The position numbers and the translations under genes are program-made. DNA of 64,000 nucleotides from Jannaschia sp. GRR-S6-38 (GTDB taxonomy: Bacteria; Pseudomonadota; Alphaproteobacteria; Rhodobacterales; Rhodobacteraceae), in NCBI RefSeq assembly GCF_029853695.1, contig NZ_CP122537.1, forward strand, positions 620,001-684,000, written 5' to 3'. Every line of letters starts with the position of its first letter. Within the stretch, counting starts at the first letter, position 1. The notes beneath the pieces were generated by a model. It had not been told where the DNA came from. It made no database searches and saw nothing but the letters and a program-made list of their open reading frames with translations. Shown here in pieces: positions 1 through 64,000 of the stretch.

Positions 1-2
1 CG

Positions 3-1475
3 GCCTACGTGGTCGCGGGCGTCCTCTTCATCCTGTCGCTGGGCGGGCTCTCGGGCCAGGAGTCGGCCAAGCGCGCCGTCTGGTACGGCATCGTCGGCAT
101 GGCACTCGCCGTGCTGGCCACGCTCTTCGGGCCGGGCGCCGGGCTCTGGCCGGTCTCGATCATCCTGATCGGGCTGGGCGGCGCCATCGGCTACGTGCTG
201 GCCACCCGGGTCCAGATGACCCAGATGCCCGAACTCGTGGCCGCGATGCACAGCCTCGTGGGCCTCGCCGCGGTCTTCGTGGGCCTCAACGCCCATATCG
301 AGATCGGCCGCGTCGCCGCCGCCTTCACCGAGGCCGGCCTGCCCTTCCCGCGCCCCTATGACGCCGCGCCCGAACAGGTCGCCGCCTCCGCCGTGGTCGC
401 CGAGCAGTTCCGCGGCTTCGGCGCCGTGGTCGCCAAGAAGATCCCGGTCGAGATCACGATCCTGCAGATCGAGCTCTTCCTCGGCGTCTTCATCGGCGCG
501 GTCACCTTCACCGGCTCGGTCATCGCCTATGGCAAGCTCGCCGGCCGCGTGAACACCGCCGCCGCCAAGCTGCCGGGCGGGCATATGCTGAACGCCGCCG
601 CCGCGGCGATCTCGGTGCTGTGCCTGTTCTGGTACGTCTCCTCGGGCGGGGCCATCCCGCTCCTGCTGATGACGCTCGCCGCGCTCTTCATCGGCTATCA
701 CCTGATCATGGGCATCGGCGGCGCGGACATGCCGGTCGTCGTCTCGATGCTCAACAGCTATTCCGGCTGGGCGGCCGCCGCGATCGGCTTCAGCCTCGGC
801 AACGATCTCCTGATCGTCGTGGGCGCGCTGGTCGGCTCCTCGGGCGCGATCCTCTCCTACATCATGTGCAAGGCGATGAACCGCAGCTTCGTCTCGGTCA
901 TCCTGGGCGGCTTCGGCGGCCCGGCGGGCGCGCAGATGGCGGTCGAGGGCGAGCAGGTGGCGATCGATGCCGACGGCGTGGCCAACGCCCTGAACGAGGC
1001 CGACAGCGTCATCATCGTCCCCGGCTACGGCATGGCCGTGGCCCAGGCGCAGACCGCCGTGGCCGAGCTCACGCGCAAGCTGCGCGCCAAGGGCAAGGTC
1101 GTGCGCTTCGCCATCCACCCCGTCGCGGGCCGCCTGCCCGGCCACATGAACGTTCTTCTGGCCGAGGCGAAGGTGCCCTACGACATCGTGCTGGAAATGG
1201 ACGAGATCAACGAGGACTTCCCCGACACCGACGTGGCCATCGTCATCGGCTCGAACGACATCGTGAACCCGGCCGCGCAGGACGATCCGAATTCGCCCAT
1301 CGCCGGGATGCCGGTGCTCGAAGTCTGGCGGTCCAAGCAGGTCTTTGTCTCCAAGCGCGGCCAGGGCACCGGCTATTCCGGCATCGAGAACCCGCTCTTC
1401 TTCAAGGACAACACGCGCATGTTCTACGGCGACGCCAAGGCCTCGCTCGATGCGCTGATGCCCAAGATCGACTGA
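3..1475 (+). CDS. pntB: NAD(P) transhydrogenase subunit beta (5'-partial)
   Basis: Beta subunit of the proton-translocating inner-membrane transhydrogenase, which uses proton-motive force to reduce NADP+ with NADH. The frame is open from base 3, and homologues begin about nine residues before the first visible codon, so only the extreme N-terminus is missing. Residues 1-300 hold a run of hydrophobic membrane segments. The last ~180 residues form the NADP-binding domain III, recognisable by [26 protein letters not shown] and [12 protein letters not shown]. pntA should lie just upstream, outside the window. A GC-rich hairpin follows the stop codon. Confidence 0.97.
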
Positions 1476-1503
1476 GGCGACTCGCCCGCCCCAAACGAAC
1501 AAA

Positions 1504-1531
1504 CGCCCCGGCCTGAAGACAGACCGGGGCG
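1504..1531. terminator. hairpin terminator downstream of pntB
   Basis: An 8-bp perfect GC-rich stem (CGCCCCGG / CCGGGGCG) with a 12-nt loop starts 29 bases after the pntB stop. The T-rich tail (TTTGTT) is on the minus strand, so it may work in both directions, ending pntB and any minus-strand read-through from the isomerase gene at 1855. Confidence 0.6.
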
Positions 1532-1854
1532 CCGCTCAAACGGATACTCCCCGCACCGCACAACCACCGGGAAGCATCCGGAGCCATCGGGCCGCGCGCA
1601 CCCGCGCAGGGCGCGGGGGGCGGCGGCCGATCACTGCGAACGCCCGAACGGCGTTCGATCACGATGGGGGTCCTCTCGACGTCCGGCGCGGTGTGCGCAG
1701 CGCGGTGCCGGCGGGCGGACCTGACCTCAGTCTCGGGGTGCAGGCCACGCGGGAGAGGGGGGCATCGCGGTCTCCGTTCGGTGGTTCATCTGTCCAACGG
1801 GACGGCCCTTCCGATGGTTCCGCGCGCAGCGGATTTCTTTTGCCCCGACGCGGC
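1532..1854. other. intergenic region, no gene seen
   Basis: About 320 bases between the pntB hairpin and the next minus-strand gene. I see no convincing coding frame. The one distinct element is a perfect 8-bp inverted repeat with a 5-nt loop at 1637-1657 (CGAACGCC / GGCGTTCG), flanked on both sides by GATCAC. It could be an operator or a weak hairpin; there is no T-run. Confidence 0.5.
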
Positions 1855-2538
1855 TCAGATCAGCCGGTCGTAATCGCTCACCAACAGGTGCAGCGGCGGC
1901 TCGTCCTCCTCGATCTCCGCGAAGCGGCCGATGGGCTCGCGGAACCAGTTGTCGGTCGCGTCGTCGTTGACGGTCGACACCTCGCCGATCAGCACGTCGC
2001 CGCCCTCGCCCCAGAAGGCGTGCCAGTCGCCCGGCATCAGCGTCACGCTCTCGCCCGGCGCCAGCCGCAGCACCTCGCCCGGCGCGAAATCGCGGCGCAG
2101 CCCGTCGCAGAACACCGTCCCGCCCGCGTCCGCGTCGAAGCTGCCATCGGGGGCCGAGCCGTTCAGCTCGATCGCCAGCGTCGCGCCCCCACGGTTGATG
2201 ATGTCCTCGGCCTTCAGCCAGTGGCGGTGCATCGGGCTCAGCTGGCCCTCGCGCGAGATCATGATCTTCTCGGCGTAGCACATGCCGCCGCCGCGCTTCA
2301 GATCGGCCTGCCGGCCGTTGCGCGCGGTGAAGAGGAACAGGCCCTGCTCGGCCCAACGCCCCAGCCCGTAATCGGTGATGTCCCAGCCCAGCCGCCCCTC
2401 GATCACGCCCGCAGCCGCGGCGCGCCGGTCGCCCAGCTCTTCGGGCGACCAATAGGCGAAGGGCGGCAGGTGCACGCCATGCGCGCGCATGAACTCGTCC
2501 GCCCAGCGGATGATCGAATTGACCTCGGATCGCTTCAT
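1855..2538 (-). CDS. D-lyxose ketol-isomerase family protein
   Basis: 227-residue single-domain cupin-type sugar isomerase of the D-lyxose ketol-isomerase family, which interconverts aldoses such as D-lyxose and ketoses such as D-xylulose. The family's metal-binding cupin core is visible: MHRHWLKAEDIINRGG near residue 102 gives the first metal ligands, and MPGDWHAFWGE near residue 168 plus IGEVSTVNDD near 185 complete the barrel. The start is the ATG at 2538; its upstream region is GC-rich with only a weak GGAGG-like stretch. It has no obvious sugar-operon neighbours here, so the physiological substrate cannot be named. Confidence 0.85.
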   Translation of the reverse strand: MKRSEVNSIIRWADEFMRAHGVHLPPFAYWSPEELGDRRAAAAGVIEGRLGWDITDYGLGRWAEQGLFLFTARNGRQADLKRGGGMCYAEKIMISREGQLSPMHRHWLKAEDIINRGGATLAIELNGSAPDGSFDADAGGTVFCDGLRRDFAPGEVLRLAPGESVTLMPGDWHAFWGEGGDVLIGEVSTVNDDATDNWFREPIGRFAEIEEDEPPLHLLVSDYDRLI

Positions 2539-2792
2539 GGCCGGCCCCTCCCCCCGGGCATCCTCGCCCGGCGGCGGGGGCCTGTCGAGGGGCCGCGCCC
2601 CCGTTCACCTCCCTTGCCGGGAGGTGAAGAAAACCGCCGTCCGACAGGCATCCCCCGCGGATCACCCGTGGATCACCCACGATCCGCCCGCCGCCGCCCC
2701 GCGCCCTGGGCGCGTTCGGCGCGCAGAGCCCGCAATCCTTAACGCCCGCCGTTTCGCTGGCCGGAGAGACGTCGGGGGTGCTGGGCCGGGAC

Positions 2793-3887
2793 TCAGCCCG
2801 CCTTCAGCACGCCGCGGTCGATCTGGTCCTGCTCGATCGCCTCGAACAGCGCCTTGAAGTTGCCCTCGCCGAAGCCCTCGTCGCCCTTGCGCTGGATGAA
2901 TTCGAAGAAGATCGGCCCGATGCAGGTCTTCGAGAAGATCTGCAGCAGGATCCGCGTCTCGCCGCCGCCCACAACGCCTTCGCCGTCGATCAGGATGCCA
3001 TGCGCCTCCATCCGGTCCAGCGGCTCCGTGTGGCCCGCCACCCGCTCGCGGCTCAGCTCGTAATAGCTGTGCGGCGGCTTCGGCATGAAGGTCACGCCAT
3101 TGGCGGCGATGGCGTCCACCGCGTCGTAGATATCCTTCGCGCCCACCGCGATATGCTGGATGCCCTCGCCCTTGTAGCGCTTGAGATATTCCACGATCTG
3201 CCCGGTCTCGCCCCGGTCCTCGTTGATCGGGATCCGGATGCGCCCGCAGGGCGAGGTCAGCGCCCGGCTGAGCAGGCCCGAATGCTTGCCCTGGATGTCG
3301 AAGAAGCGGATCTCGCGGAAGTTGAACAGATCGCCGTAGAACCGGAACCACACGTCCATATTGCCCTTGTGGACGTTATGCGTGAGGTGGTCGAGATAGT
3401 GGAAGCCCACGCCCTCCGGGTTCGCCTTCGCCACCCAGTCGAACTCGGCATTGTAGGGCGAGGCGTCGCGGTAATTCTCGATGAAATAGATCAGGCTGCC
3501 GCCGATCCCGCGGATCGCCGGCACGTCCATCACTCGGCCCGGCCCGTCATAGGGCTCGGCGCCCTTCGACACGGCATGGGCGAAGGCATGGTCCGCATCC
3601 GCCACGCGCCAGCCCATCGAGGGCGCGCAGGGCCCGTGCTCGGCCACGAAGCCCATCGCGTGGCTGCCCGGCTCGGCATTGACCAGATAGGTGATGTCGC
3701 CCTGCTGCCAGACCTCGACGGCCTTGGTCTTGTGCGTCGCGACATGGGTGTAGCCCTGCGCGGTGAAGATGTCGCGCAGCGCCTGCGGGTCCTCATGGGC
3801 GAATTCGACGAACTCGAACCCGTCGGTGCCGGCGGGGTTGCGGTCGCTGATCTCGGAATACGGGGCGTCATGCGGGAAGGGGCCCAT
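2793..3887 (-). CDS. hppD: 4-hydroxyphenylpyruvate dioxygenase
   Basis: 364-residue non-haem Fe(II) dioxygenase converting 4-hydroxyphenylpyruvate to homogentisate in tyrosine and phenylalanine breakdown. Two vicinal-oxygen-chelate halves are present. Fe ligands expected for the family are the His in GVGFHYLDHLTHNV (~residue 162), the His in GEGIQHIAVGAKDI (~240) and the Glu in IGPIFFEFIQRKGDEGFGEGN (~320). An open frame continues upstream, but the ATG at 3887 is the start: it has AGGAGA at 3892-3897 and gives the family's normal length. It is divergent from an Lrp/AsnC regulator 148 bases away, which probably controls it. Confidence 0.97.
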   Translation of the reverse strand: MGPFPHDAPYSEISDRNPAGTDGFEFVEFAHEDPQALRDIFTAQGYTHVATHKTKAVEVWQQGDITYLVNAEPGSHAMGFVAEHGPCAPSMGWRVADADHAFAHAVSKGAEPYDGPGRVMDVPAIRGIGGSLIYFIENYRDASPYNAEFDWVAKANPEGVGFHYLDHLTHNVHKGNMDVWFRFYGDLFNFREIRFFDIQGKHSGLLSRALTSPCGRIRIPINEDRGETGQIVEYLKRYKGEGIQHIAVGAKDIYDAVDAIAANGVTFMPKPPHSYYELSRERVAGHTEPLDRMEAHGILIDGEGVVGGGETRILLQIFSKTCIGPIFFEFIQRKGDEGFGEGNFKALFEAIEQDQIDRGVLKAG

Positions 3888-3969
3888 GGCGGTCTCCTCT
3901 TGCGTGCGGGAATGCTCACGCCCCCAATACGCCGCTCGCCCCGCCAGGTTCGCGCGACCTGCGGCGCGC

Positions 3970-3996
3970 GCGCGAAGCATTTCGCTCGTTTCGCGC
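3970..3996. promoter_or_regulatory. candidate operator between hppD and the Lrp-type regulator
   Basis: A perfect 7-bp dyad, GCGCGAA (3970-3976) and TTCGCGC (3990-3996) with 13 bases between, lies in the 148-base divergent region. A related TTTCGC unit is repeated inside the spacer. Lrp/AsnC proteins commonly autoregulate and bind dyads like this. Binding here is inference from position and symmetry only. Confidence 0.35.
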
Positions 3997-4035
3997 AGAT
4001 GATAGGATGAACATGCGCAAAACCCGCAGGAACCC

Positions 4036-4488
4036 ATGGACGCCACCGACCGCCACCTCCTTCGCCTGATCCAGAAGGACGCCACGCTGACCGCCGAAGC
4101 GCTGGGCCGGGCGCTGAACCTCTCGGCCAGCCAGGCCGGCCGCCGCCGCGCCCGGCTCGAGGCGGCGGGCGCGATCCGCGCCACCCAGGCCCGGCTCGAT
4201 CCGGCGGCGCTGGGCCTCGACGTCCAGGCCTTCGTCCAGGTCCAGATGGCCAGCCAGACGCCCGAGCGCGCCCGCGCCTTCCTGCGCCTGCTGGAGGCCG
4301 AGCCCCGCGTCGCCTCGGTCTGGACCCTGACCGGCGAGGCCGACTACCTGCTGCGCGTCTGGTGCCGCGACCTCGCCAGCCTGAACGACCTGATCCACCG
4401 CGTGCTGCTGCCGCACGAGGCCGTGGCCCGGGTCCAGAGTCAGATCGTCATGGATCAGCCCAAGCGCGACGGCCCCCTGCCCGTCTAG
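4036..4488 (+). CDS. Lrp/AsnC family transcriptional regulator
   Basis: 150-residue regulator. Residues 1-60 form the winged helix-turn-helix, opening with MDATDRHLLRLIQKDATLTA and its recognition-helix region LNLSASQAGRRRARLEAAG. Residues 65-140 form the RAM effector-sensing domain, with VASVWTLTGEADYLLRVWCRD as the typical G-D-Y signature. It is transcribed away from hppD, and family members in this position usually respond to an aromatic amino acid and regulate the dioxygenase gene. The ligand is not evident from sequence. Confidence 0.93.
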   Translation: MDATDRHLLRLIQKDATLTAEALGRALNLSASQAGRRRARLEAAGAIRATQARLDPAALGLDVQAFVQVQMASQTPERARAFLRLLEAEPRVASVWTLTGEADYLLRVWCRDLASLNDLIHRVLLPHEAVARVQSQIVMDQPKRDGPLPV

Positions 4489-4531
4489 AGCCCCGATTGC
4501 GCCCGCCCCCGCGCGGGCCTAGCGTGGCGCC

Positions 4532-6442
4532 ATGGAGTCCTTCCTCTTCCAGGCGGCGATCTATCTCGCGGCGGCCACGCTCTGCGTTCCGCTGGCGGTC
4601 CGCTTCGGCTTCGGCTCGGTGCTGGGCTACCTCGTCGCGGGCATCCTGATCGGCCCGGTCACCGGCCTTGTCGGATCGGAGGCCGAGAGCCTGCAGCACT
4701 TCGCCGAATTCGGCGTCGTCATGCTGCTTTTCGTGATCGGCCTCGAACTCGATCCCCGCGCGCTCTGGGACATGCGGATGCGCCTGCTGGGGCTGGGGAT
4801 GGGACAGATCCTGCTGACAATGGGCGCGGTCACGGGCATCGCGATCCTTCTCGGCCTCACCTGGCAGATCGCGCTGGCCATCGGCATGATCTTCGCACTC
4901 TCCTCGACCGCCATCGTCATGCAGACCCTCGACGAGAAGGAGCTGACGCCCACCCGCGGCGGGCGCTCGGCCTTCTCGGTGCTGCTGGCGCAGGACATCG
5001 TGGTGATCCCGATGCTGGCGCTGATGCCGCTTCTCGGCTCGGGGCGCGTCGGCTCCGGCGACCACGGCGAGGAGCCGCTGGGCGACGGCGGCGGCGCGAC
5101 CATGCAGGCCGAGGTCAGCCACTGGGTCGAAACCCTGCCCGGCTGGGGCCTGACCGCGCTGACCGTGGCCGCCGTCGCGGTCGTGATCCTGGGCGGCATG
5201 TTCCTGACGCGCCCGGTCTTCAACTTCGCCGGCCGCGCCGGCCTGTCCGAGATGAACACCATCGTCTCGCTGCTCTTCGTGATCGGCGTGGCGGTTCTGA
5301 TGATGATGGTGGGACTGTCGCCCGCGCTGGGCACCTTCCTCGCGGGCGTGGTGCTGGCAAATTCGGAGTTCCGGCACGAGCTCGAGGCCGATATCGCGCC
5401 CTTCAAGGGCATCCTGCTGGGCCTGTTCTTTATCACGGTGGGCGCCGGGATCGACTTCGCCACCTTCCTCGGCGCGCCCTTCCTCGTGCTCGGCACGGTG
5501 ATCGGCCTGATGGCGATCAAGGGCGTGATCCTCTACCTGCTGGCGCTGCTCGCGCGGCTCAAGGGGCGCGACCGGATCCTCTTCACGCTCAGCCTCGCGC
5601 AGGCGGGCGAATTCGGCTTCGTGCTGACCTCCGTCGCGCTGGCCGACGGTGTCTTCGGGCGCGAGGTCTCGGGGATCCTGCTTCTCGCCATCGCCTTTTC
5701 GATGCTGCTCACGCCGCTTCTCTTCGTCCTCTACGAACGCCTTGCGCTGCATGCCCACGAGGGCGAGGCGATGCCCGACGACGAGATCGACCAGCGCGCC
5801 GAGGTCATCATCGCGGGTGTCGGCCGCTTCGGGCAGGTCGTGCACCGGATGCTGCAGGGCGCGGGGATCAAGACGGTGGTCCTCGACCGCGATGTCGAGA
5901 CGATCCGGCTGCTGCGCGAGTTCGGGATCAAGACCTATATGGGCGACCCGACCCGGCCCGAACTGCTCGAGGCGGCGGGCCTGTCCGAGGCCAAGGTCCT
6001 GGTCGTCGCGCTCGACAACCGGGCGGACGCGGTCAAGCTGACCCGCATGGCCAAGGCGATGAACCCCGATATCGAGATCGTCGCCCGCGCCTATGACCGG
6101 GTCCATGTCTACGAGCTCTATCGCGCGGGCGCGCGCGACATCGTCCGCGAGATGTTCGACAGCAGCCTGCGCGCCGGGCGCTACGCGCTGGAGAAGCTGG
6201 GCTGGTCCGAGACCGACGCCCACCGGGCGCGCGAGGCCTTCTACCGCCACGACCGCGAGACGCTCCTGGACCTCGCCAAGCTGTGGAAGCCGGGCGTCCC
6301 GATCCGCGAGAACCCCGAATACACTGCCCGCGCGCGCGAGCATTCCCGCGGGCTGGAGAACGCGCTGCTGACCCGCTTCGGCGAGGACGACGAGGCCGCG
6401 GAGGCGAGCGCCGAGGAACCGGCGGCCAAGCCCGCCGAGTGA
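4532..6442 (+). CDS. CPA2-family K+/H+ antiporter (Kef-type)
   Basis: 636-residue inner-membrane monovalent cation:proton antiporter. Residues 1-410 are a run of about twelve membrane helices of the Na+/H+ exchanger fold, with the CPA2 signatures FALSSTAIVMQTLDEK near 130 and SLAQAGEFGFVL near 355. Residues ~423-545 form a cytosolic RCK/TrkA-N nucleotide-binding domain (IIAGVGRFGQVV Rossmann loop, then DRD). A charged Ala/Glu-rich tail ends the protein. Without the glutathione-gating partner KefF/KefG nearby, KefB versus KefC cannot be assigned. It follows the Lrp regulator by 43 bases but probably has its own promoter. Confidence 0.93.
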   Translation: MESFLFQAAIYLAAATLCVPLAVRFGFGSVLGYLVAGILIGPVTGLVGSEAESLQHFAEFGVVMLLFVIGLELDPRALWDMRMRLLGLGMGQILLTMGAVTGIAILLGLTWQIALAIGMIFALSSTAIVMQTLDEKELTPTRGGRSAFSVLLAQDIVVIPMLALMPLLGSGRVGSGDHGEEPLGDGGGATMQAEVSHWVETLPGWGLTALTVAAVAVVILGGMFLTRPVFNFAGRAGLSEMNTIVSLLFVIGVAVLMMMVGLSPALGTFLAGVVLANSEFRHELEADIAPFKGILLGLFFITVGAGIDFATFLGAPFLVLGTVIGLMAIKGVILYLLALLARLKGRDRILFTLSLAQAGEFGFVLTSVALADGVFGREVSGILLLAIAFSMLLTPLLFVLYERLALHAHEGEAMPDDEIDQRAEVIIAGVGRFGQVVHRMLQGAGIKTVVLDRDVETIRLLREFGIKTYMGDPTRPELLEAAGLSEAKVLVVALDNRADAVKLTRMAKAMNPDIEIVARAYDRVHVYELYRAGARDIVREMFDSSLRAGRYALEKLGWSETDAHRAREAFYRHDRETLLDLAKLWKPGVPIRENPEYTARAREHSRGLENALLTRFGEDDEAAEASAEEPAAKPAE

Positions 6443-6446
6443 CGGC

Positions 6447-6725
6447 TCAGCGCCAGTTGCCCTCGTAGCGCTCCCAGACCAGCCGGGCCTGCGGACAGGC
6501 GGCGAGAAACATCAGCGCGTCATGCACCGTGCGCAGGTGCAGGTGATAGGCGCGGACCTTCCCGCTCCACATCTTCGCGGGGGTGACGCCATAGCCCTGC
6601 GCGCCCACGGTGCGCACCAGCGCCTGGTTGACGAGATGGTTCTGCTCGGGCGCGACCTCGATCGTGACGCGCACCGGGAAGGCGCGGTCGACGACCTCGT
6701 GGCGATGCGGGCGCTTGTAGCTCAT
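6447..6725 (-). CDS. hypothetical protein, 92 residues
   Basis: Small basic soluble protein with no family I recognise. It has no signal peptide or membrane segment. Notable spots are a His-rich N-terminus (YKRPHRHEVVD) and a C-terminus rich in aromatics ending VWERYEGNWR. The gene converges with the Kef-type antiporter, with only 4 bases between the stops. Codon choice fits the genome, and the frame ends neatly against its neighbour, which supports a real gene. Confidence 0.7.
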   Translation of the reverse strand: MSYKRPHRHEVVDRAFPVRVTIEVAPEQNHLVNQALVRTVGAQGYGVTPAKMWSGKVRAYHLHLRTVHDALMFLAACPQARLVWERYEGNWR

Positions 6726-6830
6726 GGCCGGAACAAGACATGAACATCCGCCCGCGGCAAGATGAGTCGGCCCGGTGACGCGGCGGCGGGCGCGGAGTGT
6801 CGCGCCCCGGCCCGCGCCGCGCCCCGGCGG

Positions 6831-8258
6831 TCAGAGCCCCTTGGCCTGGTAGCTGGCGGCGATCCGGCCGATGGCGACGATGAAGGCCGCCGTGCGCATG
6901 TCGGGCACGTCGTCGCGCGCGTGCCAGGTCTCGCGCATCGCGCCGTAGGCCGCCCGCATCGTGTCGTCGAGGCCCGAGCGCACCAGCTCCAGCTCGCCCG
7001 CGCCCCGCAGGTAGTTCTTCTTGAAATCGTCCGACAGCGTCCAGGCCGTGTCGCGGTTCCGCGACAGCCGCTCCAGCTCGTCGACCAGAAGCTGGTGGCG
7101 CGCCTCCTCGGCGCGGCGCTGCATCCGGCCGAAGCGGATATGGCTGAGGTTCTTGACCCATTCGAAATAGCTGACCGTCACGCCGCCGGCATTGGCGTAC
7201 ATGTCCGGGATGATGACGCAGCCCTTCTTGCGCAGGATCTCGTCGGCTTCGGCGGTCACCGGGCCGTTGGCGGCCTCGATGATCAGCGGCGCCTTCACCC
7301 GGTCGGCATTGCCCTCGTGGATCACGCCTTCCAGCGCGGCGGGGATCAGGATGTCGCATTCGGCTTCCAGGAGCCGGGTGCCGTCGGCCTCATAGGTCCC
7401 GCCGGGGAAGTCCTTCACCCCGCCGGTCCGGCCGATATGCTCGCGCAGCGCCTCGACGTCGAGACCGCCCTCGGCATGGACCGCGCCGTCGCGCTCGATC
7501 ACGGCGGTGATCTTCGCGCCGTCCTCGGCGCGCAGGAAGCTGGCCGCGTGGTAGCCCACATTGCCCAGGCCCTGCACGATCACGCGCTTGCCCTCCAGCG
7601 TGCCGGTCAGGCCCGCGGCGGCCATGTCGTCGGGATGGCGGAAGAACTCGCGCAGCCCGTATTGCACGCCCCGGCCCGTGGCCTCGACCCGGCCGGCGAT
7701 GCCCCCGGCATTGAGCGGCTTGCCGGTGACGCAGGCGCGGCCGTTGATGTCGGTGGTGTTCATCCGCTGGTACTGGTCCGAGATCCACGCCATCTCGCGC
7801 TCGCCGGTGCCCATGTCGGGGGCGGGGACGTTCTGGGCCGGGTTGATCAGGTCGCGCTTGATCAACTCATAGGCGAAGCGCCGGGTGATCTGCTCCATCT
7901 CGTGGGGTTCCCAGTCGCGCGGATCGATGCAGAGCCCGCCCTTCGAGCCGCCGAAGGGCGTCTCCACCAGCGCGCATTTGTACGTCATCAGCGCCGCCAG
8001 CGCCTCGACCTCGTCCTGGTCCACGGCCATGGCGAAGCGGATGCCGCCCTTGACCGGCTCCATGTGCTCGGAATGGACCGAGCGGTAGCCGGTGAAGGTG
8101 TGGATCGCGCCGCGCAGGCGCACGCCGAAGCGCACCGTGTAGGTCGCGTTGCAGACGCGGATCTTCTCGACCAGGCCGGGGCTGAGGTCCATGAGCGCGA
8201 CCGCCTTGTCGTACATCGCGTTGACCGAGGCGCTGAACCCCCCGTGTTGAGCCTTCAT
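6831..8258 (-). CDS. gdh: Glu/Leu/Phe/Val dehydrogenase (glutamate dehydrogenase)
   Basis: 475-residue cytosolic amino-acid dehydrogenase, interconverting glutamate with 2-oxoglutarate and ammonium. The active-site segment VETPFGGSKGGLCIDP (~residue 103) carries the family lysine. The N-terminal domain ends with PAPDMGTGEREMAW, and the Rossmann nucleotide-binding motif is VQGLGNVGYHAA (~217). The frame extends further upstream, but the ATG at 8258 has CGGAGG just before it and gives the usual length. NAD versus NADP preference is not settled by what I can see. It is divergent from tadG. Confidence 0.95.
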   Translation of the reverse strand: MKAQHGGFSASVNAMYDKAVALMDLSPGLVEKIRVCNATYTVRFGVRLRGAIHTFTGYRSVHSEHMEPVKGGIRFAMAVDQDEVEALAALMTYKCALVETPFGGSKGGLCIDPRDWEPHEMEQITRRFAYELIKRDLINPAQNVPAPDMGTGEREMAWISDQYQRMNTTDINGRACVTGKPLNAGGIAGRVEATGRGVQYGLREFFRHPDDMAAAGLTGTLEGKRVIVQGLGNVGYHAASFLRAEDGAKITAVIERDGAVHAEGGLDVEALREHIGRTGGVKDFPGGTYEADGTRLLEAECDILIPAALEGVIHEGNADRVKAPLIIEAANGPVTAEADEILRKKGCVIIPDMYANAGGVTVSYFEWVKNLSHIRFGRMQRRAEEARHQLLVDELERLSRNRDTAWTLSDDFKKNYLRGAGELELVRSGLDDTMRAAYGAMRETWHARDDVPDMRTAAFIVAIGRIAASYQAKGL

Positions 8259-8521
8259 TTTTGGCCTCCGTTCCGCCGTCTTCGTTACGAGATGGTTAAT
8301 GGCTCCGCACAGCGTAGCGGTACATACGCGAAACGACACCGCGAAAGTCCGAATAACTGTCGCGACTTGCGCGATAGAGACATGGAATCTCCTTTTTTCG
8401 GCCCGTCAAACACCCTGCTTGCCGGACACATCTGCTCAACGCGGCTCGCTGGTGAGTCGCATCCTTAACCAGTTCGCCGGCGGGTCCCGTCCCGCCGGCA
8501 GCGTGAAAGGCAAGGTAGCTG

Positions 8522-10195
8522 ATGGCCCATGTCCCCTTCCGGTCCTTCCGTTCCGACGAGGACGGCGCGCTGACGATCTTCGGCCTGTTCATCTTCATCC
8601 TGATGATGGTGGCGGGCGGGATCGCGCTCGACCTGATGCGCTCCGAGGTCAACCGCACCGCGTTGCAGAACACCGCGGACCGCGCCGTGCTGGCGGCGGC
8701 CTCGGCCACCCAGCCGCGCAACGCCCGCGACGTGGTGCGCGACTATCTGCGCGCCGCCGGCCTCGACGAGGACGCGATCTACGTGCGCGAGCAGAGCGAC
8801 GGCGTCTCCAAGCAGGTGACGCTGGAAGCCAATGTCGAAACCCCCAGCCTCTTCATGAACGTCTTCGGGATCGACCAGATGGTCACCCCGGTCTCGACCT
8901 CCGCGACCGAAGCGATGACCACGCTGGAAGTGGCGCTGGTCCTCGACATCTCAGGCTCGATGGGCGGCTCGAAGATTTCGAACATGCGCACCGCGGCGAA
9001 TGAATTCGTGGCGGAGCTGCTGAAGGATCGCGAAACGATCACGAATATCTCGGTCGTTCCCTACAATGACCGCGTCAACCTCGGCGCCGCCCTGGCGGGG
9101 CAGCTGCCGATGGACGCCACCCATTCGCACAACTACTGCATCGTCTTCGAAGACGCCGATTTCACCACGACCGGCATCGGGGCGGGCACCGTGCTGAGCC
9201 GGATGGCGCATTTCGACAAAGACACCAATTCCTGGGAAGGCAACGCGCCCGGCTTGGTGGCCGATCCCCATTGCTCGGCCAGCGACACCTCCAGCGCGGT
9301 CCTGCCCTGGGCAAACAACGTCACCACGCTCCAGACCCATATCAACGGCCTGAATGCCGGCGCCTGGACGGCGATGGATCTGGGCGTGCGCACGGGCATG
9401 CTGCTGCTCGACCCGGTGACGCGGCCCGCACTGACCGGCCTCGTCACCGCCGGCAGCGTCTCCTACGACTTCCAGAGCCAGCCGGCTGCCTTCGGCGCCC
9501 CCGGCGCGCGCAAGGTGCTGGTCGTGATGACCGACGGCGCGAACACCTACCAGTGGGACATCAAGGACCAGTACAAGTCCGGCCCCTCCGGCGTCCTGGT
9601 CTTCGACCCGAGCTGGGCAGGCACCGCCGCGGCGATCGCGGCCGGCACCGACGTCGTGCCGACCGAGCCGATCCAGGGGCGTGGCAACTGGGTGCGCGAC
9701 GGCTATCCGATCGTCGGCTGGGACGAGGCGCCCGCGACCGACTTCATCTACTCGATCTGGTCGGAGCGGTATCAGGCCTATTACATCAACTACGGCGGCA
9801 GCGGCTTCTACAGCTACGAGCCCTTCGGCGGCGACGACGCGGTGCGGATCGACTATGCCGATCTCTGGGCCAACGTCTCGACCGACTACTTGGCAGATGC
9901 GCTCATGCGGGACATGCCGCGCAGCGACCGCAACCGGATGCGCAGAGCCTGGGAGCAGACCCACAACCAGACCAGCGCCGACACCAATCTGAAGAACGCC
10001 TGCGCTGTGGCGCGCTCGCGGGGCATCATCATCTACACGATCGCCTTCCAGGCGCCCGCCGACGGAAAGAAGGCGATGGAGGACTGCGCCGGCGAAGAAT
10101 ACAAAGGCAATTACTTCGACGTCCAAGGCCTCGATATCGCGAGCGCGTTCGACGGGATCCTGGCCTCGATGAACCGCCTGAGGCTCGTCCAATGA
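8522..10195 (+). CDS. tadG: TadG-like pseudopilin with von Willebrand factor A domain
   Basis: 557-residue protein anchored in the inner membrane by a TadE/TadG-type N-terminal helix (GALTIFGLFIFILMM, residues 15-29) preceded by DED. A vWA domain follows, with the MIDAS motif DISGS at residues 142-146 and VVMTDGANTY near 335. Such proteins belong to Tad/Flp pilus systems and are thought to help pilus biogenesis or anchoring. It heads a three-gene unit: its TGA overlaps the ATG of the next gene. The main Tad locus is 40 kb away at 49.6-63.3 kb. Confidence 0.9.
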   Translation: MAHVPFRSFRSDEDGALTIFGLFIFILMMVAGGIALDLMRSEVNRTALQNTADRAVLAAASATQPRNARDVVRDYLRAAGLDEDAIYVREQSDGVSKQVTLEANVETPSLFMNVFGIDQMVTPVSTSATEAMTTLEVALVLDISGSMGGSKISNMRTAANEFVAELLKDRETITNISVVPYNDRVNLGAALAGQLPMDATHSHNYCIVFEDADFTTTGIGAGTVLSRMAHFDKDTNSWEGNAPGLVADPHCSASDTSSAVLPWANNVTTLQTHINGLNAGAWTAMDLGVRTGMLLLDPVTRPALTGLVTAGSVSYDFQSQPAAFGAPGARKVLVVMTDGANTYQWDIKDQYKSGPSGVLVFDPSWAGTAAAIAAGTDVVPTEPIQGRGNWVRDGYPIVGWDEAPATDFIYSIWSERYQAYYINYGGSGFYSYEPFGGDDAVRIDYADLWANVSTDYLADALMRDMPRSDRNRMRRAWEQTHNQTSADTNLKNACAVARSRGIIIYTIAFQAPADGKKAMEDCAGEEYKGNYFDVQGLDIASAFDGILASMNRLRLVQ

Positions 10196-10812
10196 CGGGC
10201 GTCGCGCACGCGCATATCGGTGGCGCCGCGCTCCATGCGGCCCGCCTCTCGACCCGGGTCATGGACCTGGTCGACCGGCTGCTCGGCTTCGAGGCCGACG
10301 AGGCGGGTGCGCCCGACCGCGAGAGCGGCGGCATCACCGTCGAGTTCACGATCCTGCTGCCGGTCTTCCTGGCGATCTTCATGGCCTCCTTCGAGGCGTC
10401 GATGCTGCTGACCCGGCAAGTCATGCTGGAGCGCGGCGTCGACATGGCCACCCGCGACATCCGGCTCGACGGCGCCAGCGGTCTGAGCCAGATCGAGATG
10501 CGCGACGAGATCTGCGCCCGTGCGCGGATCCTTCCCGATTGCGCCAACAACCTCCTGATCGAACTGACCGAGATCGATCAGGATACCTACGACCTGCCGA
10601 CCACCGACACGCCTTGCGTCGACCGCTCCGATGCGGATGACGAGACGGCGAACTGGATCGGCTCGCGCGCGGACAAGATGATCCTGATGCGCGCCTGTTT
10701 CTCGGTCAATCCGATCATGCCCGGCGTTGGGTTGGGCGCCGATCTCGTCAACGATATCGACGGGACGATCCGCATGGTCACTGCAACTGCCTTCATCGTG
10801 GAGCCCGCGTGA
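10192..10812 (+). CDS. TadE-like pseudopilin
   Basis: 206-residue TadE-family protein, translationally coupled to the upstream tadG (ATGA overlap). About 45 N-terminal residues precede the class III-type helix GITVEFTILLPVFLAIFMAS (~residues 45-64). The Glu of TVEF sits five residues after the cleavage-site Gly, as in pseudopilins matured by the Tad prepilin peptidase. The remainder is periplasmic, with four Cys that may form disulfides (CARARILPDC, PCVDR, RACFSV). Function within the machine is inferred from family. Confidence 0.88.
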   Translation: MTGVAHAHIGGAALHAARLSTRVMDLVDRLLGFEADEAGAPDRESGGITVEFTILLPVFLAIFMASFEASMLLTRQVMLERGVDMATRDIRLDGASGLSQIEMRDEICARARILPDCANNLLIELTEIDQDTYDLPTTDTPCVDRSDADDETANWIGSRADKMILMRACFSVNPIMPGVGLGADLVNDIDGTIRMVTATAFIVEPA

Positions 10813-11630
10813 TGTTCAAAATGCCCACCCCCCTCCGCAGCATGTCGACCCGTCTCGACCCCTGGAAGGCGTTCCTTCGCGACGATGGCGCCATGTCCGT
10901 CGAAGCGGCGATCATCATGCCATGCCTGATGTTCCTCTATGTCGGCGGGTTCTCCTATTTCGACGGCTACCGCCGCGAGGCCGCGGTCTCGCGCGCCAGC
11001 TACACCGTGGGCGACCTGCTCTCCCGCAAGGAAGACAGCGCGATCACGCCTAAGCAGCTTCAGGGGATGGAGCGGCTCTTCGAGCTGCTGACCTTCTCGG
11101 AAGGCGAGTCCTGGATGCGGGTGAGCGAGCTTCAGCGGAAGGGCGACACGGTCGAGGTCGTGTGGTCCTACGCCTCCTCGGGCAATCCGTCGCTGACGAA
11201 TGCCCGCCTCCAGTCGAAGCTGCATCGCATCCCGACGCTGGACAACAACGAGCGCATCGTGGCCGTCGAGACCTTCACCCACTACACGCCCTTCGTGACC
11301 CTGGGCGTGCAGGAGCGCGTCTTCGACACCTTCGTGGCCACGCGCCAGCGTTGGTGGCCGCAGCTTGCGATGGACCCGACGGGCCTGCCCGACAACATCG
11401 TCCTCGCCCAGGGCAACTGCCCCGAGCCCGAGGACGCGGCGGGGACCTACACCTCGTCCGGGATCGCGATGACCTGGGAAGGCCAGCTCATGTGCGGGAT
11501 CGATCCGACGCCGGTCAGCGCCAGCAACGGCGACAACGGCTTCGGCAACGGCGATCAGGACGCGCCGGGCAACTCCCTCGACAACAACAACGCCGAGAAC
11601 TCCGACCGCGATCCGCCTCCGGGCCAGTAG
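10812..11630 (+). CDS. TadE-like pseudopilin, long form
   Basis: 272-residue protein whose ATG overlaps the preceding TGA (TGATG); a GTG three bases earlier is an alternative start. The N-terminal motif is DDGAMSVEAAIIMPCLMFLY (residues ~27-46), a TadE/TadF-type helix with Glu at position +5 after Gly. The periplasmic part has no recognised domain and ends in a low-complexity Asn/Asp/Gly/Pro tail from about residue 235. It is the third and last gene of the tadG unit. Confidence 0.85.
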   Translation: MFKMPTPLRSMSTRLDPWKAFLRDDGAMSVEAAIIMPCLMFLYVGGFSYFDGYRREAAVSRASYTVGDLLSRKEDSAITPKQLQGMERLFELLTFSEGESWMRVSELQRKGDTVEVVWSYASSGNPSLTNARLQSKLHRIPTLDNNERIVAVETFTHYTPFVTLGVQERVFDTFVATRQRWWPQLAMDPTGLPDNIVLAQGNCPEPEDAAGTYTSSGIAMTWEGQLMCGIDPTPVSASNGDNGFGNGDQDAPGNSLDNNNAENSDRDPPPGQ

Positions 11631-11763
11631 GCCGACGACTGATCGCGGGACGCCCGCCCGCCGCCCGCAGCCGCCGTCGCGGATGAACCGCCTCGTGTCG
11701 CCGAAACGCGATTGCACGGGGCGGTGCGCCGCTTAGGGTGGACCCGGCAGGACGGGGGTTGGC

Positions 11764-13014
11764 ATGCGCTTCAGCGCCGCGCGGGTTTTCTGGGAAGGGC
11801 TGACCGGCAACACGGGCTGGACGCCGCATTGGCGCTCGCCCGAGCCGAAATCCGAATACGACATCGTCATCATCGGCGGCGGCGGCCACGGCCTCGCCAC
11901 CGCCTTCTACCTGGCCAAGGAGCACGGGCTGACCAATGTCGCCGTGCTGGAAAAGGGCTGGATCGGCGGCGGCAACGTGGGCCGCAACACCACCATCGTG
12001 CGCGCCAATTACGGGATGCCCGGCAATTCGGAATTCTACTCCCACTCCCTCAAGCTCTGGGAGGTGATGGAGCAGGAGCTGAATTACAACGCGATGATGT
12101 CGCAGCGCGGCGTCTACAACCTGTTCCATTCCGACGGCCAGCGCGACGCCTATGCGCGCCGCGGCAACACCATGATCAACCAGGGCGACGACGCGCACCT
12201 TCTGGACCGCGCCGCGGTGCGCGTCCGCCTGCCCTTCCTCGACCACGACAACGCGCGCTTCCCGGTGCTGGGCGCGCTCTATCACGGCCGCGGCGGCACG
12301 GCCCGGCACGACGCCGTGGCCTGGGGCTATGCCCGCGGGGCGGATATGCGGGGCGTCGACATCATCCAGAATTGCGAGGTGACCGGCATCGATATCGAGG
12401 CCGGTCGCGTGCGCGGCGTGCAGACCACGCGCGGCGCGATCCGCGCGAAAAAGGTGGGCATCGTCGTCGCCGGGCGCTCGTCCCAGGTCGCGGCGATGGC
12501 CGGGCTGCGCCTGCCGATCGAGAGCCATGTCCTGCAGGCCTTCGTGACCGAAGGGCTCAAGCCGCTGATCGACACGGTGGTGACCTTCGGCATGGGCCAT
12601 TTCTACATTAGCCAGTCCGACAAGGGCGGGCTCGTCTTCGGCGGCGACCTCGACTTCTACGCCAGCTACGCGCAGCGCGGGAACCTGCCCATGGCCGAGC
12701 ACGTGATGGAGGCCGGCATGGCGCTGATGCCGATGATCGGACAGGCGAAGATGCTGCGCTCCTGGGGCGGGATCATGGACATGACGCCCGACGGCTCGCC
12801 GATCATCGACCGCACGCCGGTCGATGGTCTCTATCTCGATGCGGGCTGGTGCTATGGCGGCTTCAAGGCGGTGCCCGGCTCGGGCTTCAGCTTCGCCCAC
12901 CTGATCGCCACCGACACCCATCACGCGCCCGCCGCGCGCTTCCGTCTCGATCGCTTCGCCCGCGGCGACCTGATCGATGAGGAAGCGACCGGGTCGCAGC
13001 ACAACCTGCATTGA
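11764..13014 (+). CDS. soxB: sarcosine oxidase, beta subunit
   Basis: 416-residue flavoprotein subunit of heterotetrameric sarcosine oxidase, which oxidatively demethylates sarcosine to glycine in the cytosol. The FAD dinucleotide-binding motif IVIIGGGGHGLATA is at residues ~37-50. GGTARHDAVAWGYARG near residue 180 contains the His that in characterised enzymes bears covalent FMN. The C-terminus holds the amine-oxidase signature GLYLDAGWCYGGFKAVPGSG. The ATG at 11764 has GGGGG upstream. It is the first gene of soxBDAG. Confidence 0.97.
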   Translation: MRFSAARVFWEGLTGNTGWTPHWRSPEPKSEYDIVIIGGGGHGLATAFYLAKEHGLTNVAVLEKGWIGGGNVGRNTTIVRANYGMPGNSEFYSHSLKLWEVMEQELNYNAMMSQRGVYNLFHSDGQRDAYARRGNTMINQGDDAHLLDRAAVRVRLPFLDHDNARFPVLGALYHGRGGTARHDAVAWGYARGADMRGVDIIQNCEVTGIDIEAGRVRGVQTTRGAIRAKKVGIVVAGRSSQVAAMAGLRLPIESHVLQAFVTEGLKPLIDTVVTFGMGHFYISQSDKGGLVFGGDLDFYASYAQRGNLPMAEHVMEAGMALMPMIGQAKMLRSWGGIMDMTPDGSPIIDRTPVDGLYLDAGWCYGGFKAVPGSGFSFAHLIATDTHHAPAARFRLDRFARGDLIDEEATGSQHNLH

Positions 13015-13147
13015 TGGGGGCCGCGATCCGCATAGCGCAGCGCCGACCCGCCGGGGCTCCGGCCGCGGGGCGATCGCATCGCCGTCGCCAATCCGTCGCG
13101 GGTCTCGTCTCGGTTCCGGACGCAGGGCCAGACCGGAAGGGGGCGTC

Positions 13148-13411
13148 ATGCGCCTGAAATGCCCCCTCTGCGGCGACCGCGACCGGCGGGAGTTCTACTA
13201 CATGGGCCACGAGACCTATCTCGACCGCCCCGCCGATCCCGACTGGTCCGAGGCCTGGGACGCCTATCTGCACCTGCGCGACAATCCCGCCGGGCCGACC
13301 CGCGACCTCTGGCAGCACGAGGCCGGCTGCGGCGCCTGGCTCCTGGTCGAGCGCGACACCGTCACCCATGACGTGCTTTCGGTGCGCCTCGCGCGGGAGG
13401 GCACGGCGTGA
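13148..13411 (+). CDS. soxD: sarcosine oxidase, delta subunit
   Basis: 87-residue zinc-binding subunit of heterotetrameric sarcosine oxidase. It opens MRLKCPLCGDRDRREF with a CPLC knuckle. His and Cys further on (HEAGCGAWL) would complete the zinc site, as in known delta subunits. The gene is 133 bases after soxB. Its TGA overlaps the GTG start of soxA. Confidence 0.95.
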   Translation: MRLKCPLCGDRDRREFYYMGHETYLDRPADPDWSEAWDAYLHLRDNPAGPTRDLWQHEAGCGAWLLVERDTVTHDVLSVRLAREGTA

Positions 13412-16341
13412 GGCTGAAGACCGGCGGGCTGATCGACCGCGACACGACCCTGCGCTTCACCTTCGACGGGCGCCGCTACGACGCGCATCCCGGCGACACC
13501 GTGGCCTCGGCCCTGCTGGCGGCGGGCACGAAGCTGATGGGGCGCAGCTTCAAGTACCACCGCCCGCGCGGGCCGCTCACCCATGACAGCGCCGAGCCCA
13601 ATGCGCTCATCACCACGCATTCCGGCGCCCGCGCCGTGCCCAACACCCGCGCCACCGTGCAGGAGGTCTTCGCCGGGCTCGAGACGCGCAGCCAGAACGC
13701 GTGGCCCTCGCTCGCCCGCGACGCGATGGCGGTGAACGATTTCGCCGCGCCGTTCCTCGGGGCGGGGTTCTACTACAAGACCTTCATGTGGCCGAAGGCG
13801 GCCTGGGAGAAGCTTTACGAGCCGATCATCCGCCGCGCGGCCGGGCTGGGCGCCCTGTCGGGCCAGCCGGACCCGTGGCGCCAGGAGAAGGCCTTCGCCC
13901 ATTGCGACCTGCTGGTGATCGGCGGCGGACCGGCGGGGCTGATGGCGGCGCTGGCGGGGGCCGAGGCCGGGGCGGACGTGATCCTCTGCGAGGAGGCCGA
14001 CCGCCCGGGCGGCCGACTGCTGGCCGAGCGCGAGACCGTGGACGGCCGACCCGGCACGGAGTGGGTCGCGGCCATGGAGGCGCGGCTGCGCGCGGCAGGC
14101 GTCCGCATCATGACCCGCACCACCGTCACCGGCGCCTATGACGGCGGCACCTACGGCGCGCTGGAGCGGGTCTCGCACCACCTGCCCGATCCGCATCCCG
14201 ACCTGCCGCGCGACTGCTTCTGGCGCATCGCCGCACGCCGCGCGGTGCTGGCGGCCGGCGCGCTGGAACGGCCCGTCGCGTTTCCCGTGAACGACCGCCC
14301 CGGCATCATGCTGGCGGGCAGCCTGCGCGCCTATGCGAACCGCTGGGCCGTCGCGGCGGGCGAACGCGTCGCGGTCTTCGCCAACAATGACGACGCGCAT
14401 CGCACGGCGCTGGACCTGATGGAGGCGGGGGTCGAGATCGCCGCCGTCATCGACCCGCGCGAAGGCGTCGCGGCGCAGGGCGATTACCCGCTGATCCGGG
14501 GCGAGGTCACGAACAGCACCGGCCGCCTCGGCCTGACCGGCGTCGAGATCCGCACCGCCTCCGGGACCCGCAAGCTCGCCTGCGACGCGCTGGGCGTCTC
14601 GGGCGGCTGGAACCCGACGATCCACCTGACCTGCCACACCGGCGCACGGCCCGAATGGCATGCGCCCCTCGCCGCGTTCCTGCCCCGGGACGGCGCGGTG
14701 CCCGGCCTGCAGGTCGCGGGCGCCGCGGCGGGCCGGTTCGACACCCATGCCGCGCTGGAAAGCGGCCGCGACGCCGCCGTCGCGTGCCTGCGCGGGTGGG
14801 ACGCGCGGCCCTGCACTGTCGCGATCCCCGAGGCGCGGCGAGACGCCGGCGCCATCGCGCCGCTCTGGGCCGTGGAGGCGCCGCGGGATGCGCGCCACCG
14901 CGCCTGGCTCGACTTCCAGAACGACGTGACCGTCAAGGATATCCACCAGGCCGCGACGGAGAACTTCCGCTCGGTCGAGCACATGAAGCGCTACACCACG
15001 CAGGGCATGGCGACCGACCAGGGCAAGAGCTCGAACGTGGCGGCGCTGGCGATCCTGGCCGACGCGACCGGGCGCGGCATTCCCGAGACCGGGACCACCA
15101 CCTTCCGCCCGCCCTTCGTGCCGGTGCCGATCAGCGCGATGGGCGCGGGCGCGCAAGGCGCGGGCTTCGCGCCCGCGCGACGCACGACCTCGGACCCGGC
15201 GATGCGCGACCGCGGCGCGCCGATGATCGAGACCGGGCTCTGGTATCGGCCCGGCTGGTTCCCCAAGGCCGGCGAGGACTGGCTGGCCGCCTGCACCCGC
15301 GAGGCCGCGATGGTGCGCGAGAGCGTGGGCGTGGCCGACGTGTCGACGCTGGGCAAGATCGACATCCAGGGACCGGACGCCGCCGCCCTTCTCGACCTCG
15401 TCTACGCCAACGGCTTCTCGACGCTGAAGCCGGGGCGCGTGCGCTATGGGCTGATGCTGCGCGAGGATGGGCTGGTGATGGATGACGGCACCACCGCGCG
15501 GCTGGGCCCCGAGCATTTCGTGATGACGACCACCACCGCGGCGGCGGGGCCGGTGATGCGGCATCTGGAATTCGTCGCGCAATGCCTGCGCCCCGACTGG
15601 CGCGTCGCGCTGGTCTCGACCACCGAGGCCTGGGCGCAGTTCTCGGTCGCGGGGCCCCGGGCCCGCGAGCTGGTGCAGGCGGTCGTGGCCGAGCCCGTCA
15701 CGGCCGAGACATTCCCCTTCATGGGCTGCGGCCCCGTCACCGTGCGGGGCGTGCCGGGCCGGCTGTTCCGCATCTCCTTCTCCGGCGAGCATGCCTACGA
15801 GATCGCCGTGCCGTCCCGCTACGGCGCCGCGCTCTGGGACGAGCTGGTGGCGCGGGCCGAGGCGCTGGGCGGCGGGCCCTACGGGATGGAGGCGCTGAAC
15901 GTCCTGCGCATCGAGAAGGGCTTCGTGACCCATTCCGAGATCACCGGCCGGGTCAGCGCCTTCGATATCGGGATGGACCGCATGATCTCGGCCAAGAAGG
16001 ATTGCATCGGCAAAGCCGCGAGCCGCCGGCCCGCCCTGCGGACCGACCGCGAGGAGATGGTGGGCCTGCGCGCGCTGGATGCGACCACGAAGATCACCGC
16101 CGGCGCGCACCTCTTCCGCCAGGGCGACGCGCCGACCCGGGCCAACGACCAGGGCTACGTGACCTCGCCGTGCTTCTCGCCCGCGCTGGGCCGTTACATC
16201 GCGCTGGGTTTCCTTCTGAACGGCCGCGCGCGGCATGGCGAGCGGGTGCTGCTGATCGACCATCTGCGCGGGCATCGCTGCGAGGCGGAAATCTGCGACC
16301 CGGTCCAGTTCGACCCCGAGGGAGGACGCGCCCGTGACTGA
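13408..16341 (+). CDS. soxA: sarcosine oxidase, alpha subunit
   Basis: 977-residue large subunit. Residues 1-95 form the 2Fe-2S-ferredoxin-like fold of this family, with HPGDTVASALLAAG. A Rossmann dinucleotide domain (LVIGGGPAGLMAALAGAEAG) starts near residue 167 and covers the NAD-binding part. From about residue 590 the protein is homologous to aminomethyltransferase (GcvT) and binds tetrahydrofolate, which accepts the methyl group as 5,10-methylene-THF. The GTG start at 13408 overlaps the soxD stop and has GGGAGG at ~13395. The full length matches the family. Confidence 0.97.
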   Translation: MRLKTGGLIDRDTTLRFTFDGRRYDAHPGDTVASALLAAGTKLMGRSFKYHRPRGPLTHDSAEPNALITTHSGARAVPNTRATVQEVFAGLETRSQNAWPSLARDAMAVNDFAAPFLGAGFYYKTFMWPKAAWEKLYEPIIRRAAGLGALSGQPDPWRQEKAFAHCDLLVIGGGPAGLMAALAGAEAGADVILCEEADRPGGRLLAERETVDGRPGTEWVAAMEARLRAAGVRIMTRTTVTGAYDGGTYGALERVSHHLPDPHPDLPRDCFWRIAARRAVLAAGALERPVAFPVNDRPGIMLAGSLRAYANRWAVAAGERVAVFANNDDAHRTALDLMEAGVEIAAVIDPREGVAAQGDYPLIRGEVTNSTGRLGLTGVEIRTASGTRKLACDALGVSGGWNPTIHLTCHTGARPEWHAPLAAFLPRDGAVPGLQVAGAAAGRFDTHAALESGRDAAVACLRGWDARPCTVAIPEARRDAGAIAPLWAVEAPRDARHRAWLDFQNDVTVKDIHQAATENFRSVEHMKRYTTQGMATDQGKSSNVAALAILADATGRGIPETGTTTFRPPFVPVPISAMGAGAQGAGFAPARRTTSDPAMRDRGAPMIETGLWYRPGWFPKAGEDWLAACTREAAMVRESVGVADVSTLGKIDIQGPDAAALLDLVYANGFSTLKPGRVRYGLMLREDGLVMDDGTTARLGPEHFVMTTTTAAAGPVMRHLEFVAQCLRPDWRVALVSTTEAWAQFSVAGPRARELVQAVVAEPVTAETFPFMGCGPVTVRGVPGRLFRISFSGEHAYEIAVPSRYGAALWDELVARAEALGGGPYGMEALNVLRIEKGFVTHSEITGRVSAFDIGMDRMISAKKDCIGKAASRRPALRTDREEMVGLRALDATTKITAGAHLFRQGDAPTRANDQGYVTSPCFSPALGRYIALGFLLNGRARHGERVLLIDHLRGHRCEAEICDPVQFDPEGGRARD

Positions 16342-16837
16342 CCTGACCGCGCGCGCCCCCGCCGCCGACCTGCTGCCCGCGACCCACGGCCGCTGCAGCC
16401 TGTCCGAAGAATGGCCCGACGCGATCACGGCGCTCACCGCCTGGGACGGGTCGGCGGCACTGCCCGGGCCGGGCGAGAGCGTGGCGACCGAGACCGGTCT
16501 GACCCTTTGGTCGGGCCGCCGCCAGGCGCTGCATATCGGGCCCCCGCCCCCGCCGCAGCCCGGGGCGGCGCAGGCCGATCAGACGGATGGCTGGTGCGTG
16601 ATGGTTCTGTCGGGCGAAGACGCGGCGGAGGTGCTGGCCCGGCTGACACCGCTCGACCTGAACCCCGCGATCTTCAAGCCGGGCCGCAGCGCCCGCTCGC
16701 TGCTGGGGCATATGAACGCGCTGTTCCACCGGATCGACGAGCGAAGTTTCCGGATCCTCGTCTTCCGCTCGATGGCGGGCAGCGCGGTGCATGAATTGAC
16801 ACGCGCGATGCGCGGCGTCGCCGCGCGCCGAGGCTAG
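16334..16837 (+). CDS. soxG: sarcosine oxidase, gamma subunit
   Basis: 167-residue small subunit that packs against the alpha subunit's folate domain and stabilises the heterotetramer. The family's late motif is present as LGHMNALFHRIDERSFRILV (~residues 119-138), followed by FRSMAGSAVHEL. The GTG start at 16334 overlaps soxA by 8 bases and has GGAGGA seven bases upstream. The Pro-rich stretch IGPPPPPQPG at ~70 is probably a loop. It ends the sox operon. Confidence 0.92.
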   Translation: MTDLTARAPAADLLPATHGRCSLSEEWPDAITALTAWDGSAALPGPGESVATETGLTLWSGRRQALHIGPPPPPQPGAAQADQTDGWCVMVLSGEDAAEVLARLTPLDLNPAIFKPGRSARSLLGHMNALFHRIDERSFRILVFRSMAGSAVHELTRAMRGVAARRG

Positions 16838-16965
16838 AGCCCCGCGAGCATAGCCACGCCCAGCCCGACCATCGCGGCCGACAGGACGACCCACTCGACC
16901 GCGATCGAGCCGGCGCGGCCGCGGCCGAAGCGCCGGAGGCGGGATATGAGGAGGCGGGCGTTCAT
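16834..16965 (-). CDS. orphan 43-residue pilin-like peptide
   Basis: Very short ORF whose core, AGSIAVEWVVLSAAMVGLG, closely resembles the pilin-like proteins at 49622, 50071 and 62721 (GAVTVDWVVLTAALVGLG). It consists of a basic leader, a cleavage-site Gly, Glu at +5, Trp at +6 and a single hydrophobic helix, ending LAGL. The stop overlaps the soxG stop region. The ATG at 16965 lacks a clear Shine-Dalgarno; in-frame ATGs further upstream are possible starts. It may be a minimal pilin or the remnant of one. Confidence 0.55.
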   Translation of the reverse strand: MNARLLISRLRRFGRGRAGSIAVEWVVLSAAMVGLGVAMLAGL

Positions 16966-17045
16966 CGCAGGGCCAACGTGGCGCCGGGTCATCGGTTCCA
17001 TCATCCGACGCCCGGCTTCTGGACTTTGCCCGGAGGCGGTCCGAT

Positions 17046-18992
17046 ATGTCACAGATGCGCCTGCCAGACAGCTTTCTCGACGACCTCCGCAACCGGCTGA
17101 GCCTCAGCGCGGTCGTCGGGCGCAAGGTCGTCTGGGACATGAAGAAAACGAACCAGGCGAAGGGCGACTGGTGGGCGCCCTGCCCCTTCCACCAGGAAAA
17201 ATCCGCGAGCTTCCATGTCGATGACCGGAAGGGGTTCTATTACTGCTTCGGCTGCCAGGCGAAGGGCAACCTCTTCGGCTTTGTGCAGGAGAGCGAGAAC
17301 GTCTCTTTCATGGAGGCGGTCGAGATGCTGGCCGCCGAGGCCGGGATGGAGATGCCCGCCCGCGATCCGAAAGCCGCCGAGAAGGCCGACCGCCGGACCG
17401 AACTGGCCCGCGTCACCGAGGCCGCGGCCAAATGGTTCCGGCTGCAGCTGGCCACCGGGGCTGCGGCGGAGGCACGCGCCTATCTCGACCAGCGCGGCCT
17501 GACGCAGGCTACCCTCGAAACCTTCGAGATCGGCTTCGCGCCCCCGGGCTGGACTGGCCTGACGGATGCGCTCACCGCCAAGGGCATCGCCTTCGAGCTG
17601 ATCGAGGCGGCGGGACTGGCGGGCGAGAACGATCGCGGCAAACGCTTCGACAAGTTCCGCAACCGGATCATCTTCCCGATCCGCGATGCGCGGGGCCGCT
17701 GCATCGGGTTCGGCGGGCGCGCGATGGATCCCGAGGACCGCGCGAAATACCTCAATTCGCCCGAGACCGAGCTCTTCGACAAGGGCTCCAATCTCTACAA
17801 TATCGGGCCCGCGCGGGCCGCGGCCGGCAAGGGGCAGACCCTGCTGGTGGCCGAGGGCTACATGGACGTGATCGCGCTGGCGCAGGCCGGGTTCGAGGCG
17901 GCGGTCGCGCCCCTTGGGACCGCGGTGACCGAACGGCAGCTGCAGATGCTCTGGCGCGCCTCGCCCGAGCCGGTGGTCGCGCTCGACGGCGACGCGGCGG
18001 GCCAGAAGGCCGGGCTGCGCGTGGCCGATCTGGCGCTGCCGCTGGTCGAGGCGGGCCACGCGCTGCGCTTCGCCATCCTGCCCGCCGGACAGGACCCAGA
18101 CGACCTAATCCGCGCCGAGGGCCCCGAGGCGATGCAGACGGTGATCGACGCGGCCAAGCCGATGCTGGCGCTGCTGTGGCAGCGGGCGACCGAGGGCCGC
18201 GTATTCGACAGCCCGGAGCGCCGCGCCATGCTGGACCAGGAGCTTCGCACCCTCGTCCGCCAGATCAAGGATCCGGGGCTGCGCCGTCACTACGGCGAGG
18301 AAATCGCGCGGCTGCGGGCCGAGCTCTTCGGCCTTGCGCCCCAGCCCGCGGCCGCGTCGCGCGGGCCGCAGGGCCGCGGCTTCCGGCCCTGGACCCCCGG
18401 CAAGCGATGGCAGCCGCCGCCGCAGGCCACCGCGTCGACGCGGGCTTCGGCCCTGGCGTCGGGTGCGATGGCGCCCGAGATCCTGCTGGAACAGGTGGTC
18501 CTGGCCGGGCTCATCCGCTGGCCCGCCCTGCTCGAGGAATTCGCCGACCGGATCGAGGGCGACCCCTGGGCCAATCCCGGAACCGCCGCGCTGGTCGAGA
18601 CGCTCCTGCGCGCAGACCCGGCGGACCTGGCGGCCGATCCCGCCGCGATGCTGGGACCGGATGCCCTTGAATCGCTTCTCGCTCAGCGCCATGTCCGCAT
18701 CTCTCCGGTTCTGCGAAGTGTCGAGGATGCGCGGCTTTGCATCGACGACGCGCTGGCGCGACTTAGGTCCAGACGTGGCGCCGACCGCGAACGGCGCGAG
18801 GCGATGGAGGATTTCGAAGACGGCGCCGACGAGGCGCTGACCTGGCGTCTGGCCGAGGCCGCGCGCCGCCTGGAGGCGGTTCAGCGGACGCGGCGGACAG
18901 ATGATGATTCGAGCGAGGACTCGGCGGGAATGTCCGAATACTTGCAGGGCCTTCTGGACACAGAGGTCTGGAAGAAGCCGCGTAAGAAGTGA
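17046..18992 (+). CDS. dnaG: DNA primase
   Basis: 648-residue primase that makes RNA primers for replication. The N-terminal CHC2 zinc finger is visible (CPFHQEK at ~residue 40, then CFGCQAKGN at ~61). The TOPRIM catalytic core has [17 protein letters not shown] (~268) and [13 protein letters not shown] (~312). A Pro/Ala-rich linker near residue 440 leads to the helicase-binding C-terminal domain. The ATG at 17046 has GGAGG at ~17032. rpoD follows, as in the macromolecular-synthesis operon of other bacteria. Confidence 0.97.
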
Positions 18993-19072
18993 TTCGGGAT
19001 GCGGATAATGGCGAGATCGGGTTAGTGATTCGCGGGAAGCCTCTCGAAGGACCACGCCTCAAGGAGCGTAGG

Positions 19073-21067
<1,995 letters not shown>

Positions 21068-21073
21068 TGCCGG

Positions 21074-21610
21074 TCAGGCGTCCTGCATGTCGCCCACGAA
21101 ATCGGTCGTGTTCTCGACGAGATCCTTGATCTCGCCGAGGGCATGGGCGCCGGGAATGACCTGGCTGAGCGAGCCGATGATCTTGTTCACGAGGCCGAAC
21201 AGGTAGGCGAGCGTCCGCTTCAGCAGGCGGCGCAGCGGGCCGGTGACGGTCGCAAAGGCCGCGGTTCCGCCGGCCCGTTCCGTCAGCCGGTCCCACTCCG
21301 CCGTCAGGCGCGTGAGCCCGCCGATCTTGGCGCGCAGCGACATGCGGGTTAGACCGACGCGGGCCAATTGCGGCTCGAGTCCGGTCCAGTCTTCCTGAAG
21401 CACGGTCCGGACGCCGTTGGCCTGCGCCCGCGTCTCGGAGTTGAACGCCTCCATGATCTCCTCCTGGTTCCCGAGCACGTATTCCAGCCCCAGAAGATGC
21501 GGCATCTCCACGGCCGTCAGGACGAAATTCACGGCCGCCTCCCAGAAGTGAAGCAGGATGGTCTGGTCCTCCCAGCTCCTCCAGTCATCGGCAAAGTCGA
21601 ACAGGTGCAT
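21074..21610 (-). CDS. hypothetical protein, 178 residues
   Basis: I do not recognise a family. The protein looks mainly helical: N-terminal half rich in aromatic and acidic residues (LFDFADDWRSWEDQT), a basic segment near 125 (RRLLKRTLAYLFGLVNKIIG) that may be an amphipathic or membrane-associated helix, and an acidic C-terminus. The start at 21610 has a strong GGAGG. It converges on rpoD with only 6 bases between the stop codons. Confidence 0.75.
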   Translation of the reverse strand: MHLFDFADDWRSWEDQTILLHFWEAAVNFVLTAVEMPHLLGLEYVLGNQEEIMEAFNSETRAQANGVRTVLQEDWTGLEPQLARVGLTRMSLRAKIGGLTRLTAEWDRLTERAGGTAAFATVTGPLRRLLKRTLAYLFGLVNKIIGSLSQVIPGAHALGEIKDLVENTTDFVGDMQDA

Positions 21611-21668
21611 CGGTCATCCTCCTTCATGGACTAATCATCGCGGTCGTCTGCGCCCCCTGGCGGTGCCC

Positions 21669-22346
21669 CTATCCCATGCTCGAATGATCGCGCCGCCGCG
21701 CCGCGCGTTGGCGGTCGTCGCGCAGGCTGAAGGCGGCCGCCGTTCCCCAGGTCACGATGTAGAGCCCGCCCAGCGCCAGCATGACCTGCCCCGGCACCGG
21801 CCCGACCGCGGCGCGGGCCAGGAATTCCGCCGGGCTTTCGACGGCGGTCGGATGCACGAAGAGCTTGCCGAGATAGGCGAGCGACTGGATCAGCAGGATC
21901 CAGAAATAGTTGCGCCGGATGCGACGGCCCACCGCCACCCAGAGCGAGACATGGTAGCGCGGGTGCCAGTAATCCTCGGCCAGCGTTTCCTGCCAGCCTT
22001 CGCCCAGATGCAGGTCGCCGTCATGGAGCATCGGCGCGTAGATATGCGTCTCCATCCAGCGGCAGCGCGCGCGCCAGACGTTGAAATACCGGTAGCGCCG
22101 CGCCTCGAGCGCGAGGAAGAACACGATCAGCACCCCCACCAGGACCAGAGGCAGGGGCGAGGCGTCGGGCGAGGCGAAGGCGATGGAGAGCGCGATGCCG
22201 AGCGTGACCACCGCCCAGTTCGTCGTCGTGTCCAGCCGCTGGCGCCAGATCGTCGAGCGATAGACCTCGCCGCGATAGAGATGCGCGATCGCGCCGAGCT
22301 CGGCGGCGCTGAACCCCTGCCGTTCGGACTGGATCGTGTCGGCCAT
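21669..22346 (-). CDS. DUF2270 family integral membrane protein
   Basis: 225-residue predicted inner-membrane protein with the layout of the DUF2270 family: N-terminal cytosolic helix (FSAAELGAIAHLYRGEVYRS), two adjacent membrane helices (~45-80), then ALEARRYRYFNVWRARCRWME. Two more helices follow at ~150-205. The start at 22346 has GGAGGG upstream. Function unknown. It is 58 bases upstream (in transcription) of the 178-residue hypothetical gene and may be cotranscribed with it. Confidence 0.85.
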   Translation of the reverse strand: MADTIQSERQGFSAAELGAIAHLYRGEVYRSTIWRQRLDTTTNWAVVTLGIALSIAFASPDASPLPLVLVGVLIVFFLALEARRYRYFNVWRARCRWMETHIYAPMLHDGDLHLGEGWQETLAEDYWHPRYHVSLWVAVGRRIRRNYFWILLIQSLAYLGKLFVHPTAVESPAEFLARAAVGPVPGQVMLALGGLYIVTWGTAAAFSLRDDRQRAARRRDHSSMG

Positions 22347-22481
22347 GCCACGCCCTCCGTCACGTCGCCGCGCCCATCGGGGGCGGGTCGTGACAGGAGC
22401 AGTCTAGCACATCCCGGTCTTCCGGCCCGATCGCGTCGCGGCTAGCATCGTGTCGGATCCAGCCAACCCGGGGAGACACGC

Positions 22482-22748
22482 ATGTCCCTTCTGTCCCGCC
22501 TCTTCGGCGGCCGCCGCGAGGCCGAGCCGACCGCGGCACCGAGCGAGAGCTATCAGGGCTATACGATCACCCCGGATCCCATCGCGGCGGGCGGCGAATT
22601 TCGGATCGCCGCCGTGATCGAGAAGGACGGGCGCCGGCACGAACTGATCCGGGCGGATACGCTGCGCGACCGCGAGGCGGCGGTGGCCGCGTCGCTCGGG
22701 AAGGCCCGGCAGGTCATCGACGAGCAGGGCGAGAGCATCTTCCGCTAG
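22482..22748 (+). CDS. HlyU-family small protein
   Basis: 88-residue protein resembling the HlyU family. The core is YQGYTITPDPIAAGGEFRIA, then IEKDGRRHELIRADTL and a C-terminal helix. HlyU was named as a haemolysin transcriptional activator in Vibrio, but the alphaproteobacterial members are short and of unproven role, so no regulatory function is claimed. A GC-rich palindromic terminator lies 19 bases after the stop. Confidence 0.8.
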   Translation: MSLLSRLFGGRREAEPTAAPSESYQGYTITPDPIAAGGEFRIAAVIEKDGRRHELIRADTLRDREAAVAASLGKARQVIDEQGESIFR

Positions 22749-22767
22749 CCGCCTGCCCAAAAAGAAA

Positions 22768-22789
22768 GGCCCCGGAGATCTCCGGGGCC
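22768..22789. terminator. bidirectional rho-independent terminator
   Basis: A perfect 22-base palindrome able to form a very stable hairpin sits between two convergent genes. On the minus strand it is followed by TTTCTTTTT, making a strong terminator for the 55-residue gene at 22797. On the plus strand the tail is only weakly T-rich and would end the HlyU-family gene. Confidence 0.85.
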
Positions 22790-22796
22790 CTTATCG

Positions 22797-22964
22797 TCAG
22801 CTGTCGGTCGCGGTCTCGCCCTTGGGCGGGAAGACGTCGCGGGTCGGCTCGACCTCGGTTCCGGTGGTGACGGAGTTCGGGTCATGCGTCGTCCCGGCGG
22901 CGGGATCGGGCGCGCGGCGCACGCCATGGTCGGTCAGGTCTTCGCGGTCGGTGCGGTCGGTCAT
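22797..22964 (-). CDS. hypothetical small acidic protein, 55 residues
   Basis: Short, hydrophilic and probably disordered protein, rich in Asp, Thr and Arg (MTDRTDREDLTDHG...). No domain is recognised. Three things support it as a real gene: a full GGAGG eight bases before the ATG at 22964, genome-like codon use, and a strong terminator immediately downstream. Confidence 0.7.
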   Translation of the reverse strand: MTDRTDREDLTDHGVRRAPDPAAGTTHDPNSVTTGTEVEPTRDVFPPKGETATDS

Positions 22965-23075
22965 GGGACCTCCTTCGGGTTGGTGCGGCCGAGACGGCCG
23001 GATCACCAAGGGAACGTCGGCCCGCGCCGCCCGTTCCGCCGCCGCGACGACCTGTCCCGCTATGCTGTCCGGGCC

Positions 23076-23285
23076 TCAGGCCCCGTCTTCGAGGACGAAG
23101 GTCACCATCATGTTGACCTGGTAATGGTCGATCTTTCCGTTCGAGACGCGCACCTGTTGTTCCTTGACCCAGGCGCTCTGGACGTTGCGCAGGGTCTCGT
23201 TGGCCCGGGCGATGCCCTGGGCCACCGCATCGTCGAAGCTGCTGGTGGAGGTGGCGGAAATCTCGGTAACGCGCGCGACTGACAT
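23076..23285 (-). CDS. dodecin family flavin-binding protein
   Basis: 69-residue dodecin. Twelve such subunits form a hollow cytosolic sphere that stores riboflavin, FMN or related flavins. The family pattern is clear: VTEISATSTSSFDDAVAQGI, then RVSNGKIDHYQVNMMVTFVL with the Gln/Tyr region at the flavin site. The start at 23285 has GGAGG. Dodecin is near ribD (flavin biosynthesis) but on the other strand; a link is only suggestive. Confidence 0.93.
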   Translation of the reverse strand: MSVARVTEISATSTSSFDDAVAQGIARANETLRNVQSAWVKEQQVRVSNGKIDHYQVNMMVTFVLEDGA

Positions 23286-23453
23286 GGAAAATCCTCCTGA
23301 ATGGGCTTTCGAGCCTGCGCCTTCGTTTCCGCTACGTCAACGATGCGTTACCAGGACCGCGCGGACACGCCGGGCCCCGCCGATGCGAGCGGTGCCGCCT
23401 GTCGCGGCCTCCCGCATCGGCTATAGGGGAGACGCACCACCCGCGGAGGACCC

Positions 23454-23873
23454 GTGCCGCAGACCACCTTCACCATCCCGACCCGCGGCCCCGGCCTGAC
23501 CGAGTTCACGGGCCAGGTCGCCGACTGGCTGCCCCGCGCCGACGGCCTGCTCACGCTGTTCTGCCGCCACACTTCCTGCTCGATCCTGATCCAGGAGAAT
23601 GCCGATCCGGAGGTGCAGACCGACTTGCAGGCCTGGCTATCGCGCCTCGTGCCGCCCAGCACGGACCCGTCGCTCGCCTATCTGACGCATACCTACGAGG
23701 GGCCCGACGACATGCCGGGCCATATCAAGGCGATGCTGCTGCCCAGCTCGCTGCAGGTGCCGGTGGCGGAGGGGCGGATGCGGCTGGGCCGCTGGCAGGG
23801 CCTCTATCTCTTCGAGCATCGCGACCGGCCGCAGTCCCGCGAGGTTGCGGCGCATTTCGCGCCCGACGCTTGA
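23454..23873 (+). CDS. yjbQ: YjbQ family protein (UPF0047)
   Basis: 139-residue member of the YjbQ/UPF0047 family, annotated as secondary thiamine-phosphate synthase because the E. coli protein has weak activity. Conserved motifs are HTSCSILIQENADPEV (~residues 40-55), HIKAMLLPSSLQVPV (~88) and GRWQGLYLFEHRDR. The GTG start at 23454 has GGAGGA five bases upstream. The true physiological role in this organism is open. Confidence 0.93.
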   Translation: MPQTTFTIPTRGPGLTEFTGQVADWLPRADGLLTLFCRHTSCSILIQENADPEVQTDLQAWLSRLVPPSTDPSLAYLTHTYEGPDDMPGHIKAMLLPSSLQVPVAEGRMRLGRWQGLYLFEHRDRPQSREVAAHFAPDA

Positions 23874-23975
23874 GCGGCGGGGCCTTGTCACACAACCCTT
23901 GGGGCGTCACAGTGGCCCTGCATCAAGACATGGCCCCTGCCCGCCACGGCTGGGGGCGCCACCCGGAGGATGCCC

Positions 23976-24443
23976 ATGCGCTGCCCCTTCTGCGGAAACG
24001 TGGATACCCAGGTGAAGGATTCCCGCCCCGCCGAAGATCACGTCGCCATTCGCCGCCGCCGCTTCTGCCCCGCCTGCGCGGGCCGCTTCACCACCTATGA
24101 GCGGGTGCAGCTGCGCGACCTCGTCGTCATCAAGACGAACGGCAAGCGCGAGGAATTCGACCGCGACAAGCTGGAGCGTTCGATCCGCATCTCGATGCAG
24201 AAGCGCCCGGTGGAGCCGGAGCGCATCGACCAGATGATCTCGGGGATCGTGCGACGGCTGGAATCGATGGGCGAGACGGATATCCCGTCGAAATCCATCG
24301 GCGAGATCGTGATGGAAAGCCTCGCCCGGATCGACACCGTCGCCTATGTGCGCTTCGCCAGCGTCTACAAGAATTTCCAAGCGGCGGACGATTTCGAGAG
24401 CTTCGTCCACGAGCTTCGTCCCCCCAGCCCGTCCGAGCAGTGA
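23976..24443 (+). CDS. nrdR: transcriptional repressor NrdR
   Basis: 155-residue repressor of ribonucleotide reductase genes. It has an N-terminal zinc ribbon (CPFCG at residues 3-7, CPAC near 31) and an ATP-cone domain ([20 protein letters not shown]) that senses ATP/dATP. Two in-frame ATGs lie six bases apart. The second, at 23976, is preferred because GGAGG at 23965-23969 is correctly spaced and it gives the family start MRCPFCG. Its stop overlaps the GTG of ribD. Confidence 0.96.
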
Positions 24444-25534
24444 CCGAAGACGAACGCTGGATGGATGCCGCGCTGGCGCTGGCCGCGCGCGGGCTTGGTC
24501 GTGTCTGGCCCAATCCGGCCGTCGGCTGCGTGATCGTGCGGGACGGCCGGGTGATCGGGCGCGGGCGCACCGCCGATGGCGGCCGCCCCCATGCCGAGGT
24601 CGTGGCCCTGGGCCAGGCCGGCGCCGCCGCGCGCGGCGCCACCGCCTATGTCACGCTGGAGCCCTGTTCCCATCACGGCCAGACCCCGCCCTGCGCCGAC
24701 ACGCTGATCGCTGCGGGCGTCGCGCGCGTCGTTGTGGCGATGCGCGATCCCGATATCCGCGTGGACGGCACGGGCCTGTCGCGGCTGCGCGCGGCGGGGA
24801 TCGCGGTGACCGCGGGCGTGCGCGAAGCGGCGGGGCGCGAGTTGCAGCAGGGGTTTCTGACCCGCGTCGCGGCCGGGCGGCCCATGGTGACGCTCAAGCT
24901 CGCCTGCACGCTGGACGGCCGGATCGCCACCGCCGCGGGCGAGAGCCGCTGGATCACCGGGCCCGAGGCCCGGGCCCATGTTCATGCCCAGCGGGCGCGC
25001 CACGACGCGGTGATGGTCGGCGCCGGGACCGCGCGGCAGGACGACCCGCGCCTGACCGTCCGGGGCTTCGGCCCCGCCCATGCCGCGGGCCCGCAGCCGG
25101 TGCGCGTGGTGCTGTCGCGCAAGCTGGACCTGCCGCGCGACGGCGCGCTGTTCGACGGCGGGCCGCCGGTCTGGCTGGTCCATGCCGACGCGCCCCCCGC
25201 GACGGTCGACGCCTTCGCGGCCAAGGGCGCGGAAACCGTCAGGGTTGGCACCGCGCCCGGCGGCGGGCTGGATATCACCGCCGCGCTGGCGGCGCTCGGG
25301 GGCGCGGGGCTTACGCGGGTCTATTGCGAAGGCGGCGGCACGCTGGCCGCCGAGATGCTGTCGGCGGGTCTGGTGGACCGGCTCGACTGCTACACGGCCG
25401 GGGCCGCGATCGGGGCAGAGGGGCGCCCGGCGCTGGCCGCGCTGGGCCTCGCGCGGCTTGCGGACGCGCCGCGCCTGCGCCTCGTCGAGACGCGGGCCAT
25501 CGGCGGCGATGTACTGCATCGCTGGCGGGCCTGA
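24440..25534 (+). CDS. ribD: bifunctional riboflavin deaminase/reductase
   Basis: 364-residue enzyme for the second and third steps of riboflavin synthesis. The N-terminal cytidine-deaminase-like domain has HAEVVAL (~50) and [15 protein letters not shown] (~75) supplying zinc ligands and the catalytic Glu. The C-terminal reductase domain starts near 147, with [13 protein letters not shown] and later [12 protein letters not shown]. It begins with GTG overlapping the nrdR stop, an arrangement widespread in bacteria. It converges with metK. Confidence 0.96.
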
Positions 25535-25553
25535 CGGGGACCCGCCGCGCGGC

Positions 25554-26735
25554 TTACATCTCGGCCTTCAGCGCCTCGACCAGGTCCGTCCGCTCCCAGG
25601 AGAAGCCGCCATCCGCGTCCGGCGCGCGGCCGAAATGGCCATAGGCCGCCGTGCGCTGGTAGATCGGGCGATTCAGCCCCAGATGCGTGCGGATGCCGCG
25701 CGGGGTCAGGTCCATCGCGCGGCGCACCGCGCGCTCGATCGCCTCGGGATCGGCGCCGGTGTCATCGGTGTCGACATAGACCGAGAGCGGATGCGACACG
25801 CCGATCGCATAGCTGAGCTGCAGCGTGCAGCGCTCGGCCAGCCCGGCGGCGACGATGTTCTTGGCGAGGTAGCGCGCAACATAGGCCGCCGAACGGTCCA
25901 CCTTGGTCGGATCCTTGCCCGAGAAGGCCCCGCCGCCATGCGGCGCGGCGCCGCCATAGGTGTCCACGATGATCTTGCGCCCGGTCAGGCCCGCATCGCC
26001 ATCCGGCCCGCCGATGACGAACTTGCCGGTGGGGTTCACGTGCCAGACCGTGTCGGGGCCGATCCAGCCCTCGGGCAGGGTCTCGCGGATATAAGGTTCG
26101 ACCACGTCGCGCACGTCGGCGCTGGTCATCTCCGGGTCCAGATGCTGCGTCGAGAGCACGATCGACGAGACGCCGACCGGCTTGCCGTTACGGTAATCCA
26201 CGGTGAGCTGCGACTTGGCGTCGGGCCCGAGCGTGGGTTCAGTGCCGTTCTTGCGGACCTCGGCCAGACGCCGCAGGATCGCGTGGGCGTAGAGGATCGG
26301 CGCGGGCATCAGCGCGTCGGTCTCGTTGCAGGCGAAGCCGAACATGATGCCCTGGTCGCCCGCGCCCTCTTCCTTCTCGTTCGAGGCGTCGACTCCCTGC
26401 GCGATATGGGCCGACTGGCGGTGCAGCAGGTTGGTGATCTCGCAGGTCTTCCAGTGGAATTTGTCCTGCTCGTAGCCGATGTCGCGGATGCACTCGCGGG
26501 CGATGCCGTCGATCCGCCCCATGTAGTCGCCCAGCTTGTCCTGGTCGGAGAGGCCGATCTCGCCCCCGATCACGACGCGGTCGGTGGTTGCGAAGGTCTC
26601 GCAGGCCACGCGGGCCTCGGGCTCTTCGGCCAGGAGCGCGTCAAGGACGGCGTCCGAGATGCGGTCGCAGACCTTGTCGGGATGCCCCTCGGAGACGGAT
26701 TCCGAGGTGAACGAGTACTTGCTTCGCGGTGACAT
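25554..26735 (-). CDS. metK: S-adenosylmethionine synthetase
   Basis: 393-residue enzyme making SAM from methionine and ATP. Family motifs: [20 protein letters not shown] at the N-terminus, [16 protein letters not shown] (~118), [20 protein letters not shown] and [20 protein letters not shown]. The ATG at 26735 lies directly behind the SAM/SAH-type riboswitch, whose 3' strand includes the GGAG that would serve as Shine-Dalgarno. lnt ends 63 bases upstream, so both read-through and a separate promoter are possible. Confidence 0.98.
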
Positions 26736-26742
26736 GGGGTGG

Positions 26743-26786
26743 TGCTCCGATATGAATGGCGCGCCCCGTCAGGAAGCCGTTGGGGC
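26743..26786 (-). promoter_or_regulatory. SAM/SAH riboswitch upstream of metK
   Basis: On the minus strand, GCCCC (26786-26782) pairs with GGGGC (26767-26763). The loop contains the conserved AACGGCTTCCTGACG core. GGAGCA follows at 26748-26743, eight bases before the metK ATG. Core, stem and downstream GGAGCA match the small SAM/SAH (Rhodobacterales metK) riboswitch class as I remember it. GGAG doubles as ribosome-binding site, so ligand-stabilised pseudoknotting would block translation. Confidence 0.88.
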
Positions 26787-26798
26787 GGCAGCGCCGGG

Positions 26799-28271
26799 CT
26801 AGGCAGGTTTCGCCCTGCGGGCAACCGCTTTCCGACGATCCGCCACGAAGAGGGCCAGCGCGAGGGCGGCGAGCAACACAAGCGCGCCCCAGTCGCGGAT
26901 GGCCATGTAGGGCGTGGGCGGCAGCGCCGGCGGCAGCGCGGCGTCGAGGAATCCCGCCGTGCCGAGCGGCAGCGCGTCCAGCATCCGGCCCCGCGCGTCA
27001 ATGACGGCCGAGACGCCGGTATTGGCTGCGCGCAGCACCGGCAGCCCGCTCTCGGCGGCGCGCAGCCGCGTCAGGGCCAGGTGCTGCTGCGGGCCGAACC
27101 GCGTGCCGAACCAGGCATCGTTGGTCAGGTGCAGGATCGCGGCGGGACGGTCCACGCGGGGGATGTCCTGCGGGAAGATCGCCTCGTAGCAGATGAGCGG
27201 CATGACCGGCCCCACGCCCGGCAGGTCGAAGGTGATCGGCCCCGCGCCCGGCGCGAACCGGCCCGCCAGCCGGGTGGCCAGCGGTCCGATCCCGATCGCC
27301 TCGAAGACCCCCTGCATCGGCAGGAACTCTCCGAAGGGGACCAGCCGGAACTTGTCGTGGACGAGGTCGATCTCGCCCTCCCGGTCCAGCAGGACCATCG
27401 TGTTGCGGGGCCGGCGGTCGGCATCGTAGCGCTGCGCGCCGATCACGACCGGCGTTCCGGCGGCGCGGGCGACCATGGGGCGGACCTCGGCGCTGTAGGA
27501 CAGAAGCTCGGGCAGCGCGGTCTCGGGCCAGATCGTGGCCACCGGCTCCGGCCCGCGCGGCGCGGCGGCGGCCAGCTCCAGCCCGCGGACGAAGAAGACG
27601 CCAATCCAGTCGGGATCCCATTTCAGGTGCTGCGGCGCGTTGGGCTGGATCAGGCGCACCACCGGCGCATCGGCCGCGGCCTGCGGCGCAGACGGCAGGG
27701 CCGCGCCCAGCGCGAAGGGCAGAAGCCACAGCGCCAGCCCCGCCGCGCCCGCCACGGCCCTCCGCGACGCGATCAGCCCCGCCCCCAGAAGCACCGCGAG
27801 CCCCAGCCCGTGCGCCCCGGCGACACTGGCGGCGGGCAGCGCCGCCGACTCGATCAGCACGTGCCCCGGCAGGGCCCAGGGAAAGCCCGTCAGCAGGTAG
27901 GAGCGCAGAAGCTCGACCAGTCCCAGCGCGACGGCCACGCCCAGCGGCCCGCCCAGAAGGCGCGCGCCCGCCCAGCCCGCCACGGCCCAGAACAGCCCGA
28001 AGCCCAGCGACACGCCGCCCAGCGCGATGGGCGCGAGCCAGGCCGTCAGTTCGGGATCGACGCGGAACGGCTCGGTGATCCAGATCAGCGCCAGCGCGAA
28101 ATGCGCCGCGCCGAAGGCCAGCGCCGCCCAGAAGGGCCGGCGGGCCCCGGCGATCGCCGCGATCCCCAGCGCATAGGCCGGCAGCGCCAGCCACCACAGC
28201 GACCAGGGCGCCTGCCCCAAGGCCGCGGCCAGCCCGGTCAGCGGCGGGATCAGGGCACGCAGGCGATGCAT
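26799..28271 (-). CDS. lnt: apolipoprotein N-acyltransferase
   Basis: 490-residue inner-membrane enzyme adding the third acyl chain to lipoproteins. About six N-terminal membrane helices (1-200) precede a nitrilase-type periplasmic domain. The catalytic triad regions are visible: Glu in ATIWPETALPELL, Lys in the LVHDKFRLVPFGEFLP segment and Cys in MPLICYEAIFPQDI. A last helix follows near 465. It is directly behind corC, with one base between the corC stop and its ATG, in the phoH-to-metK gene chain. Confidence 0.95.
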   Translation of the reverse strand: MHRLRALIPPLTGLAAALGQAPWSLWWLALPAYALGIAAIAGARRPFWAALAFGAAHFALALIWITEPFRVDPELTAWLAPIALGGVSLGFGLFWAVAGWAGARLLGGPLGVAVALGLVELLRSYLLTGFPWALPGHVLIESAALPAASVAGAHGLGLAVLLGAGLIASRRAVAGAAGLALWLLPFALGAALPSAPQAAADAPVVRLIQPNAPQHLKWDPDWIGVFFVRGLELAAAAPRGPEPVATIWPETALPELLSYSAEVRPMVARAAGTPVVIGAQRYDADRRPRNTMVLLDREGEIDLVHDKFRLVPFGEFLPMQGVFEAIGIGPLATRLAGRFAPGAGPITFDLPGVGPVMPLICYEAIFPQDIPRVDRPAAILHLTNDAWFGTRFGPQQHLALTRLRAAESGLPVLRAANTGVSAVIDARGRMLDALPLGTAGFLDAALPPALPPTPYMAIRDWGALVLLAALALALFVADRRKAVARRAKPA

Positions 28272-28272
28272 G

Positions 28273-29151
28273 TCAGACGGCTTGCGGCATCCGCACGCGC
28301 AGCCGCTTGATGCGGCGGGGATCGGCGTCCACGACCTCGATCTCGGCGCCGGAGGGGTGCGGGATGACCTCGCCGCGCGCGGGCACGCGGCCGGCCAGCA
28401 TGAAGACCAGCCCGCCCAGCGTGTCGATCTCCTCCTCGTCTTCCTCCTCGACGAGGCGGAAGCCGACCTCCTCCTGGAAGTCCTCGATCGGCGTGCGCGC
28501 CAGGGCCAGGTAGCAGCCGGATTTCTCCTGCCGCCAGAACTTGCCTTCCTCCTGGTCGTGCTCGTCCTCGATCTCGCCGATGACCTGCTCGATCAGGTCC
28601 TCGAGCGTCACCAGACCATCCACGCCGCCATATTCGTCGATCACCAGCGCCATGTGGATCCGCTGGGTCTGCATCTTCGTCAGAAGCACCCCGATCGGCA
28701 TCGAGGGCGGCGCGTAGATGAGCGAGCGCAGGAGCGGCTTCATCTCGAACGGCTTCTCGCGGTCGCCGTTGAAGCCGTGGTTCAGCGCGAGATCCTTCAG
28801 GTGGATCATGCCCAGCGGCTCGTCGAGCGTGTTCTCGAAGACCGGGATCCGGGTCATGCCGCTTTCGCGGAACTTCGCGACCAGTTCGGGCAGCGAGATG
28901 TCGACCGGCACGGCCACCACCTCGGCGCGCGGGATCAGCACGTCGTCCAGCCGCTTCAGCCGCAGGTTGAGAAGGCCCGGCATCTTCGCGGGCTCGGTGT
29001 CCTGCGTCTCGGGTTCGGCCTCGGTCATGAGACCGCCGAAAACGCGGGAGAGAAATCCGGGGCGTGGGCCGATGGCCTGCTGTCCGTCCTCGGGCTGGCT
29101 GTCATCGGGTGGCGCGCTCTGCGCGGCCCTAGACGATCCGTCGTTGTCCAT
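28273..29151 (-). CDS. corC: hemolysin/CorC family CBS-domain protein
   Basis: 292-residue cytosolic protein lacking the DUF21 membrane domain. Residues ~65-190 hold a pair of CBS domains (VLIPRAEVVAVPVDI..., ALVIDEYGGVDGLVTLEDLI). Residues ~205-288 form the CorC/HlyC C-terminal domain. Proteins of this group are linked to Mg2+/Co2+ efflux, although the mechanism is not settled. The gene sits between ybeY and lnt, its usual place in alphaproteobacteria. Confidence 0.93.
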   Translation of the reverse strand: MDNDGSSRAAQSAPPDDSQPEDGQQAIGPRPGFLSRVFGGLMTEAEPETQDTEPAKMPGLLNLRLKRLDDVLIPRAEVVAVPVDISLPELVAKFRESGMTRIPVFENTLDEPLGMIHLKDLALNHGFNGDREKPFEMKPLLRSLIYAPPSMPIGVLLTKMQTQRIHMALVIDEYGGVDGLVTLEDLIEQVIGEIEDEHDQEEGKFWRQEKSGCYLALARTPIEDFQEEVGFRLVEEEDEEEIDTLGGLVFMLAGRVPARGEVIPHPSGAEIEVVDADPRRIKRLRVRMPQAV

Positions 29152-29181
29152 TGGACCCGTCGGCCCTCCTGTCAGGCCGGC

Positions 29182-29664
29182 TCAGAGGCCGGCGGATTTC
29201 AATATACCGTCCGCATAGGGATCGGGAAGGTCCAATTCCCGTAGGATGCGAGTCTCCGCCGCCTCCATCGCCTCGGCCTCCTCGGGATTGGCGTGGTCGT
29301 GGCCCAGAAGATGCAGCGTCGCGTGGACCAGCAGGTGGATGACATGGGCCTCGAAGGGCTTGCCCTGCGCGGCGGCTTCGCGGCGGCAGGTCTCGATGGC
29401 GATGGCGATATCGCCCAGCTCGGGATCGCGCGGCGCGGTGCCGGGCACCCGCGCCTCCGACGGCCAGGAGAGGACGTTGGTGGGCGCGGCTTTGCCGCGG
29501 AACTCGGCGTTCAGCGCGGCGATGCGCGCGTCGTCGCAGCCCAGCACCGCGACCTCGAACGCGCCGTCGAGCCCCGCGCCGCGCAGCGCCGCGGGGATGG
29601 CGATGCCCGCCAGTCGATCCAGATCGCTCCAGCGCTCGTCCTCGATGATGGTCTCGACGGTCAT
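29182..29664 (-). CDS. ybeY: endoribonuclease YbeY (rRNA maturation factor)
   Basis: 160-residue metal-dependent RNase needed for 16S rRNA 3'-end maturation and ribosome quality control. The zinc motif is HATLHLLGHDH (three His in H-x3-H-x5-H spacing). The substrate-side motif RGKAAPTNVLSWPSE is at ~55. The ATG at 29664 overlaps the stop of the upstream rraB-like gene by four bases (ATGA), which indicates translational coupling. Confidence 0.96.
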   Translation of the reverse strand: MTVETIIEDERWSDLDRLAGIAIPAALRGAGLDGAFEVAVLGCDDARIAALNAEFRGKAAPTNVLSWPSEARVPGTAPRDPELGDIAIAIETCRREAAAQGKPFEAHVIHLLVHATLHLLGHDHANPEEAEAMEAAETRILRELDLPDPYADGILKSAGL

Positions 29665-29999
29665 TCGACCATGAACCCCCAGCCGTCGGGCACCCAGCCA
29701 TAACGCAGCGCCGCCTCGGTGGTGCGGCGCTCCTCGGCGTGGATCGCGGCGGCCGAGAGGGTCATGGTCGGCGTCTGCGCCTCGATCACCTCGCCGTCGG
29801 GATCTCCGTCATCGTCGGTAAAATGCTCCACCTCGAAGCCGCGATCTTCGAGCCAGCCGATGAACTCGGTCGCTTCGGCTTCCGGGCCGGGTTTGAAATG
29901 CAGATCGACCCGCGCCGCCTCAGGCAGGTCGTGGGCGGCGGACCATTCGGCCCAGATGCGCTCGGTCTCGGCCTTCTGCGCGTCGTAGTCGAAGCTCAT
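29661..29999 (-). CDS. RraB-like ribonuclease E inhibitor family protein
   Basis: 112-residue acidic cytosolic protein matching the RraB family in length and pattern: helix (YDAQKAETERIWAEWSA), ferredoxin-like strand HLDFKP-type segment (VDLHFKPGPEAEATEFIGW), DRGFEVEHFTDDDG, and C-terminal RYGWVPDGWGFMVE. RraB binds RNase E in E. coli and changes its action. It is coupled at both ends, overlapping the phoH stop and the ybeY start, which places it among RNA-metabolism genes. Recognition is from memory, so the exact family is moderately certain. Confidence 0.75.
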   Translation of the reverse strand: MSFDYDAQKAETERIWAEWSAAHDLPEAARVDLHFKPGPEAEATEFIGWLEDRGFEVEHFTDDDGDPDGEVIEAQTPTMTLSAAAIHAEERRTTEAALRYGWVPDGWGFMVE

Positions 30000-31018
30000 C
30001 CCCGGTCCTCGCGCGCCGCCCGCGCGGCCTCGCGCCGAGTGTCTTCGGCGTCGTAGGCGGTGATGATCTTCGCGACCAGCGGGTGCCGGACGACATCGGT
30101 GGCGGTGAAGTAGTTGAAGCTGATCCCCTCGGTGCCCGTCAGGATCGACTCGGCGTCGCGCAGCCCCGACTGGACGCCGCGCGGAAGGTCGACCTGGCTG
30201 CGGTCGCCGGTGATGGCCATGCGCGACCCCTGCCCCAGCCGGGTCAGGAACATCTTCATCTGCATCGTCGTCGCGTTCTGCGCCTCGTCCAGGATCACGA
30301 AGGCGTTGGACAGCGTCCGGCCCCGCATGAAGGCCAGCGGCGCGATCTCGACCCGCTTCTCCTCGCGCAGCTTGGCCAGCTGCTTGCCGGGCAGGAAGTC
30401 GTTCAGCGCGTCGTAGAGCGGCTGCATGTAGGGATCGACCTTCTCGTCCTGCGTGCCCGGCAGGAAGCCCAGCTTCTCGCCCGCCTCGACGGCGGGGCGG
30501 GTCAGGATGATGCGGTCCACCTCGCCGGTGATGAATTTCGACACGGCGACGGCCACGGCGATATAGGTCTTGCCGGTGCCCGCGGGCCCGATGCCGAAGG
30601 TCAGCTCGTTGTCGAGCAGCGCCTGGGTATAGGCCTTCTGCGCCTCGGTGCGCGGCTCCATCGTCTTCTTGCGGGTGCGGATCTCGAGCGCGGGGCCCGG
30701 GAACATCTCGGTCTGGTCGCCGTCGCGCGCCTCGGCGTCGTCATCGCGCAGCCGGATCAGCCCGTCGATCGCGCCCATATCGACCTGCTTGCCCGCCTCG
30801 AGCCGCGCATAGAGCGCGTTGAGCACCCGTTCCGCCTCGGGGGCGGCCTCGCCATGGGCGACCAGCGTGTTGCCCCGGTTGACGATCTGCACGCCCAGCA
30901 GCTGCTCGATCTGCGCCAGGTGGGCGCCATGCGGGCCCACGAGGTCGATCATCAGCCGATTGTCGGGATAGTCGAGCTGGATCGCCAGCGCGGTGTCGGG
31001 AGAAGCGGTCGGGGCCAA
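29996..31018 (-). CDS. phoH: PhoH family ATPase
   Basis: 340-residue cytosolic P-loop ATPase of the PhoH/YbeZ family, functionally linked to YbeY and ribosome assembly. Walker A is [13 protein letters not shown] (~143) and Walker B is [14 protein letters not shown] (~240). The N-terminal domain resembles KH-type folds ([17 protein letters not shown]). The start is an unusual TTG at 31018 with AAGGA eight bases upstream. No ATG lies before the conserved N-terminal part, so TTG is likely genuine. It heads the phoH-rraB-ybeY-corC-lnt chain. Confidence 0.95.
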
Positions 31019-31111
31019 GTCTGGATCCTTCTTGGATGACGCGGGTCACGTGCCGATCAGATGGGGACGCGGAGGGCCTATGACAGCCCGCCGCGGGGAT
31101 ACAACGTCAAA

Positions 31112-31137
31112 GGGCCGCGACGTTTCCGCCGCGGCCC
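31112..31137 (-). terminator. rho-independent terminator of the lipoprotein gene
   Basis: An 8-bp stem (GGGCCGCG / CGCGGCCC) with a short loop lies 28 bases after the stop of the minus-strand lipoprotein gene. On that strand it is followed by TTT, giving a plausible weak-to-moderate terminator. Confidence 0.6.
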
Positions 31138-31164
31138 CGTTATCGCATGCGCGCGCCCCACCGA

Positions 31165-31470
31165 TCAGAGCGGGTCGGAGACGTCTTGGCCGCCCCGGAA
31201 CGGGCCGGTGACGTATTCCGGTGGGGCCGTGCCCGAGCAGACGGGCTTGCCGTCCGGCGACAGGCGCTGCGACAGGTAGCCCTCGACGCCGTCGTCGATC
31301 AGCCAGTGGTCGCAGCCGCGGGGATCGACCCAGATGCCGGGCGACAGGTCCTGAAGCGAGGACTGGCCGATGAACTGGCGGTCGCGCGTCTTGTCGCCGC
31401 CGCTGTTGCTCTCGCAGCCCGCGAGGGCGGCGGCGCAGCCCAGAAGGACGATGGTCCGTGTGATGGTCAT
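31165..31470 (-). CDS. small lipoprotein with W-D-P-G-C motif
   Basis: 101-residue predicted lipoprotein: signal peptide with lipobox LAGC (residues ~16-19), then a short acidic domain. The segment WVDPRGCDHWLIDDGVEGYL matches, with substitutions, a stretch of the OmpA-like protein encoded 13 bases upstream. Both genes therefore carry the same unnamed domain, and this one lacks the peptidoglycan-binding half. The ATG at 31470 was chosen because it begins the signal peptide. Function unknown; an outer-membrane location is likely. Confidence 0.8.
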   Translation of the reverse strand: MTITRTIVLLGCAAALAGCESNSGGDKTRDRQFIGQSSLQDLSPGIWVDPRGCDHWLIDDGVEGYLSQRLSPDGKPVCSGTAPPEYVTGPFRGGQDVSDPL

Positions 31471-31483
31471 GGGGTCCCGTCCC

Positions 31484-32158
31484 TCAACGATAGCAGATGA
31501 TTTCGACGCGGCGATTCTGCGCGCGGCCCGCGGCGGTGGCATTGCTGGCCTGCGGCCGGCTCTCGCCCGCGCCCGAGACCTCGATCACGCGGGCACCGCT
31601 GGCCTGCGCGACCCGAGCGACGGCATTGGCGCGGCGCTGGCTGAGGCGGCGGTTATAGGCGTCGGAGGCGCGGCTGTCGGTATGGCCGATGATCCCGTAG
31701 GCCTGGGCCTGCGCCGACTGGAAGAAGCGCTGCAGCTCGGTCCGCCCGGCGGGATGGATGCGGGCGCTGTCGCTGGCGAAGAACTGGTCGGCCTGCATCG
31801 TGCCGCAGGCCTGGCCGCGGTTGCAGACCGGGCGACCGTCGCGGGTGACATGCGGGGTCATGTAGCCTTCGACGCCGTCATCCATCACCCAATGCTCGCA
31901 GCCATCCGGATCGGTCCAGATCGTGGGCGTGTAGCGTTCGGCAATGATGGTCCGCTCGCGCACTGCGCCGGACGCGCGACCGGGCGTCCAGCGGCCCTGC
32001 CCGTCGGCCCCCAGCGTCCAGGTATAGACATTGCCGGCGGCGTCCTGGCCCAAGTCGCCCGCGCTTTGCGCCGCGGCCGGTCCGGTCAGCGCCAGCAGCG
32101 CCCCCAGCGCCGCGGCCAAGCCCGTCCTCACCGCGCGCGCACCCAATCGAGACAGCAT
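31484..32158 (-). CDS. OmpA-family protein with N-terminal W-D-P-G-C domain
   Basis: 224-residue secreted protein. A signal peptide spans residues 1-30 (ending PAAAQS). A middle domain carries WTDPDGCEHWVMDDGVEGYM and RPVCNRGQACG. The C-terminal OmpA-like peptidoglycan-binding domain runs from about 130 to the end (YGIIGHTDSRASDAYNRRLS, RAQNRRVEI). The start at 32158 has GAGGGGG upstream; the open frame beyond it lacks sequence resembling a signal peptide. It is followed at 13 bases by the lipoprotein sharing its middle domain. Confidence 0.87.
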   Translation of the reverse strand: MLSRLGARAVRTGLAAALGALLALTGPAAAQSAGDLGQDAAGNVYTWTLGADGQGRWTPGRASGAVRERTIIAERYTPTIWTDPDGCEHWVMDDGVEGYMTPHVTRDGRPVCNRGQACGTMQADQFFASDSARIHPAGRTELQRFFQSAQAQAYGIIGHTDSRASDAYNRRLSQRRANAVARVAQASGARVIEVSGAGESRPQASNATAAGRAQNRRVEIICYR

Positions 32159-32315
32159 CCGCGTCCCCCTCGTTCCAAGCTGTTCGCGGACCCGCCCGCC
32201 CGTGCCGGACACGGGGCGGGCGCGGCCCTTTCGGAAGCCTAGCAAACGAGGCGCGCCTGCAAAGCCCAAATCCCAGATATGGAGATTTTTCCGGGCCGTT
32301 GGCGCAAATCTGGGG

Positions 32316-32639
32316 TCAGCGTCGAGGCGGCGGCTCCGAGACGAGGATCGCGCGCATCGCCTCGCCCATCGCCTCCGGGTCGCCCACATAGCGCTCGTCC
32401 CGGCAGACCCGCTGGCCGATCGCATAAGCGCGCTCGGTCGAGTAGCCGGCGGCGGCGAGGTCGTCGAGGAACACGCCCATCGGGCGGTCCCAAATCACGC
32501 CTTCCCAGGCGTAGCGCGCGCAGCTGACCGTGATCCGCAGCGGCTCGGTCCTCGCGTGATGCTCGGCGACGGCGATCCCCGGGCCGGCCGACATCATGAA
32601 AGAGAGGGCGCAACAGGCCCCCAGGTACTTGGCAGACAT
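32316..32639 (-). CDS. hypothetical secreted protein, 107 residues
   Basis: Short protein with an N-terminal signal peptide (SAKYLGACCALSFMMSAGPG, residues 2-21, cleavage near AVA-EH). The mature part is about 75 residues with two Cys (VSCARYAWEG, GQRVCRDERY) that could form a disulfide in the periplasm. The ATG at 32639 has an excellent AGGAGGA. No family recognised. It is 158 bases upstream (in transcription) of the OmpA-like gene and may belong to the same envelope set. Confidence 0.72.
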   Translation of the reverse strand: MSAKYLGACCALSFMMSAGPGIAVAEHHARTEPLRITVSCARYAWEGVIWDRPMGVFLDDLAAAGYSTERAYAIGQRVCRDERYVGDPEAMGEAMRAILVSEPPPRR

Positions 32640-32803
32640 TCCATTCCTCCTGACGCGGCGACGGCCGCGCATGTCGGCGAATATGCGCCGATCGGGGCAA
32701 TGGGGGAAGGATTTGGGCGCATTTCACGGGCCCGGGCAACGGTCTCGGTGCGCTGGGTCTTACCGTTTCGCCGGGTCGGCCAATCGCGGCCCCGCGCGCG
32801 CCG

Positions 32804-34129
32804 TCAGATCAGCGTGGCGGCCAGCGAGTTGGTCTTCGATTCGGTCACGCGCACCCGCGCCACGCGGCCCAGGAGCGTCTCCGGCGCCTCGGCGTGAACG
32901 GCCTGCAGGTAGTCGGACTTGCCCACGAGCTGCCCCGGCAGGCGGCCCGGCTTCTCGAAGAGCACGTTGGTCTCGCGCCCGACCATAGCGCGCTGCGCAG
33001 CCTGCTGCTGCTCGGTGATCAGCGCCTGCAGCCGGTGCAGCCGCTCGGTCGCCGCTTCCACGGGCACGTCGGGCTTCTCGGCCGCGGGCGTGCCGGGGCG
33101 GGCGGAATAGCGGAAGGAATAGGCCGCGGCGTAGCCGACCTGGCGGACCAGCGCCATCGTGTCCTCGAAATCGGCCTCGGTCTCGCCCGGGAAGCCAACG
33201 ATGAAATCGCCCGAAAGCGCCAGGTCGGGCCGGGCCGCGCGCAGCCGCGCGATGATGTCGAGATAGCTGGCCGCCGTGTGCTTGCGGTTCATCGCCTTCA
33301 GGATCCGGTCGCTGCCGGACTGCACCGGCAGGTGCAGATAGGGCATCAGCTTGGCGCATTCGCCATGGGCCGCGATCAGGTCGTCGGTCATGTCGTTCGG
33401 GTGCGAGGTGGTGAAGCGGATGCGCTCCAGCCCCGCGATGTCGTCCAGCGCCCAGATCAGGTCGGCCAGCGACCAGGTTCGCCCGTCCGGGCCGTCGCCG
33501 TGGTAGCCGTTGACGTTCTGGCCCAGCAGCGTGATCTCGCGCACCCCGCGATCCACGAGCGCGCGCGCCTCGCCCAGCAGGCGGGCGACGGGGCGGCTGA
33601 CCTCCGCGCCGCGGGTATAGGGCACGACGCAGAAGGCGCAGAACTTGTCGCAGCCTTCCTGCACGGTCAGGAAGGCTGCCGGTTTCGCGGCGGGCGTCCG
33701 CAGCGTCGGCAGGTGGTCGAACTTATCCTCCTCGGGCATCTCGGTATCGACGAGGCCCGCCTCGCCGCGCTCGATGCGCGCGACCATGTCGGGTAGGCGG
33801 TGATAGGTCTGCGGGCCGACGACCAGGTCGACCAGCGGCTGGCGCGCGACGATCTCGGCCCCTTCGGCCTGCGCCACGCAGCCGGCCACGCCGATCTTCA
33901 GATCCGGATTGGCTTCGCGCAATGGGCGCAGGCGCCCGAGGTCGGAATAGACCTTCTCGGCGGCCTTCTCGCGGATGTGGCAGGTGTTGAGCAGGATGAG
34001 GTCGGCCTCCTCGGGCCGGTCCGTCGCCTCGTAGCCCGTACCCGCCAGCGCCTCGGTCATGCGTTCGCTGTCATAGACATTCATCTGGCAGCCATAGGTC
34101 TTGACGTGCAGCTTCTTGGGCGCGGTCAT
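32804..34129 (-). CDS. miaB: tRNA-2-methylthio-N6-isopentenyladenosine synthase
   Basis: 441-residue radical-SAM methylthiotransferase modifying A37 of tRNAs that read UNN codons. The N-terminal UPF0004 domain supplies three cluster Cys ([31 protein letters not shown]). The radical-SAM CxxxCxxC motif is [20 protein letters not shown] domain closes the protein. The ATG at 34129 is preceded by GGAGGA; the open frame upstream is not conserved in character. Divergent from the gene at 34259. Confidence 0.97.
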
Positions 34130-34258
34130 GGGCTCGTCCTCCGGGGGGCGTGGCGGCAATAGCGCAGGCGGCGGCGGCCCGCAACGCGCGGCGTTGCACC
34201 GCGCGGGCGCTTGGCCGATGGTTGGCACCGGGCAGACGGACGCGGCAGGCGATCAGGC

Positions 34259-35125
34259 ATGGACTTCACCTCACTGGAGGATCTGACCGCGCGGGCGGAT
34301 CGGCTGGGCGAGGGTCCGGTCCTGATGCTGCTCTGCGAGGACCAGAGCGAGATCGAAAGCACCCTGCGCCACCATTCCGAGGCGGGCTTCCGCACCATCG
34401 TCGCCGCGGTCCCGCCCGGCGTGACCCTGCCCCCCGCCCTGCCGGAGGGCGTGCACCGCCTGGCGCTGGACCGCCGCCCCGACGCCATGGCCGCGACCTG
34501 CGTCAACGCGTTGATCGCCGGGCGTCCGGCGGGCGCCTGGACGGGCTACTGCTACAATGCGGAATACCTGTTCCACCCCTTCGCCGAAACGCGCCGCGTC
34601 GGCGAGGCGATGACCTTCTGCTCCGAGGAGCGGCGCGACGCGATCCTGTGCTTCGTGATCGATCTCTATGCCGGCGCGCTGGTCGCGGGCACCGACGGGG
34701 TCGACCGCGACGATGCCTGGATGGACGAGACCGGCTATTTCGCGCTGGCCCGCGACCCGGGCGACGGCGAAGGCCCGCGCGAGCGGCAGATGGATTTCTT
34801 CGGCGGCTTGCGCTGGCGCTTCGAGGAGCATGTCCCGTGGGAGCGGCGGCGCATCGACCGGACGGCGCTCTTCCGCACGCGCCCGGGCCTGCGGCTCAAT
34901 CCCGATCACACGCTCACCATCGCCGAGATGAACACCTATGCCTGCCCCTGGCACCATTCCATGACGGCTTGCATCGCGTCGTTCCGCGCCGCCAAGGCGC
35001 TCGCCACCAACCCGGGCAGCCGGGCGGTGATCGGCTCGTTCCGCTGGGACGGCTCGATCCCGTTCGAATGGCGCGCGCAGCAACTGATGGACCTCGGGCT
35101 GATGGAGCCGGGGCAATGGTTCTGA
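34259..35125 (+). CDS. hypothetical protein, 288 residues
   Basis: Soluble protein I cannot assign to a family. It is acidic, with no signal peptide or membrane segments. The N-terminal ~80 residues look like a Rossmann-type alpha/beta start (GPVLMLLCEDQSEIESTLRH, TIVAAVPPG). The middle and C-terminal parts are rich in aromatics and His (YCYNAEYLFHPFAE, NTYACPWHHSMTACIASFR), possibly a metal or active site. The ATG at 34259 is used; an in-frame ATG 48 bases upstream would add an unlikely N-terminus. Divergent from miaB. Confidence 0.75.
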   Translation: MDFTSLEDLTARADRLGEGPVLMLLCEDQSEIESTLRHHSEAGFRTIVAAVPPGVTLPPALPEGVHRLALDRRPDAMAATCVNALIAGRPAGAWTGYCYNAEYLFHPFAETRRVGEAMTFCSEERRDAILCFVIDLYAGALVAGTDGVDRDDAWMDETGYFALARDPGDGEGPRERQMDFFGGLRWRFEEHVPWERRRIDRTALFRTRPGLRLNPDHTLTIAEMNTYACPWHHSMTACIASFRAAKALATNPGSRAVIGSFRWDGSIPFEWRAQQLMDLGLMEPGQWF

Positions 35126-35201
35126 CGCCGACACGCCGCTTGACGCGGATCAAGGCCGGGCGGAGGTTCGGCGCCTAGCAGAGGGCCAGGAGGATCGTGC
35201 C

Positions 35202-35570
35202 ATGCTGACCGTCGAGAAACCGTCCCCGAACCGGGTCGACCTGCACCTGAGAGGTGCGCTCAACAGCGAGACGATGCGCGCCGCGCTCGATGATTTCGTC
35301 GCCGCCTGCGAAGGGGTCGAAAAGGGCCGGATGATCTACGAGATCGCGGATTTCAAGTTGCCGACGCTCGGAGCGCTGGTGGTGGAGCTGTCGCGCCTGC
35401 CCGAGCTGTTCGGCCTGCTGCGCCGCTTCCACAAATGCGCGGTCCTCTGCGACACGGACTGGATCCGCAGCGCCGCGGATTTCGAGGGCGACCTGCTGCC
35501 CGGCGTCCAGGTCCGCACCTACAAGACGGCGCAGCGGCGCGAGGCCGAAGCTTGGCTCGACGACGTCTGA
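35202..35570 (+). CDS. STAS/SpoIIAA-like family protein
   Basis: 122-residue single-domain protein of the SpoIIAA-like (STAS-type) group: strand-helix pattern with VDLHLRGALNSETMRAAL, MIYEIADFKLPT and a last part KCAVLCDTDWIRSAADFEG typical of this family. Members are small cytosolic proteins, often of unknown partner. There is no regulatory kinase or phosphatase gene beside it. A strong hairpin separates it from the convergent hsp20 gene. Confidence 0.8.
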   Translation: MLTVEKPSPNRVDLHLRGALNSETMRAALDDFVAACEGVEKGRMIYEIADFKLPTLGALVVELSRLPELFGLLRRFHKCAVLCDTDWIRSAADFEGDLLPGVQVRTYKTAQRREAEAWLDDV

Positions 35571-35579
35571 CGTGAAAAC

Positions 35580-35606
35580 GGCGCGCCCCCGCTTCGGGGA
35601 CGCGCC
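35580..35606 (-). terminator. rho-independent terminator of the hsp20 gene
   Basis: A long GC-rich hairpin (GGCGCG-CCCC / GGGG-CGCGCC with one bulge) sits between the convergent SpoIIAA-like and hsp20 genes. On the minus strand it is followed by GTTTT, so it mainly ends hsp20. It may also stop the opposite transcript. Confidence 0.75.
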
Positions 35607-35638
35607 GCGCGTGTCGTGGCGGTCAGAGACCGGGGCGA

Positions 35639-36115
35639 TCAGACTTCGACGGTCTCGCCGGCCTTGCCCTCGATCGCCGTGCGATCGGCCTTGGCGGCCG
35701 GAGCGATCTCGATGCGGCGGGGCTTCAGCGCCTCGGGCACCTGACGCTCCAGCTCGATATGCAGCATGCCGTCGGCATGGGTCGCGCCCGTCACCTGGAC
35801 GTGGTCGGCCAGCTGGAAGGTCTTCTCGAAGGCTCGGGTCGCGATGCCGCGATGCAGATAGGTCCGCTCGTCGTTCGTCTCGGCCTTGCGGGCGGTCACG
35901 GTCAGGGCGTTCTCGCGCGCCTCGATGGCGAGCTCGTCGGCGGTGAAGCCCGCGACGGCGATCGAGATGCGGTACTCGTTCTCGCCCAGCTTCTCGATGT
36001 TGTAGGGCGGATAGGTCGTCGCCGTGTCGGCGGCCATCGCGCGGTCCAGCAGGCTGGCCATCCGGTCGAAGCCGACGGTCGCGCGGTAGAGGGGGGTGAA
36101 ATCGTAGTTACGCAT
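35639..36115 (-). CDS. small heat-shock protein, Hsp20/IbpA family
   Basis: 158-residue alpha-crystallin-type chaperone that holds unfolding proteins during heat stress. The N-terminus YDFTPLYRATVGFDRMASLL is typical of proteobacterial IbpA-like proteins. The alpha-crystallin domain covers ~35-130 (YPPYNIEKLGENEYRISIAV, LHRGIATRAFEKTFQLADHV, GMLHIELERQVPEALKPRRI). The ATG at 36115 has AAGGA at 36128-36124 on the minus strand. Upstream are a sigma-32-type promoter and a probable ROSE thermometer, both described separately, so induction by heat at two levels is expected. Confidence 0.95.
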   Translation of the reverse strand: MRNYDFTPLYRATVGFDRMASLLDRAMAADTATTYPPYNIEKLGENEYRISIAVAGFTADELAIEARENALTVTARKAETNDERTYLHRGIATRAFEKTFQLADHVQVTGATHADGMLHIELERQVPEALKPRRIEIAPAAKADRTAIEGKAGETVEV

Positions 36116-36213
36116 GGTTTGCATCCTTCTCGAAGCGATACAGATCGGGTCGCCCCTCCGTTCGTGCCGGACGGGGACAGGTTCGCGCCGGACCCTGTTT
36201 CGGCATCCGGCAC
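36116..36213 (-). promoter_or_regulatory. probable ROSE-type RNA thermometer of hsp20
   Basis: The ~100-base leader folds into nested stems on the minus strand. GTGCCGGA near 36210 can pair with TCCGGCAC near 36164. The last hairpin (36139-36123) pairs ATC-G-CTT with AAGGAT, burying the Shine-Dalgarno AAGGA and leaving one unpaired G. The TCGCT opposite the SD fits the U-U/C-G-C-U signature of ROSE elements, where the G opposite the SD makes the helix melt with heat. Stems were found by eye. Confidence 0.7.
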
Positions 36214-36218
36214 ACCCG

Positions 36219-36247
36219 ATCTGGGAAGGCGAAATCCTGCTTTCAAG
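36219..36247 (-). promoter_or_regulatory. sigma-32 (RpoH)-type promoter of hsp20
   Basis: On the minus strand, CTTGAAA (36247-36241) is followed after 15 bases by CCCAGAT (36225-36219). This is close to the RpoH consensus CTTGAAA-N(11-17)-CCCATNT. It lies between the terminator of the DUF3072 gene and the hsp20 leader, so it is the only room for an hsp20 promoter. Confidence 0.75.
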
Positions 36248-36251
36248 AGGG

Positions 36252-36281
36252 GGCCGCGCAGCTTGTTTCGGCTGCGCGGCC
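36252..36281 (-). terminator. hairpin terminator of the DUF3072 gene
   Basis: An 11-bp perfect stem (GGCCGCGCAGC / GCTGCGCGGCC) with an 8-nt loop begins 18 bases after the stop of the minus-strand gene at 36299. The following minus-strand bases (CCCTCTTG) are only mildly T-rich. Confidence 0.65.
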
Positions 36282-36298
36282 AAGGCGTTGCGACCCGT

Positions 36299-36520
36299 TC
36301 AGGCGCCGCGGCCGGTCTTTTGCTGGAGCGCGTCGATGCGCTTCGAGGCATCGGCCTTGGTCAGGCCCGGATCGAATTCCTCGCCCGCCTCCTCGCTGAG
36401 CGTCTTGAGATAGCTGGCCTGCGCGCCGGTCATCGGCTCGTCGCCGGTCGTCCAGTTTTCCGGGTCTTTGTCGGCATTGCCGGGCGCGTCCTGCTTCGGG
36501 GTGTCGGTGATCTTGTCCAT
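36299..36520 (-). CDS. DUF3072 domain-containing protein
   Basis: 73-residue small acidic protein of the DUF3072 family. The conserved part is WTTGDEPMTGAQASYLKTLS and EEAGEEFDPGLTKADASKRID; the C-terminal half resembles a helical hairpin. Function unknown. The ATG at 36520 has AGGAGGA. It precedes hsp20 on the same strand, but a hairpin and a heat-shock promoter separate the two. Confidence 0.88.
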   Translation of the reverse strand: MDKITDTPKQDAPGNADKDPENWTTGDEPMTGAQASYLKTLSEEAGEEFDPGLTKADASKRIDALQQKTGRGA

Positions 36521-36582
36521 GTCGGTCCTCCTGCGGTGATGTTCGCTTAACGTTCACCCGGCTGGGAGGTTCCATGACGCGA

Positions 36583-36615
36583 CGCGCCCCCGGATCGCCG
36601 GGATCCGGGGGCGCG
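36583..36615 (-). terminator. hairpin terminator of the RTX-like gene
   Basis: A perfect 14-bp stem (CGCGCCCCCGGATC / GATCCGGGGGCGCG) with a 5-nt loop lies 20 bases after the stop of the RTX-like gene. There is no T-run, so termination strength is uncertain, but the helix is very stable. Confidence 0.6.
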
Positions 36616-36635
36616 CAAGTCCGAAACCGGCGCGA

Positions 36636-38123
36636 TCAGGCGGCGGCCCTGTCGAGCCCGACGATCTCGATCGCATTCCGGACGGCGGTGGCGTCCTCGG
36701 TGCCCTCGACGATCAGCACCGTCTCGCCGTCCAGCACGACCCGCACCTCGCCCTCGGCCCCCAAGACGGTCAGCCCCGGCGCCTCGCCGCTGCGGCTGGC
36801 CAGCCGGATCACGTCGAGATCGGGCTCGAAATCGGTGATCGTGGCGGCGTTCTCGGTCTCGATCCAGTCGCCCGCGATGAACCCGTCGGCGCCGGGGCCG
36901 CCGGTGGCGATGTCGTCATCGCCCAGCAGGAAGACGTCATCGCCCGCGAAGCCCAGCATCCGGTCCCCGGTCGCGTCGCCCGTCTCGTCGAAATCGCTGT
37001 CGGACAGTTCGCCGCCGGCCGCGAAGCGTGCGGCGGTCGCTGTCTCCAGCCCGTTCAGGATATCCGCGCCGACCCCGCCGACCAACGTGTCGAGCCCCGC
37101 GCCGCCGGCGATCTCGTCCTCGCCCAGCCCGGCCGAGATGCGGTCGTTGCCCGCCTCGCCGAAGACCACGTCATCGCCTTCCGTGCCCGGCAGGAAATCG
37201 TCCTCGTCGGTGCCGACGATCGAGTCGCTCGCCACCAGCGGCGGCGGCATCGGTCCGGCCGCGTCGGGATCGGGGCCTTCGACGACCGAAACGGTGGTCG
37301 CGTCGAAGCCGGTCACGCCCAGCAGCGTGACGACATTCTGGCCGCCGAGCGCAAGGATCGTGTTGCCGTCCGCTTCGGTCGCGGTGACTTCGGGCGCGGC
37401 CTCGCCCGCGTCGAGCGGTGCATGGCTCAGCTCGAGCCGATCCTCGGCGGGGTCGAAATCGGTGATCGTGGCGAGGCGGTCGGATTCGACGTAATCGCCG
37501 GTCCGGAACAGGTCCGCGCCCGAGCCGCCCGTCACGGTGTCGAGATCGCCGAACAGGATGTCGTCATCGCCCGCGCCGCCGTCGATGCTGTCGCCGGGTG
37601 CGTTGCCGTCGATATTGCCGAAGGCGCCCGGCCCGTCGGGCCGCTCGATCCCGTTCAGGCTGTCGGCGCCGATCCCGCCCAGGAGTGTGTCCTCGCCCGC
37701 CTCGCCCGCGAGCATGTCGTCGCCGCGCTGGCCGTTGAGGAAATCGTCCTGGAAGCCGCCCGTCATCTCGTCGTCGCCGAAGCCGCCCGACATGCGATCG
37801 GCGCCGAAGCCGCCATCCATCGTGTCGTCGCCCACGCCGCCGGACATGTCGTCGGCCCCGATATCGCCCTTCATGAAATCGTCGCCCGCCCGGCCGGACA
37901 TCACGTCCCGGCCCGCGAAGCCGCGCATGAAATCATCCGCGTCGGTGCCCTCGAGCGCGTCATCCTCGGGCCCGCCGAGGATCGAGGAGACCGGCCCCGG
38001 CTGCAGCACCGGCGGCGGGCCCCCGCCCTCATCCTCGTCGGACGCGACCGGATCGTCGTCATCGTCGAGCCCGAGCACCAATCCCCCGAACAGCAAAATC
38101 GCAAGCGCCGCAAAAATCCCCAT
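36636..38123 (-). CDS. RTX-like calcium-binding repeat protein
   Basis: 495-residue very acidic protein. Residues 1-19 form a hydrophobic anchor or uncleaved signal (GIFAALAILLFGGLVLGL), followed by a poly-Asp stretch. Residues ~55-150 and ~300-350 are arrays of nonapeptide-like repeats of the form GGxGDDxMxG and GGxGADxLxG, variants of the RTX calcium-binding motif. Between them and at the C-terminus are M10-type ITDFDPAEDRLEL and ITDFEPDLDVIRL segments typical of RTX proteins. An N-terminal anchor is unusual, since RTX proteins are normally secreted by a C-terminal signal. A TTG 66 bases upstream is a less likely start. Confidence 0.82.
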   Translation of the reverse strand: MGIFAALAILLFGGLVLGLDDDDDPVASDEDEGGGPPPVLQPGPVSSILGGPEDDALEGTDADDFMRGFAGRDVMSGRAGDDFMKGDIGADDMSGGVGDDTMDGGFGADRMSGGFGDDEMTGGFQDDFLNGQRGDDMLAGEAGEDTLLGGIGADSLNGIERPDGPGAFGNIDGNAPGDSIDGGAGDDDILFGDLDTVTGGSGADLFRTGDYVESDRLATITDFDPAEDRLELSHAPLDAGEAAPEVTATEADGNTILALGGQNVVTLLGVTGFDATTVSVVEGPDPDAAGPMPPPLVASDSIVGTDEDDFLPGTEGDDVVFGEAGNDRISAGLGEDEIAGGAGLDTLVGGVGADILNGLETATAARFAAGGELSDSDFDETGDATGDRMLGFAGDDVFLLGDDDIATGGPGADGFIAGDWIETENAATITDFEPDLDVIRLASRSGEAPGLTVLGAEGEVRVVLDGETVLIVEGTEDATAVRNAIEIVGLDRAAA

Positions 38124-38267
38124 GCCCCAAACCCCCGTAAGCAGACAGCCGCATTTCCGCCCGGTTTTCGCCACGATTGCAACGATCAACCGCGAAAAGC
38201 CGCCCCGGGACGGACAATCCGGACCGGCGGCGGGACATCGTTTCCCCGGCCATGAGTGAGGGGCGCG

Positions 38268-38636
38268 TCAGGCGGGCTGGATCAGGTCCCAGCGGTTTCC
38301 CCAGGGGTCGCGCCAGACGGCGACGCGCCCGTATGATTCGCGGCGCGGCACCTCTTCGAACCGGCCCCCGGCCGCGACAATCCGCGCCGCATCGCCGTCG
38401 AAATCCCCGGTCTCCAGGAACAGGCCCACACGCCCGGCGAATTGCTGGCCGATGACGGCGCGCTGCGCGGCGCCGTCGGCCCGCGCCAGCACCAGCCGCG
38501 TCGCGCCCGCGGCGACGGTGACCCAGCGCTTGCGGCCCTGGTCCTCGTCGGCGGTCAGCGTGAAGCCGATGGCGGTGAAGAAGGCGATGGCCGGGTCGTA
38601 ATCCGGAACGATCAGCGCGACCGCGCCCAGCCTCAC
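38268..38636 (-). CDS. VOC (glyoxalase/bleomycin resistance) family protein
   Basis: 122-residue vicinal-oxygen-chelate protein: [20 protein letters not shown] at the start and [18 protein letters not shown] at the end, the pattern of small glyoxalase-like proteins. The substrate cannot be predicted. The GTG at 38636 overlaps the metG stop (GTGA), which indicates coupling to metG. A TTG inside metG would extend the frame but is less likely. Confidence 0.87.
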
Positions 38637-40357
38637 CGGTTGCCCGCGAAGCGCGCGGCCCAATCCTCGCGCTGGTCGTCCGTGATCTTAGCGAACATCA
38701 CCTCGGGAACGGTGAAGGCGTGGCCGGCGGGCAGCGCGGTCAGGGCGTCCTGGACAGTATCGGGTCGTTCAGCGTCCGGCCATTCAGCCCCCTCAGCACG
38801 CATGGCGCGCAACATCGTCGAAGCAGCATCCGGAATGAACGGAGCGGACACGATCCCGTAGAAACGGATCAAGTTTAGAGCAAACGCAACCTGCATGGCG
38901 GCGGCGTCTGGGTCTGTCTTAATTGTCGACCAGGGCGCCGAAGCTTGTAGATATTCGTTTCCGAGAACCCACATCGCGCGGAGAGCAGCCGCCGCCTTTC
39001 GGATTTCGATGTTGTCCATATGGGTCTGATATGTTTGGTGAAGGTCTCCGAGACTCTGAACTAGATGCTCTTCGTTCGTGTCTGGTGAGAAGACATGCTC
39101 CGGCACCGTCTCGCCGAATTTCGAGCGACAGAACTTGGTGACCCGGCTAACGAAATTGCCCAGCACGTCGGCCAGGTCCTTGTTCACGCTGGTCTGGAAA
39201 TTCTCCCAGGTGAACTCGGTGTCCTGGTTCTCCGGGATGTGGCTCAGCAGCCACCAGCGCCAGTAATCGGCCGGCAGGATCGACAGCGCCTGGTCCATGA
39301 ACACACCGCGTCCCTGGCTGGTGGAGAACTGGCCGCCGTCGTAATTGAGGTAGTTGAACGCCTTGAGGTAATCGACCGTCTTCCACGGCTCGCCCGAGCC
39401 CAAGAGCGTGGCCGGGAAGCTGAGCGTGTGGAAGGGCACGTTGTCCTTGCCCATGAACTGGACGTAGCGGACGTCGCCCGCGCCCTTGTCGGTGCGCCAC
39501 CAGCGCTCCCAGTCGCCGCCATGGGCGTCGGCCCATTCGGCGGTGCCGGCGATGTATTCGATCGGGGCGTCGAACCAGACGTAGAACACCTTGCCCTCCA
39601 TCCCGGGCCAGGGGTCGTCGCCCTTCTGCACCGGGATGCCCCAGTCGAGGTCGCGGGTGATGCCGCGATCCTGCAGCCCGTCGCCGTCATGCAGCCATTT
39701 CTTGGCGATCGAGACGGTGAGGTTGGGCCAGCCCTCCTGCCCGTCGATCCACTGGTCCAGCCGGTCGCGCAGCTTCGATTGCAACAGGAACAGGTGCTTG
39801 GTCTCGCGCACCTCCAGATCGGTGGAGCCCGAGATGGCCGAGCGCGGCTCGATGAGGTCGGTCGGGTCCAGCTGCTTGGTGCAGTTCTCGCACTGGTCGC
39901 CGCGCGCGCGCTCGTAGCCGCAATTGGGGCAGGTCCCCTCAACGTAGCGGTCGGGCAGGAAGCGGCCGTCGGCATGGGAATAAACCTGCCGCGAGGACCG
40001 CTCCTCGATCAGGCCGGCATCGTCGAGCCGGGCGGCGAAATGCTGAGTCAGGCGGTGGTTCTGCGGGCTCGACGAGCGGCCGAAATGGTCGAAGGACAGC
40101 CGGAACCCGTCGGCCAAGTCCTTCTGCACCTGCCACATCTCGGCGCAGTATTCCGCGACCGGCTTGCCGGCCTTCTTCGCAGCCAGCTCGGCCGGGGTGC
40201 CGTGCTCGTCGGTGGCGCAGATGAACATCACCTCATCGCCCCGCGCGCGGCGGTAGCGGGCATAGAGATCGGCGGGCAGCTGCGAGCCCACGAGGTTCCC
40301 CAGATGCTTGATGCCGTTGATATAGGGGATGGCCGAGGTGATGAGGGTGCGGGGCAT
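38633..40357 (-). CDS. metG: methionyl-tRNA synthetase
   Basis: 574-residue class I aminoacyl-tRNA synthetase. N-terminal [20 protein letters not shown] contains the HIGH-equivalent HLGN. A zinc knuckle is formed by CPNC and CENC (~residues 128-147). The KMSKS equivalent is QFSTS near 330. The anticodon-binding helical domain is at ~400-550. The DNA for roughly the last 150 residues (about 38.8-39.15 kb) has clearly lower GC and different codon choice from the rest, although the protein stays full length and in frame. The VOC gene is coupled downstream. Confidence 0.97.
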
Positions 40358-40452
40358 GCTGGCGTCTCCGTGGTCGCGCGCTTCTAGGACGCGCGCGGTC
40401 CGCGCCGCAAGCCGCGCCGGGAACCGCCGGGCGCGGCGGCCCGTTGGTCGGC

Positions 40453-41214
40453 ATGTCCCGGCTGACCCTCTCCCCCCGGCTCGTCTGGCTGCGCCGCAAT
40501 GTCGAGATCGGCATACTCGCCGCGCTCGTGCTGGCGGTGATGGCCGTCTGGGGCTTCGCCGAATTGGCCGACGAGGTGATCGAGGGCAGCACGCGGGACC
40601 TCGATCGCGACCTGCTGCTTCTGCTGCGCAGCGCGGGCGACCTGGCGGACCCGCTGGGCCCGCCCTGGCTCGAGGAGATGGGCCGCGACCTGACCGCGCT
40701 GGGCGGGGTGATCGTCCTGTCGCTGGCGACGCTGCTGACGGGCGGCTTCTTCCTGATGCGGCGGCAATGGGGCTCGATGCTCTATCTCTGGGCGGCGGTC
40801 GGCGGCGGCATCCTGATCTCGAGCGTCGCGAAGGAGCTCTTCGACCGGCCCCGGCCCGAGCTCGTGCCGCACGGCTCGATCGTGCACACGGCCAGCTTCC
40901 CCTCGGGGCATTCGATGATGGCCGCCGTCGCCTACCTGACGCTGGGCGTGCTGATCGCCCGGGTGCTGGAGCGGCGGCGCCTCAAGGCCTATGTGCTCGC
41001 CGTCGCGGTCGGGCTGACGCTCCTGGTGGGCATCAGCCGCGTCTATATGGGCGTGCATTGGCCGACCGACGTGGCGGCGGGCTGGATGGCGGGGGCGGGC
41101 TGGGCCGGGATCTGCCTGATCGTCGCGCGCCTGCTCGCGCGGCGCGGCCATGTCGAACCCGACCGCGACGAGGGCGACCAGCCGGACCCCGCACCCGTCC
41201 CCGAGGGCCGCTGA
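40453..41214 (+). CDS. PAP2-family phosphatase
   Basis: 253-residue integral-membrane lipid phosphatase of the PAP2 superfamily. All three catalytic motifs are present: KELFDRPRP (~residue 134), [10 protein letters not shown] (~155) and [12 protein letters not shown] (~200). About six membrane helices are predicted. It probably dephosphorylates phosphatidic acid, phosphatidylglycerophosphate or undecaprenyl pyrophosphate; the sequence does not say which. The ATG at 40453 is preferred to a GTG nine bases earlier. Confidence 0.93.
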
Positions 41215-41227
41215 GCCGCGCAGCCGC

Positions 41228-42121
41228 TCAGAGGTCGATCGCGCCGGGCTGCGTCTTCGCCTTCTCCTCGGGTTCGACATGGATGGTGACCTGCACGCCT
41301 GGCTCGGCCGCGTGAAGCGCCGCCTCGATCCGGTCGCAGAGGGCATGGGCGCGCGCCACGCTCCAGTCGCCGGGCACGACGAGGTGGAACTCCATGAAGC
41401 TGACCGCCCCGGCATGGCGGGTGCGGATGTCGTGGGCCTGCACCGCCTCCGCCCCGGTCTCGGCGATGACGGCGCGCAGCCGAGTCTGGGCCGCGGGGCT
41501 GACCGCCTCGTCCATCAGCCCGCCCAGCGACGCCTGCACCACGCCCCAGCCGGACCAGAGGATCACCAGTGCCACGCAGGTGCCGAGGATCGGGTCGAGC
41601 ACGGCGAATCCCGTCAGCGCCACTAGCACGACGCCGACGGCGACACCGGCGGACGACATGACATCGGAGAGAAGGTGACGGGCATCGGCGGCCAGCGCCC
41701 GCGACCGCGCCGCCTTCGCCGTCCGGAACAGCACCGCGCACCAGATCGCGTTCAGCACCCCGGCGCCCAGGTTGACCATGATGCCGGCCCAGGGCGCGAC
41801 CAACGGCGCGGGGTCGCGCAGCGCCAGCGCCGCCTCGCGCAGGATGGCCAGCGCCGAGAGCACGATCAGCACGCCCACGCCGACCGCGGCCAGCATCTCG
41901 GCCTTGTGGTGGCCCCAGTTGTGGCGCGCATCCGCCGGGCGGGCCGCGACGCGCAGCGCGAGCAGCGTGACCCCCGCCGTCGCGACGTTCACGAGGCTTT
42001 CCAGCGCGTCCGACAGGAAGGCGACCGAGCCGGTCAATCGCCAGGCCAGCGCCTTGAGCGCGAGCACCGCGCAGGCGACGCCGACGCTGAGCGCGGCGAT
42101 CCGGCCCGGGCGGGCGCTCAG
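41228..42121 (-). CDS. cation diffusion facilitator family transporter (apparent CTG start)
   Basis: 297-residue CDF transporter exporting divalent metals such as Zn2+, Co2+ or Fe2+ for protons. Six membrane helices fill ~8-205. The metal-site motifs are [12 protein letters not shown] in helix 2 and [12 protein letters not shown] in helix 5. A cytosolic C-terminal domain follows. No ATG, GTG or TTG exists at the natural N-terminus. The best start is CTG at 42121, overlapping the nadK stop as CTGA. The next GTG lies inside the first helix. Confidence 0.88.
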
Positions 42122-42888
42122 GTGAACTGCTCGCGAAGGAGCCGCTCCTCCAGCCCGTGACCGGGATCGAAGAGCAGGCGGTGGCAGACCGAGGGATCGC
42201 TCTCGACCTCGACGCGGACCACGTCGCGCACCGAGCGCGAATCGGCCTCGGCCATCATCGGGCGCTTTTCGGGGTTGAGCACGTCGAAGCGCACCTTGGC
42301 CGTGCGCGGCAGGAGCGCACCGCGCCAGCGGCGGGGCCGGAAGGCCGACATCGCCGTCAGCGCCAGAACGTCCGAGCCGATGGGGAGGATCGGCCCGTGG
42401 GCCGAGTAGTTGTAGGCCGTAGAGCCCGCGGGCGTCGCCACCAGCGCGCCGTCGCAGACCAGCTCCTCCATGCGGATGCGGCCGTCGACCGAGATCCGCA
42501 GCCGCGCCGCCTGCGGACCCGCGCGCAGCATCGACACCTCGTTGATCGCCAAGGCCTCGACCACCTCGCCATTGCTGCGCGTGGCGATCATCTTCAGCGG
42601 ATTGGTCACCGCGATCTCGGCCGCCTCCAGCCGCGCGGTCAGGCCGGTCTCGGCATATTCGTTCATCAGGAAGCCGACCGTGCCGCGATTCATGCCGTAG
42701 GTCGGCGCCTCGATATGCATGGTGGCGTGCAGGGTCTGGAGCATGAACCCGTCGCCGCCCAGCGCGACCACCACGTCCGCCTCCTCCAGCGCGCACTGGC
42801 CGTAGCGCTCGGTCAGCGCGACAAGCGCCTCCTGCGCCTCGGGCGTGTCCGAGGCGACGAAGGCGATCTTTCGTGCGGTGTTCGGCAT
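42118..42888 (-). CDS. nadK: NAD kinase
   Basis: 256-residue enzyme phosphorylating NAD to NADP with ATP. The GGDG motif is in [16 protein letters not shown] (~residues 38-53). The second conserved patch is [20 protein letters not shown] (~142-161), the NAD-binding signature. The ATG at 42888 is preceded by a G-rich ribosome-binding region. It is divergent from glyA and coupled to the downstream CDF gene. Confidence 0.95.
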
Positions 42889-43006
42889 GGTGTCCCCCCG
42901 GGTGCGCAGCGTTGCGGCCCCTGCGACGGAAAGGCAAGCTTTGCCCGCTTTCCAGGCGGCGCCGGTTTGCGTAGAAGGCCCGCGACACCAGCCCAGGAGA
43001 GCGCCC

Positions 43007-44302
43007 ATGACCGCCCCCTTCCGCGATGACGGCTTCTTCACCCGCAGCCTGTCCGAGACCGACCCCGAGATCGCCGAGGCCACCCGCCAAGAGCTGGGCC
43101 GCCAGCGCGACGAGATCGAGCTGATCGCCTCCGAGAACATCGTCTCGCGCGCCGTGATGGAAGCGCAGGGCGGCGTGATGACCAACAAATACGCCGAGGG
43201 TTACCCGGGCCGGCGCTATTACGGCGGCTGCCAGTTCGTCGACGTGGCCGAAACGCTGGCCCGCGACCGCGCCAAGCAGCTGTTTGGCTGCGGCTTCGCA
43301 AACGTGCAGCCCAATTCGGGCAGCCAAGCCAACCAGGGCGTGTTCACCGCGCTGCTGCAGCCCGGCGACACGATCCTCGGCATGTCGCTCGACGCGGGCG
43401 GGCATCTGACGCATGGCGCCAAGCCCAACCAGTCGGGCAAGTGGTTCAACGCCGTGCAATACGGCGTGCGCCAGCAGGACCTGCTGCTCGACTACGACCA
43501 GGTGCAGGAATTGGCGACCGAGCACCGGCCCAAGATGATCATCGCCGGCGGCTCGGCCATCCCGCGGATCATCGACTTCGCCCGCATGCGCGAGATCGCC
43601 GACAGCGTGGGCGCGTACCTTCTGGTCGACATGGCGCATTTCGCGGGGCTCGTCGCCTCGGGCCACTACCCCTCGCCCTTCCCGCACGCCCATGTCGCGA
43701 CCACGACGACGCACAAGACACTGCGGGGCCCGCGCGGCGGGATGATCCTGACGGACGATGCGGAGCTGGCGAAGAAGTTCAACTCGGCCATCTTCCCGGG
43801 CATCCAGGGCGGGCCGCTGATGCATGTCATCGCCGCCAAGGCCGTGGCCTTCGGCGAGGCGCTGCGGCCGGGCTTCAAGGATTACCAGACGCAGGTGATC
43901 TCGAACGCCCGCGCGCTGGCCGACCAGCTGCAGAAGGGCGGGCTCGACATCGTCACGGGCGGGACGGACACGCATCTGATGCTGGTCGATCTGCGGCCCA
44001 AGGGCGTGAAGGGCAACGCGACCGAGGACGCGCTGGGCCGCGCGCATATCACCTGCAACAAGAACGGCATCCCCTTCGACGACGAGAAGCCGATGATCAC
44101 CTCGGGCATCCGCCTGGGCACGCCCGCGGGCACCACCCGCGGCTTCGCCGAGCCGGAGTTCCGCCAGATCGCCGACCTGATCGTCGAGGTGGTGGACGGG
44201 CTGGCGGCGCATGGCGCCGACGGCAATTCCGAGGTCGAGGCGGCGGTGCGCGGGAAGGTCAAGGCGCTGTGCGACCGGTTCCCGATCTACCCCGATCTCT
44301 GA
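43007..44302 (+). CDS. glyA: serine hydroxymethyltransferase
   Basis: 431-residue PLP enzyme interconverting serine and glycine with tetrahydrofolate. The PLP lysine lies in [16 protein letters not shown] (~residue 235). [14 protein letters not shown] and [13 protein letters not shown] are at the N-terminus. The open frame begins further upstream, but the ATG at 43007 has AGGAGA at 42995-43000 and gives the family length. Metabolically it meets the sarcosine oxidase cluster at glycine and methylene-THF, though it is 26 kb away. Confidence 0.98.
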
Positions 44303-44383
44303 GCGTCCCGCACAAGTCGGGGTGACTTCGGGCGGCGTGTTCCACAAGTTGGGGCAACCCGCCCCGACCGCCCGAGGCCCTCG

Positions 44384-45517
44384 ATGACGACCGGATTCTT
44401 CCACGACGAACGCTGCCTCTGGCATGGCGGCGGCAACTACGCGCAGATGGCCCCGGTGGGCGGGCTGGTTCAGCCCATCGCCGGCGGCGGCGGGCTGCCC
44501 GAGGATCCCGAGACCAAGCGGCGGCTGGTGAACCTGATGCGGGTGACCGGCCTGATGAGCGATCTGTCGGAGCGCAGTGCCCCGATGCTGGACCGCGAGG
44601 ACCTGCTGCAGGTCCATCCGGCCGCGTATCTCGACGCGTTCGAGGCGGCCTCTGACGCCGGCGGCGGCGAGCTGGGGCTGCGCGCGCCCTTCGGGCCGGG
44701 CGGCTACGACATCGCGCGACTGTCGGCGGGGCTGGTGAGCGGCGCGCTGGAGGCGGTGCTGCAGGGGGCGCTCGGCAATGCCTACGCCTTGTCGCGCCCG
44801 CCGGGGCATCACTGCACCGCCGACTGGCCGAACGGCTTCTGCCTTCTCGCCAATATCGCGCTGGCGGTGCGCCGCGCGCAGGCGCTGGGGCTCTGCCGCC
44901 GCGTCGCGGTGCTGGACTGGGACGTGCATCACGGCAACGGGACCGAGGCGATCTTCGCCGACGATCCGGAGGTGCTGACCGTCTCGATCCACCAGGCGAA
45001 TAACTACCCGCTCGACACCGGCGGGTTCGAGACGCGGGCGCAGGCCAACCTGAACGTCCCGCTGCCCCCGGGCTGTGGCCATGACAGCTATCTGGAGGCG
45101 ATGGAGCGGCTCGCCCTGCCCGCGATCCGCGCGCACGAACCGGAGGTGATCGTCATCGCCTGCGGGCTGGATGCCGGGGCCTTCGATCCGCTGGGCCGGA
45201 TGCTGGCCCATGCCGGAACCTTCCGCGCGATGACCCGGCAGGTGATGGCGCTGGCCGCCGAGACCTGTGACGGCCGCGTCGTGATGGCGCATGAGGGCGG
45301 CTATTCCGAGGTCTACGTGCCGTTCTGCACCCACGCGATCCTGGAAGAGATGTCGGGCAGCGCGGTCCGGGCCGAGGATCCCTTCGCCGCCACGCTGGCG
45401 CAGCGACAGCCGGAGGCCGATTTCCGCGCCTTCGTCTCGGACCGGATCGGCGCGATGGCGGCGGCCCGCGGCCTGTCGTCCCGCACACCGCGGCATGCAT
45501 TGAAAGCGCGCGATTGA
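44384..45517 (+). CDS. histone deacetylase/acetylpolyamine amidohydrolase family protein
   Basis: 377-residue zinc-dependent deacetylase of the HDAC superfamily. The general-base histidine pair is in RPPGHHCTADWPNGF (~143). Zinc ligands Asp and His are in VLDWDVHHGNGTEAIF (~180). The third ligand region is IACGLDAGAFDPLG (~262), and EGGYSEVY closes the site. In bacteria these enzymes act on acetylated polyamines or small molecules, possibly lysines. It lies 42 bases before the CoA-transferase operon on the same strand and may be cotranscribed. Confidence 0.92.
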   Translation: MTTGFFHDERCLWHGGGNYAQMAPVGGLVQPIAGGGGLPEDPETKRRLVNLMRVTGLMSDLSERSAPMLDREDLLQVHPAAYLDAFEAASDAGGGELGLRAPFGPGGYDIARLSAGLVSGALEAVLQGALGNAYALSRPPGHHCTADWPNGFCLLANIALAVRRAQALGLCRRVAVLDWDVHHGNGTEAIFADDPEVLTVSIHQANNYPLDTGGFETRAQANLNVPLPPGCGHDSYLEAMERLALPAIRAHEPEVIVIACGLDAGAFDPLGRMLAHAGTFRAMTRQVMALAAETCDGRVVMAHEGGYSEVYVPFCTHAILEEMSGSAVRAEDPFAATLAQRQPEADFRAFVSDRIGAMAAARGLSSRTPRHALKARD

Positions 45518-45559
45518 CCGGCTATCGATTTCGTCACGACCGCGACTGAGGAGACAGGG

Positions 45560-46297
45560 ATGAGGAAGGTCTACGGCTCGGCAGCGGATGCGCTGGACGG
45601 GCTCCTCTTCGATGGCATGTTCATCGCCGCGGGCGGCTTCGGCCTGTCCGGCATCCCCGAGCATCTGCTCGAAGCGATCCGCGCGGCGGGCACGAAGGAC
45701 CTGACCTTCGCGTCCAACAACGCCGGCGTGGACGATTTCGGGATCGGCATCCTGCTGCAGACCCGCCAGGTGAAGAAGATGATCTCCTCCTATGTGGGCG
45801 AAAACGCGGAGTTCATGCGCCAGTACCTCTCGGGCGAGCTGGAGCTCGAGTTCAATCCGCAGGGTACCCTGGCCGAGCGGATGCGCGCCGGCGGCTGCGG
45901 CATCCCGGGCTTCTATACAAGGACCGGCGTGGGCACGCAGATCGCCGAGGGCAAGGAGCACAAAGAGTTCCCCACCGGCCCGGACGGCGCGCCCGAAACC
46001 TACATCATGGAGCGCGGCATCGTCGCCGACCTGGCCATCGTGAAGGCGTGGAAGGCGGACACGACTGGCAACCTCGTGTTCCGCAAGACCGCGCGCAACT
46101 TCAACCCGCCGGCCGCGATGTGCGGCAAGGTCTGCGTGGCCGAGGTCGAGGAGATCGTGCAGCCGGGCGAGCTCAACCCCGACCACATCCACCTGCCCGG
46201 CATCTATGTCCACCGCCTGATTCAGGGCGATCACGAGAAGCGGATCGAGAAGGTCACGACCCGCCCCCGCCCGGAGGGCGTGAGCCCTGGCGCCTGA
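45560..46297 (+). CDS. scoA: 3-oxoacid CoA-transferase, subunit A
   Basis: 245-residue alpha subunit of a succinyl-CoA:3-ketoacid (acetoacetate) CoA-transferase used in ketone-body or butanoate metabolism. The signature is DGMFIAAGGFGLSGIPEHLL (~residues 18-37), with CGIPGFYTRTGVGT and NPPAAMCGKVCVAEVEEIV later. SD GAGGAGA precedes the ATG. Subunit B does not follow directly: a 1.0-kb LOV-domain gene sits between them (46392-47387). Confidence 0.96.
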   Translation: MRKVYGSAADALDGLLFDGMFIAAGGFGLSGIPEHLLEAIRAAGTKDLTFASNNAGVDDFGIGILLQTRQVKKMISSYVGENAEFMRQYLSGELELEFNPQGTLAERMRAGGCGIPGFYTRTGVGTQIAEGKEHKEFPTGPDGAPETYIMERGIVADLAIVKAWKADTTGNLVFRKTARNFNPPAAMCGKVCVAEVEEIVQPGELNPDHIHLPGIYVHRLIQGDHEKRIEKVTTRPRPEGVSPGA

Positions 46298-46391
46298 GCG
46301 CACTCCCCCCGGCGGCGGCCCCGCCCGGGCCCGCGAGGTCGAGGGGCTTCGCGCGCTCGATCCGTCCGCGCGCCGCAAGCTCGCCTCGGTC

Positions 46392-47387
46392 ATGGACGAG
46401 GGGGGCGCGCTGGACGGCTTTAGCCGCGTGCGCGTCGCCGTCGTGCTGACCGACGCCCGGGCCGAGGACAATCCGATCGTCTACGTCAATTCCGCCTTCG
46501 AGCAGATGACCGGCTATTCCCGCTCCGCCGTGGTCGGGCGCAATTGCCGCTTCCTACAGGGCGAGAAGACCGACAAGGCCGATGTCGACCGGTTGCGGTC
46601 CGCGCTGAGCGAAGGGCGGGACGTCACGCTCGACATCCTGAACTATCGCGCCGATGGCGAGCCGTTCACCAACCGCGTGATCATTGCTCCGATCTGCGAC
46701 GCCGAGAGCAATCCGATCTACTTCCTGGGCATCCAGAAGGAGGTCTACGCCTCCGAGAAGGAAGAGAGCGGCCCCGGTAGCGATATCCTGATGGCCCTGC
46801 GGGGCCGGGTGCAGGAGGATCTGTCGCTCCTGCTGCAGCAGGTCTCCGAGGTCGGCGAGGACCGCGCGCCCTCCGCCTTCGAGGAAATGAACCGCCGGAT
46901 CGAGTGCCTGCAGCTCGCCTACGAGTCGGTCCGCCTCTCGGACCGGCAGGGAGCGCTGCATCCGGGCATCGATCTCGGGGCGCTGGTCAGCCGGGCCGCG
47001 GCCGCCGTGGCCCATCACGAGGGCCGCCCGGGCGTGCGCTACGTCCAGAGCATCGACCCGATGGACGTGAATCTGGACGCCGCCGTGCGCGTGACGCTCC
47101 TGATGTCGGAAGTCCTGGCGAATGCCTTCCACCACGCCTTCGACCGGATGGATGACGGCTTCGTCGAGTTGCGCCTCAAGCGGCTCGCCGCGGGCGGGCT
47201 GCGCCTGTCGGTCAGCGATGATGGGCTGGGCCTGCCGGCCAACGCCCCCTTCCCCGACCCGAACACCGTCGGCGGACGGCTGGTCAATACGCTCGTGGGC
47301 GGGCTCGACGCCACACTGACGCCCGTGCGCGGCGCGGCGGGCACGGTGGTGATGATCGACGTTCCCGTCGACATGCTCGAAATCTAA
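46392..47387 (+). CDS. LOV-domain sensor with HWE/HisKA_2-like ATPase domain
   Basis: 331-residue predicted cytosolic blue-light sensor. Residues ~14-118 form a LOV domain with the canonical flavin-binding GRNCRFLQG (photoactive Cys52), NYRADGEPFTNRV and FLGIQKEV. Residues ~130-330 resemble an HWE/HisKA_2 histidine kinase: N-box SEVLANAFHHAF (239-250), G-box SDDGLGLP (275-282) and GGRLVNTLVGGL. The expected phosphoacceptor His (HHRVKNxLQ in relatives) is absent; the sequence there is ALRGRVQEDL. The ATG at 46392 has no ribosome-binding site. A CTG at 46287, in frame and preceded by GGAGGG, would add 35 residues. It sits between scoA and scoB, 15 bases before scoB. Confidence 0.88.
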   Translation: MDEGGALDGFSRVRVAVVLTDARAEDNPIVYVNSAFEQMTGYSRSAVVGRNCRFLQGEKTDKADVDRLRSALSEGRDVTLDILNYRADGEPFTNRVIIAPICDAESNPIYFLGIQKEVYASEKEESGPGSDILMALRGRVQEDLSLLLQQVSEVGEDRAPSAFEEMNRRIECLQLAYESVRLSDRQGALHPGIDLGALVSRAAAAVAHHEGRPGVRYVQSIDPMDVNLDAAVRVTLLMSEVLANAFHHAFDRMDDGFVELRLKRLAAGGLRLSVSDDGLGLPANAPFPDPNTVGGRLVNTLVGGLDATLTPVRGAAGTVVMIDVPVDMLEI

Positions 47388-47402
47388 GGAGAACGAGAAC
47401 CC

Positions 47403-48032
47403 ATGCCCTGGGACCGCAACCAGATGGCCGCGCGTGCGGCGCAGGAACTGCAGGACGGCTGGTACGTCAATCTCGGGATCGGGATCCCCACGCTCGTGTC
47501 GAACTACATCCCCGACGGGATCGAGGTGACGCTGCAATCCGAGAACGGCATGCTGGGCATGGGCCCCTTCCCCTATGAGGGCGAAGAGGATGCGGACCTG
47601 ATCAACGCCGGCAAGCAGACGATCACCGAGCTGCCGCACTCGTCCTATTTCGATTCGGCGACCAGCTTCGGCATGATCCGCGGCGGCAAGATCGCGATGG
47701 CGATCCTGGGCGCGATGGAGGTGGCCGAGAACGGCGACCTCGCCAACTGGATGATCCCGGGAAAGCTGGTGAAGGGTATGGGCGGCGCCATGGACCTGGT
47801 CGCGGGCGTGGGCCGGGTGGTCGTGGTGATGGACCACGCCAACAAGCATGGCCAGTCGAAGGTCCTGCGCGAATGCACCCTGCCGCTGACCGGCACCGGC
47901 GTCGTGGACCGCATCATCACCAATCTGGGCGTGCTGGACGTGGTCGAGGGCGGGTTGAAGATCGTCGAGCTGGCCGAGGGCGTCACCGAACAGGCGCTGC
48001 GCGACGTCACCGAAGCGACGCTTGTCGACTGA
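47403..48032 (+). CDS. scoB: 3-oxoacid CoA-transferase, subunit B
   Basis: 209-residue beta subunit. The family signature with the catalytic Glu is [16 protein letters not shown] (~residues 41-56); [22 protein letters not shown] is at ~138-160. It pairs with subunit A at 45560. SD AAGGAGAA lies just before the ATG, 15 bases after the LOV-protein stop, so it is expected to be cotranscribed with the LOV gene. Confidence 0.96.
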
Positions 48033-48156
48033 CCTGCCGGAGGGCGCCCCGCCAGAGGGCGATAATGGCGAGCCGGCCAGGCGTCATCGCGCCCTGCTCC
48101 GTGTAACGGCGCAGGCGCGCGGGCATCCCACCGGGCCGGCGTGACCGGCCGGAAGC

Positions 48157-48996
48157 TCAGCCGCCCATCAGCGACGCATCGAAGACGCAGCCGTCGCCCG
48201 GCATCACGGGCGGGGTGGTGCAGATCAGCCGGGCCACGTTCCACGCGGCCATGACCTTGGGGACATAGGCCCGCGTCTCGGCATAGGGCGGCACGCCGGA
48301 ATGGCGGCGCACGGCGCCCTCGCCCGCGTTGTAGCCCGCGAGCGCAAGGACCGGGTCGTCCCCAAATTCCCGCATCAGCCAGTCGAGATAGGCGACCCCG
48401 CCGCGGATGTTGTCGGAGGGGTTGCGCGTGTCGCGCACGCCGAAGCGGGCCGCCGTCTCGGGGATGAGCTGCATCAGCCCGCTGGCCCCGGCATGGCTGA
48501 CGGCGTCGGTCCGGCCCGACGATTCGACCGAGATGAGGGCGAGGATCAGCGCGGGCGAGACGCGGGTGCCGACCGAATGGCGCAGGATGTCGGGGCCGTG
48601 CCGCTTGGCGATGGCCTGCAGATGCGCCAGCGGCGGCGGGGCGATGCCGCTGCCGGCGGGCGGGCGGGCCGCGACCTGCGCGGCCTTGCGGAAGCGGCCG
48701 GCCTGGCGGGCGATGGCGGGCGAGACGGCGGACCAGAACCACGCCTGCTGCGGCTGGCGCGCCAGGGGCTCGGCCGGAGCGGTGCCCGGCGCGGCGATCT
48801 GCGGCAGATCCGGCAGGGTCGGCCGGGGCGCGGCCGGGCGCGGGGCGCGCGGCTCGATCTGGATGTTGATGCGCTTCACGGCATCCGCCGCCGGCGGGCG
48901 GACACGCTTGAAGGTGAAATCCGCGGCCAGGCCCGGGACGGGCACACAGGTCAGCAAAAGGGCCGCAAGCGCGGCGCCGGAGAGGATCGTGTTCAT
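48157..48996 (-). CDS. lytic murein transglycosylase (SLT domain)
   Basis: 279-residue periplasmic enzyme cleaving peptidoglycan glycan strands. The signal peptide spans 1-24 (ending LAA). A Pro/Ala-rich linker covers ~35-120. The SLT domain at ~125-260 has ALISVESSGRTDAVSHAGA (catalytic Glu), GLMQLIPETAARFGV, NIRGGVAYLDWLM and LALAGYNAGEGAV. Two ATGs are possible (49002, 48996); the second begins the signal peptide directly. It lies near the Tad locus, where a wall-opening role is possible but unproven. Confidence 0.92.
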   Translation of the reverse strand: MNTILSGAALAALLLTCVPVPGLAADFTFKRVRPPAADAVKRINIQIEPRAPRPAAPRPTLPDLPQIAAPGTAPAEPLARQPQQAWFWSAVSPAIARQAGRFRKAAQVAARPPAGSGIAPPPLAHLQAIAKRHGPDILRHSVGTRVSPALILALISVESSGRTDAVSHAGASGLMQLIPETAARFGVRDTRNPSDNIRGGVAYLDWLMREFGDDPVLALAGYNAGEGAVRRHSGVPPYAETRAYVPKVMAAWNVARLICTTPPVMPGDGCVFDASLMGG

Positions 48997-49002
48997 GTGC
49001 AA

Positions 49003-49621
49003 GACTGCTCGGTCTCGTTTTTGATTGCGCCGACCCTGCCACAGAATCGCACCCCGCGGCAGCCCGGACGCGGCGATCCGTGCCCGTGCTGTGACATTCG
49101 CCGCGCTTTCGCCTCGGCTGGACGCGCCTCGCCCCCGCGGCGCCGGCCCGCCGCCCCGTTATCGTTCCCGGAACACGGTCAATTCCTCGGGAAATCGCGA
49201 TTGTCCTCAAATTGAGCCGAACCGGACATGTTTCCGCCCCAATTGGCCGACATACCCCTCATATCGGAAGCGCAACCGGCGATGGCAGACCGCCCCCGCG
49301 CCAACCGATCAACAAGAGGCACCGAGAAACTCGGGCGAGGAACGTGGCGATCGAGCAGGCCCCACCGGAGCTGTTGGCAGGCAGAACCGGAGACAAGAGG
49401 GACACGTCACACTTCCGTCGGTACGAGAACCGAGGGACAGGGGGCCGTGCTGGCAGGCACGGCCCCCGCTTCGGTTAGATTGACGCGAAACGACCGCGGC
49501 ATTTCCGCAAACTCTTCTTAAGGCCGTCGCATTCCCGCCCCCTTTGCCGGGCAAATCAGGTTCATCGAAAGGGCACGCCCGACGATCCGACCAAGACCTG
49601 AACCCAAAAGGGAATGAATCA
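49003..49621. other. 619-base intergenic region before the pilin genes
   Basis: No convincing protein gene: the short open frames here have atypical, Arg/Pro-rich composition and no ribosome-binding site. AT-richer patches near 49170-49260 may contain promoters. A strong hairpin lies at 49441-49467 (GGGGGCCGTGC / GCACGGCCCCC region) followed by GCTTCGGTT. Because it is not behind any recognised plus-strand gene, it may end a small untranslated RNA starting near 49200-49300. The last ~120 bases form the leader of the first pilin gene. Confidence 0.5.
49441..49467 (+). terminator. orphan hairpin terminator
   Basis: A very stable GC-rich stem-loop, with a weakly T-rich 3' side on the plus strand, stands alone in the intergenic region. 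It lies about 155 bases before the first pilin gene. It could end a small RNA or insulate the pilin genes. Confidence 0.5.
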
Positions 49622-49843
49622 ATGCTGAACGCGATCAACACCTTCAAGAACGACGAATCCGGCGCCGTCACCGTCGACTGGGTTGTTCTGACCGCCGCCC
49701 TCGTGGGCCTGGGCCTCGCCGTCATGGGCGTCGTCTCGAAGGGCGTGCAGGACCTGTCGGGCGACATCGAAGGCCAGCTGAAGACCGACATGATTGGCGC
49801 GGGCTTCGGCGCCGCCGGCACCGGTCTCGACCTGTCGAAGTAA
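49622..49843 (+). CDS. short Flp-like pilin, copy 1
   Basis: 73-residue pilin-type protein: leader MLNAINTFKNDESG, presumed cleavage after Gly, then AVTVDWVVLTAALVGLGLAV as the assembly helix and a short hydrophilic tail. Asp sits at +5 and Trp at +6, where classical Flp pilins have Glu-Tyr. The protein is identical to the copy at 50071. It has its own terminator and lies at the head of the Tad locus, so it is the likely main pilus subunit. Confidence 0.85.
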   Translation: MLNAINTFKNDESGAVTVDWVVLTAALVGLGLAVMGVVSKGVQDLSGDIEGQLKTDMIGAGFGAAGTGLDLSK

Positions 49844-49877
49844 GATCTCCGATGCTTCTCCCCGTGGAGAGGTGCAG

Positions 49878-49907
49878 CGCCCCGGACCCCAGGTCCGGGG
49901 CGTTTTT
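49878..49907 (+). terminator. rho-independent terminator of pilin copy 1
   Basis: An 11-bp perfect stem (CGCCCCGGACC / GGTCCGGGGCG) with a 3-nt loop and TTTTT, 34 bases after the stop. The same element follows pilin copy 2. Confidence 0.93.
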
Positions 49908-50070
49908 CGTTGGCCCGACCGTCCCGCGCGGTTCCCGGGATCACCGCGAACTTACCCTTCCGACGCCGCATTATGGCCCCGAATCTCGGTGAAAAGAGTG
50001 CCATCGCAAGGGCGGGAACGCCCGCCGACGACTGACCTGAACCTACATCTGACTCTCAAGGAATGAACCA

Positions 50071-50292
50071 ATGCTGAACGCGATCAACACCTTCAAGAAC
50101 GACGAATCCGGCGCCGTCACCGTCGACTGGGTTGTCCTGACCGCCGCCCTCGTGGGCCTGGGCCTCGCCGTCATGGGCGTCGTCTCGAAGGGCGTGCAGG
50201 ACCTGTCGGGCGACATCGAAGGCCAGCTGAAGACCGACATGATCGGCGCGGGCTTCGGCGCCGCCGGCACCGGCCTCGACCTGTCGAAGTAA
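50071..50292 (+). CDS. short Flp-like pilin, copy 2
   Basis: 73-residue pilin identical at the protein level to the one encoded at 49622. By eye only three synonymous bases differ across 222. The leader shows CAAGGAATGAACCA before the ATG, close to that of copy 1 (GGGAATGAATCA). A matching terminator follows. Very recent duplication or gene conversion would explain the identity. Confidence 0.85.
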   Translation: MLNAINTFKNDESGAVTVDWVVLTAALVGLGLAVMGVVSKGVQDLSGDIEGQLKTDMIGAGFGAAGTGLDLSK

Positions 50293-50327
50293 GACTTCCC
50301 ACGCCCCTCCTTCGCGGAGCGGCGCAG

Positions 50328-50356
50328 CGCCCCGGACCCCAGGTCCGGGGCGTTTT
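50328..50356 (+). terminator. rho-independent terminator of pilin copy 2
   Basis: Same 11-bp stem and loop as the terminator at 49878, ending in TTTT. It separates the pilin from cpaB, whose gene starts 128 bases further on. Confidence 0.92.
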
Positions 50357-50484
50357 CCGTTTCAGCGGCGCGCCTCGGCCCGACCCAGAGGTTCCCCGTC
50401 CGTTTCACGAATTGGCCGCATTCGGACGTCATACGGGAAACAACGGCCGCCGATCGGCCGATCAGCATTCAAGGAACCCGCCCC

Positions 50485-51306
50485 ATGCGCCTGATCTTCG
50501 GACTCGTCCTGCTCGCCGGGCTCGGCCTCGCCGGCTTCGCCATCCACACCGCGCAGGAGCGCTTCTCGCAATACAAGAATGCGCTGGCCTCGACCCAGCA
50601 GCAGATCATCACGACGACGGATGTCTTCGTCGTGCGCCGCCAGCTGCGCTACGGCGATCCGCTGCGCCAGAACGACGTGCGCCCGGTCGCCTGGCCCGCC
50701 GATGCGGTGCCTTTGGGCGCCTTCACCAAGCTCGAGGACATCTTCCCCGAGGGCGAGGATGCCATCCGCACCGTGCTGCGGGTGATGGAACGCGACGAGC
50801 CGCTCCTGGCCGTCAAGGTCACCCGCCCGGGCGAAGAGGCCGGCGTCGCCGCCAGCCTGACCGCCGGCATGCGCGCCTTCACCCTGCAGACCGACGTCAA
50901 CAGCGGCGTGTCCGGCTTCCTGCGCCCCGGCGACCGCGTCGATGTCTACTGGACCGGCTCGGGCGCGCAGGGCGGTGTCACCCGCCTCATCCACGCCAAC
51001 CTGCCGCTGATCGCGATCGACCAGATCACCGACGAAGAGCGCAACGCGCCCACCATCGCGCGCAACATCACCGTCGAGGCCAGCCCCGACGTGGTGGCCA
51101 AGCTGGCGCAGGCGCAGGCCACCGGCCGGCTGTCGCTGGCGTTGGTCGGGGTGAGCGACGAATCCGAGAGCGCTTCGGTCGAAGCGACCCTGGACCAGAT
51201 CCTCGGGCCGCAGGAAACCGCGCAGCGCCAGGATGTCTGCACCGTGCGGACACGCAAGGGCTCGGAAGTCGTGCTGATCCCGGTGCCCTGCCCCGAGGAA
51301 GGCTGA
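50485..51306 (+). CDS. cpaB: Tad pilus assembly protein CpaB/RcpC
   Basis: 273-residue periplasmic protein with an N-terminal signal-anchor (LIFGLVLLAGLGLAGFAI). A SAF domain follows (VVRRQLRYGDPLRQNDVRPV, residues ~50-70), then the RcpC/CpaB domain (GMRAFTLQTDVNSGVSGFLR, PGDRVDVYWTG). It is thought to work with the secretin in passing the pilus through the outer membrane. The ATG at 50485 has AAGGAA upstream. First machine gene of the locus. Confidence 0.93.
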   Translation: MRLIFGLVLLAGLGLAGFAIHTAQERFSQYKNALASTQQQIITTTDVFVVRRQLRYGDPLRQNDVRPVAWPADAVPLGAFTKLEDIFPEGEDAIRTVLRVMERDEPLLAVKVTRPGEEAGVAASLTAGMRAFTLQTDVNSGVSGFLRPGDRVDVYWTGSGAQGGVTRLIHANLPLIAIDQITDEERNAPTIARNITVEASPDVVAKLAQAQATGRLSLALVGVSDESESASVEATLDQILGPQETAQRQDVCTVRTRKGSEVVLIPVPCPEEG

Positions 51307-51514
51307 CCCCTCCCACCATAATGGCCGTCCCGCCCGCGTCGCACCCCGCGCCGCGGGCGGATTTGTGTCGAAACCTTGGCGCGGTGTGGCCTCCACGCAC
51401 TGCGATTGCGTCGGAAATGGCGAAAACATTGCTTTATCCACAGCATCTGCCATTTTGGCCGAAACGCGGACGTCAGATCCGCGCCGAGCAGAGTGATCAG
51501 AGAGGCAGGTCACA

Positions 51515-52891
51515 ATGAAGATCCGTACGATCCTGCGGGCATCCATGCTCGCGCTGATGCTTTCGGGCACATCCATCGCAGGCGCACATGCGCAGACGCT
51601 CAGGCTGGCCGAGGGCCAGACCCAGGGCGCGCTGCGGGTTCCGCTGAACCGCGCGCTGGTGCTCGAATCCGAGCTCCCCTTCGCCGAGTTGTCCGTCGCG
51701 AACCCGCTGATCGCGGATATCGCCACCCTGTCGGAGCGCACCGTCTACGTGCTGGGCAAGGCGCCCGGCCGCACGACGCTGACCCTTCTGGGCCCTGACG
51801 GCCGGCTGATCACCAATGTCGAGGTGCAGGTCATCCCCGACATCGCCGAGTTCAAGGAGCGCCTGCGGGAGCTCTTGCCCGGCGAGCAGATCGAGGTGCG
51901 CACCGCCAATGACGGGATCGTCCTGTCGGGCACGGTGTCGTCCTCGCAAAAGCTCGACCAGGCGCTGGAAGTGGCCCAGCGCTACGCCCCTGACGCCGTG
52001 CTGAACCTGATGTCGGTCGGCGGCGTGCAGCAGGTCCAGCTCAAGGTGCGCTTCGCGGAGATGTCGCGTTCGGTCACCAAGGAGCTGGGCTCCAACCTCT
52101 CGCTCAACGCATCGAGCGGGGACGAAATCTTCACGGGCAGCACCTCCACGGGGCTCGCGTCCTCGACCGGGACGGCGACCTTCAGCTTCGGCGGCGGAAG
52201 CTACGGCGTGACGTTGGCGCTGCAAGCCCTTGAAAGCAAAGGCCTCGTCCGCACGCTGGCCGAGCCGAACCTGACCGCCCTTTCGGGCCAGGCGGCGCGC
52301 TTCCTCGCCGGCGGCGAATACCCGATCCCGGTGCAGGGCGCGGAAGGCCAGGTTTCGGTCGAGTACCGCCCCTTCGGCGTCGAGCTGCAGTTCACGCCCA
52401 CGGTCGTGGACCAGGACATCATCAACCTCGTGCTGGACGCCTCCGTCTCGGCGATCGACACGACGATTGGCGCGACGATCGGCGACACGGCTGTCGACGG
52501 CTTCACGCAGCGCCAGACATCGACCACGATCGAGATGCGCGACGGCCAGTCCATCGCCATCGCGGGGATCCTGCAGGACGAGTTCCGCGACGGGACCTCC
52601 TCGGTGCCCTGGCTGGGCGACGTGCCGATCCTCGGCGCGCTGTTCCGGTCGGCCGACTATCGGCGCTCGCAGACCGAGCTCGTGATCATCATCACGGCGA
52701 ACCTCGTCACGCCGGTCTCCGGCGAGGCGCTGGCCCTGCCGACTGACCGGATCCGCCCGCCCACCGAGAACGAGCTGTTCCTCTTCGGCCGGATTTCGGG
52801 CGGGGCGCAGAACGCCACGCGGCGCTCGACCCGCGGTGGCGAGGCAGCGGCGCAGGACTTTTCCGGGAACTACGGCTACGTGATGGAATAA
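51515..52891 (+). CDS. cpaC: Tad pilus secretin CpaC/RcpA
   Basis: 458-residue outer-membrane secretin. A signal peptide spans 1-27. The N-terminal BON/N0-like pilus domain has VPLNRALVLESELPFAELSV. The secretin domain runs from ~170 (GVQQVQLKVRFAEMSRSVTK) to ~410, with VPWLGDVPILGALFRS as the classic secretin signature near 370. It forms the pore for the pilus. The gap to cpaB is 208 bases, so it may have its own promoter. Confidence 0.95.
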   Translation: MKIRTILRASMLALMLSGTSIAGAHAQTLRLAEGQTQGALRVPLNRALVLESELPFAELSVANPLIADIATLSERTVYVLGKAPGRTTLTLLGPDGRLITNVEVQVIPDIAEFKERLRELLPGEQIEVRTANDGIVLSGTVSSSQKLDQALEVAQRYAPDAVLNLMSVGGVQQVQLKVRFAEMSRSVTKELGSNLSLNASSGDEIFTGSTSTGLASSTGTATFSFGGGSYGVTLALQALESKGLVRTLAEPNLTALSGQAARFLAGGEYPIPVQGAEGQVSVEYRPFGVELQFTPTVVDQDIINLVLDASVSAIDTTIGATIGDTAVDGFTQRQTSTTIEMRDGQSIAIAGILQDEFRDGTSSVPWLGDVPILGALFRSADYRRSQTELVIIITANLVTPVSGEALALPTDRIRPPTENELFLFGRISGGAQNATRRSTRGGEAAAQDFSGNYGYVME

Positions 52892-52895
52892 GATC

Positions 52896-53516
52896 ATGAA
52901 AACGCTACCTCTTTCCCGCCGCTCCTTCCTTGCCGGCCTGGGTCTCACCGGGCTCGCGGGCTGCGATTTCCTCGCCGTCACCGCGGGCAGCGAGGTCGAC
53001 GAGGGCGCCTTCGGCAACCCGACGATGCAGAACATGCTGGTGATGAACGGCTCGGTCCCCGCGGCCAGCCGGATCGGCGCCAACTTCGCGGACTCGGTGC
53101 CGACGACGATCAATTTCGCCTTCAACTCGGCGCAGCTCAGCCCGACCGCCCGGGCGGTCCTCGACCAGCAGGCCGATTTCATCCTGCAGTTCCCCGAGGT
53201 CCGCTTCTCGGTCTACGGCCATACCGACCTGGTGGGCTCGCGCGCCTATAATGAGCGGCTGGGCCGCCGGCGCGCGCAGGCCGCGGTCAACTACCTGGCC
53301 GCGAAGGGCGTCTCGCTCAGCCGGCTGGAGGCGCTGGTCTCCTTCGGCGAGGAGCGCCCCCTCGTCCCCACCGAAACGCGCGAGCCGGCCAACCGCCGCA
53401 CGGTGACCGAGGTCGCGGGCTTCGTGTCGGGCCACCCGCTGGTGCTCGACGGCAAATACGCCCAGATCGTGTATCGCCGCTATGTCGCGGGCGCCGGGGC
53501 CTCCGCCGAAGGCTGA
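52896..53516 (+). CDS. OmpA-like protein of the Tad locus
   Basis: 206-residue exported protein. The N-terminus SRRSFLAGLGLTGLAGCDF has both a twin-arginine-like start and a lipobox (LAGC), suggesting a lipoprotein. The C-terminal OmpA-type peptidoglycan-binding domain (~80-185) has NFAFNSAQLSPTARAVLDQQ, VYGHTDLVGSRAYNERLGRR and EPANRRTVTEV. It starts four bases after cpaC and probably anchors the secretin to the cell wall. Confidence 0.9.
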   Translation: MKTLPLSRRSFLAGLGLTGLAGCDFLAVTAGSEVDEGAFGNPTMQNMLVMNGSVPAASRIGANFADSVPTTINFAFNSAQLSPTARAVLDQQADFILQFPEVRFSVYGHTDLVGSRAYNERLGRRRAQAAVNYLAAKGVSLSRLEALVSFGEERPLVPTETREPANRRTVTEVAGFVSGHPLVLDGKYAQIVYRRYVAGAGASAEG

Positions 53517-53543
53517 GAGCCACGATGCCTCCACAATTCGCGA

Positions 53544-53577
53544 AACGCCCGGATGGCATGGCTGTCCGGGCGTTTTT
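53544..53577 (+). terminator. rho-independent terminator inside the Tad locus
   Basis: A 10-bp stem (AACGCCCGGA / TCCGGGCGTT) with an 11-nt loop and TTTTT, 28 bases after the OmpA-like gene. It splits the locus into cpaB-cpaC-ompA and tadZ-onward units, so a promoter is expected in 53578-53760. Confidence 0.9.
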
Positions 53578-53769
53578 CGTCCCGGATCGGTCCGGCCGCC
53601 TCGCCACGGCTGTTCCCGAAGTTTCCGATAATTTCAGAACTTCGGTCCAATTGTTGCCCGAATTCCCGGTCATCCCGAACGGGCCGGGCGCAGTACGCCC
53701 CGGTCCGGGTTTCGACCCGGTGTCCTTGAGGCGCGCCCGAAACGGCGTGCGCGTAGCACGGTGAACACG

Positions 53770-55137
53770 ATGTCGAGCAACCTGGCCATCCTTCCCGAGC
53801 CCGAACCGCTTCGCGCGGTGACCGTGTCCCGCGATGTGCAGGAATTCGACCTTCTCATCGAGGACATGGAGGCCGAGCTGGGCGAGGCCTGGGGCGACCT
53901 GACCTTCGCCGAGGCCGGGGCCTTCCTAGCGCAGGACGAGGCCAAGAAACTGGAATTCATCGTCCTGGCCCTGGACCAGCAGGACGAGGCGGCGCTGCCG
54001 CGGGCCCATGAGCTTGTGGGCCAGGCCAAGGCCGCCGGGCTGAAGGTCATCCTGGTCGCCGAGGGGCTTGGGCCCATGGCGCTGCACGAATTGCTGCGCG
54101 CCGGCGCCGACGATTTCGCCCCATACCCGCTCCCGCAGGACGCGCTCTCCGAAGCGGTCAGCCGCATCCGCATTCCCGGCCAGCCCGACAGCGAGGGCAT
54201 CATGCGCCGCGCGGGCGCCGATATCGTCGACGCCGCTGCGGTGGGTGACGATGCCGAGACGCCGAACCTGCCCGCCATGCCCATGCGCAGCGGCGGCAGC
54301 GGCCAGGAAGGCGCGGTCTTCGCGCTGCAATCCGCCTCGGGCGGGGACGGCGCCACGACGCTGGCCGTCAACCTGGCCTGGGAATTCGCCAACCTGAACG
54401 CGGCCGACCCGCTGAAGGTCTGCGTCATCGACCTGGGGCTGCAATTCGGCTCGGTCGCGACCTATCTCGACCTGCCGCGCAAGCCGATGATCTACGAGGT
54501 GCTCTCGGATATCGCGAGCATGGACGAGCAGGCCTTCCGCCAGGCGCTGAGCGTCTACAAGGACAAGCTCGCCGTCTTCACCGCCCCCTCGGACGTTCTG
54601 CCCTACGACCTCGTCGGGCCCGAAGAGGTGACGGCGCTGCTGAAATTTGCGCGCGAATGCTTCGACATCGTCATCGTCGATATGCCCGGCTCCGTGACCG
54701 GCTGGACGGATACCGTGATCTCGACGGCGGAGCTGTTCTTCGTCGTCTGCCAGATGGAGGTCCGCTCCGCCCAGAATGCGCTGCGTTTCCAGCGTCTTCT
54801 GCAGGCCGAGGGCGTGCCGACCGAGCGGGTGAGCTATCTGCTCAACCGCGCGCCGGGGAAGATGGATCTGGGCGGACGCTCGCGGATCGAGAAGATGGCC
54901 GAGAGCCTGGGCGTCAAGTTCCATCACGTGCTGCCCGATGGCGGCAAGCAGGTGACCGAGGTGAACGATCAGGCCGCGCCGCTGCGCGACCTGGCGCCGC
55001 GCAACGCATTGACCAAGGAAATCCGCGCCGTCGCGACCGAGCTCAACGATGCCCGCCAGCGGATCGCCGCGGGCGAGGATGTGGGCGCGGGCGCGAAGGG
55101 CAAGAAGAGGTCCTTCCTCGGACTGTCCTTCGGATGA
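53770..55137 (+). CDS. cpaE: Tad pilus localisation ATPase TadZ/CpaE
   Basis: 455-residue MinD/ParA-like protein that positions the Tad machine at the inner membrane. Residues ~20-130 form a receiver-like domain (FDLLIEDMEAELGEAW...). The ATPase domain starts near 180, but its P-loop is degenerate: SASGGDGATTLAVNLAWEFA has Ala where the catalytic Lys is expected. VCVIDLGLQFGSVATYLDLP and IVIVDMPGSVTGWTD are the later ParA motifs. A GTG nine bases upstream is an alternative start. Confidence 0.93.
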   Translation: MSSNLAILPEPEPLRAVTVSRDVQEFDLLIEDMEAELGEAWGDLTFAEAGAFLAQDEAKKLEFIVLALDQQDEAALPRAHELVGQAKAAGLKVILVAEGLGPMALHELLRAGADDFAPYPLPQDALSEAVSRIRIPGQPDSEGIMRRAGADIVDAAAVGDDAETPNLPAMPMRSGGSGQEGAVFALQSASGGDGATTLAVNLAWEFANLNAADPLKVCVIDLGLQFGSVATYLDLPRKPMIYEVLSDIASMDEQAFRQALSVYKDKLAVFTAPSDVLPYDLVGPEEVTALLKFARECFDIVIVDMPGSVTGWTDTVISTAELFFVVCQMEVRSAQNALRFQRLLQAEGVPTERVSYLLNRAPGKMDLGGRSRIEKMAESLGVKFHHVLPDGGKQVTEVNDQAAPLRDLAPRNALTKEIRAVATELNDARQRIAAGEDVGAGAKGKKRSFLGLSFG

Positions 55138-55157
55138 TCGCCGCAAGGGGCTGACAG

Positions 55158-56624
55158 ATGTTCTCACGCTACAAAAAACCGCAGATCGAAAGCGCCAAGC
55201 CGATCGGGGCGCCCGGCGCGCCCGACGAAAAGGCCGCGCCCGATGCGCCCGCCCTCGGGGCGTCCGAAGTCGCGCCGGCGCCGAAGCCCGCATCCGTTCC
55301 GAAGGCGAAGGCCCCCGCCGCGCCGGTGCCCGAGGACAAGGACCTGAAGCGCCGCGTCCGGCTGGAGGAGCTGAAGACCGAGATGCATCACAGGTTGCTC
55401 GACAACCTGAACCTCTCGGCGCTGGACAAGGCCGACCTGTCGGCGCTGCGCGCCGAGATCGTCTCGATCACGACCGAGGAACTGGCCGACATGGGCGTCG
55501 TGCTGGGCCGCGACGACCGCGACATCCTCAACACCGAGCTTTTCGACGAGGTCACGGGCCTGGGCCCGCTCGAGCCGCTGCTGCGCGATCCGGACGTCAA
55601 CGACATCCTCGTGAACGGTCCGCACAACATTTATGTCGAGCGCGCGGGCAAGCTGTCCAAGTCGCCGATCCGCTTCAAGGACGAGAAGCACCTGCTGCGG
55701 ATCATCGACAAGATCGTCTCCGCCGTGGGCCGCCGCGTCGACGAGTCCAACCCTTATGTCGACGCCCGCCTCAAGGACGGCTCGCGCTTCAACGCGATGG
55801 TCCCGCCGGTCGCGGTGGACGGCTCGCTGGTCTCGATCCGTAAGTTCAAGAAGGAAAAGCTGGGCGTCGACGACCTCGTCAAGTTCGGCGCCTTCACCGA
55901 AGAAATGGCGATGTACCTGCAGGCGGCCTGCGCCTGCCGGCTCAACGTCATCGTCTCGGGCGGAACGGGTTCGGGCAAGACGACCACGCTCAATGCCCTG
56001 AGCTCCTTCATCGGCCATGCCGAGCGCGTGCTGACGATCGAGGACACGGCGGAACTGCAGCTTCAGCAGGACCATGTGGGCCGGATGGAAAGCCGCCCGC
56101 CCAACGTCGAGGGCAAGGGCGCGGTGACGCAGCGCGACTGTCTGCGCAACGCGCTGCGGATGCGTCCCGACCGTATCATCGTGGGTGAGACCCGCGGCGA
56201 GGAGGTCATCGACATGCTGCAGGCCATGAACACGGGCCATGACGGCTCGATGACGACGATCCACGCCAACAACGCCCGCGACGCGATTTCGCGCCTCGAG
56301 AACATGATCGCCATGGCCGGCATCGAGATGCCGCTCAAGGCCGTGCGCGCCCAGATCGCCAGCGCCGTGAACCTGATCGTGCAGGCCTCGCGCCTGCAGG
56401 ACGGCTCGCGCCGGATGGTCTCGATCACCGAGGTCACGGGCATGGAGGGCGAGGTCATCACCCTGCAGGAGATCTTCCGCTACGAGCGCCTGGGGCTGGA
56501 GCCGGACGGCACCATCATCGGCCGCTTCACGGCCACCGGCATCCGCAGCCATTACGCCGACCGCTTCAAGGCCTGGGGCTACGACCTGCCCGCCTCGATC
56601 TATGAACCCGCAGGGGGGCGCTGA
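55158..56624 (+). CDS. cpaF: Tad pilus assembly ATPase TadA/CpaF
   Basis: 488-residue hexameric secretion ATPase that powers pilus assembly. A variable Ala/Pro-rich N-terminus (1-60) is followed by the conserved N-domain ([20 protein letters not shown]). The catalytic domain has Walker [18 protein letters not shown] (~272), Asp box [15 protein letters not shown], Walker B region [20 protein letters not shown] and His box [14 protein letters not shown]. All catalytic motifs appear intact. Confidence 0.97.
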
Positions 56625-56627
56625 GCC

Positions 56628-57596
56628 ATGCAACTTTCCATCGAGCCGCTGATCTACATCGCGATCTTCGGATCCATGCTGCTGGTCATCGGCGGCATCT
56701 ACCTTCTGGTCTTCGGCGAGAGCATCAAGCTCAACAACCGGGTCAACCGCCGCCTCGCCCTGATGGAGAAGGGCGCCACACGCGACGAGGTGATGGCCCA
56801 ACTCCGCAAGGAGATGAGCCAGCACGACAGCGCCAAGCAGATCCCGCTCTACTCGCTGATCGCCGAGAAGGCGCAGAAGGCGAACCTGGCCTTCACGCCG
56901 GGAATGCTGATCGGGGTCATGGTGCTGCTGGTCTTCATGTCGTTTGCGATGATGACCCTCTTCACCTCCGCCGCGCTGCCGATCCGGGGGCTCCTGTCGA
57001 TCGTGTTCGGCGTGGGCGCCGTCTATGTCTGGGTCAACGGCAAGGCGAAGAAGCGCCTCGCCCTGATGGAGGAGCAGCTGCCCGACGCGGTCGAGCTGAT
57101 CGTGCGCTCGCTGCGCGTCGGCCACCCGCTGAACTCGGCCATCGGCATCGTCGCCAAGGAGATCGCGGACCCGCTGGGCTCCGAGATGGGCTTCATCGCC
57201 GACGAGGCCGCCTATGGCCGCGACATCCCCGAGGCGCTGCGCGCGCTGGCCGAACGCGTCGAGCTGCAGGATCTGCGCTTTCTCGCCGTTGCGGTGGCCA
57301 TCCAGCAGAAATCGGGCGGCAACCTGGCCGAGATCCTCGAGGGCCTCGCCAAGGTGGTCCGTGCCCGCTTCAAGCTGTTCCGCAAGGTGAAGGCGATCAC
57401 CGCCGAGGCCCGCTGGTCCGGCGTCTTCCTGTCGGCCTTCCCGATCCTCGCGCTTGTGGGGATCAACGTGGGCAAGCCCGACTACTACGAGGGCGTCAAG
57501 GACACCCCCTATTTCATCCCGGCCGCCGCGGTGGTCTGCGTCTTCCTCCTCGTGAACATCGTGTTCATGCGGATGATGGTCAACATCAAGGTCTGA
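56628..57596 (+). CDS. tadB: Tad inner-membrane platform protein TadB
   Basis: 322-residue inner-membrane protein with a GspF-type domain. It has an N-terminal helix (~8-28), two helices near 95-140, the T2SSF core (QLPDAVELIVRSLRVGHPLN, ~150-170) and two C-terminal helices. With TadC it forms the platform on which CpaF acts. It starts three bases after cpaF. Confidence 0.95.
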   Translation: MQLSIEPLIYIAIFGSMLLVIGGIYLLVFGESIKLNNRVNRRLALMEKGATRDEVMAQLRKEMSQHDSAKQIPLYSLIAEKAQKANLAFTPGMLIGVMVLLVFMSFAMMTLFTSAALPIRGLLSIVFGVGAVYVWVNGKAKKRLALMEEQLPDAVELIVRSLRVGHPLNSAIGIVAKEIADPLGSEMGFIADEAAYGRDIPEALRALAERVELQDLRFLAVAVAIQQKSGGNLAEILEGLAKVVRARFKLFRKVKAITAEARWSGVFLSAFPILALVGINVGKPDYYEGVKDTPYFIPAAAVVCVFLLVNIVFMRMMVNIKV

Positions 57597-57605
57597 GGCC
57601 CGCAA

Positions 57606-58589
57606 ATGGACATCATGGAGATACTGCGATCCGTGACCGAGGGCGTGCTTGGGCCCGACGGCATGATCTACATCGCCGGCGGCGCGGGGCTTCTCCTGGT
57701 GCTCCTGACCCTGCCGATGCTGCTGACGCGCAAGACCGATCCGCTGGACCGGCTGCGCGCCGAGCGCGCGGCGGCCGCGATCGAGGCCTCCGAGGCCAAG
57801 CTCTCGCGCCACGGCAACCGCAACGAGACGCTCGCGAAATACGCCCAGCTCCTCGATCCGCAGGACGAGGAGGAGATGTCGAAGGCCCGCAAGATGCTGA
57901 TCCAGGCGGGCTATACCCACAAGGACGCGGTGCGCACCCTGACCGCGGCGCAGCTTCTGCTGGGCCTGGGTCTTCTGGTGCTGGGCCTGCTCTACAGCTT
58001 CCTTCTGGCGGGCGACATGTCGACCGTGCAGCAGGTCAGCTACACGCTGGTGCCCGGCGCGGTCGGCTATTACGCGCCGAAATACTGGGTCCAGAAGCGC
58101 ATCGCCAAGCGCCAGGAGGAGATCCAGCAGGGCTTCCCCGACGCGCTCGACCTGCTTCTGGTCTGCGTCGAGGCGGGCCAGTCGCTGGACCAGTCCATCA
58201 TCCGAATGGCCACCGAGATCGAGCCGTCCTATCCCGCGCTGGCCGGCGAATTCCTGATGGTCGCGCAGGAGATGAAGGCCGGCAAGGACAAGCCCGACGT
58301 GCTGCGCGCCATGGCCGAGCGCTGCGACATCAACGACATCACCAGCTTCGTCACCGTGCTGATCCAGTCGCAGACCTTCGGCACCTCGATCGCCGACGCG
58401 CTGCGGGTCTACGCCTCGGAGATGCGCGACAAGCGCGTGATGCGCGCCGAGGAAAAGGCCAACGTGCTGCCGACCAAGCTGACCGTCGGCACGATGATGT
58501 TCTGCGTGCCGCCGCTTCTAATCATCCTGATCGGCCCCTCGATCCACGGCATCGCCGAGACGCTGGGCGGCGGGGCGGGCGGCTTCTGA
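57606..58589 (+). CDS. tadC: Tad inner-membrane platform protein TadC
   Basis: 327-residue partner of TadB, also with a GspF-type domain (GFPDALDLLLVCVEAGQSLD, ~175-194). Helices are at the N-terminus, ~110-150 and the C-terminus. Its stop shares one base with the tadD ATG (TGATG), which indicates coupling. Confidence 0.95.
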   Translation: MDIMEILRSVTEGVLGPDGMIYIAGGAGLLLVLLTLPMLLTRKTDPLDRLRAERAAAAIEASEAKLSRHGNRNETLAKYAQLLDPQDEEEMSKARKMLIQAGYTHKDAVRTLTAAQLLLGLGLLVLGLLYSFLLAGDMSTVQQVSYTLVPGAVGYYAPKYWVQKRIAKRQEEIQQGFPDALDLLLVCVEAGQSLDQSIIRMATEIEPSYPALAGEFLMVAQEMKAGKDKPDVLRAMAERCDINDITSFVTVLIQSQTFGTSIADALRVYASEMRDKRVMRAEEKANVLPTKLTVGTMMFCVPPLLIILIGPSIHGIAETLGGGAGGF

Positions 58590-59152
58590 TGCGCGCCGCG
58601 CTCCCCCTCCTCGCCGCGCTCGCCTTGGCCGCCTGCGCCCCCGACATCTCGGGTCGCGGCGCCCTGCCCGACGATCCGCTGCTGCCGCCCGGCGCGGCCG
58701 AGGGCGCGGCGATCGTGGACCCGATGATCGTCGGCGACCGGCTGCTGGCCGCGGGCGAGCCCGAGCTGGCGCTCGACACCTATATCCGCGCGGGCATCGA
58801 CGGCACCGCGCCCGAAAGCGAGGTCGCCCTCGCCATGGCGGTCGCCAATATCCGGCTGGGGCGCCTGAACCAGGCCGAGGACCAGCTCCGCAAGCTGACC
58901 GCCGCCGAGCCGCGCAACGCCCGCGCGCTCAACAATCTCGGCGTCGTCCTGCTCGAGACCGGACGGCATGGCGAGGCGTTCGGCGTTCTCAAGACTGCGT
59001 TCGCCTTGCAACCCTCGCCGGAAATCCGCGGCAACCTGCGCGTCGCCGCTTCCAAGATGCAGACCGTTCGCTACGATGACGGCAATAATGACGCCTTCAC
59101 GCTGACGCGGCGCGACGACGGGGTCTATGCCCTGAATTCGCCCGATGGTTGA
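58589..59152 (+). CDS. tadD: Tad pilotin-like TPR lipoprotein TadD
   Basis: 187-residue predicted lipoprotein: signal MRAALPLLAALALAACAPD with lipobox, then three or so TPR repeats (LALDTYIRAGIDG, VAMANIRLGRLNQAEDQLRK, ARALNNLGVVLLETGRHGEA). TadD proteins are thought to act as pilotins for the CpaC secretin. The start overlaps tadC. Confidence 0.9.
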   Translation: MRAALPLLAALALAACAPDISGRGALPDDPLLPPGAAEGAAIVDPMIVGDRLLAAGEPELALDTYIRAGIDGTAPESEVALAMAVANIRLGRLNQAEDQLRKLTAAEPRNARALNNLGVVLLETGRHGEAFGVLKTAFALQPSPEIRGNLRVAASKMQTVRYDDGNNDAFTLTRRDDGVYALNSPDG

Positions 59153-59189
59153 GAAGAACAGGAAGGCACGAGCAGAAGAGGACGCAAAA

Positions 59190-60032
59190 ATGCGCCACCC
59201 CACCCTGTTGCCGCTTCTCCTGGGAAGCGTGCTGGTCCTGTCCGCCTGCAATGCCTCGCGCGATGCGGAGGTGGCGCGCGCCATCGACGCGATGGAGACC
59301 GAGGAGGGCGGCATCCGCGACATCATGCTGACGGTCGCCGAGCCGGCCGAGGCGGTCGCCTATTTCAAACGCAAGACCGATGCCGAGCCCGACGTGATCG
59401 CGCATCACCGTGGCCTGGCCCGCAGCCTGGTCCGCGCCGGCCGCGGCACCGAGGCCGTGCTCGCCTGGCGCGAGGTCACGCAGATGCCCGACGCCGCCCA
59501 TGACGACAGCGTCGAGCTGGCCGACGCGCTGATCCGAGTCTCGGACTGGAAGGCGGCCGAGGCCACGCTGGACGCCATCCCGCCGACCCACGAGACCTAC
59601 AAGCGCTACCGCCTCGAGGCGATGGTCGCCGACAGCAACCGCCAGTGGGAGCGCGCCGACAGCTTCTACGAGACCGCCGTGGGCCTGACCACGACGCCCG
59701 CGGGCACGCTGAACAACTGGGGCTTCTCCAAGCTGACCCGTGGCGACAGCGAGGCCGCCGAGCGGCTCTTCACCGAGGCGATCACCTATGACGACAAGCT
59801 CTTCACCGCGAAGAACAACCTCGTCCTCGCCCGCGCGGCGCGCCGCACCTACACCCTGCCCTCGCTGCGGATGTCGCAGGAGGAGCGCGCGCAGCTGATG
59901 CACACCGCGGGCCTCGCGGCGATCAAGCAGGGCGATGTCGATATCGGCCGCAGCCTGCTCGAGGACGCGATCGCCACCCATCCCCGCTATTTCGAGCCCG
60001 CGGTCCGCGCGCTCGAGGCGCTGGACGCCTGA
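59190..60032 (+). CDS. second TPR lipoprotein of the Tad locus
   Basis: 280-residue lipoprotein: signal peptide ending VLSAC, then a TPR/superhelical body (GLARSLVRAGRGTEAVLAWR, LNNWGFSKLTRGDSEAAERL, AKNNLVLARAARRTY). It is a paralogue-like partner of TadD. The ATG at 59190 has GAGGA upstream and begins the signal peptide; an earlier ATG at 59145, overlapping tadD, would add 15 hydrophilic residues and spoil the signal. Confidence 0.88.
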   Translation: MRHPTLLPLLLGSVLVLSACNASRDAEVARAIDAMETEEGGIRDIMLTVAEPAEAVAYFKRKTDAEPDVIAHHRGLARSLVRAGRGTEAVLAWREVTQMPDAAHDDSVELADALIRVSDWKAAEATLDAIPPTHETYKRYRLEAMVADSNRQWERADSFYETAVGLTTTPAGTLNNWGFSKLTRGDSEAAERLFTEAITYDDKLFTAKNNLVLARAARRTYTLPSLRMSQEERAQLMHTAGLAAIKQGDVDIGRSLLEDAIATHPRYFEPAVRALEALDA

Positions 60033-60035
60033 GCC

Positions 60036-60545
60036 ATGGAGGTCGCGCTGGCCGCCACGCCGATGCAGGGCTGGGTCTTCGGCCTGCTCTCGCTGCCGAT
60101 CTGCCTCTGGGTCGCCTATACCGACCTGTCGCAGATGCGGATCCGCAATCAGGCGGTTCTGGCGCTGTTCCTCGTCTACGTGCTGGCCGGCATCTTCGTC
60201 GTGGCGCCGCTGACCGAGTACCTGTGGCGCTTCGTCAACCTGGCCGTGATCCTGGCCGCGGGCTTCCTTCTGTCGACGGCGCGCGCGGTGGGCGCGGGCG
60301 ACGCGAAATTCGCGGCCGCGATGGCCCCCTTCGTCGCGCTGGCCGATATCGGCGAGGTGCTGATCCTGTTCTCGGTCCTGCTGATCGCCACCTGGCTTCT
60401 GCACCGCGTGGCCCGGTCGATGGCCCCGGTGCGCAACCTCGCGCCCGACTGGAAAAGCTGGACCGAGGCCAAGGACTTCCCGATGGGCATCACGCTCGCC
60501 GCCACGCACCTGACTTACCTGGGCCTCGCGGCCACGCAGGGCTGA
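60036..60545 (+). CDS. cpaA: prepilin peptidase TadV/CpaA
   Basis: 169-residue inner-membrane aspartic protease that removes leaders from the pilins and pseudopilins. The two catalytic Asp are visible: one in VAYTDLSQMRIRN (~residue 29) and one in the GxGD motif AVGAGDAKFAAAM (~90). Four to five membrane helices. It presumably processes the D/E-W pilins as well as the TadE/TadG proteins. It begins three bases after the TPR gene. Confidence 0.93.
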   Translation: MEVALAATPMQGWVFGLLSLPICLWVAYTDLSQMRIRNQAVLALFLVYVLAGIFVVAPLTEYLWRFVNLAVILAAGFLLSTARAVGAGDAKFAAAMAPFVALADIGEVLILFSVLLIATWLLHRVARSMAPVRNLAPDWKSWTEAKDFPMGITLAATHLTYLGLAATQG

Positions 60546-60609
60546 GCGAGGGCGAAGGAAATTCCCACACCCGGCCGCCGGACCGGGACCGTATTTGGAG
60601 GATGCGCCG

Positions 60610-61929
60610 ATGAATATGCATACCGATCCCGCCCAGCTGGGCGTGCCCGCGCCGACGCAGCCCCGCACGCTGCAAGAAACCGGCCTGACCGGGGTGATGC
60701 TGCGCGACGTCATGCTCAAGACCGTCTACCGCAAGTCGGTCGAAACGACGCGCGAGATCTCGGCCGCGATCTGCCTGACGACGGGGCTGACGCAGCAACT
60801 GATCGATCAGGCGCGCGAGGCCGGGCTCATGCAGGCGACCGGCACAATGCATGCCGGCTCCTCCGGCGAGATGGGCTATCAGCTGACCGATGCCGGCAAG
60901 GGCCGCGCGACCGACGCGCTGGCGCAGTCCGAGTATTACGGGCCGATGCCCGTCCCGCTCGATCGCTACAAGGAGCAGGTCAAGGCGCAGTCGATCAAGA
61001 ACATCAAGATCACGCGCCAGCGCCTGCTCGACTCGATGGGCCACCTGATCCTGCCGAAGGACTTGATCGACCAGCTGGGCCCCGCGGTGGGCTCGGGCCG
61101 GTCGGTGCTGATGTACGGCCCGCCCGGCAACGGTAAGTCTTCCATCGCCGAGGGCATCCGCGCCTCGCTGGGCGACAATATCTGGATCCCGCACGCGATC
61201 GAATACGCGGGCCAGGTCATCACGCTCTACGACCCGATCGTGCACACGAAGGTCGAACAGCCCGATCACGAGAACAGCCTGCGCAAGACGAACCTGCGGG
61301 TCGATACGCGCTACCTGCTCTGCACCCGGCCCACCGTGATGACGGGCGGCGAGCTGGCGCTCGACATGCTGGATCTCAACTACAACGCGGTGGCGCGCAC
61401 CTATCAGGCGTCGCTGCAGCTCAAATCCTCGGGCGGGGTGTTCATCGTCGACGACCTCGGTCGCCAGGAGGAGCCGCCGCAGAAGATCGTCAACCGCTGG
61501 ATCGTCCCGATGGAGATGGGCTACGACATCCTGGCGCTGCAATCGGGCGAGAAGTTCGAGGTGCCCTTCGACACGCTCGTGGTCTTCTCGACCAACTTCC
61601 ACCCCAACAAGATCTTCGACGTCGCGGCCCTGCGCCGGATCTTCTTCAAGGTCCTGATCGACGGGCCGACCCAGGCCGAGTTCCTCAAGATCTTCGCCAT
61701 GGTCGCCAAGAAGAAGAAATTCGCGCTGGACGAGCCGTCGCTCGTCCACCTTCTGAAGTCGAAATATCCAGAGATCGACAACGTCTACGCGAATTACCAC
61801 GCGAACTTCCTGATCGATCAGATGATCGCGACCTGCAATTTCGAGGGCATGGAATACCGCATGACCCCCGAGCTGGTCGACCGCGCCTGGGCCAACCTCT
61901 TCGTCGAGGAGACCGAGATCGTCCACTGA
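60610..61929 (+). CDS. AAA+ ATPase of the Tad locus
   Basis: 439-residue cytosolic ATPase. Residues ~20-130 are a helical N-terminal region. Walker A is YGPPGNGKSSIAEGI (~175), Walker B is GGVFIVDDLGRQEEP (~280), and a sensor-1-like VVFSTNFHPNKIFD is at ~330. It is not the secretion ATPase and not a TadZ homologue. Role unknown; it may remodel or regulate the pilus or belong to an unrelated process. GGAGG at 60597-60601 supports the ATG at 60610 over an in-frame TTG at 60595. Confidence 0.85.
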   Translation: MNMHTDPAQLGVPAPTQPRTLQETGLTGVMLRDVMLKTVYRKSVETTREISAAICLTTGLTQQLIDQAREAGLMQATGTMHAGSSGEMGYQLTDAGKGRATDALAQSEYYGPMPVPLDRYKEQVKAQSIKNIKITRQRLLDSMGHLILPKDLIDQLGPAVGSGRSVLMYGPPGNGKSSIAEGIRASLGDNIWIPHAIEYAGQVITLYDPIVHTKVEQPDHENSLRKTNLRVDTRYLLCTRPTVMTGGELALDMLDLNYNAVARTYQASLQLKSSGGVFIVDDLGRQEEPPQKIVNRWIVPMEMGYDILALQSGEKFEVPFDTLVVFSTNFHPNKIFDVAALRRIFFKVLIDGPTQAEFLKIFAMVAKKKKFALDEPSLVHLLKSKYPEIDNVYANYHANFLIDQMIATCNFEGMEYRMTPELVDRAWANLFVEETEIVH

Positions 61930-62025
61930 GCCCGCGAAAGGGCCCGGCGCCGCCCGATTCCCGCCAAGAAGACCGGCGAGACAGGCATTAACCACGACGA
62001 CGCATCCGCAAGAAAGGATCACGCC

Positions 62026-62481
62026 ATGACCGACATGACCCGCTCGCTGAAGCGCACGGTCCGTCTGGGCTATGTTGTCGTTCCCGCCGCGGGTCTCGCC
62101 GGCATCCTGGCGGCCGTCGCCGTCACGATCGGCACCGCGATCACCGGCCCCGAGACCGCCTATGACGCGATCCAGCCCGAGCAGATCGCCGAGATCGAAT
62201 TCCTGTCGCAATCCGGCGTCGAGCTGGATGCCGTCGATGCCGCCTGCGCGCTGACGGGCTGCGCCGGCGCGGAGATTACGCGCGTCCTGCGCGCCGAGGC
62301 GGCCGCAATGACCGGCGACGAGCTTTCCGCCGCGCTGCGCGACCAGGCCCGCACGCTGTCGGCCAATTTCGGTGCGCTGGACGCCGCGACCGGCGACCAG
62401 GCCGCGATGCTCAAGGCCGAGAACGCCGCGCTCCTGCAGATCGTCGATCTTTACCGCCACGAGCTGCGCGCCCGCCGCTGA
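62026..62481 (+). CDS. hypothetical membrane-anchored protein of the Tad locus
   Basis: 151-residue protein with a basic N-terminus, one membrane helix (~15-40, LGYVVVPAAGLAGILAAVAV) and an Ala-rich, helical periplasmic part with two Cys (ACALTGCAGAE). The C-terminus is likely a coiled coil (LKAENAALLQIVDLYRHELR). No family recognised. It lies between the AAA+ gene and the long pilin-like gene. Confidence 0.75.
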   Translation: MTDMTRSLKRTVRLGYVVVPAAGLAGILAAVAVTIGTAITGPETAYDAIQPEQIAEIEFLSQSGVELDAVDAACALTGCAGAEITRVLRAEAAAMTGDELSAALRDQARTLSANFGALDAATGDQAAMLKAENAALLQIVDLYRHELRARR

Positions 62482-62510
62482 TCCCTCCCCGCACCGCAAC
62501 CCGCCGCACC

Positions 62511-62537
62511 GGCCCCGCCCGCGTCCCGGGCGGGGCC
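62511..62537 (+). terminator. hairpin terminator after the small membrane protein gene
   Basis: An 11-bp stem (GGCCCCGCCCG / CGGGCGGGGCC) with a 5-nt loop begins 30 bases after the stop at 62481. A short T-run (CTTTT) follows only after about ten bases, so strength is uncertain. The long pilin-like gene downstream would then have its own promoter. Confidence 0.55.
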
Positions 62538-62720
62538 GATCCGCTTTTGGGGATCGTCCGCGCCGGGCCGGCCTATTCGGCGACAACGCGCGGATCGTCT
62601 TCACCATTCCCCCGAATGGGACCCAATACGCCCGTGCTCGGCCACGAAGCCGCCCAATTTATCGGTAAAAGTCAAAGCAAGGACTTTCGTCCCCCCTGGA
62701 ACCGAAACGAGAGTGGATTC

Positions 62721-63275
62721 ATGAACTTCAACACCGAGCAATTCATTTCCGAAGAATCCGGTGCGGTCACCGTCGACTGGGTCGTGCTGACGGCCGCGCT
62801 GGTGGGCCTGGGCCTCGCCGTGATGGGCGTCGTGTCGACCGGCGTGCAGGACGTCTCGGGCGATATCCAAGGCCAGCTGGAGTCGGACGCGATCATGCGC
62901 GTGGCCTTCACCACGGACGTGACCGACGCGCTGACCAGCAGCGAAGTCAGCGGCCTGACGGCGGCCTTCGCCAACATGTCGAACGAGCAGCTGCAGTCCG
63001 CCTGGGAAGGCGCCGCGCAGGAGTATGTCGAGGCCGCCACCGCGCTCGACGGCATCGTCACGGCCGGATCCTCCGCCGACTGGAACGACCCGGCGACCAC
63101 CGTCAGCTACGCCGGCGTCGATTACGCCTCGGAGAGCGAGTACAACAGCGCCGTCTCCAGCTACCAGACGATCAGCGACCAGGCGACGCAGCGCTACGGC
63201 ATGCACCAGAACGAGGGCACTGAGCGGGGCTACGAGTTCCAAGCGCCGACGCAGCAGGTCGCCACGGGCGGCTGA
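62721..63275 (+). CDS. long pilin-like protein with C-terminal domain
   Basis: 184-residue protein. The first ~60 residues are almost the same as the short pilins (ESGAVTVDWVVLTAALVGLG, GVQDVSGDIQGQLESD). About 120 further residues have no counterpart in them, are rich in Ala, Ser, Thr and Tyr, and contain no Cys (ALTSSEVSGLTAAFANMSNE, VSYAGVDYASESEYNSAVSS). It may be a minor, tip or adhesive pilin. A strong terminator follows. Confidence 0.85.
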   Translation: MNFNTEQFISEESGAVTVDWVVLTAALVGLGLAVMGVVSTGVQDVSGDIQGQLESDAIMRVAFTTDVTDALTSSEVSGLTAAFANMSNEQLQSAWEGAAQEYVEAATALDGIVTAGSSADWNDPATTVSYAGVDYASESEYNSAVSSYQTISDQATQRYGMHQNEGTERGYEFQAPTQQVATGG

Positions 63276-63297
63276 CGCATCCGCATATCGAGCACGG

Positions 63298-63330
63298 AAG
63301 GGCGGGCCATCGCGGCCCGCCCTTCTTTTT
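63298..63330 (+). terminator. rho-independent terminator of the long pilin-like gene
   Basis: An 11-bp perfect stem (AAGGGCGGGCC / GGCCCGCCCTT) with a 5-nt loop, followed by CTTTTT, 23 bases after the stop. It marks the end of the Tad locus. Confidence 0.94.
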
Positions 63331-63357
63331 GCGCGGGGCGATGCTACGTCGGGCGAG

Positions 63358-64000
63358 ATGGACGCCATGCTGCCCCCTGCCCTTTCGGAGTTCTTCACCA
63401 GCCGTCACTGGACGCTCCACCCGCACCAGCGCGAAATGCTGGCGCGCGCCGATGCCCCGGCACTGCTGCTGATCGCGCCGACCGGCGGGGGCAAGACGCT
63501 CGCGGGCTTCCTGCCGACGCTGGCCGAGCTGGCGGATGGCGAGCACACGGGGCTCCACACGCTCTACGTCTCGCCGCTCAAGGCGCTGGCCAACGACATC
63601 CGACGCAACCTCTCGACCCCGATCGCGGAGGCTAGCCTGCCGATCCGTGTCGAGGACCGCACCGGCGACACCAGCCAGACCCAGCGCAAGCGCCAGCGCG
63701 CGGACCCGCCGCATATCCTGCTGACGACGCCGGAAAGCCTCGCGCTGATGATCTCCTACCCGGACGCGGCGCGCACCTTCGCCGGGCTCAAGCGCGTGAT
63801 CGTCGACGAGATCCACGCGCTGGCCGACAACAAGCGCGGCGACCAGCTGATGCTGTGCCTGTCGCGCCTGCAGACGCTTGCGCCCGGGCTGCGCCGCGTC
63901 GGGCTGTCCGCCACCGTCGACGACCCCGGCGTGATCGCCCATTACCTGGCGCGCCACCCCGATCCTTGCCCGATCCTGCATGCCGATCCCGGCCCGCCGC
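63358..64000 (+). CDS. ligase-associated DEXH-box helicase, Lhr-like (3'-partial)
   Basis: First 214 residues of a superfamily-2 helicase cut by the window end. Motif Q/I region: LHPHQREMLARADAPALLLI, then Walker A APTGGGKTLAGF. Motif Ia is YVSPLKALANDI, motif Ic TTPESLALM, motif II VDEIHAL and motif III LSATVDDP. The layout matches the Lhr-like helicases that accompany an ATP-dependent DNA ligase and an exonuclease-like protein in repair clusters; those genes would lie beyond the window. Confidence 0.88.
   Translation, partial: MDAMLPPALSEFFTSRHWTLHPHQREMLARADAPALLLIAPTGGGKTLAGFLPTLAELADGEHTGLHTLYVSPLKALANDIRRNLSTPIAEASLPIRVEDRTGDTSQTQRKRQRADPPHILLTTPESLALMISYPDAARTFAGLKRVIVDEIHALADNKRGDQLMLCLSRLQTLAPGLRRVGLSATVDDPGVIAHYLARHPDPCPILHADPGPP

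Follow-up and report, generated by a model that had tools for sequence, protein, structure and literature searches.

The window analysed here, a stretch of 64,000 nucleotides from the genome of Jannaschia sp. GRR-S6-38 (3.32 Mb, single contig; NZ_CP122537.1, positions 620,001 to 684,000), carries a LOV photosensor gene between the two subunit genes of a 3-oxoacid CoA-transferase. The gene is very likely an orthologue of ldaP of Dinoroseobacter shibae that controls photosynthesis genes and forms part of a conserved scoA-ldaP-scoB unit; by analogy with LdaP, its product would bind the repressor PpsR. This assignment offers a function that can be tested for a gene named only PAS-domain protein or histidine kinase among the database matches listed, and it widens the LdaP system, so far a matter of one species, to 18 sampled genera. 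A possible origin of LdaP also emerges: an active LOV kinase, already resident in the scoAB operon, would have lost its phosphoacceptor histidine once and then become tied to phototrophs.

Gene order and gene calls

All three genes lie on the forward strand. The first, scoA (45560-46297), encodes 3-oxoacid CoA-transferase subunit A (TIGR02429, 220.9 bits against a cut-off of 128.5; PF01144); it is followed by the LOV-ATPase gene (start at 46287 or 46392, end at 47387), and then by scoB (47403-48032), which encodes subunit B (TIGR02428, 328.3 bits against a cut-off of 243.55). These scores and coordinates confirm the preliminary description, which had placed a LOV gene between scoA and scoB on the same strand, ending 15 bases before scoB. 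The complete GRNCRFLQG photoadduct motif that it reported in the LOV core is present at 46536-46562 (Cys52, numbered from the ATG at 46392). Besides the PAS/LOV domain, the product has a weak HATPase domain that scores below the Pfam cut-off. The closest named matches of the protein are from Jannaschia pohangensis (67% identity) and J. donghaensis (65%), and many of the database matches belong to Jannaschia.

The start at 46287 proposed earlier is plausible, although the codon is CTG and an ATG at 46392 is also possible. The CTG start would overlap the final 11 bases of scoA. It is favoured because the later ATG would drop the segment RRKLASV, whose R-K/R-L-x-x-V pattern occurs in 12 of 13 genus orthologues, because a possible ribosome-binding site GGAGGG (46273-46278) precedes it, and because one relative (L002) has an ATG at the identical offset. 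The database prediction (P0001) is the 331-aa ATG form.

Judged from sequence features, the three genes resemble a single transcription unit. Between the LOV gene and scoB, 26 of the 35 linked loci examined have at most 26 bases (the largest gap is 433), and a scan of 44200-48300 gave neither a terminator-like nor a sigma-70-like site, which is a weak result as few such sites would be expected by chance. Short gaps and the lack of an internal site of these kinds fit the cotranscription of sensor and scoAB suggested in the preliminary description.

Directly ahead of scoA lies a histone-deacetylase-family gene (44384-45517), which is retained in some relatives within the genus and absent in others. 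Further downstream, positions 49611-49861 and 50060-50310 form a 251-base tandem duplication with 96% identity, ahead of genes for RcpC/CpaB (50485) and a secretin (51515). This probably reflects a doubled Flp pilin gene in a Tad pilus locus, the pilin having been called by eye with no Pfam match.

Conservation of the scoA-LOV-scoB arrangement

Within the genus, an orthologue was found in 13 of 20 genomes, including that of the window; the other 12 have 62-70% identity to the window protein, and all 13 genes lie in the order scoA-LOV-scoB. The family sample comprised 394 genomes from 393 genera, of which up to five candidates per genome were scored and 35 genomes were LOV-positive (match at E <= 1e-60). 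The trio is found in 26 of these 35 (24 of 30 loci, then G231 and G334), whereas seven matches lie outside it (G230, G108, G220, G353, G423, G329 and G093). G061, whose match at this threshold lies elsewhere on the contig and which has a second, weaker LOV gene (L167) in scoAB, is not among the 26, and G202 was counted neither as linked nor as unlinked since its contig ends before scoB. The trio is more than chance, because it occurs in all 13 genus orthologues and in the majority of LOV-positive family genomes, and the arrangement is old. The flanks outside the trio vary; the short flanking stretch contains a lytic transglycosylase (SLT) gene in 21 of 35 linked loci, and in the D. shibae locus the upstream neighbour is a gene judged by eye to be topA-like. 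A genus tree of ScoA and ScoB was poorly resolved and is not a basis of the main claim.

That scoA and scoB are otherwise normally adjacent, as had been stated, holds in the sample. Among 27 genomes without an orthologue, scoB was found at E <= 1e-60 in 23, giving 24 loci, and scoA is directly upstream in 22 of them; 21 of these gaps measure -1 to 24 bases and one measures 260. The other two scoB loci (L140, L147) are preceded by GSCFA-like genes. Four longer gaps between scoA and scoB (L145, L164, L166, L171) were searched for traces of a LOV gene, with no convincing match. In G230 the space between scoA and scoB holds two other genes, one of them a GSCFA-family member (L187, 2899-4811, reverse strand), G063 has a similar interruption (L188), and in the genus member G012 genes like those of G230 precede one of two scoB copies (L140); the slot between scoA and scoB therefore takes other genes too.

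The state of the phosphoacceptor histidine, discussed below, was scored in 33 of the 35 LOV-positive family genomes (G202 and G093 were left out, and G061 was scored on L167). Linkage to the sco genes was found in 18 of 19 genomes with a His-less protein and in 9 of 14 with a His-bearing one, G061 being linked by its second LOV gene. The 14 His-bearing genomes were used for counts, and one Fisher test used 16, with G202 and G093 added.

Such long-term linkage, with mostly short gaps and on both sides of the histidine change, is what would be expected if the sensor tuned the CoA-transferase or its operon, light thereby directing carbon flow through ketone bodies, leucine or polyhydroxybutyrate. 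The His-bearing form also resides in scoAB in genomes without pufLM (G192, G091, G315, G213, G334 and G061), so photosynthesis does not explain the placement. We nevertheless consider this reading quite unlikely. In G353, which gives no scoB match at E <= 1e-60, the order is topA-LOV and one small frame separates the pair from SLT; in G230 topA-like and SLT genes flank the LOV gene, and scoA and scoB are found at another place. In both genomes the LOV gene looks like it has stayed at the ancestral site from which scoA and scoB are gone, and G220 also retains topA-LOV. These cases argue that the sensor does not need its neighbours. Where the orthologue is absent, scoA and scoB are for the most part still adjacent. 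No CoA-transferase stands in the published table of enriched LdaP partners, and in the available text of the same paper a term search returned no scoA/scoB, Dshi_1134 or Dshi_1136, the CoA passages listed being without CoA-transferase (PMC10890935). Among the open PMC papers searched we found no report of an operon link between a LOV photosensor and a CoA-transferase, and no mention of Dshi_1133, Dshi_1134, Dshi_1136 or Dshi_1137.

The preliminary description had proposed a light or redox input into ketone-body or polyester metabolism. This is not supported: the characterised orthologue LdaP acts on PpsR and photosynthesis genes, and the presence of the gene tracks phototrophy and PpsR. A direct link of the sensor to ketone-body metabolism is unsupported, and for an LdaP orthologue acting on photosynthesis genes the CoA-transferase genes are probably inherited housemates rather than the target.

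A kinase module without its histidine

A feature overlooked in the preliminary description is that the phosphoacceptor histidine is lost while the ATP pocket is kept. The former H-box at 46797-46823 (forward strand) reads LRGRVQEDL in place of xxHRVKNHL, so that the histidine is replaced by Gly138, and Asp143 stands at position H+5. The N-box MSEVLANAFHHAF (47103-47141, forward strand; Asn244) and the G1 box VSDDGLGLP (47211-47237, forward strand; Asp276 and Gly278) are intact. Of the features that define an EL346-type kinase, the protein thus has both ATP-site boxes and not the histidine, and it scores 148 bits with the NCBIfam model for blue-light-activated histidine kinases (NF052306), below the curated cut-off of 450. 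The genome encodes two more LOV histidine kinases (L213, 2625-3800, forward strand; L214, 2764-3891, reverse strand), each with an intact H-box QHRVKNHL. The predicted structure has a mean pLDDT of 79, with a poor N-terminal LOV part (residues 1-52 mostly below 50) and a confident kinase-like half. Because the phosphoacceptor histidine is lost, the kinase module is, on its residues, unable to run a normal phosphorelay, though it has kept the ATP pocket.

Among 50 LOV proteins compared, 30 are without the histidine. In these 30 the photoactive Cys is present in all, the N-box Asn in 29, and the G1 Asp and Gly in all; positions H, H+3 and H+4 are freely variable, and an Asp stands at H+5 in 28. 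The best 120 of 474 database homologues agree with this pattern: 119 are without the histidine (the exception is P0034), and all 120 share the Cys, the N-box Asn, the G1 Asp and Gly, and an Asp at H+5.

Why a sensor that does not autophosphorylate should keep a near-invariant ATP pocket is a puzzle. The conservation of the pocket and of the H+5 Asp would be accounted for if the protein were still a kinase or an ATP-driven switch with a new acceptor, either another residue or a partner protein, perhaps with a part played by Asp143. This is very unlikely, as LdaP showed no autophosphorylation by 32P or Phos-tag (PMC10890935), and as one His-less protein (L058) has lost the N-box Asn as well, yet keeps the LOV motif and its place in scoAB, and its genome has both PpsR and pufLM. 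That the gene is decaying and functionless in this strain is hardly credible: the free variation at three H-box positions would fit decay, but the gene has no internal stops, it is 62-70% identical to the 12 other genus orthologues, and its LOV and most ATP-site residues are invariant or nearly so.

A tree of the 50 LOV proteins was computed with the H-box columns left out and is unrooted; it leaves out L016-L030, L059-L061, L065 and L067 onward, except L167, L172 and L173 (L059 and L060 are repeats of L004 and L008). All 30 His-less proteins, including the window protein (L001) and L045, form one side of a branch (support 92/98), and the histidine state needs one change in 92% of 200 bootstrap trees. 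We infer from this unrooted tree that the change was a single loss, because the His-bearing forms are ordinary kinases. Linkage to the sco genes is found on both sides of this branch, and for that reason it is probably older than the histidine change.

LdaP, PpsR and comparison with known systems

L045 is Dshi_1135, as placed by published primers: it holds the three distinct primer cores published for that gene, its product is 338 aa long and has C61 and R148, and its neighbours are scoA and scoB, one published Dshi_1135 primer falling within the latter. According to the accessible parts of Pucelik et al. 2024, Dshi_1135 was renamed LdaP, a protein of 338 aa with C61 and with R148 in place of the histidine (PMC10890935). 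LdaP has PpsR as partner and was shown to act in the dark as an antirepressor of PpsR, which represses photosynthesis genes, and an ldaP mutant was complemented in trans by the LOV gene alone (PMC10890935). The pull-down table lists more PpsR peptides for light than for dark (7, 7, 1), and its authors attribute this to an about tenfold lower amount of bait in the dark sample (PMC10890935). Dshi_1135 or LdaP is also named in the available text of PMC4335406 and PMC12654162.

The distribution of the gene agrees with a role of this kind. The genome of the window encodes PpsR (389.7 bits against a cut-off of 275.4), and bchG and pufM are present. In the family sample, the 19 His-less genomes have PpsR in 18 and pufLM in all 19, the PpsR exception being G307, a 77% complete genome that has pufLM, whereas both PpsR and pufLM are found in 6 of the 14 His-bearing genomes. 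These family counts are not independent, as the tree needs only one change of histidine state. Within the genus, PpsR is present in 13 of 13 gene-positive and in 1 of 7 gene-negative genomes. On an RpoB tree of the genus, gene presence and PpsR each change about five times, and among the supported independent pairs an average of 3.8 out of 4 show the two traits going together and none shows them opposed, a sign test too small for significance (median p 0.125). PpsR does not need the LOV gene, since G013 has PpsR and pufLM but no orthologue, and most PpsR-bearing family genomes are without one (166 of 394 have PpsR and 35 are LOV-positive). PpsR-type sites (TGT-N12-ACA) were not found near the locus, and 3 occur in the whole window against 2.58 expected. 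Against the LdaP reading stand G013 and the many other PpsR-bearing genomes without the gene, the approximately 50% identity between the window protein and L045, the histidine of P0034, the lack of a PpsR-type site near the locus, the light-dark difference in the pull-down counts, and the conserved ATP pocket, which a pure LOV-binding model leaves unexplained.

In the mechanism that we propose, the LOV domain would bind FMN and form a cysteinyl adduct in blue light, as the complete motif suggests, and the histidine-kinase module, with its ATP pocket but without its phosphoacceptor, would carry no normal phosphorelay. In the dark the protein would bind PpsR, so that photosynthesis genes are derepressed, and in the light it would not, as in D. 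shibae. It would be made from a scoA-ldaP-scoB transcription unit. The ancestor may have been a normal LOV histidine kinase, probably lodged in scoAB before the histidine was lost. A bolder extension, which we regard as rather unlikely, makes the LdaP clade a two-input sensor: the conserved ATP pocket and the gained Asp at H+5 would read ATP/ADP, as NifL may, the scoAB unit would tie the sensor to ketone-body carbon, and PpsR would be released only when light, energy and carbon agree. Such a sensor would have arisen on the spot, from a LOV kinase of the scoAB unit that gave up its histidine and exchanged a phosphorelay for PpsR as its partner.

For the window protein, the nearest known system is LdaP. 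Both proteins belong to the same His-less clade, have the photoactive Cys and no phosphoacceptor histidine, occupy the place between scoA and scoB, and come from genomes with PpsR and photosynthesis genes (pufLM in D. shibae); they differ in about half of their residues and in the one at the histidine position, which is Arg in LdaP and Gly in the window protein. The function of LdaP has, in the available reports, been tested in D. shibae only. EL346, the LOV histidine kinase of Erythrobacter litoralis (PDB 4R3A), has the same domain order, is the best sequence match (E 6.4e-72) and ranks first among the fold matches of the modelled window protein. Among EL346-like proteins, a subgroup without the histidine was already noted in 2023 by Dikiy et al. 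(PMC10359499), whereas EL346 itself, unlike the window protein, has the phosphoacceptor, H142 (PMC10890935). RT-HK (RT349) of Rubellimicrobium thermophilum, a LOV protein with an HWE/HisKA2 module, is on in the dark and off in the light, and LdaP is likewise dark-active; unlike the window protein, RT-HK is described as a working kinase with a predicted acceptor H152 that signals to PhyR (PMC12148442, PMC10359499).

NifL resembles the window protein in its way of working only: the match to TIGR02938 is weak (51.4 bits, far below the cut-off of 242.45) and does not make it a member, and NifL-NifA stands at rank 25 among the fold matches of the model. NifL combines a flavin-PAS domain with a GHKL module in direct contact with a transcription regulator; it senses redox, binds NifA and may read the ATP/ADP state. 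The AppA-PpsR pair of Cereibacter sphaeroides is like LdaP in that AppA is a blue-light antirepressor of PpsR (PMC10890935), but AppA senses light through a BLUF domain with FAD, where the window protein has a LOV domain predicted to bind FMN.
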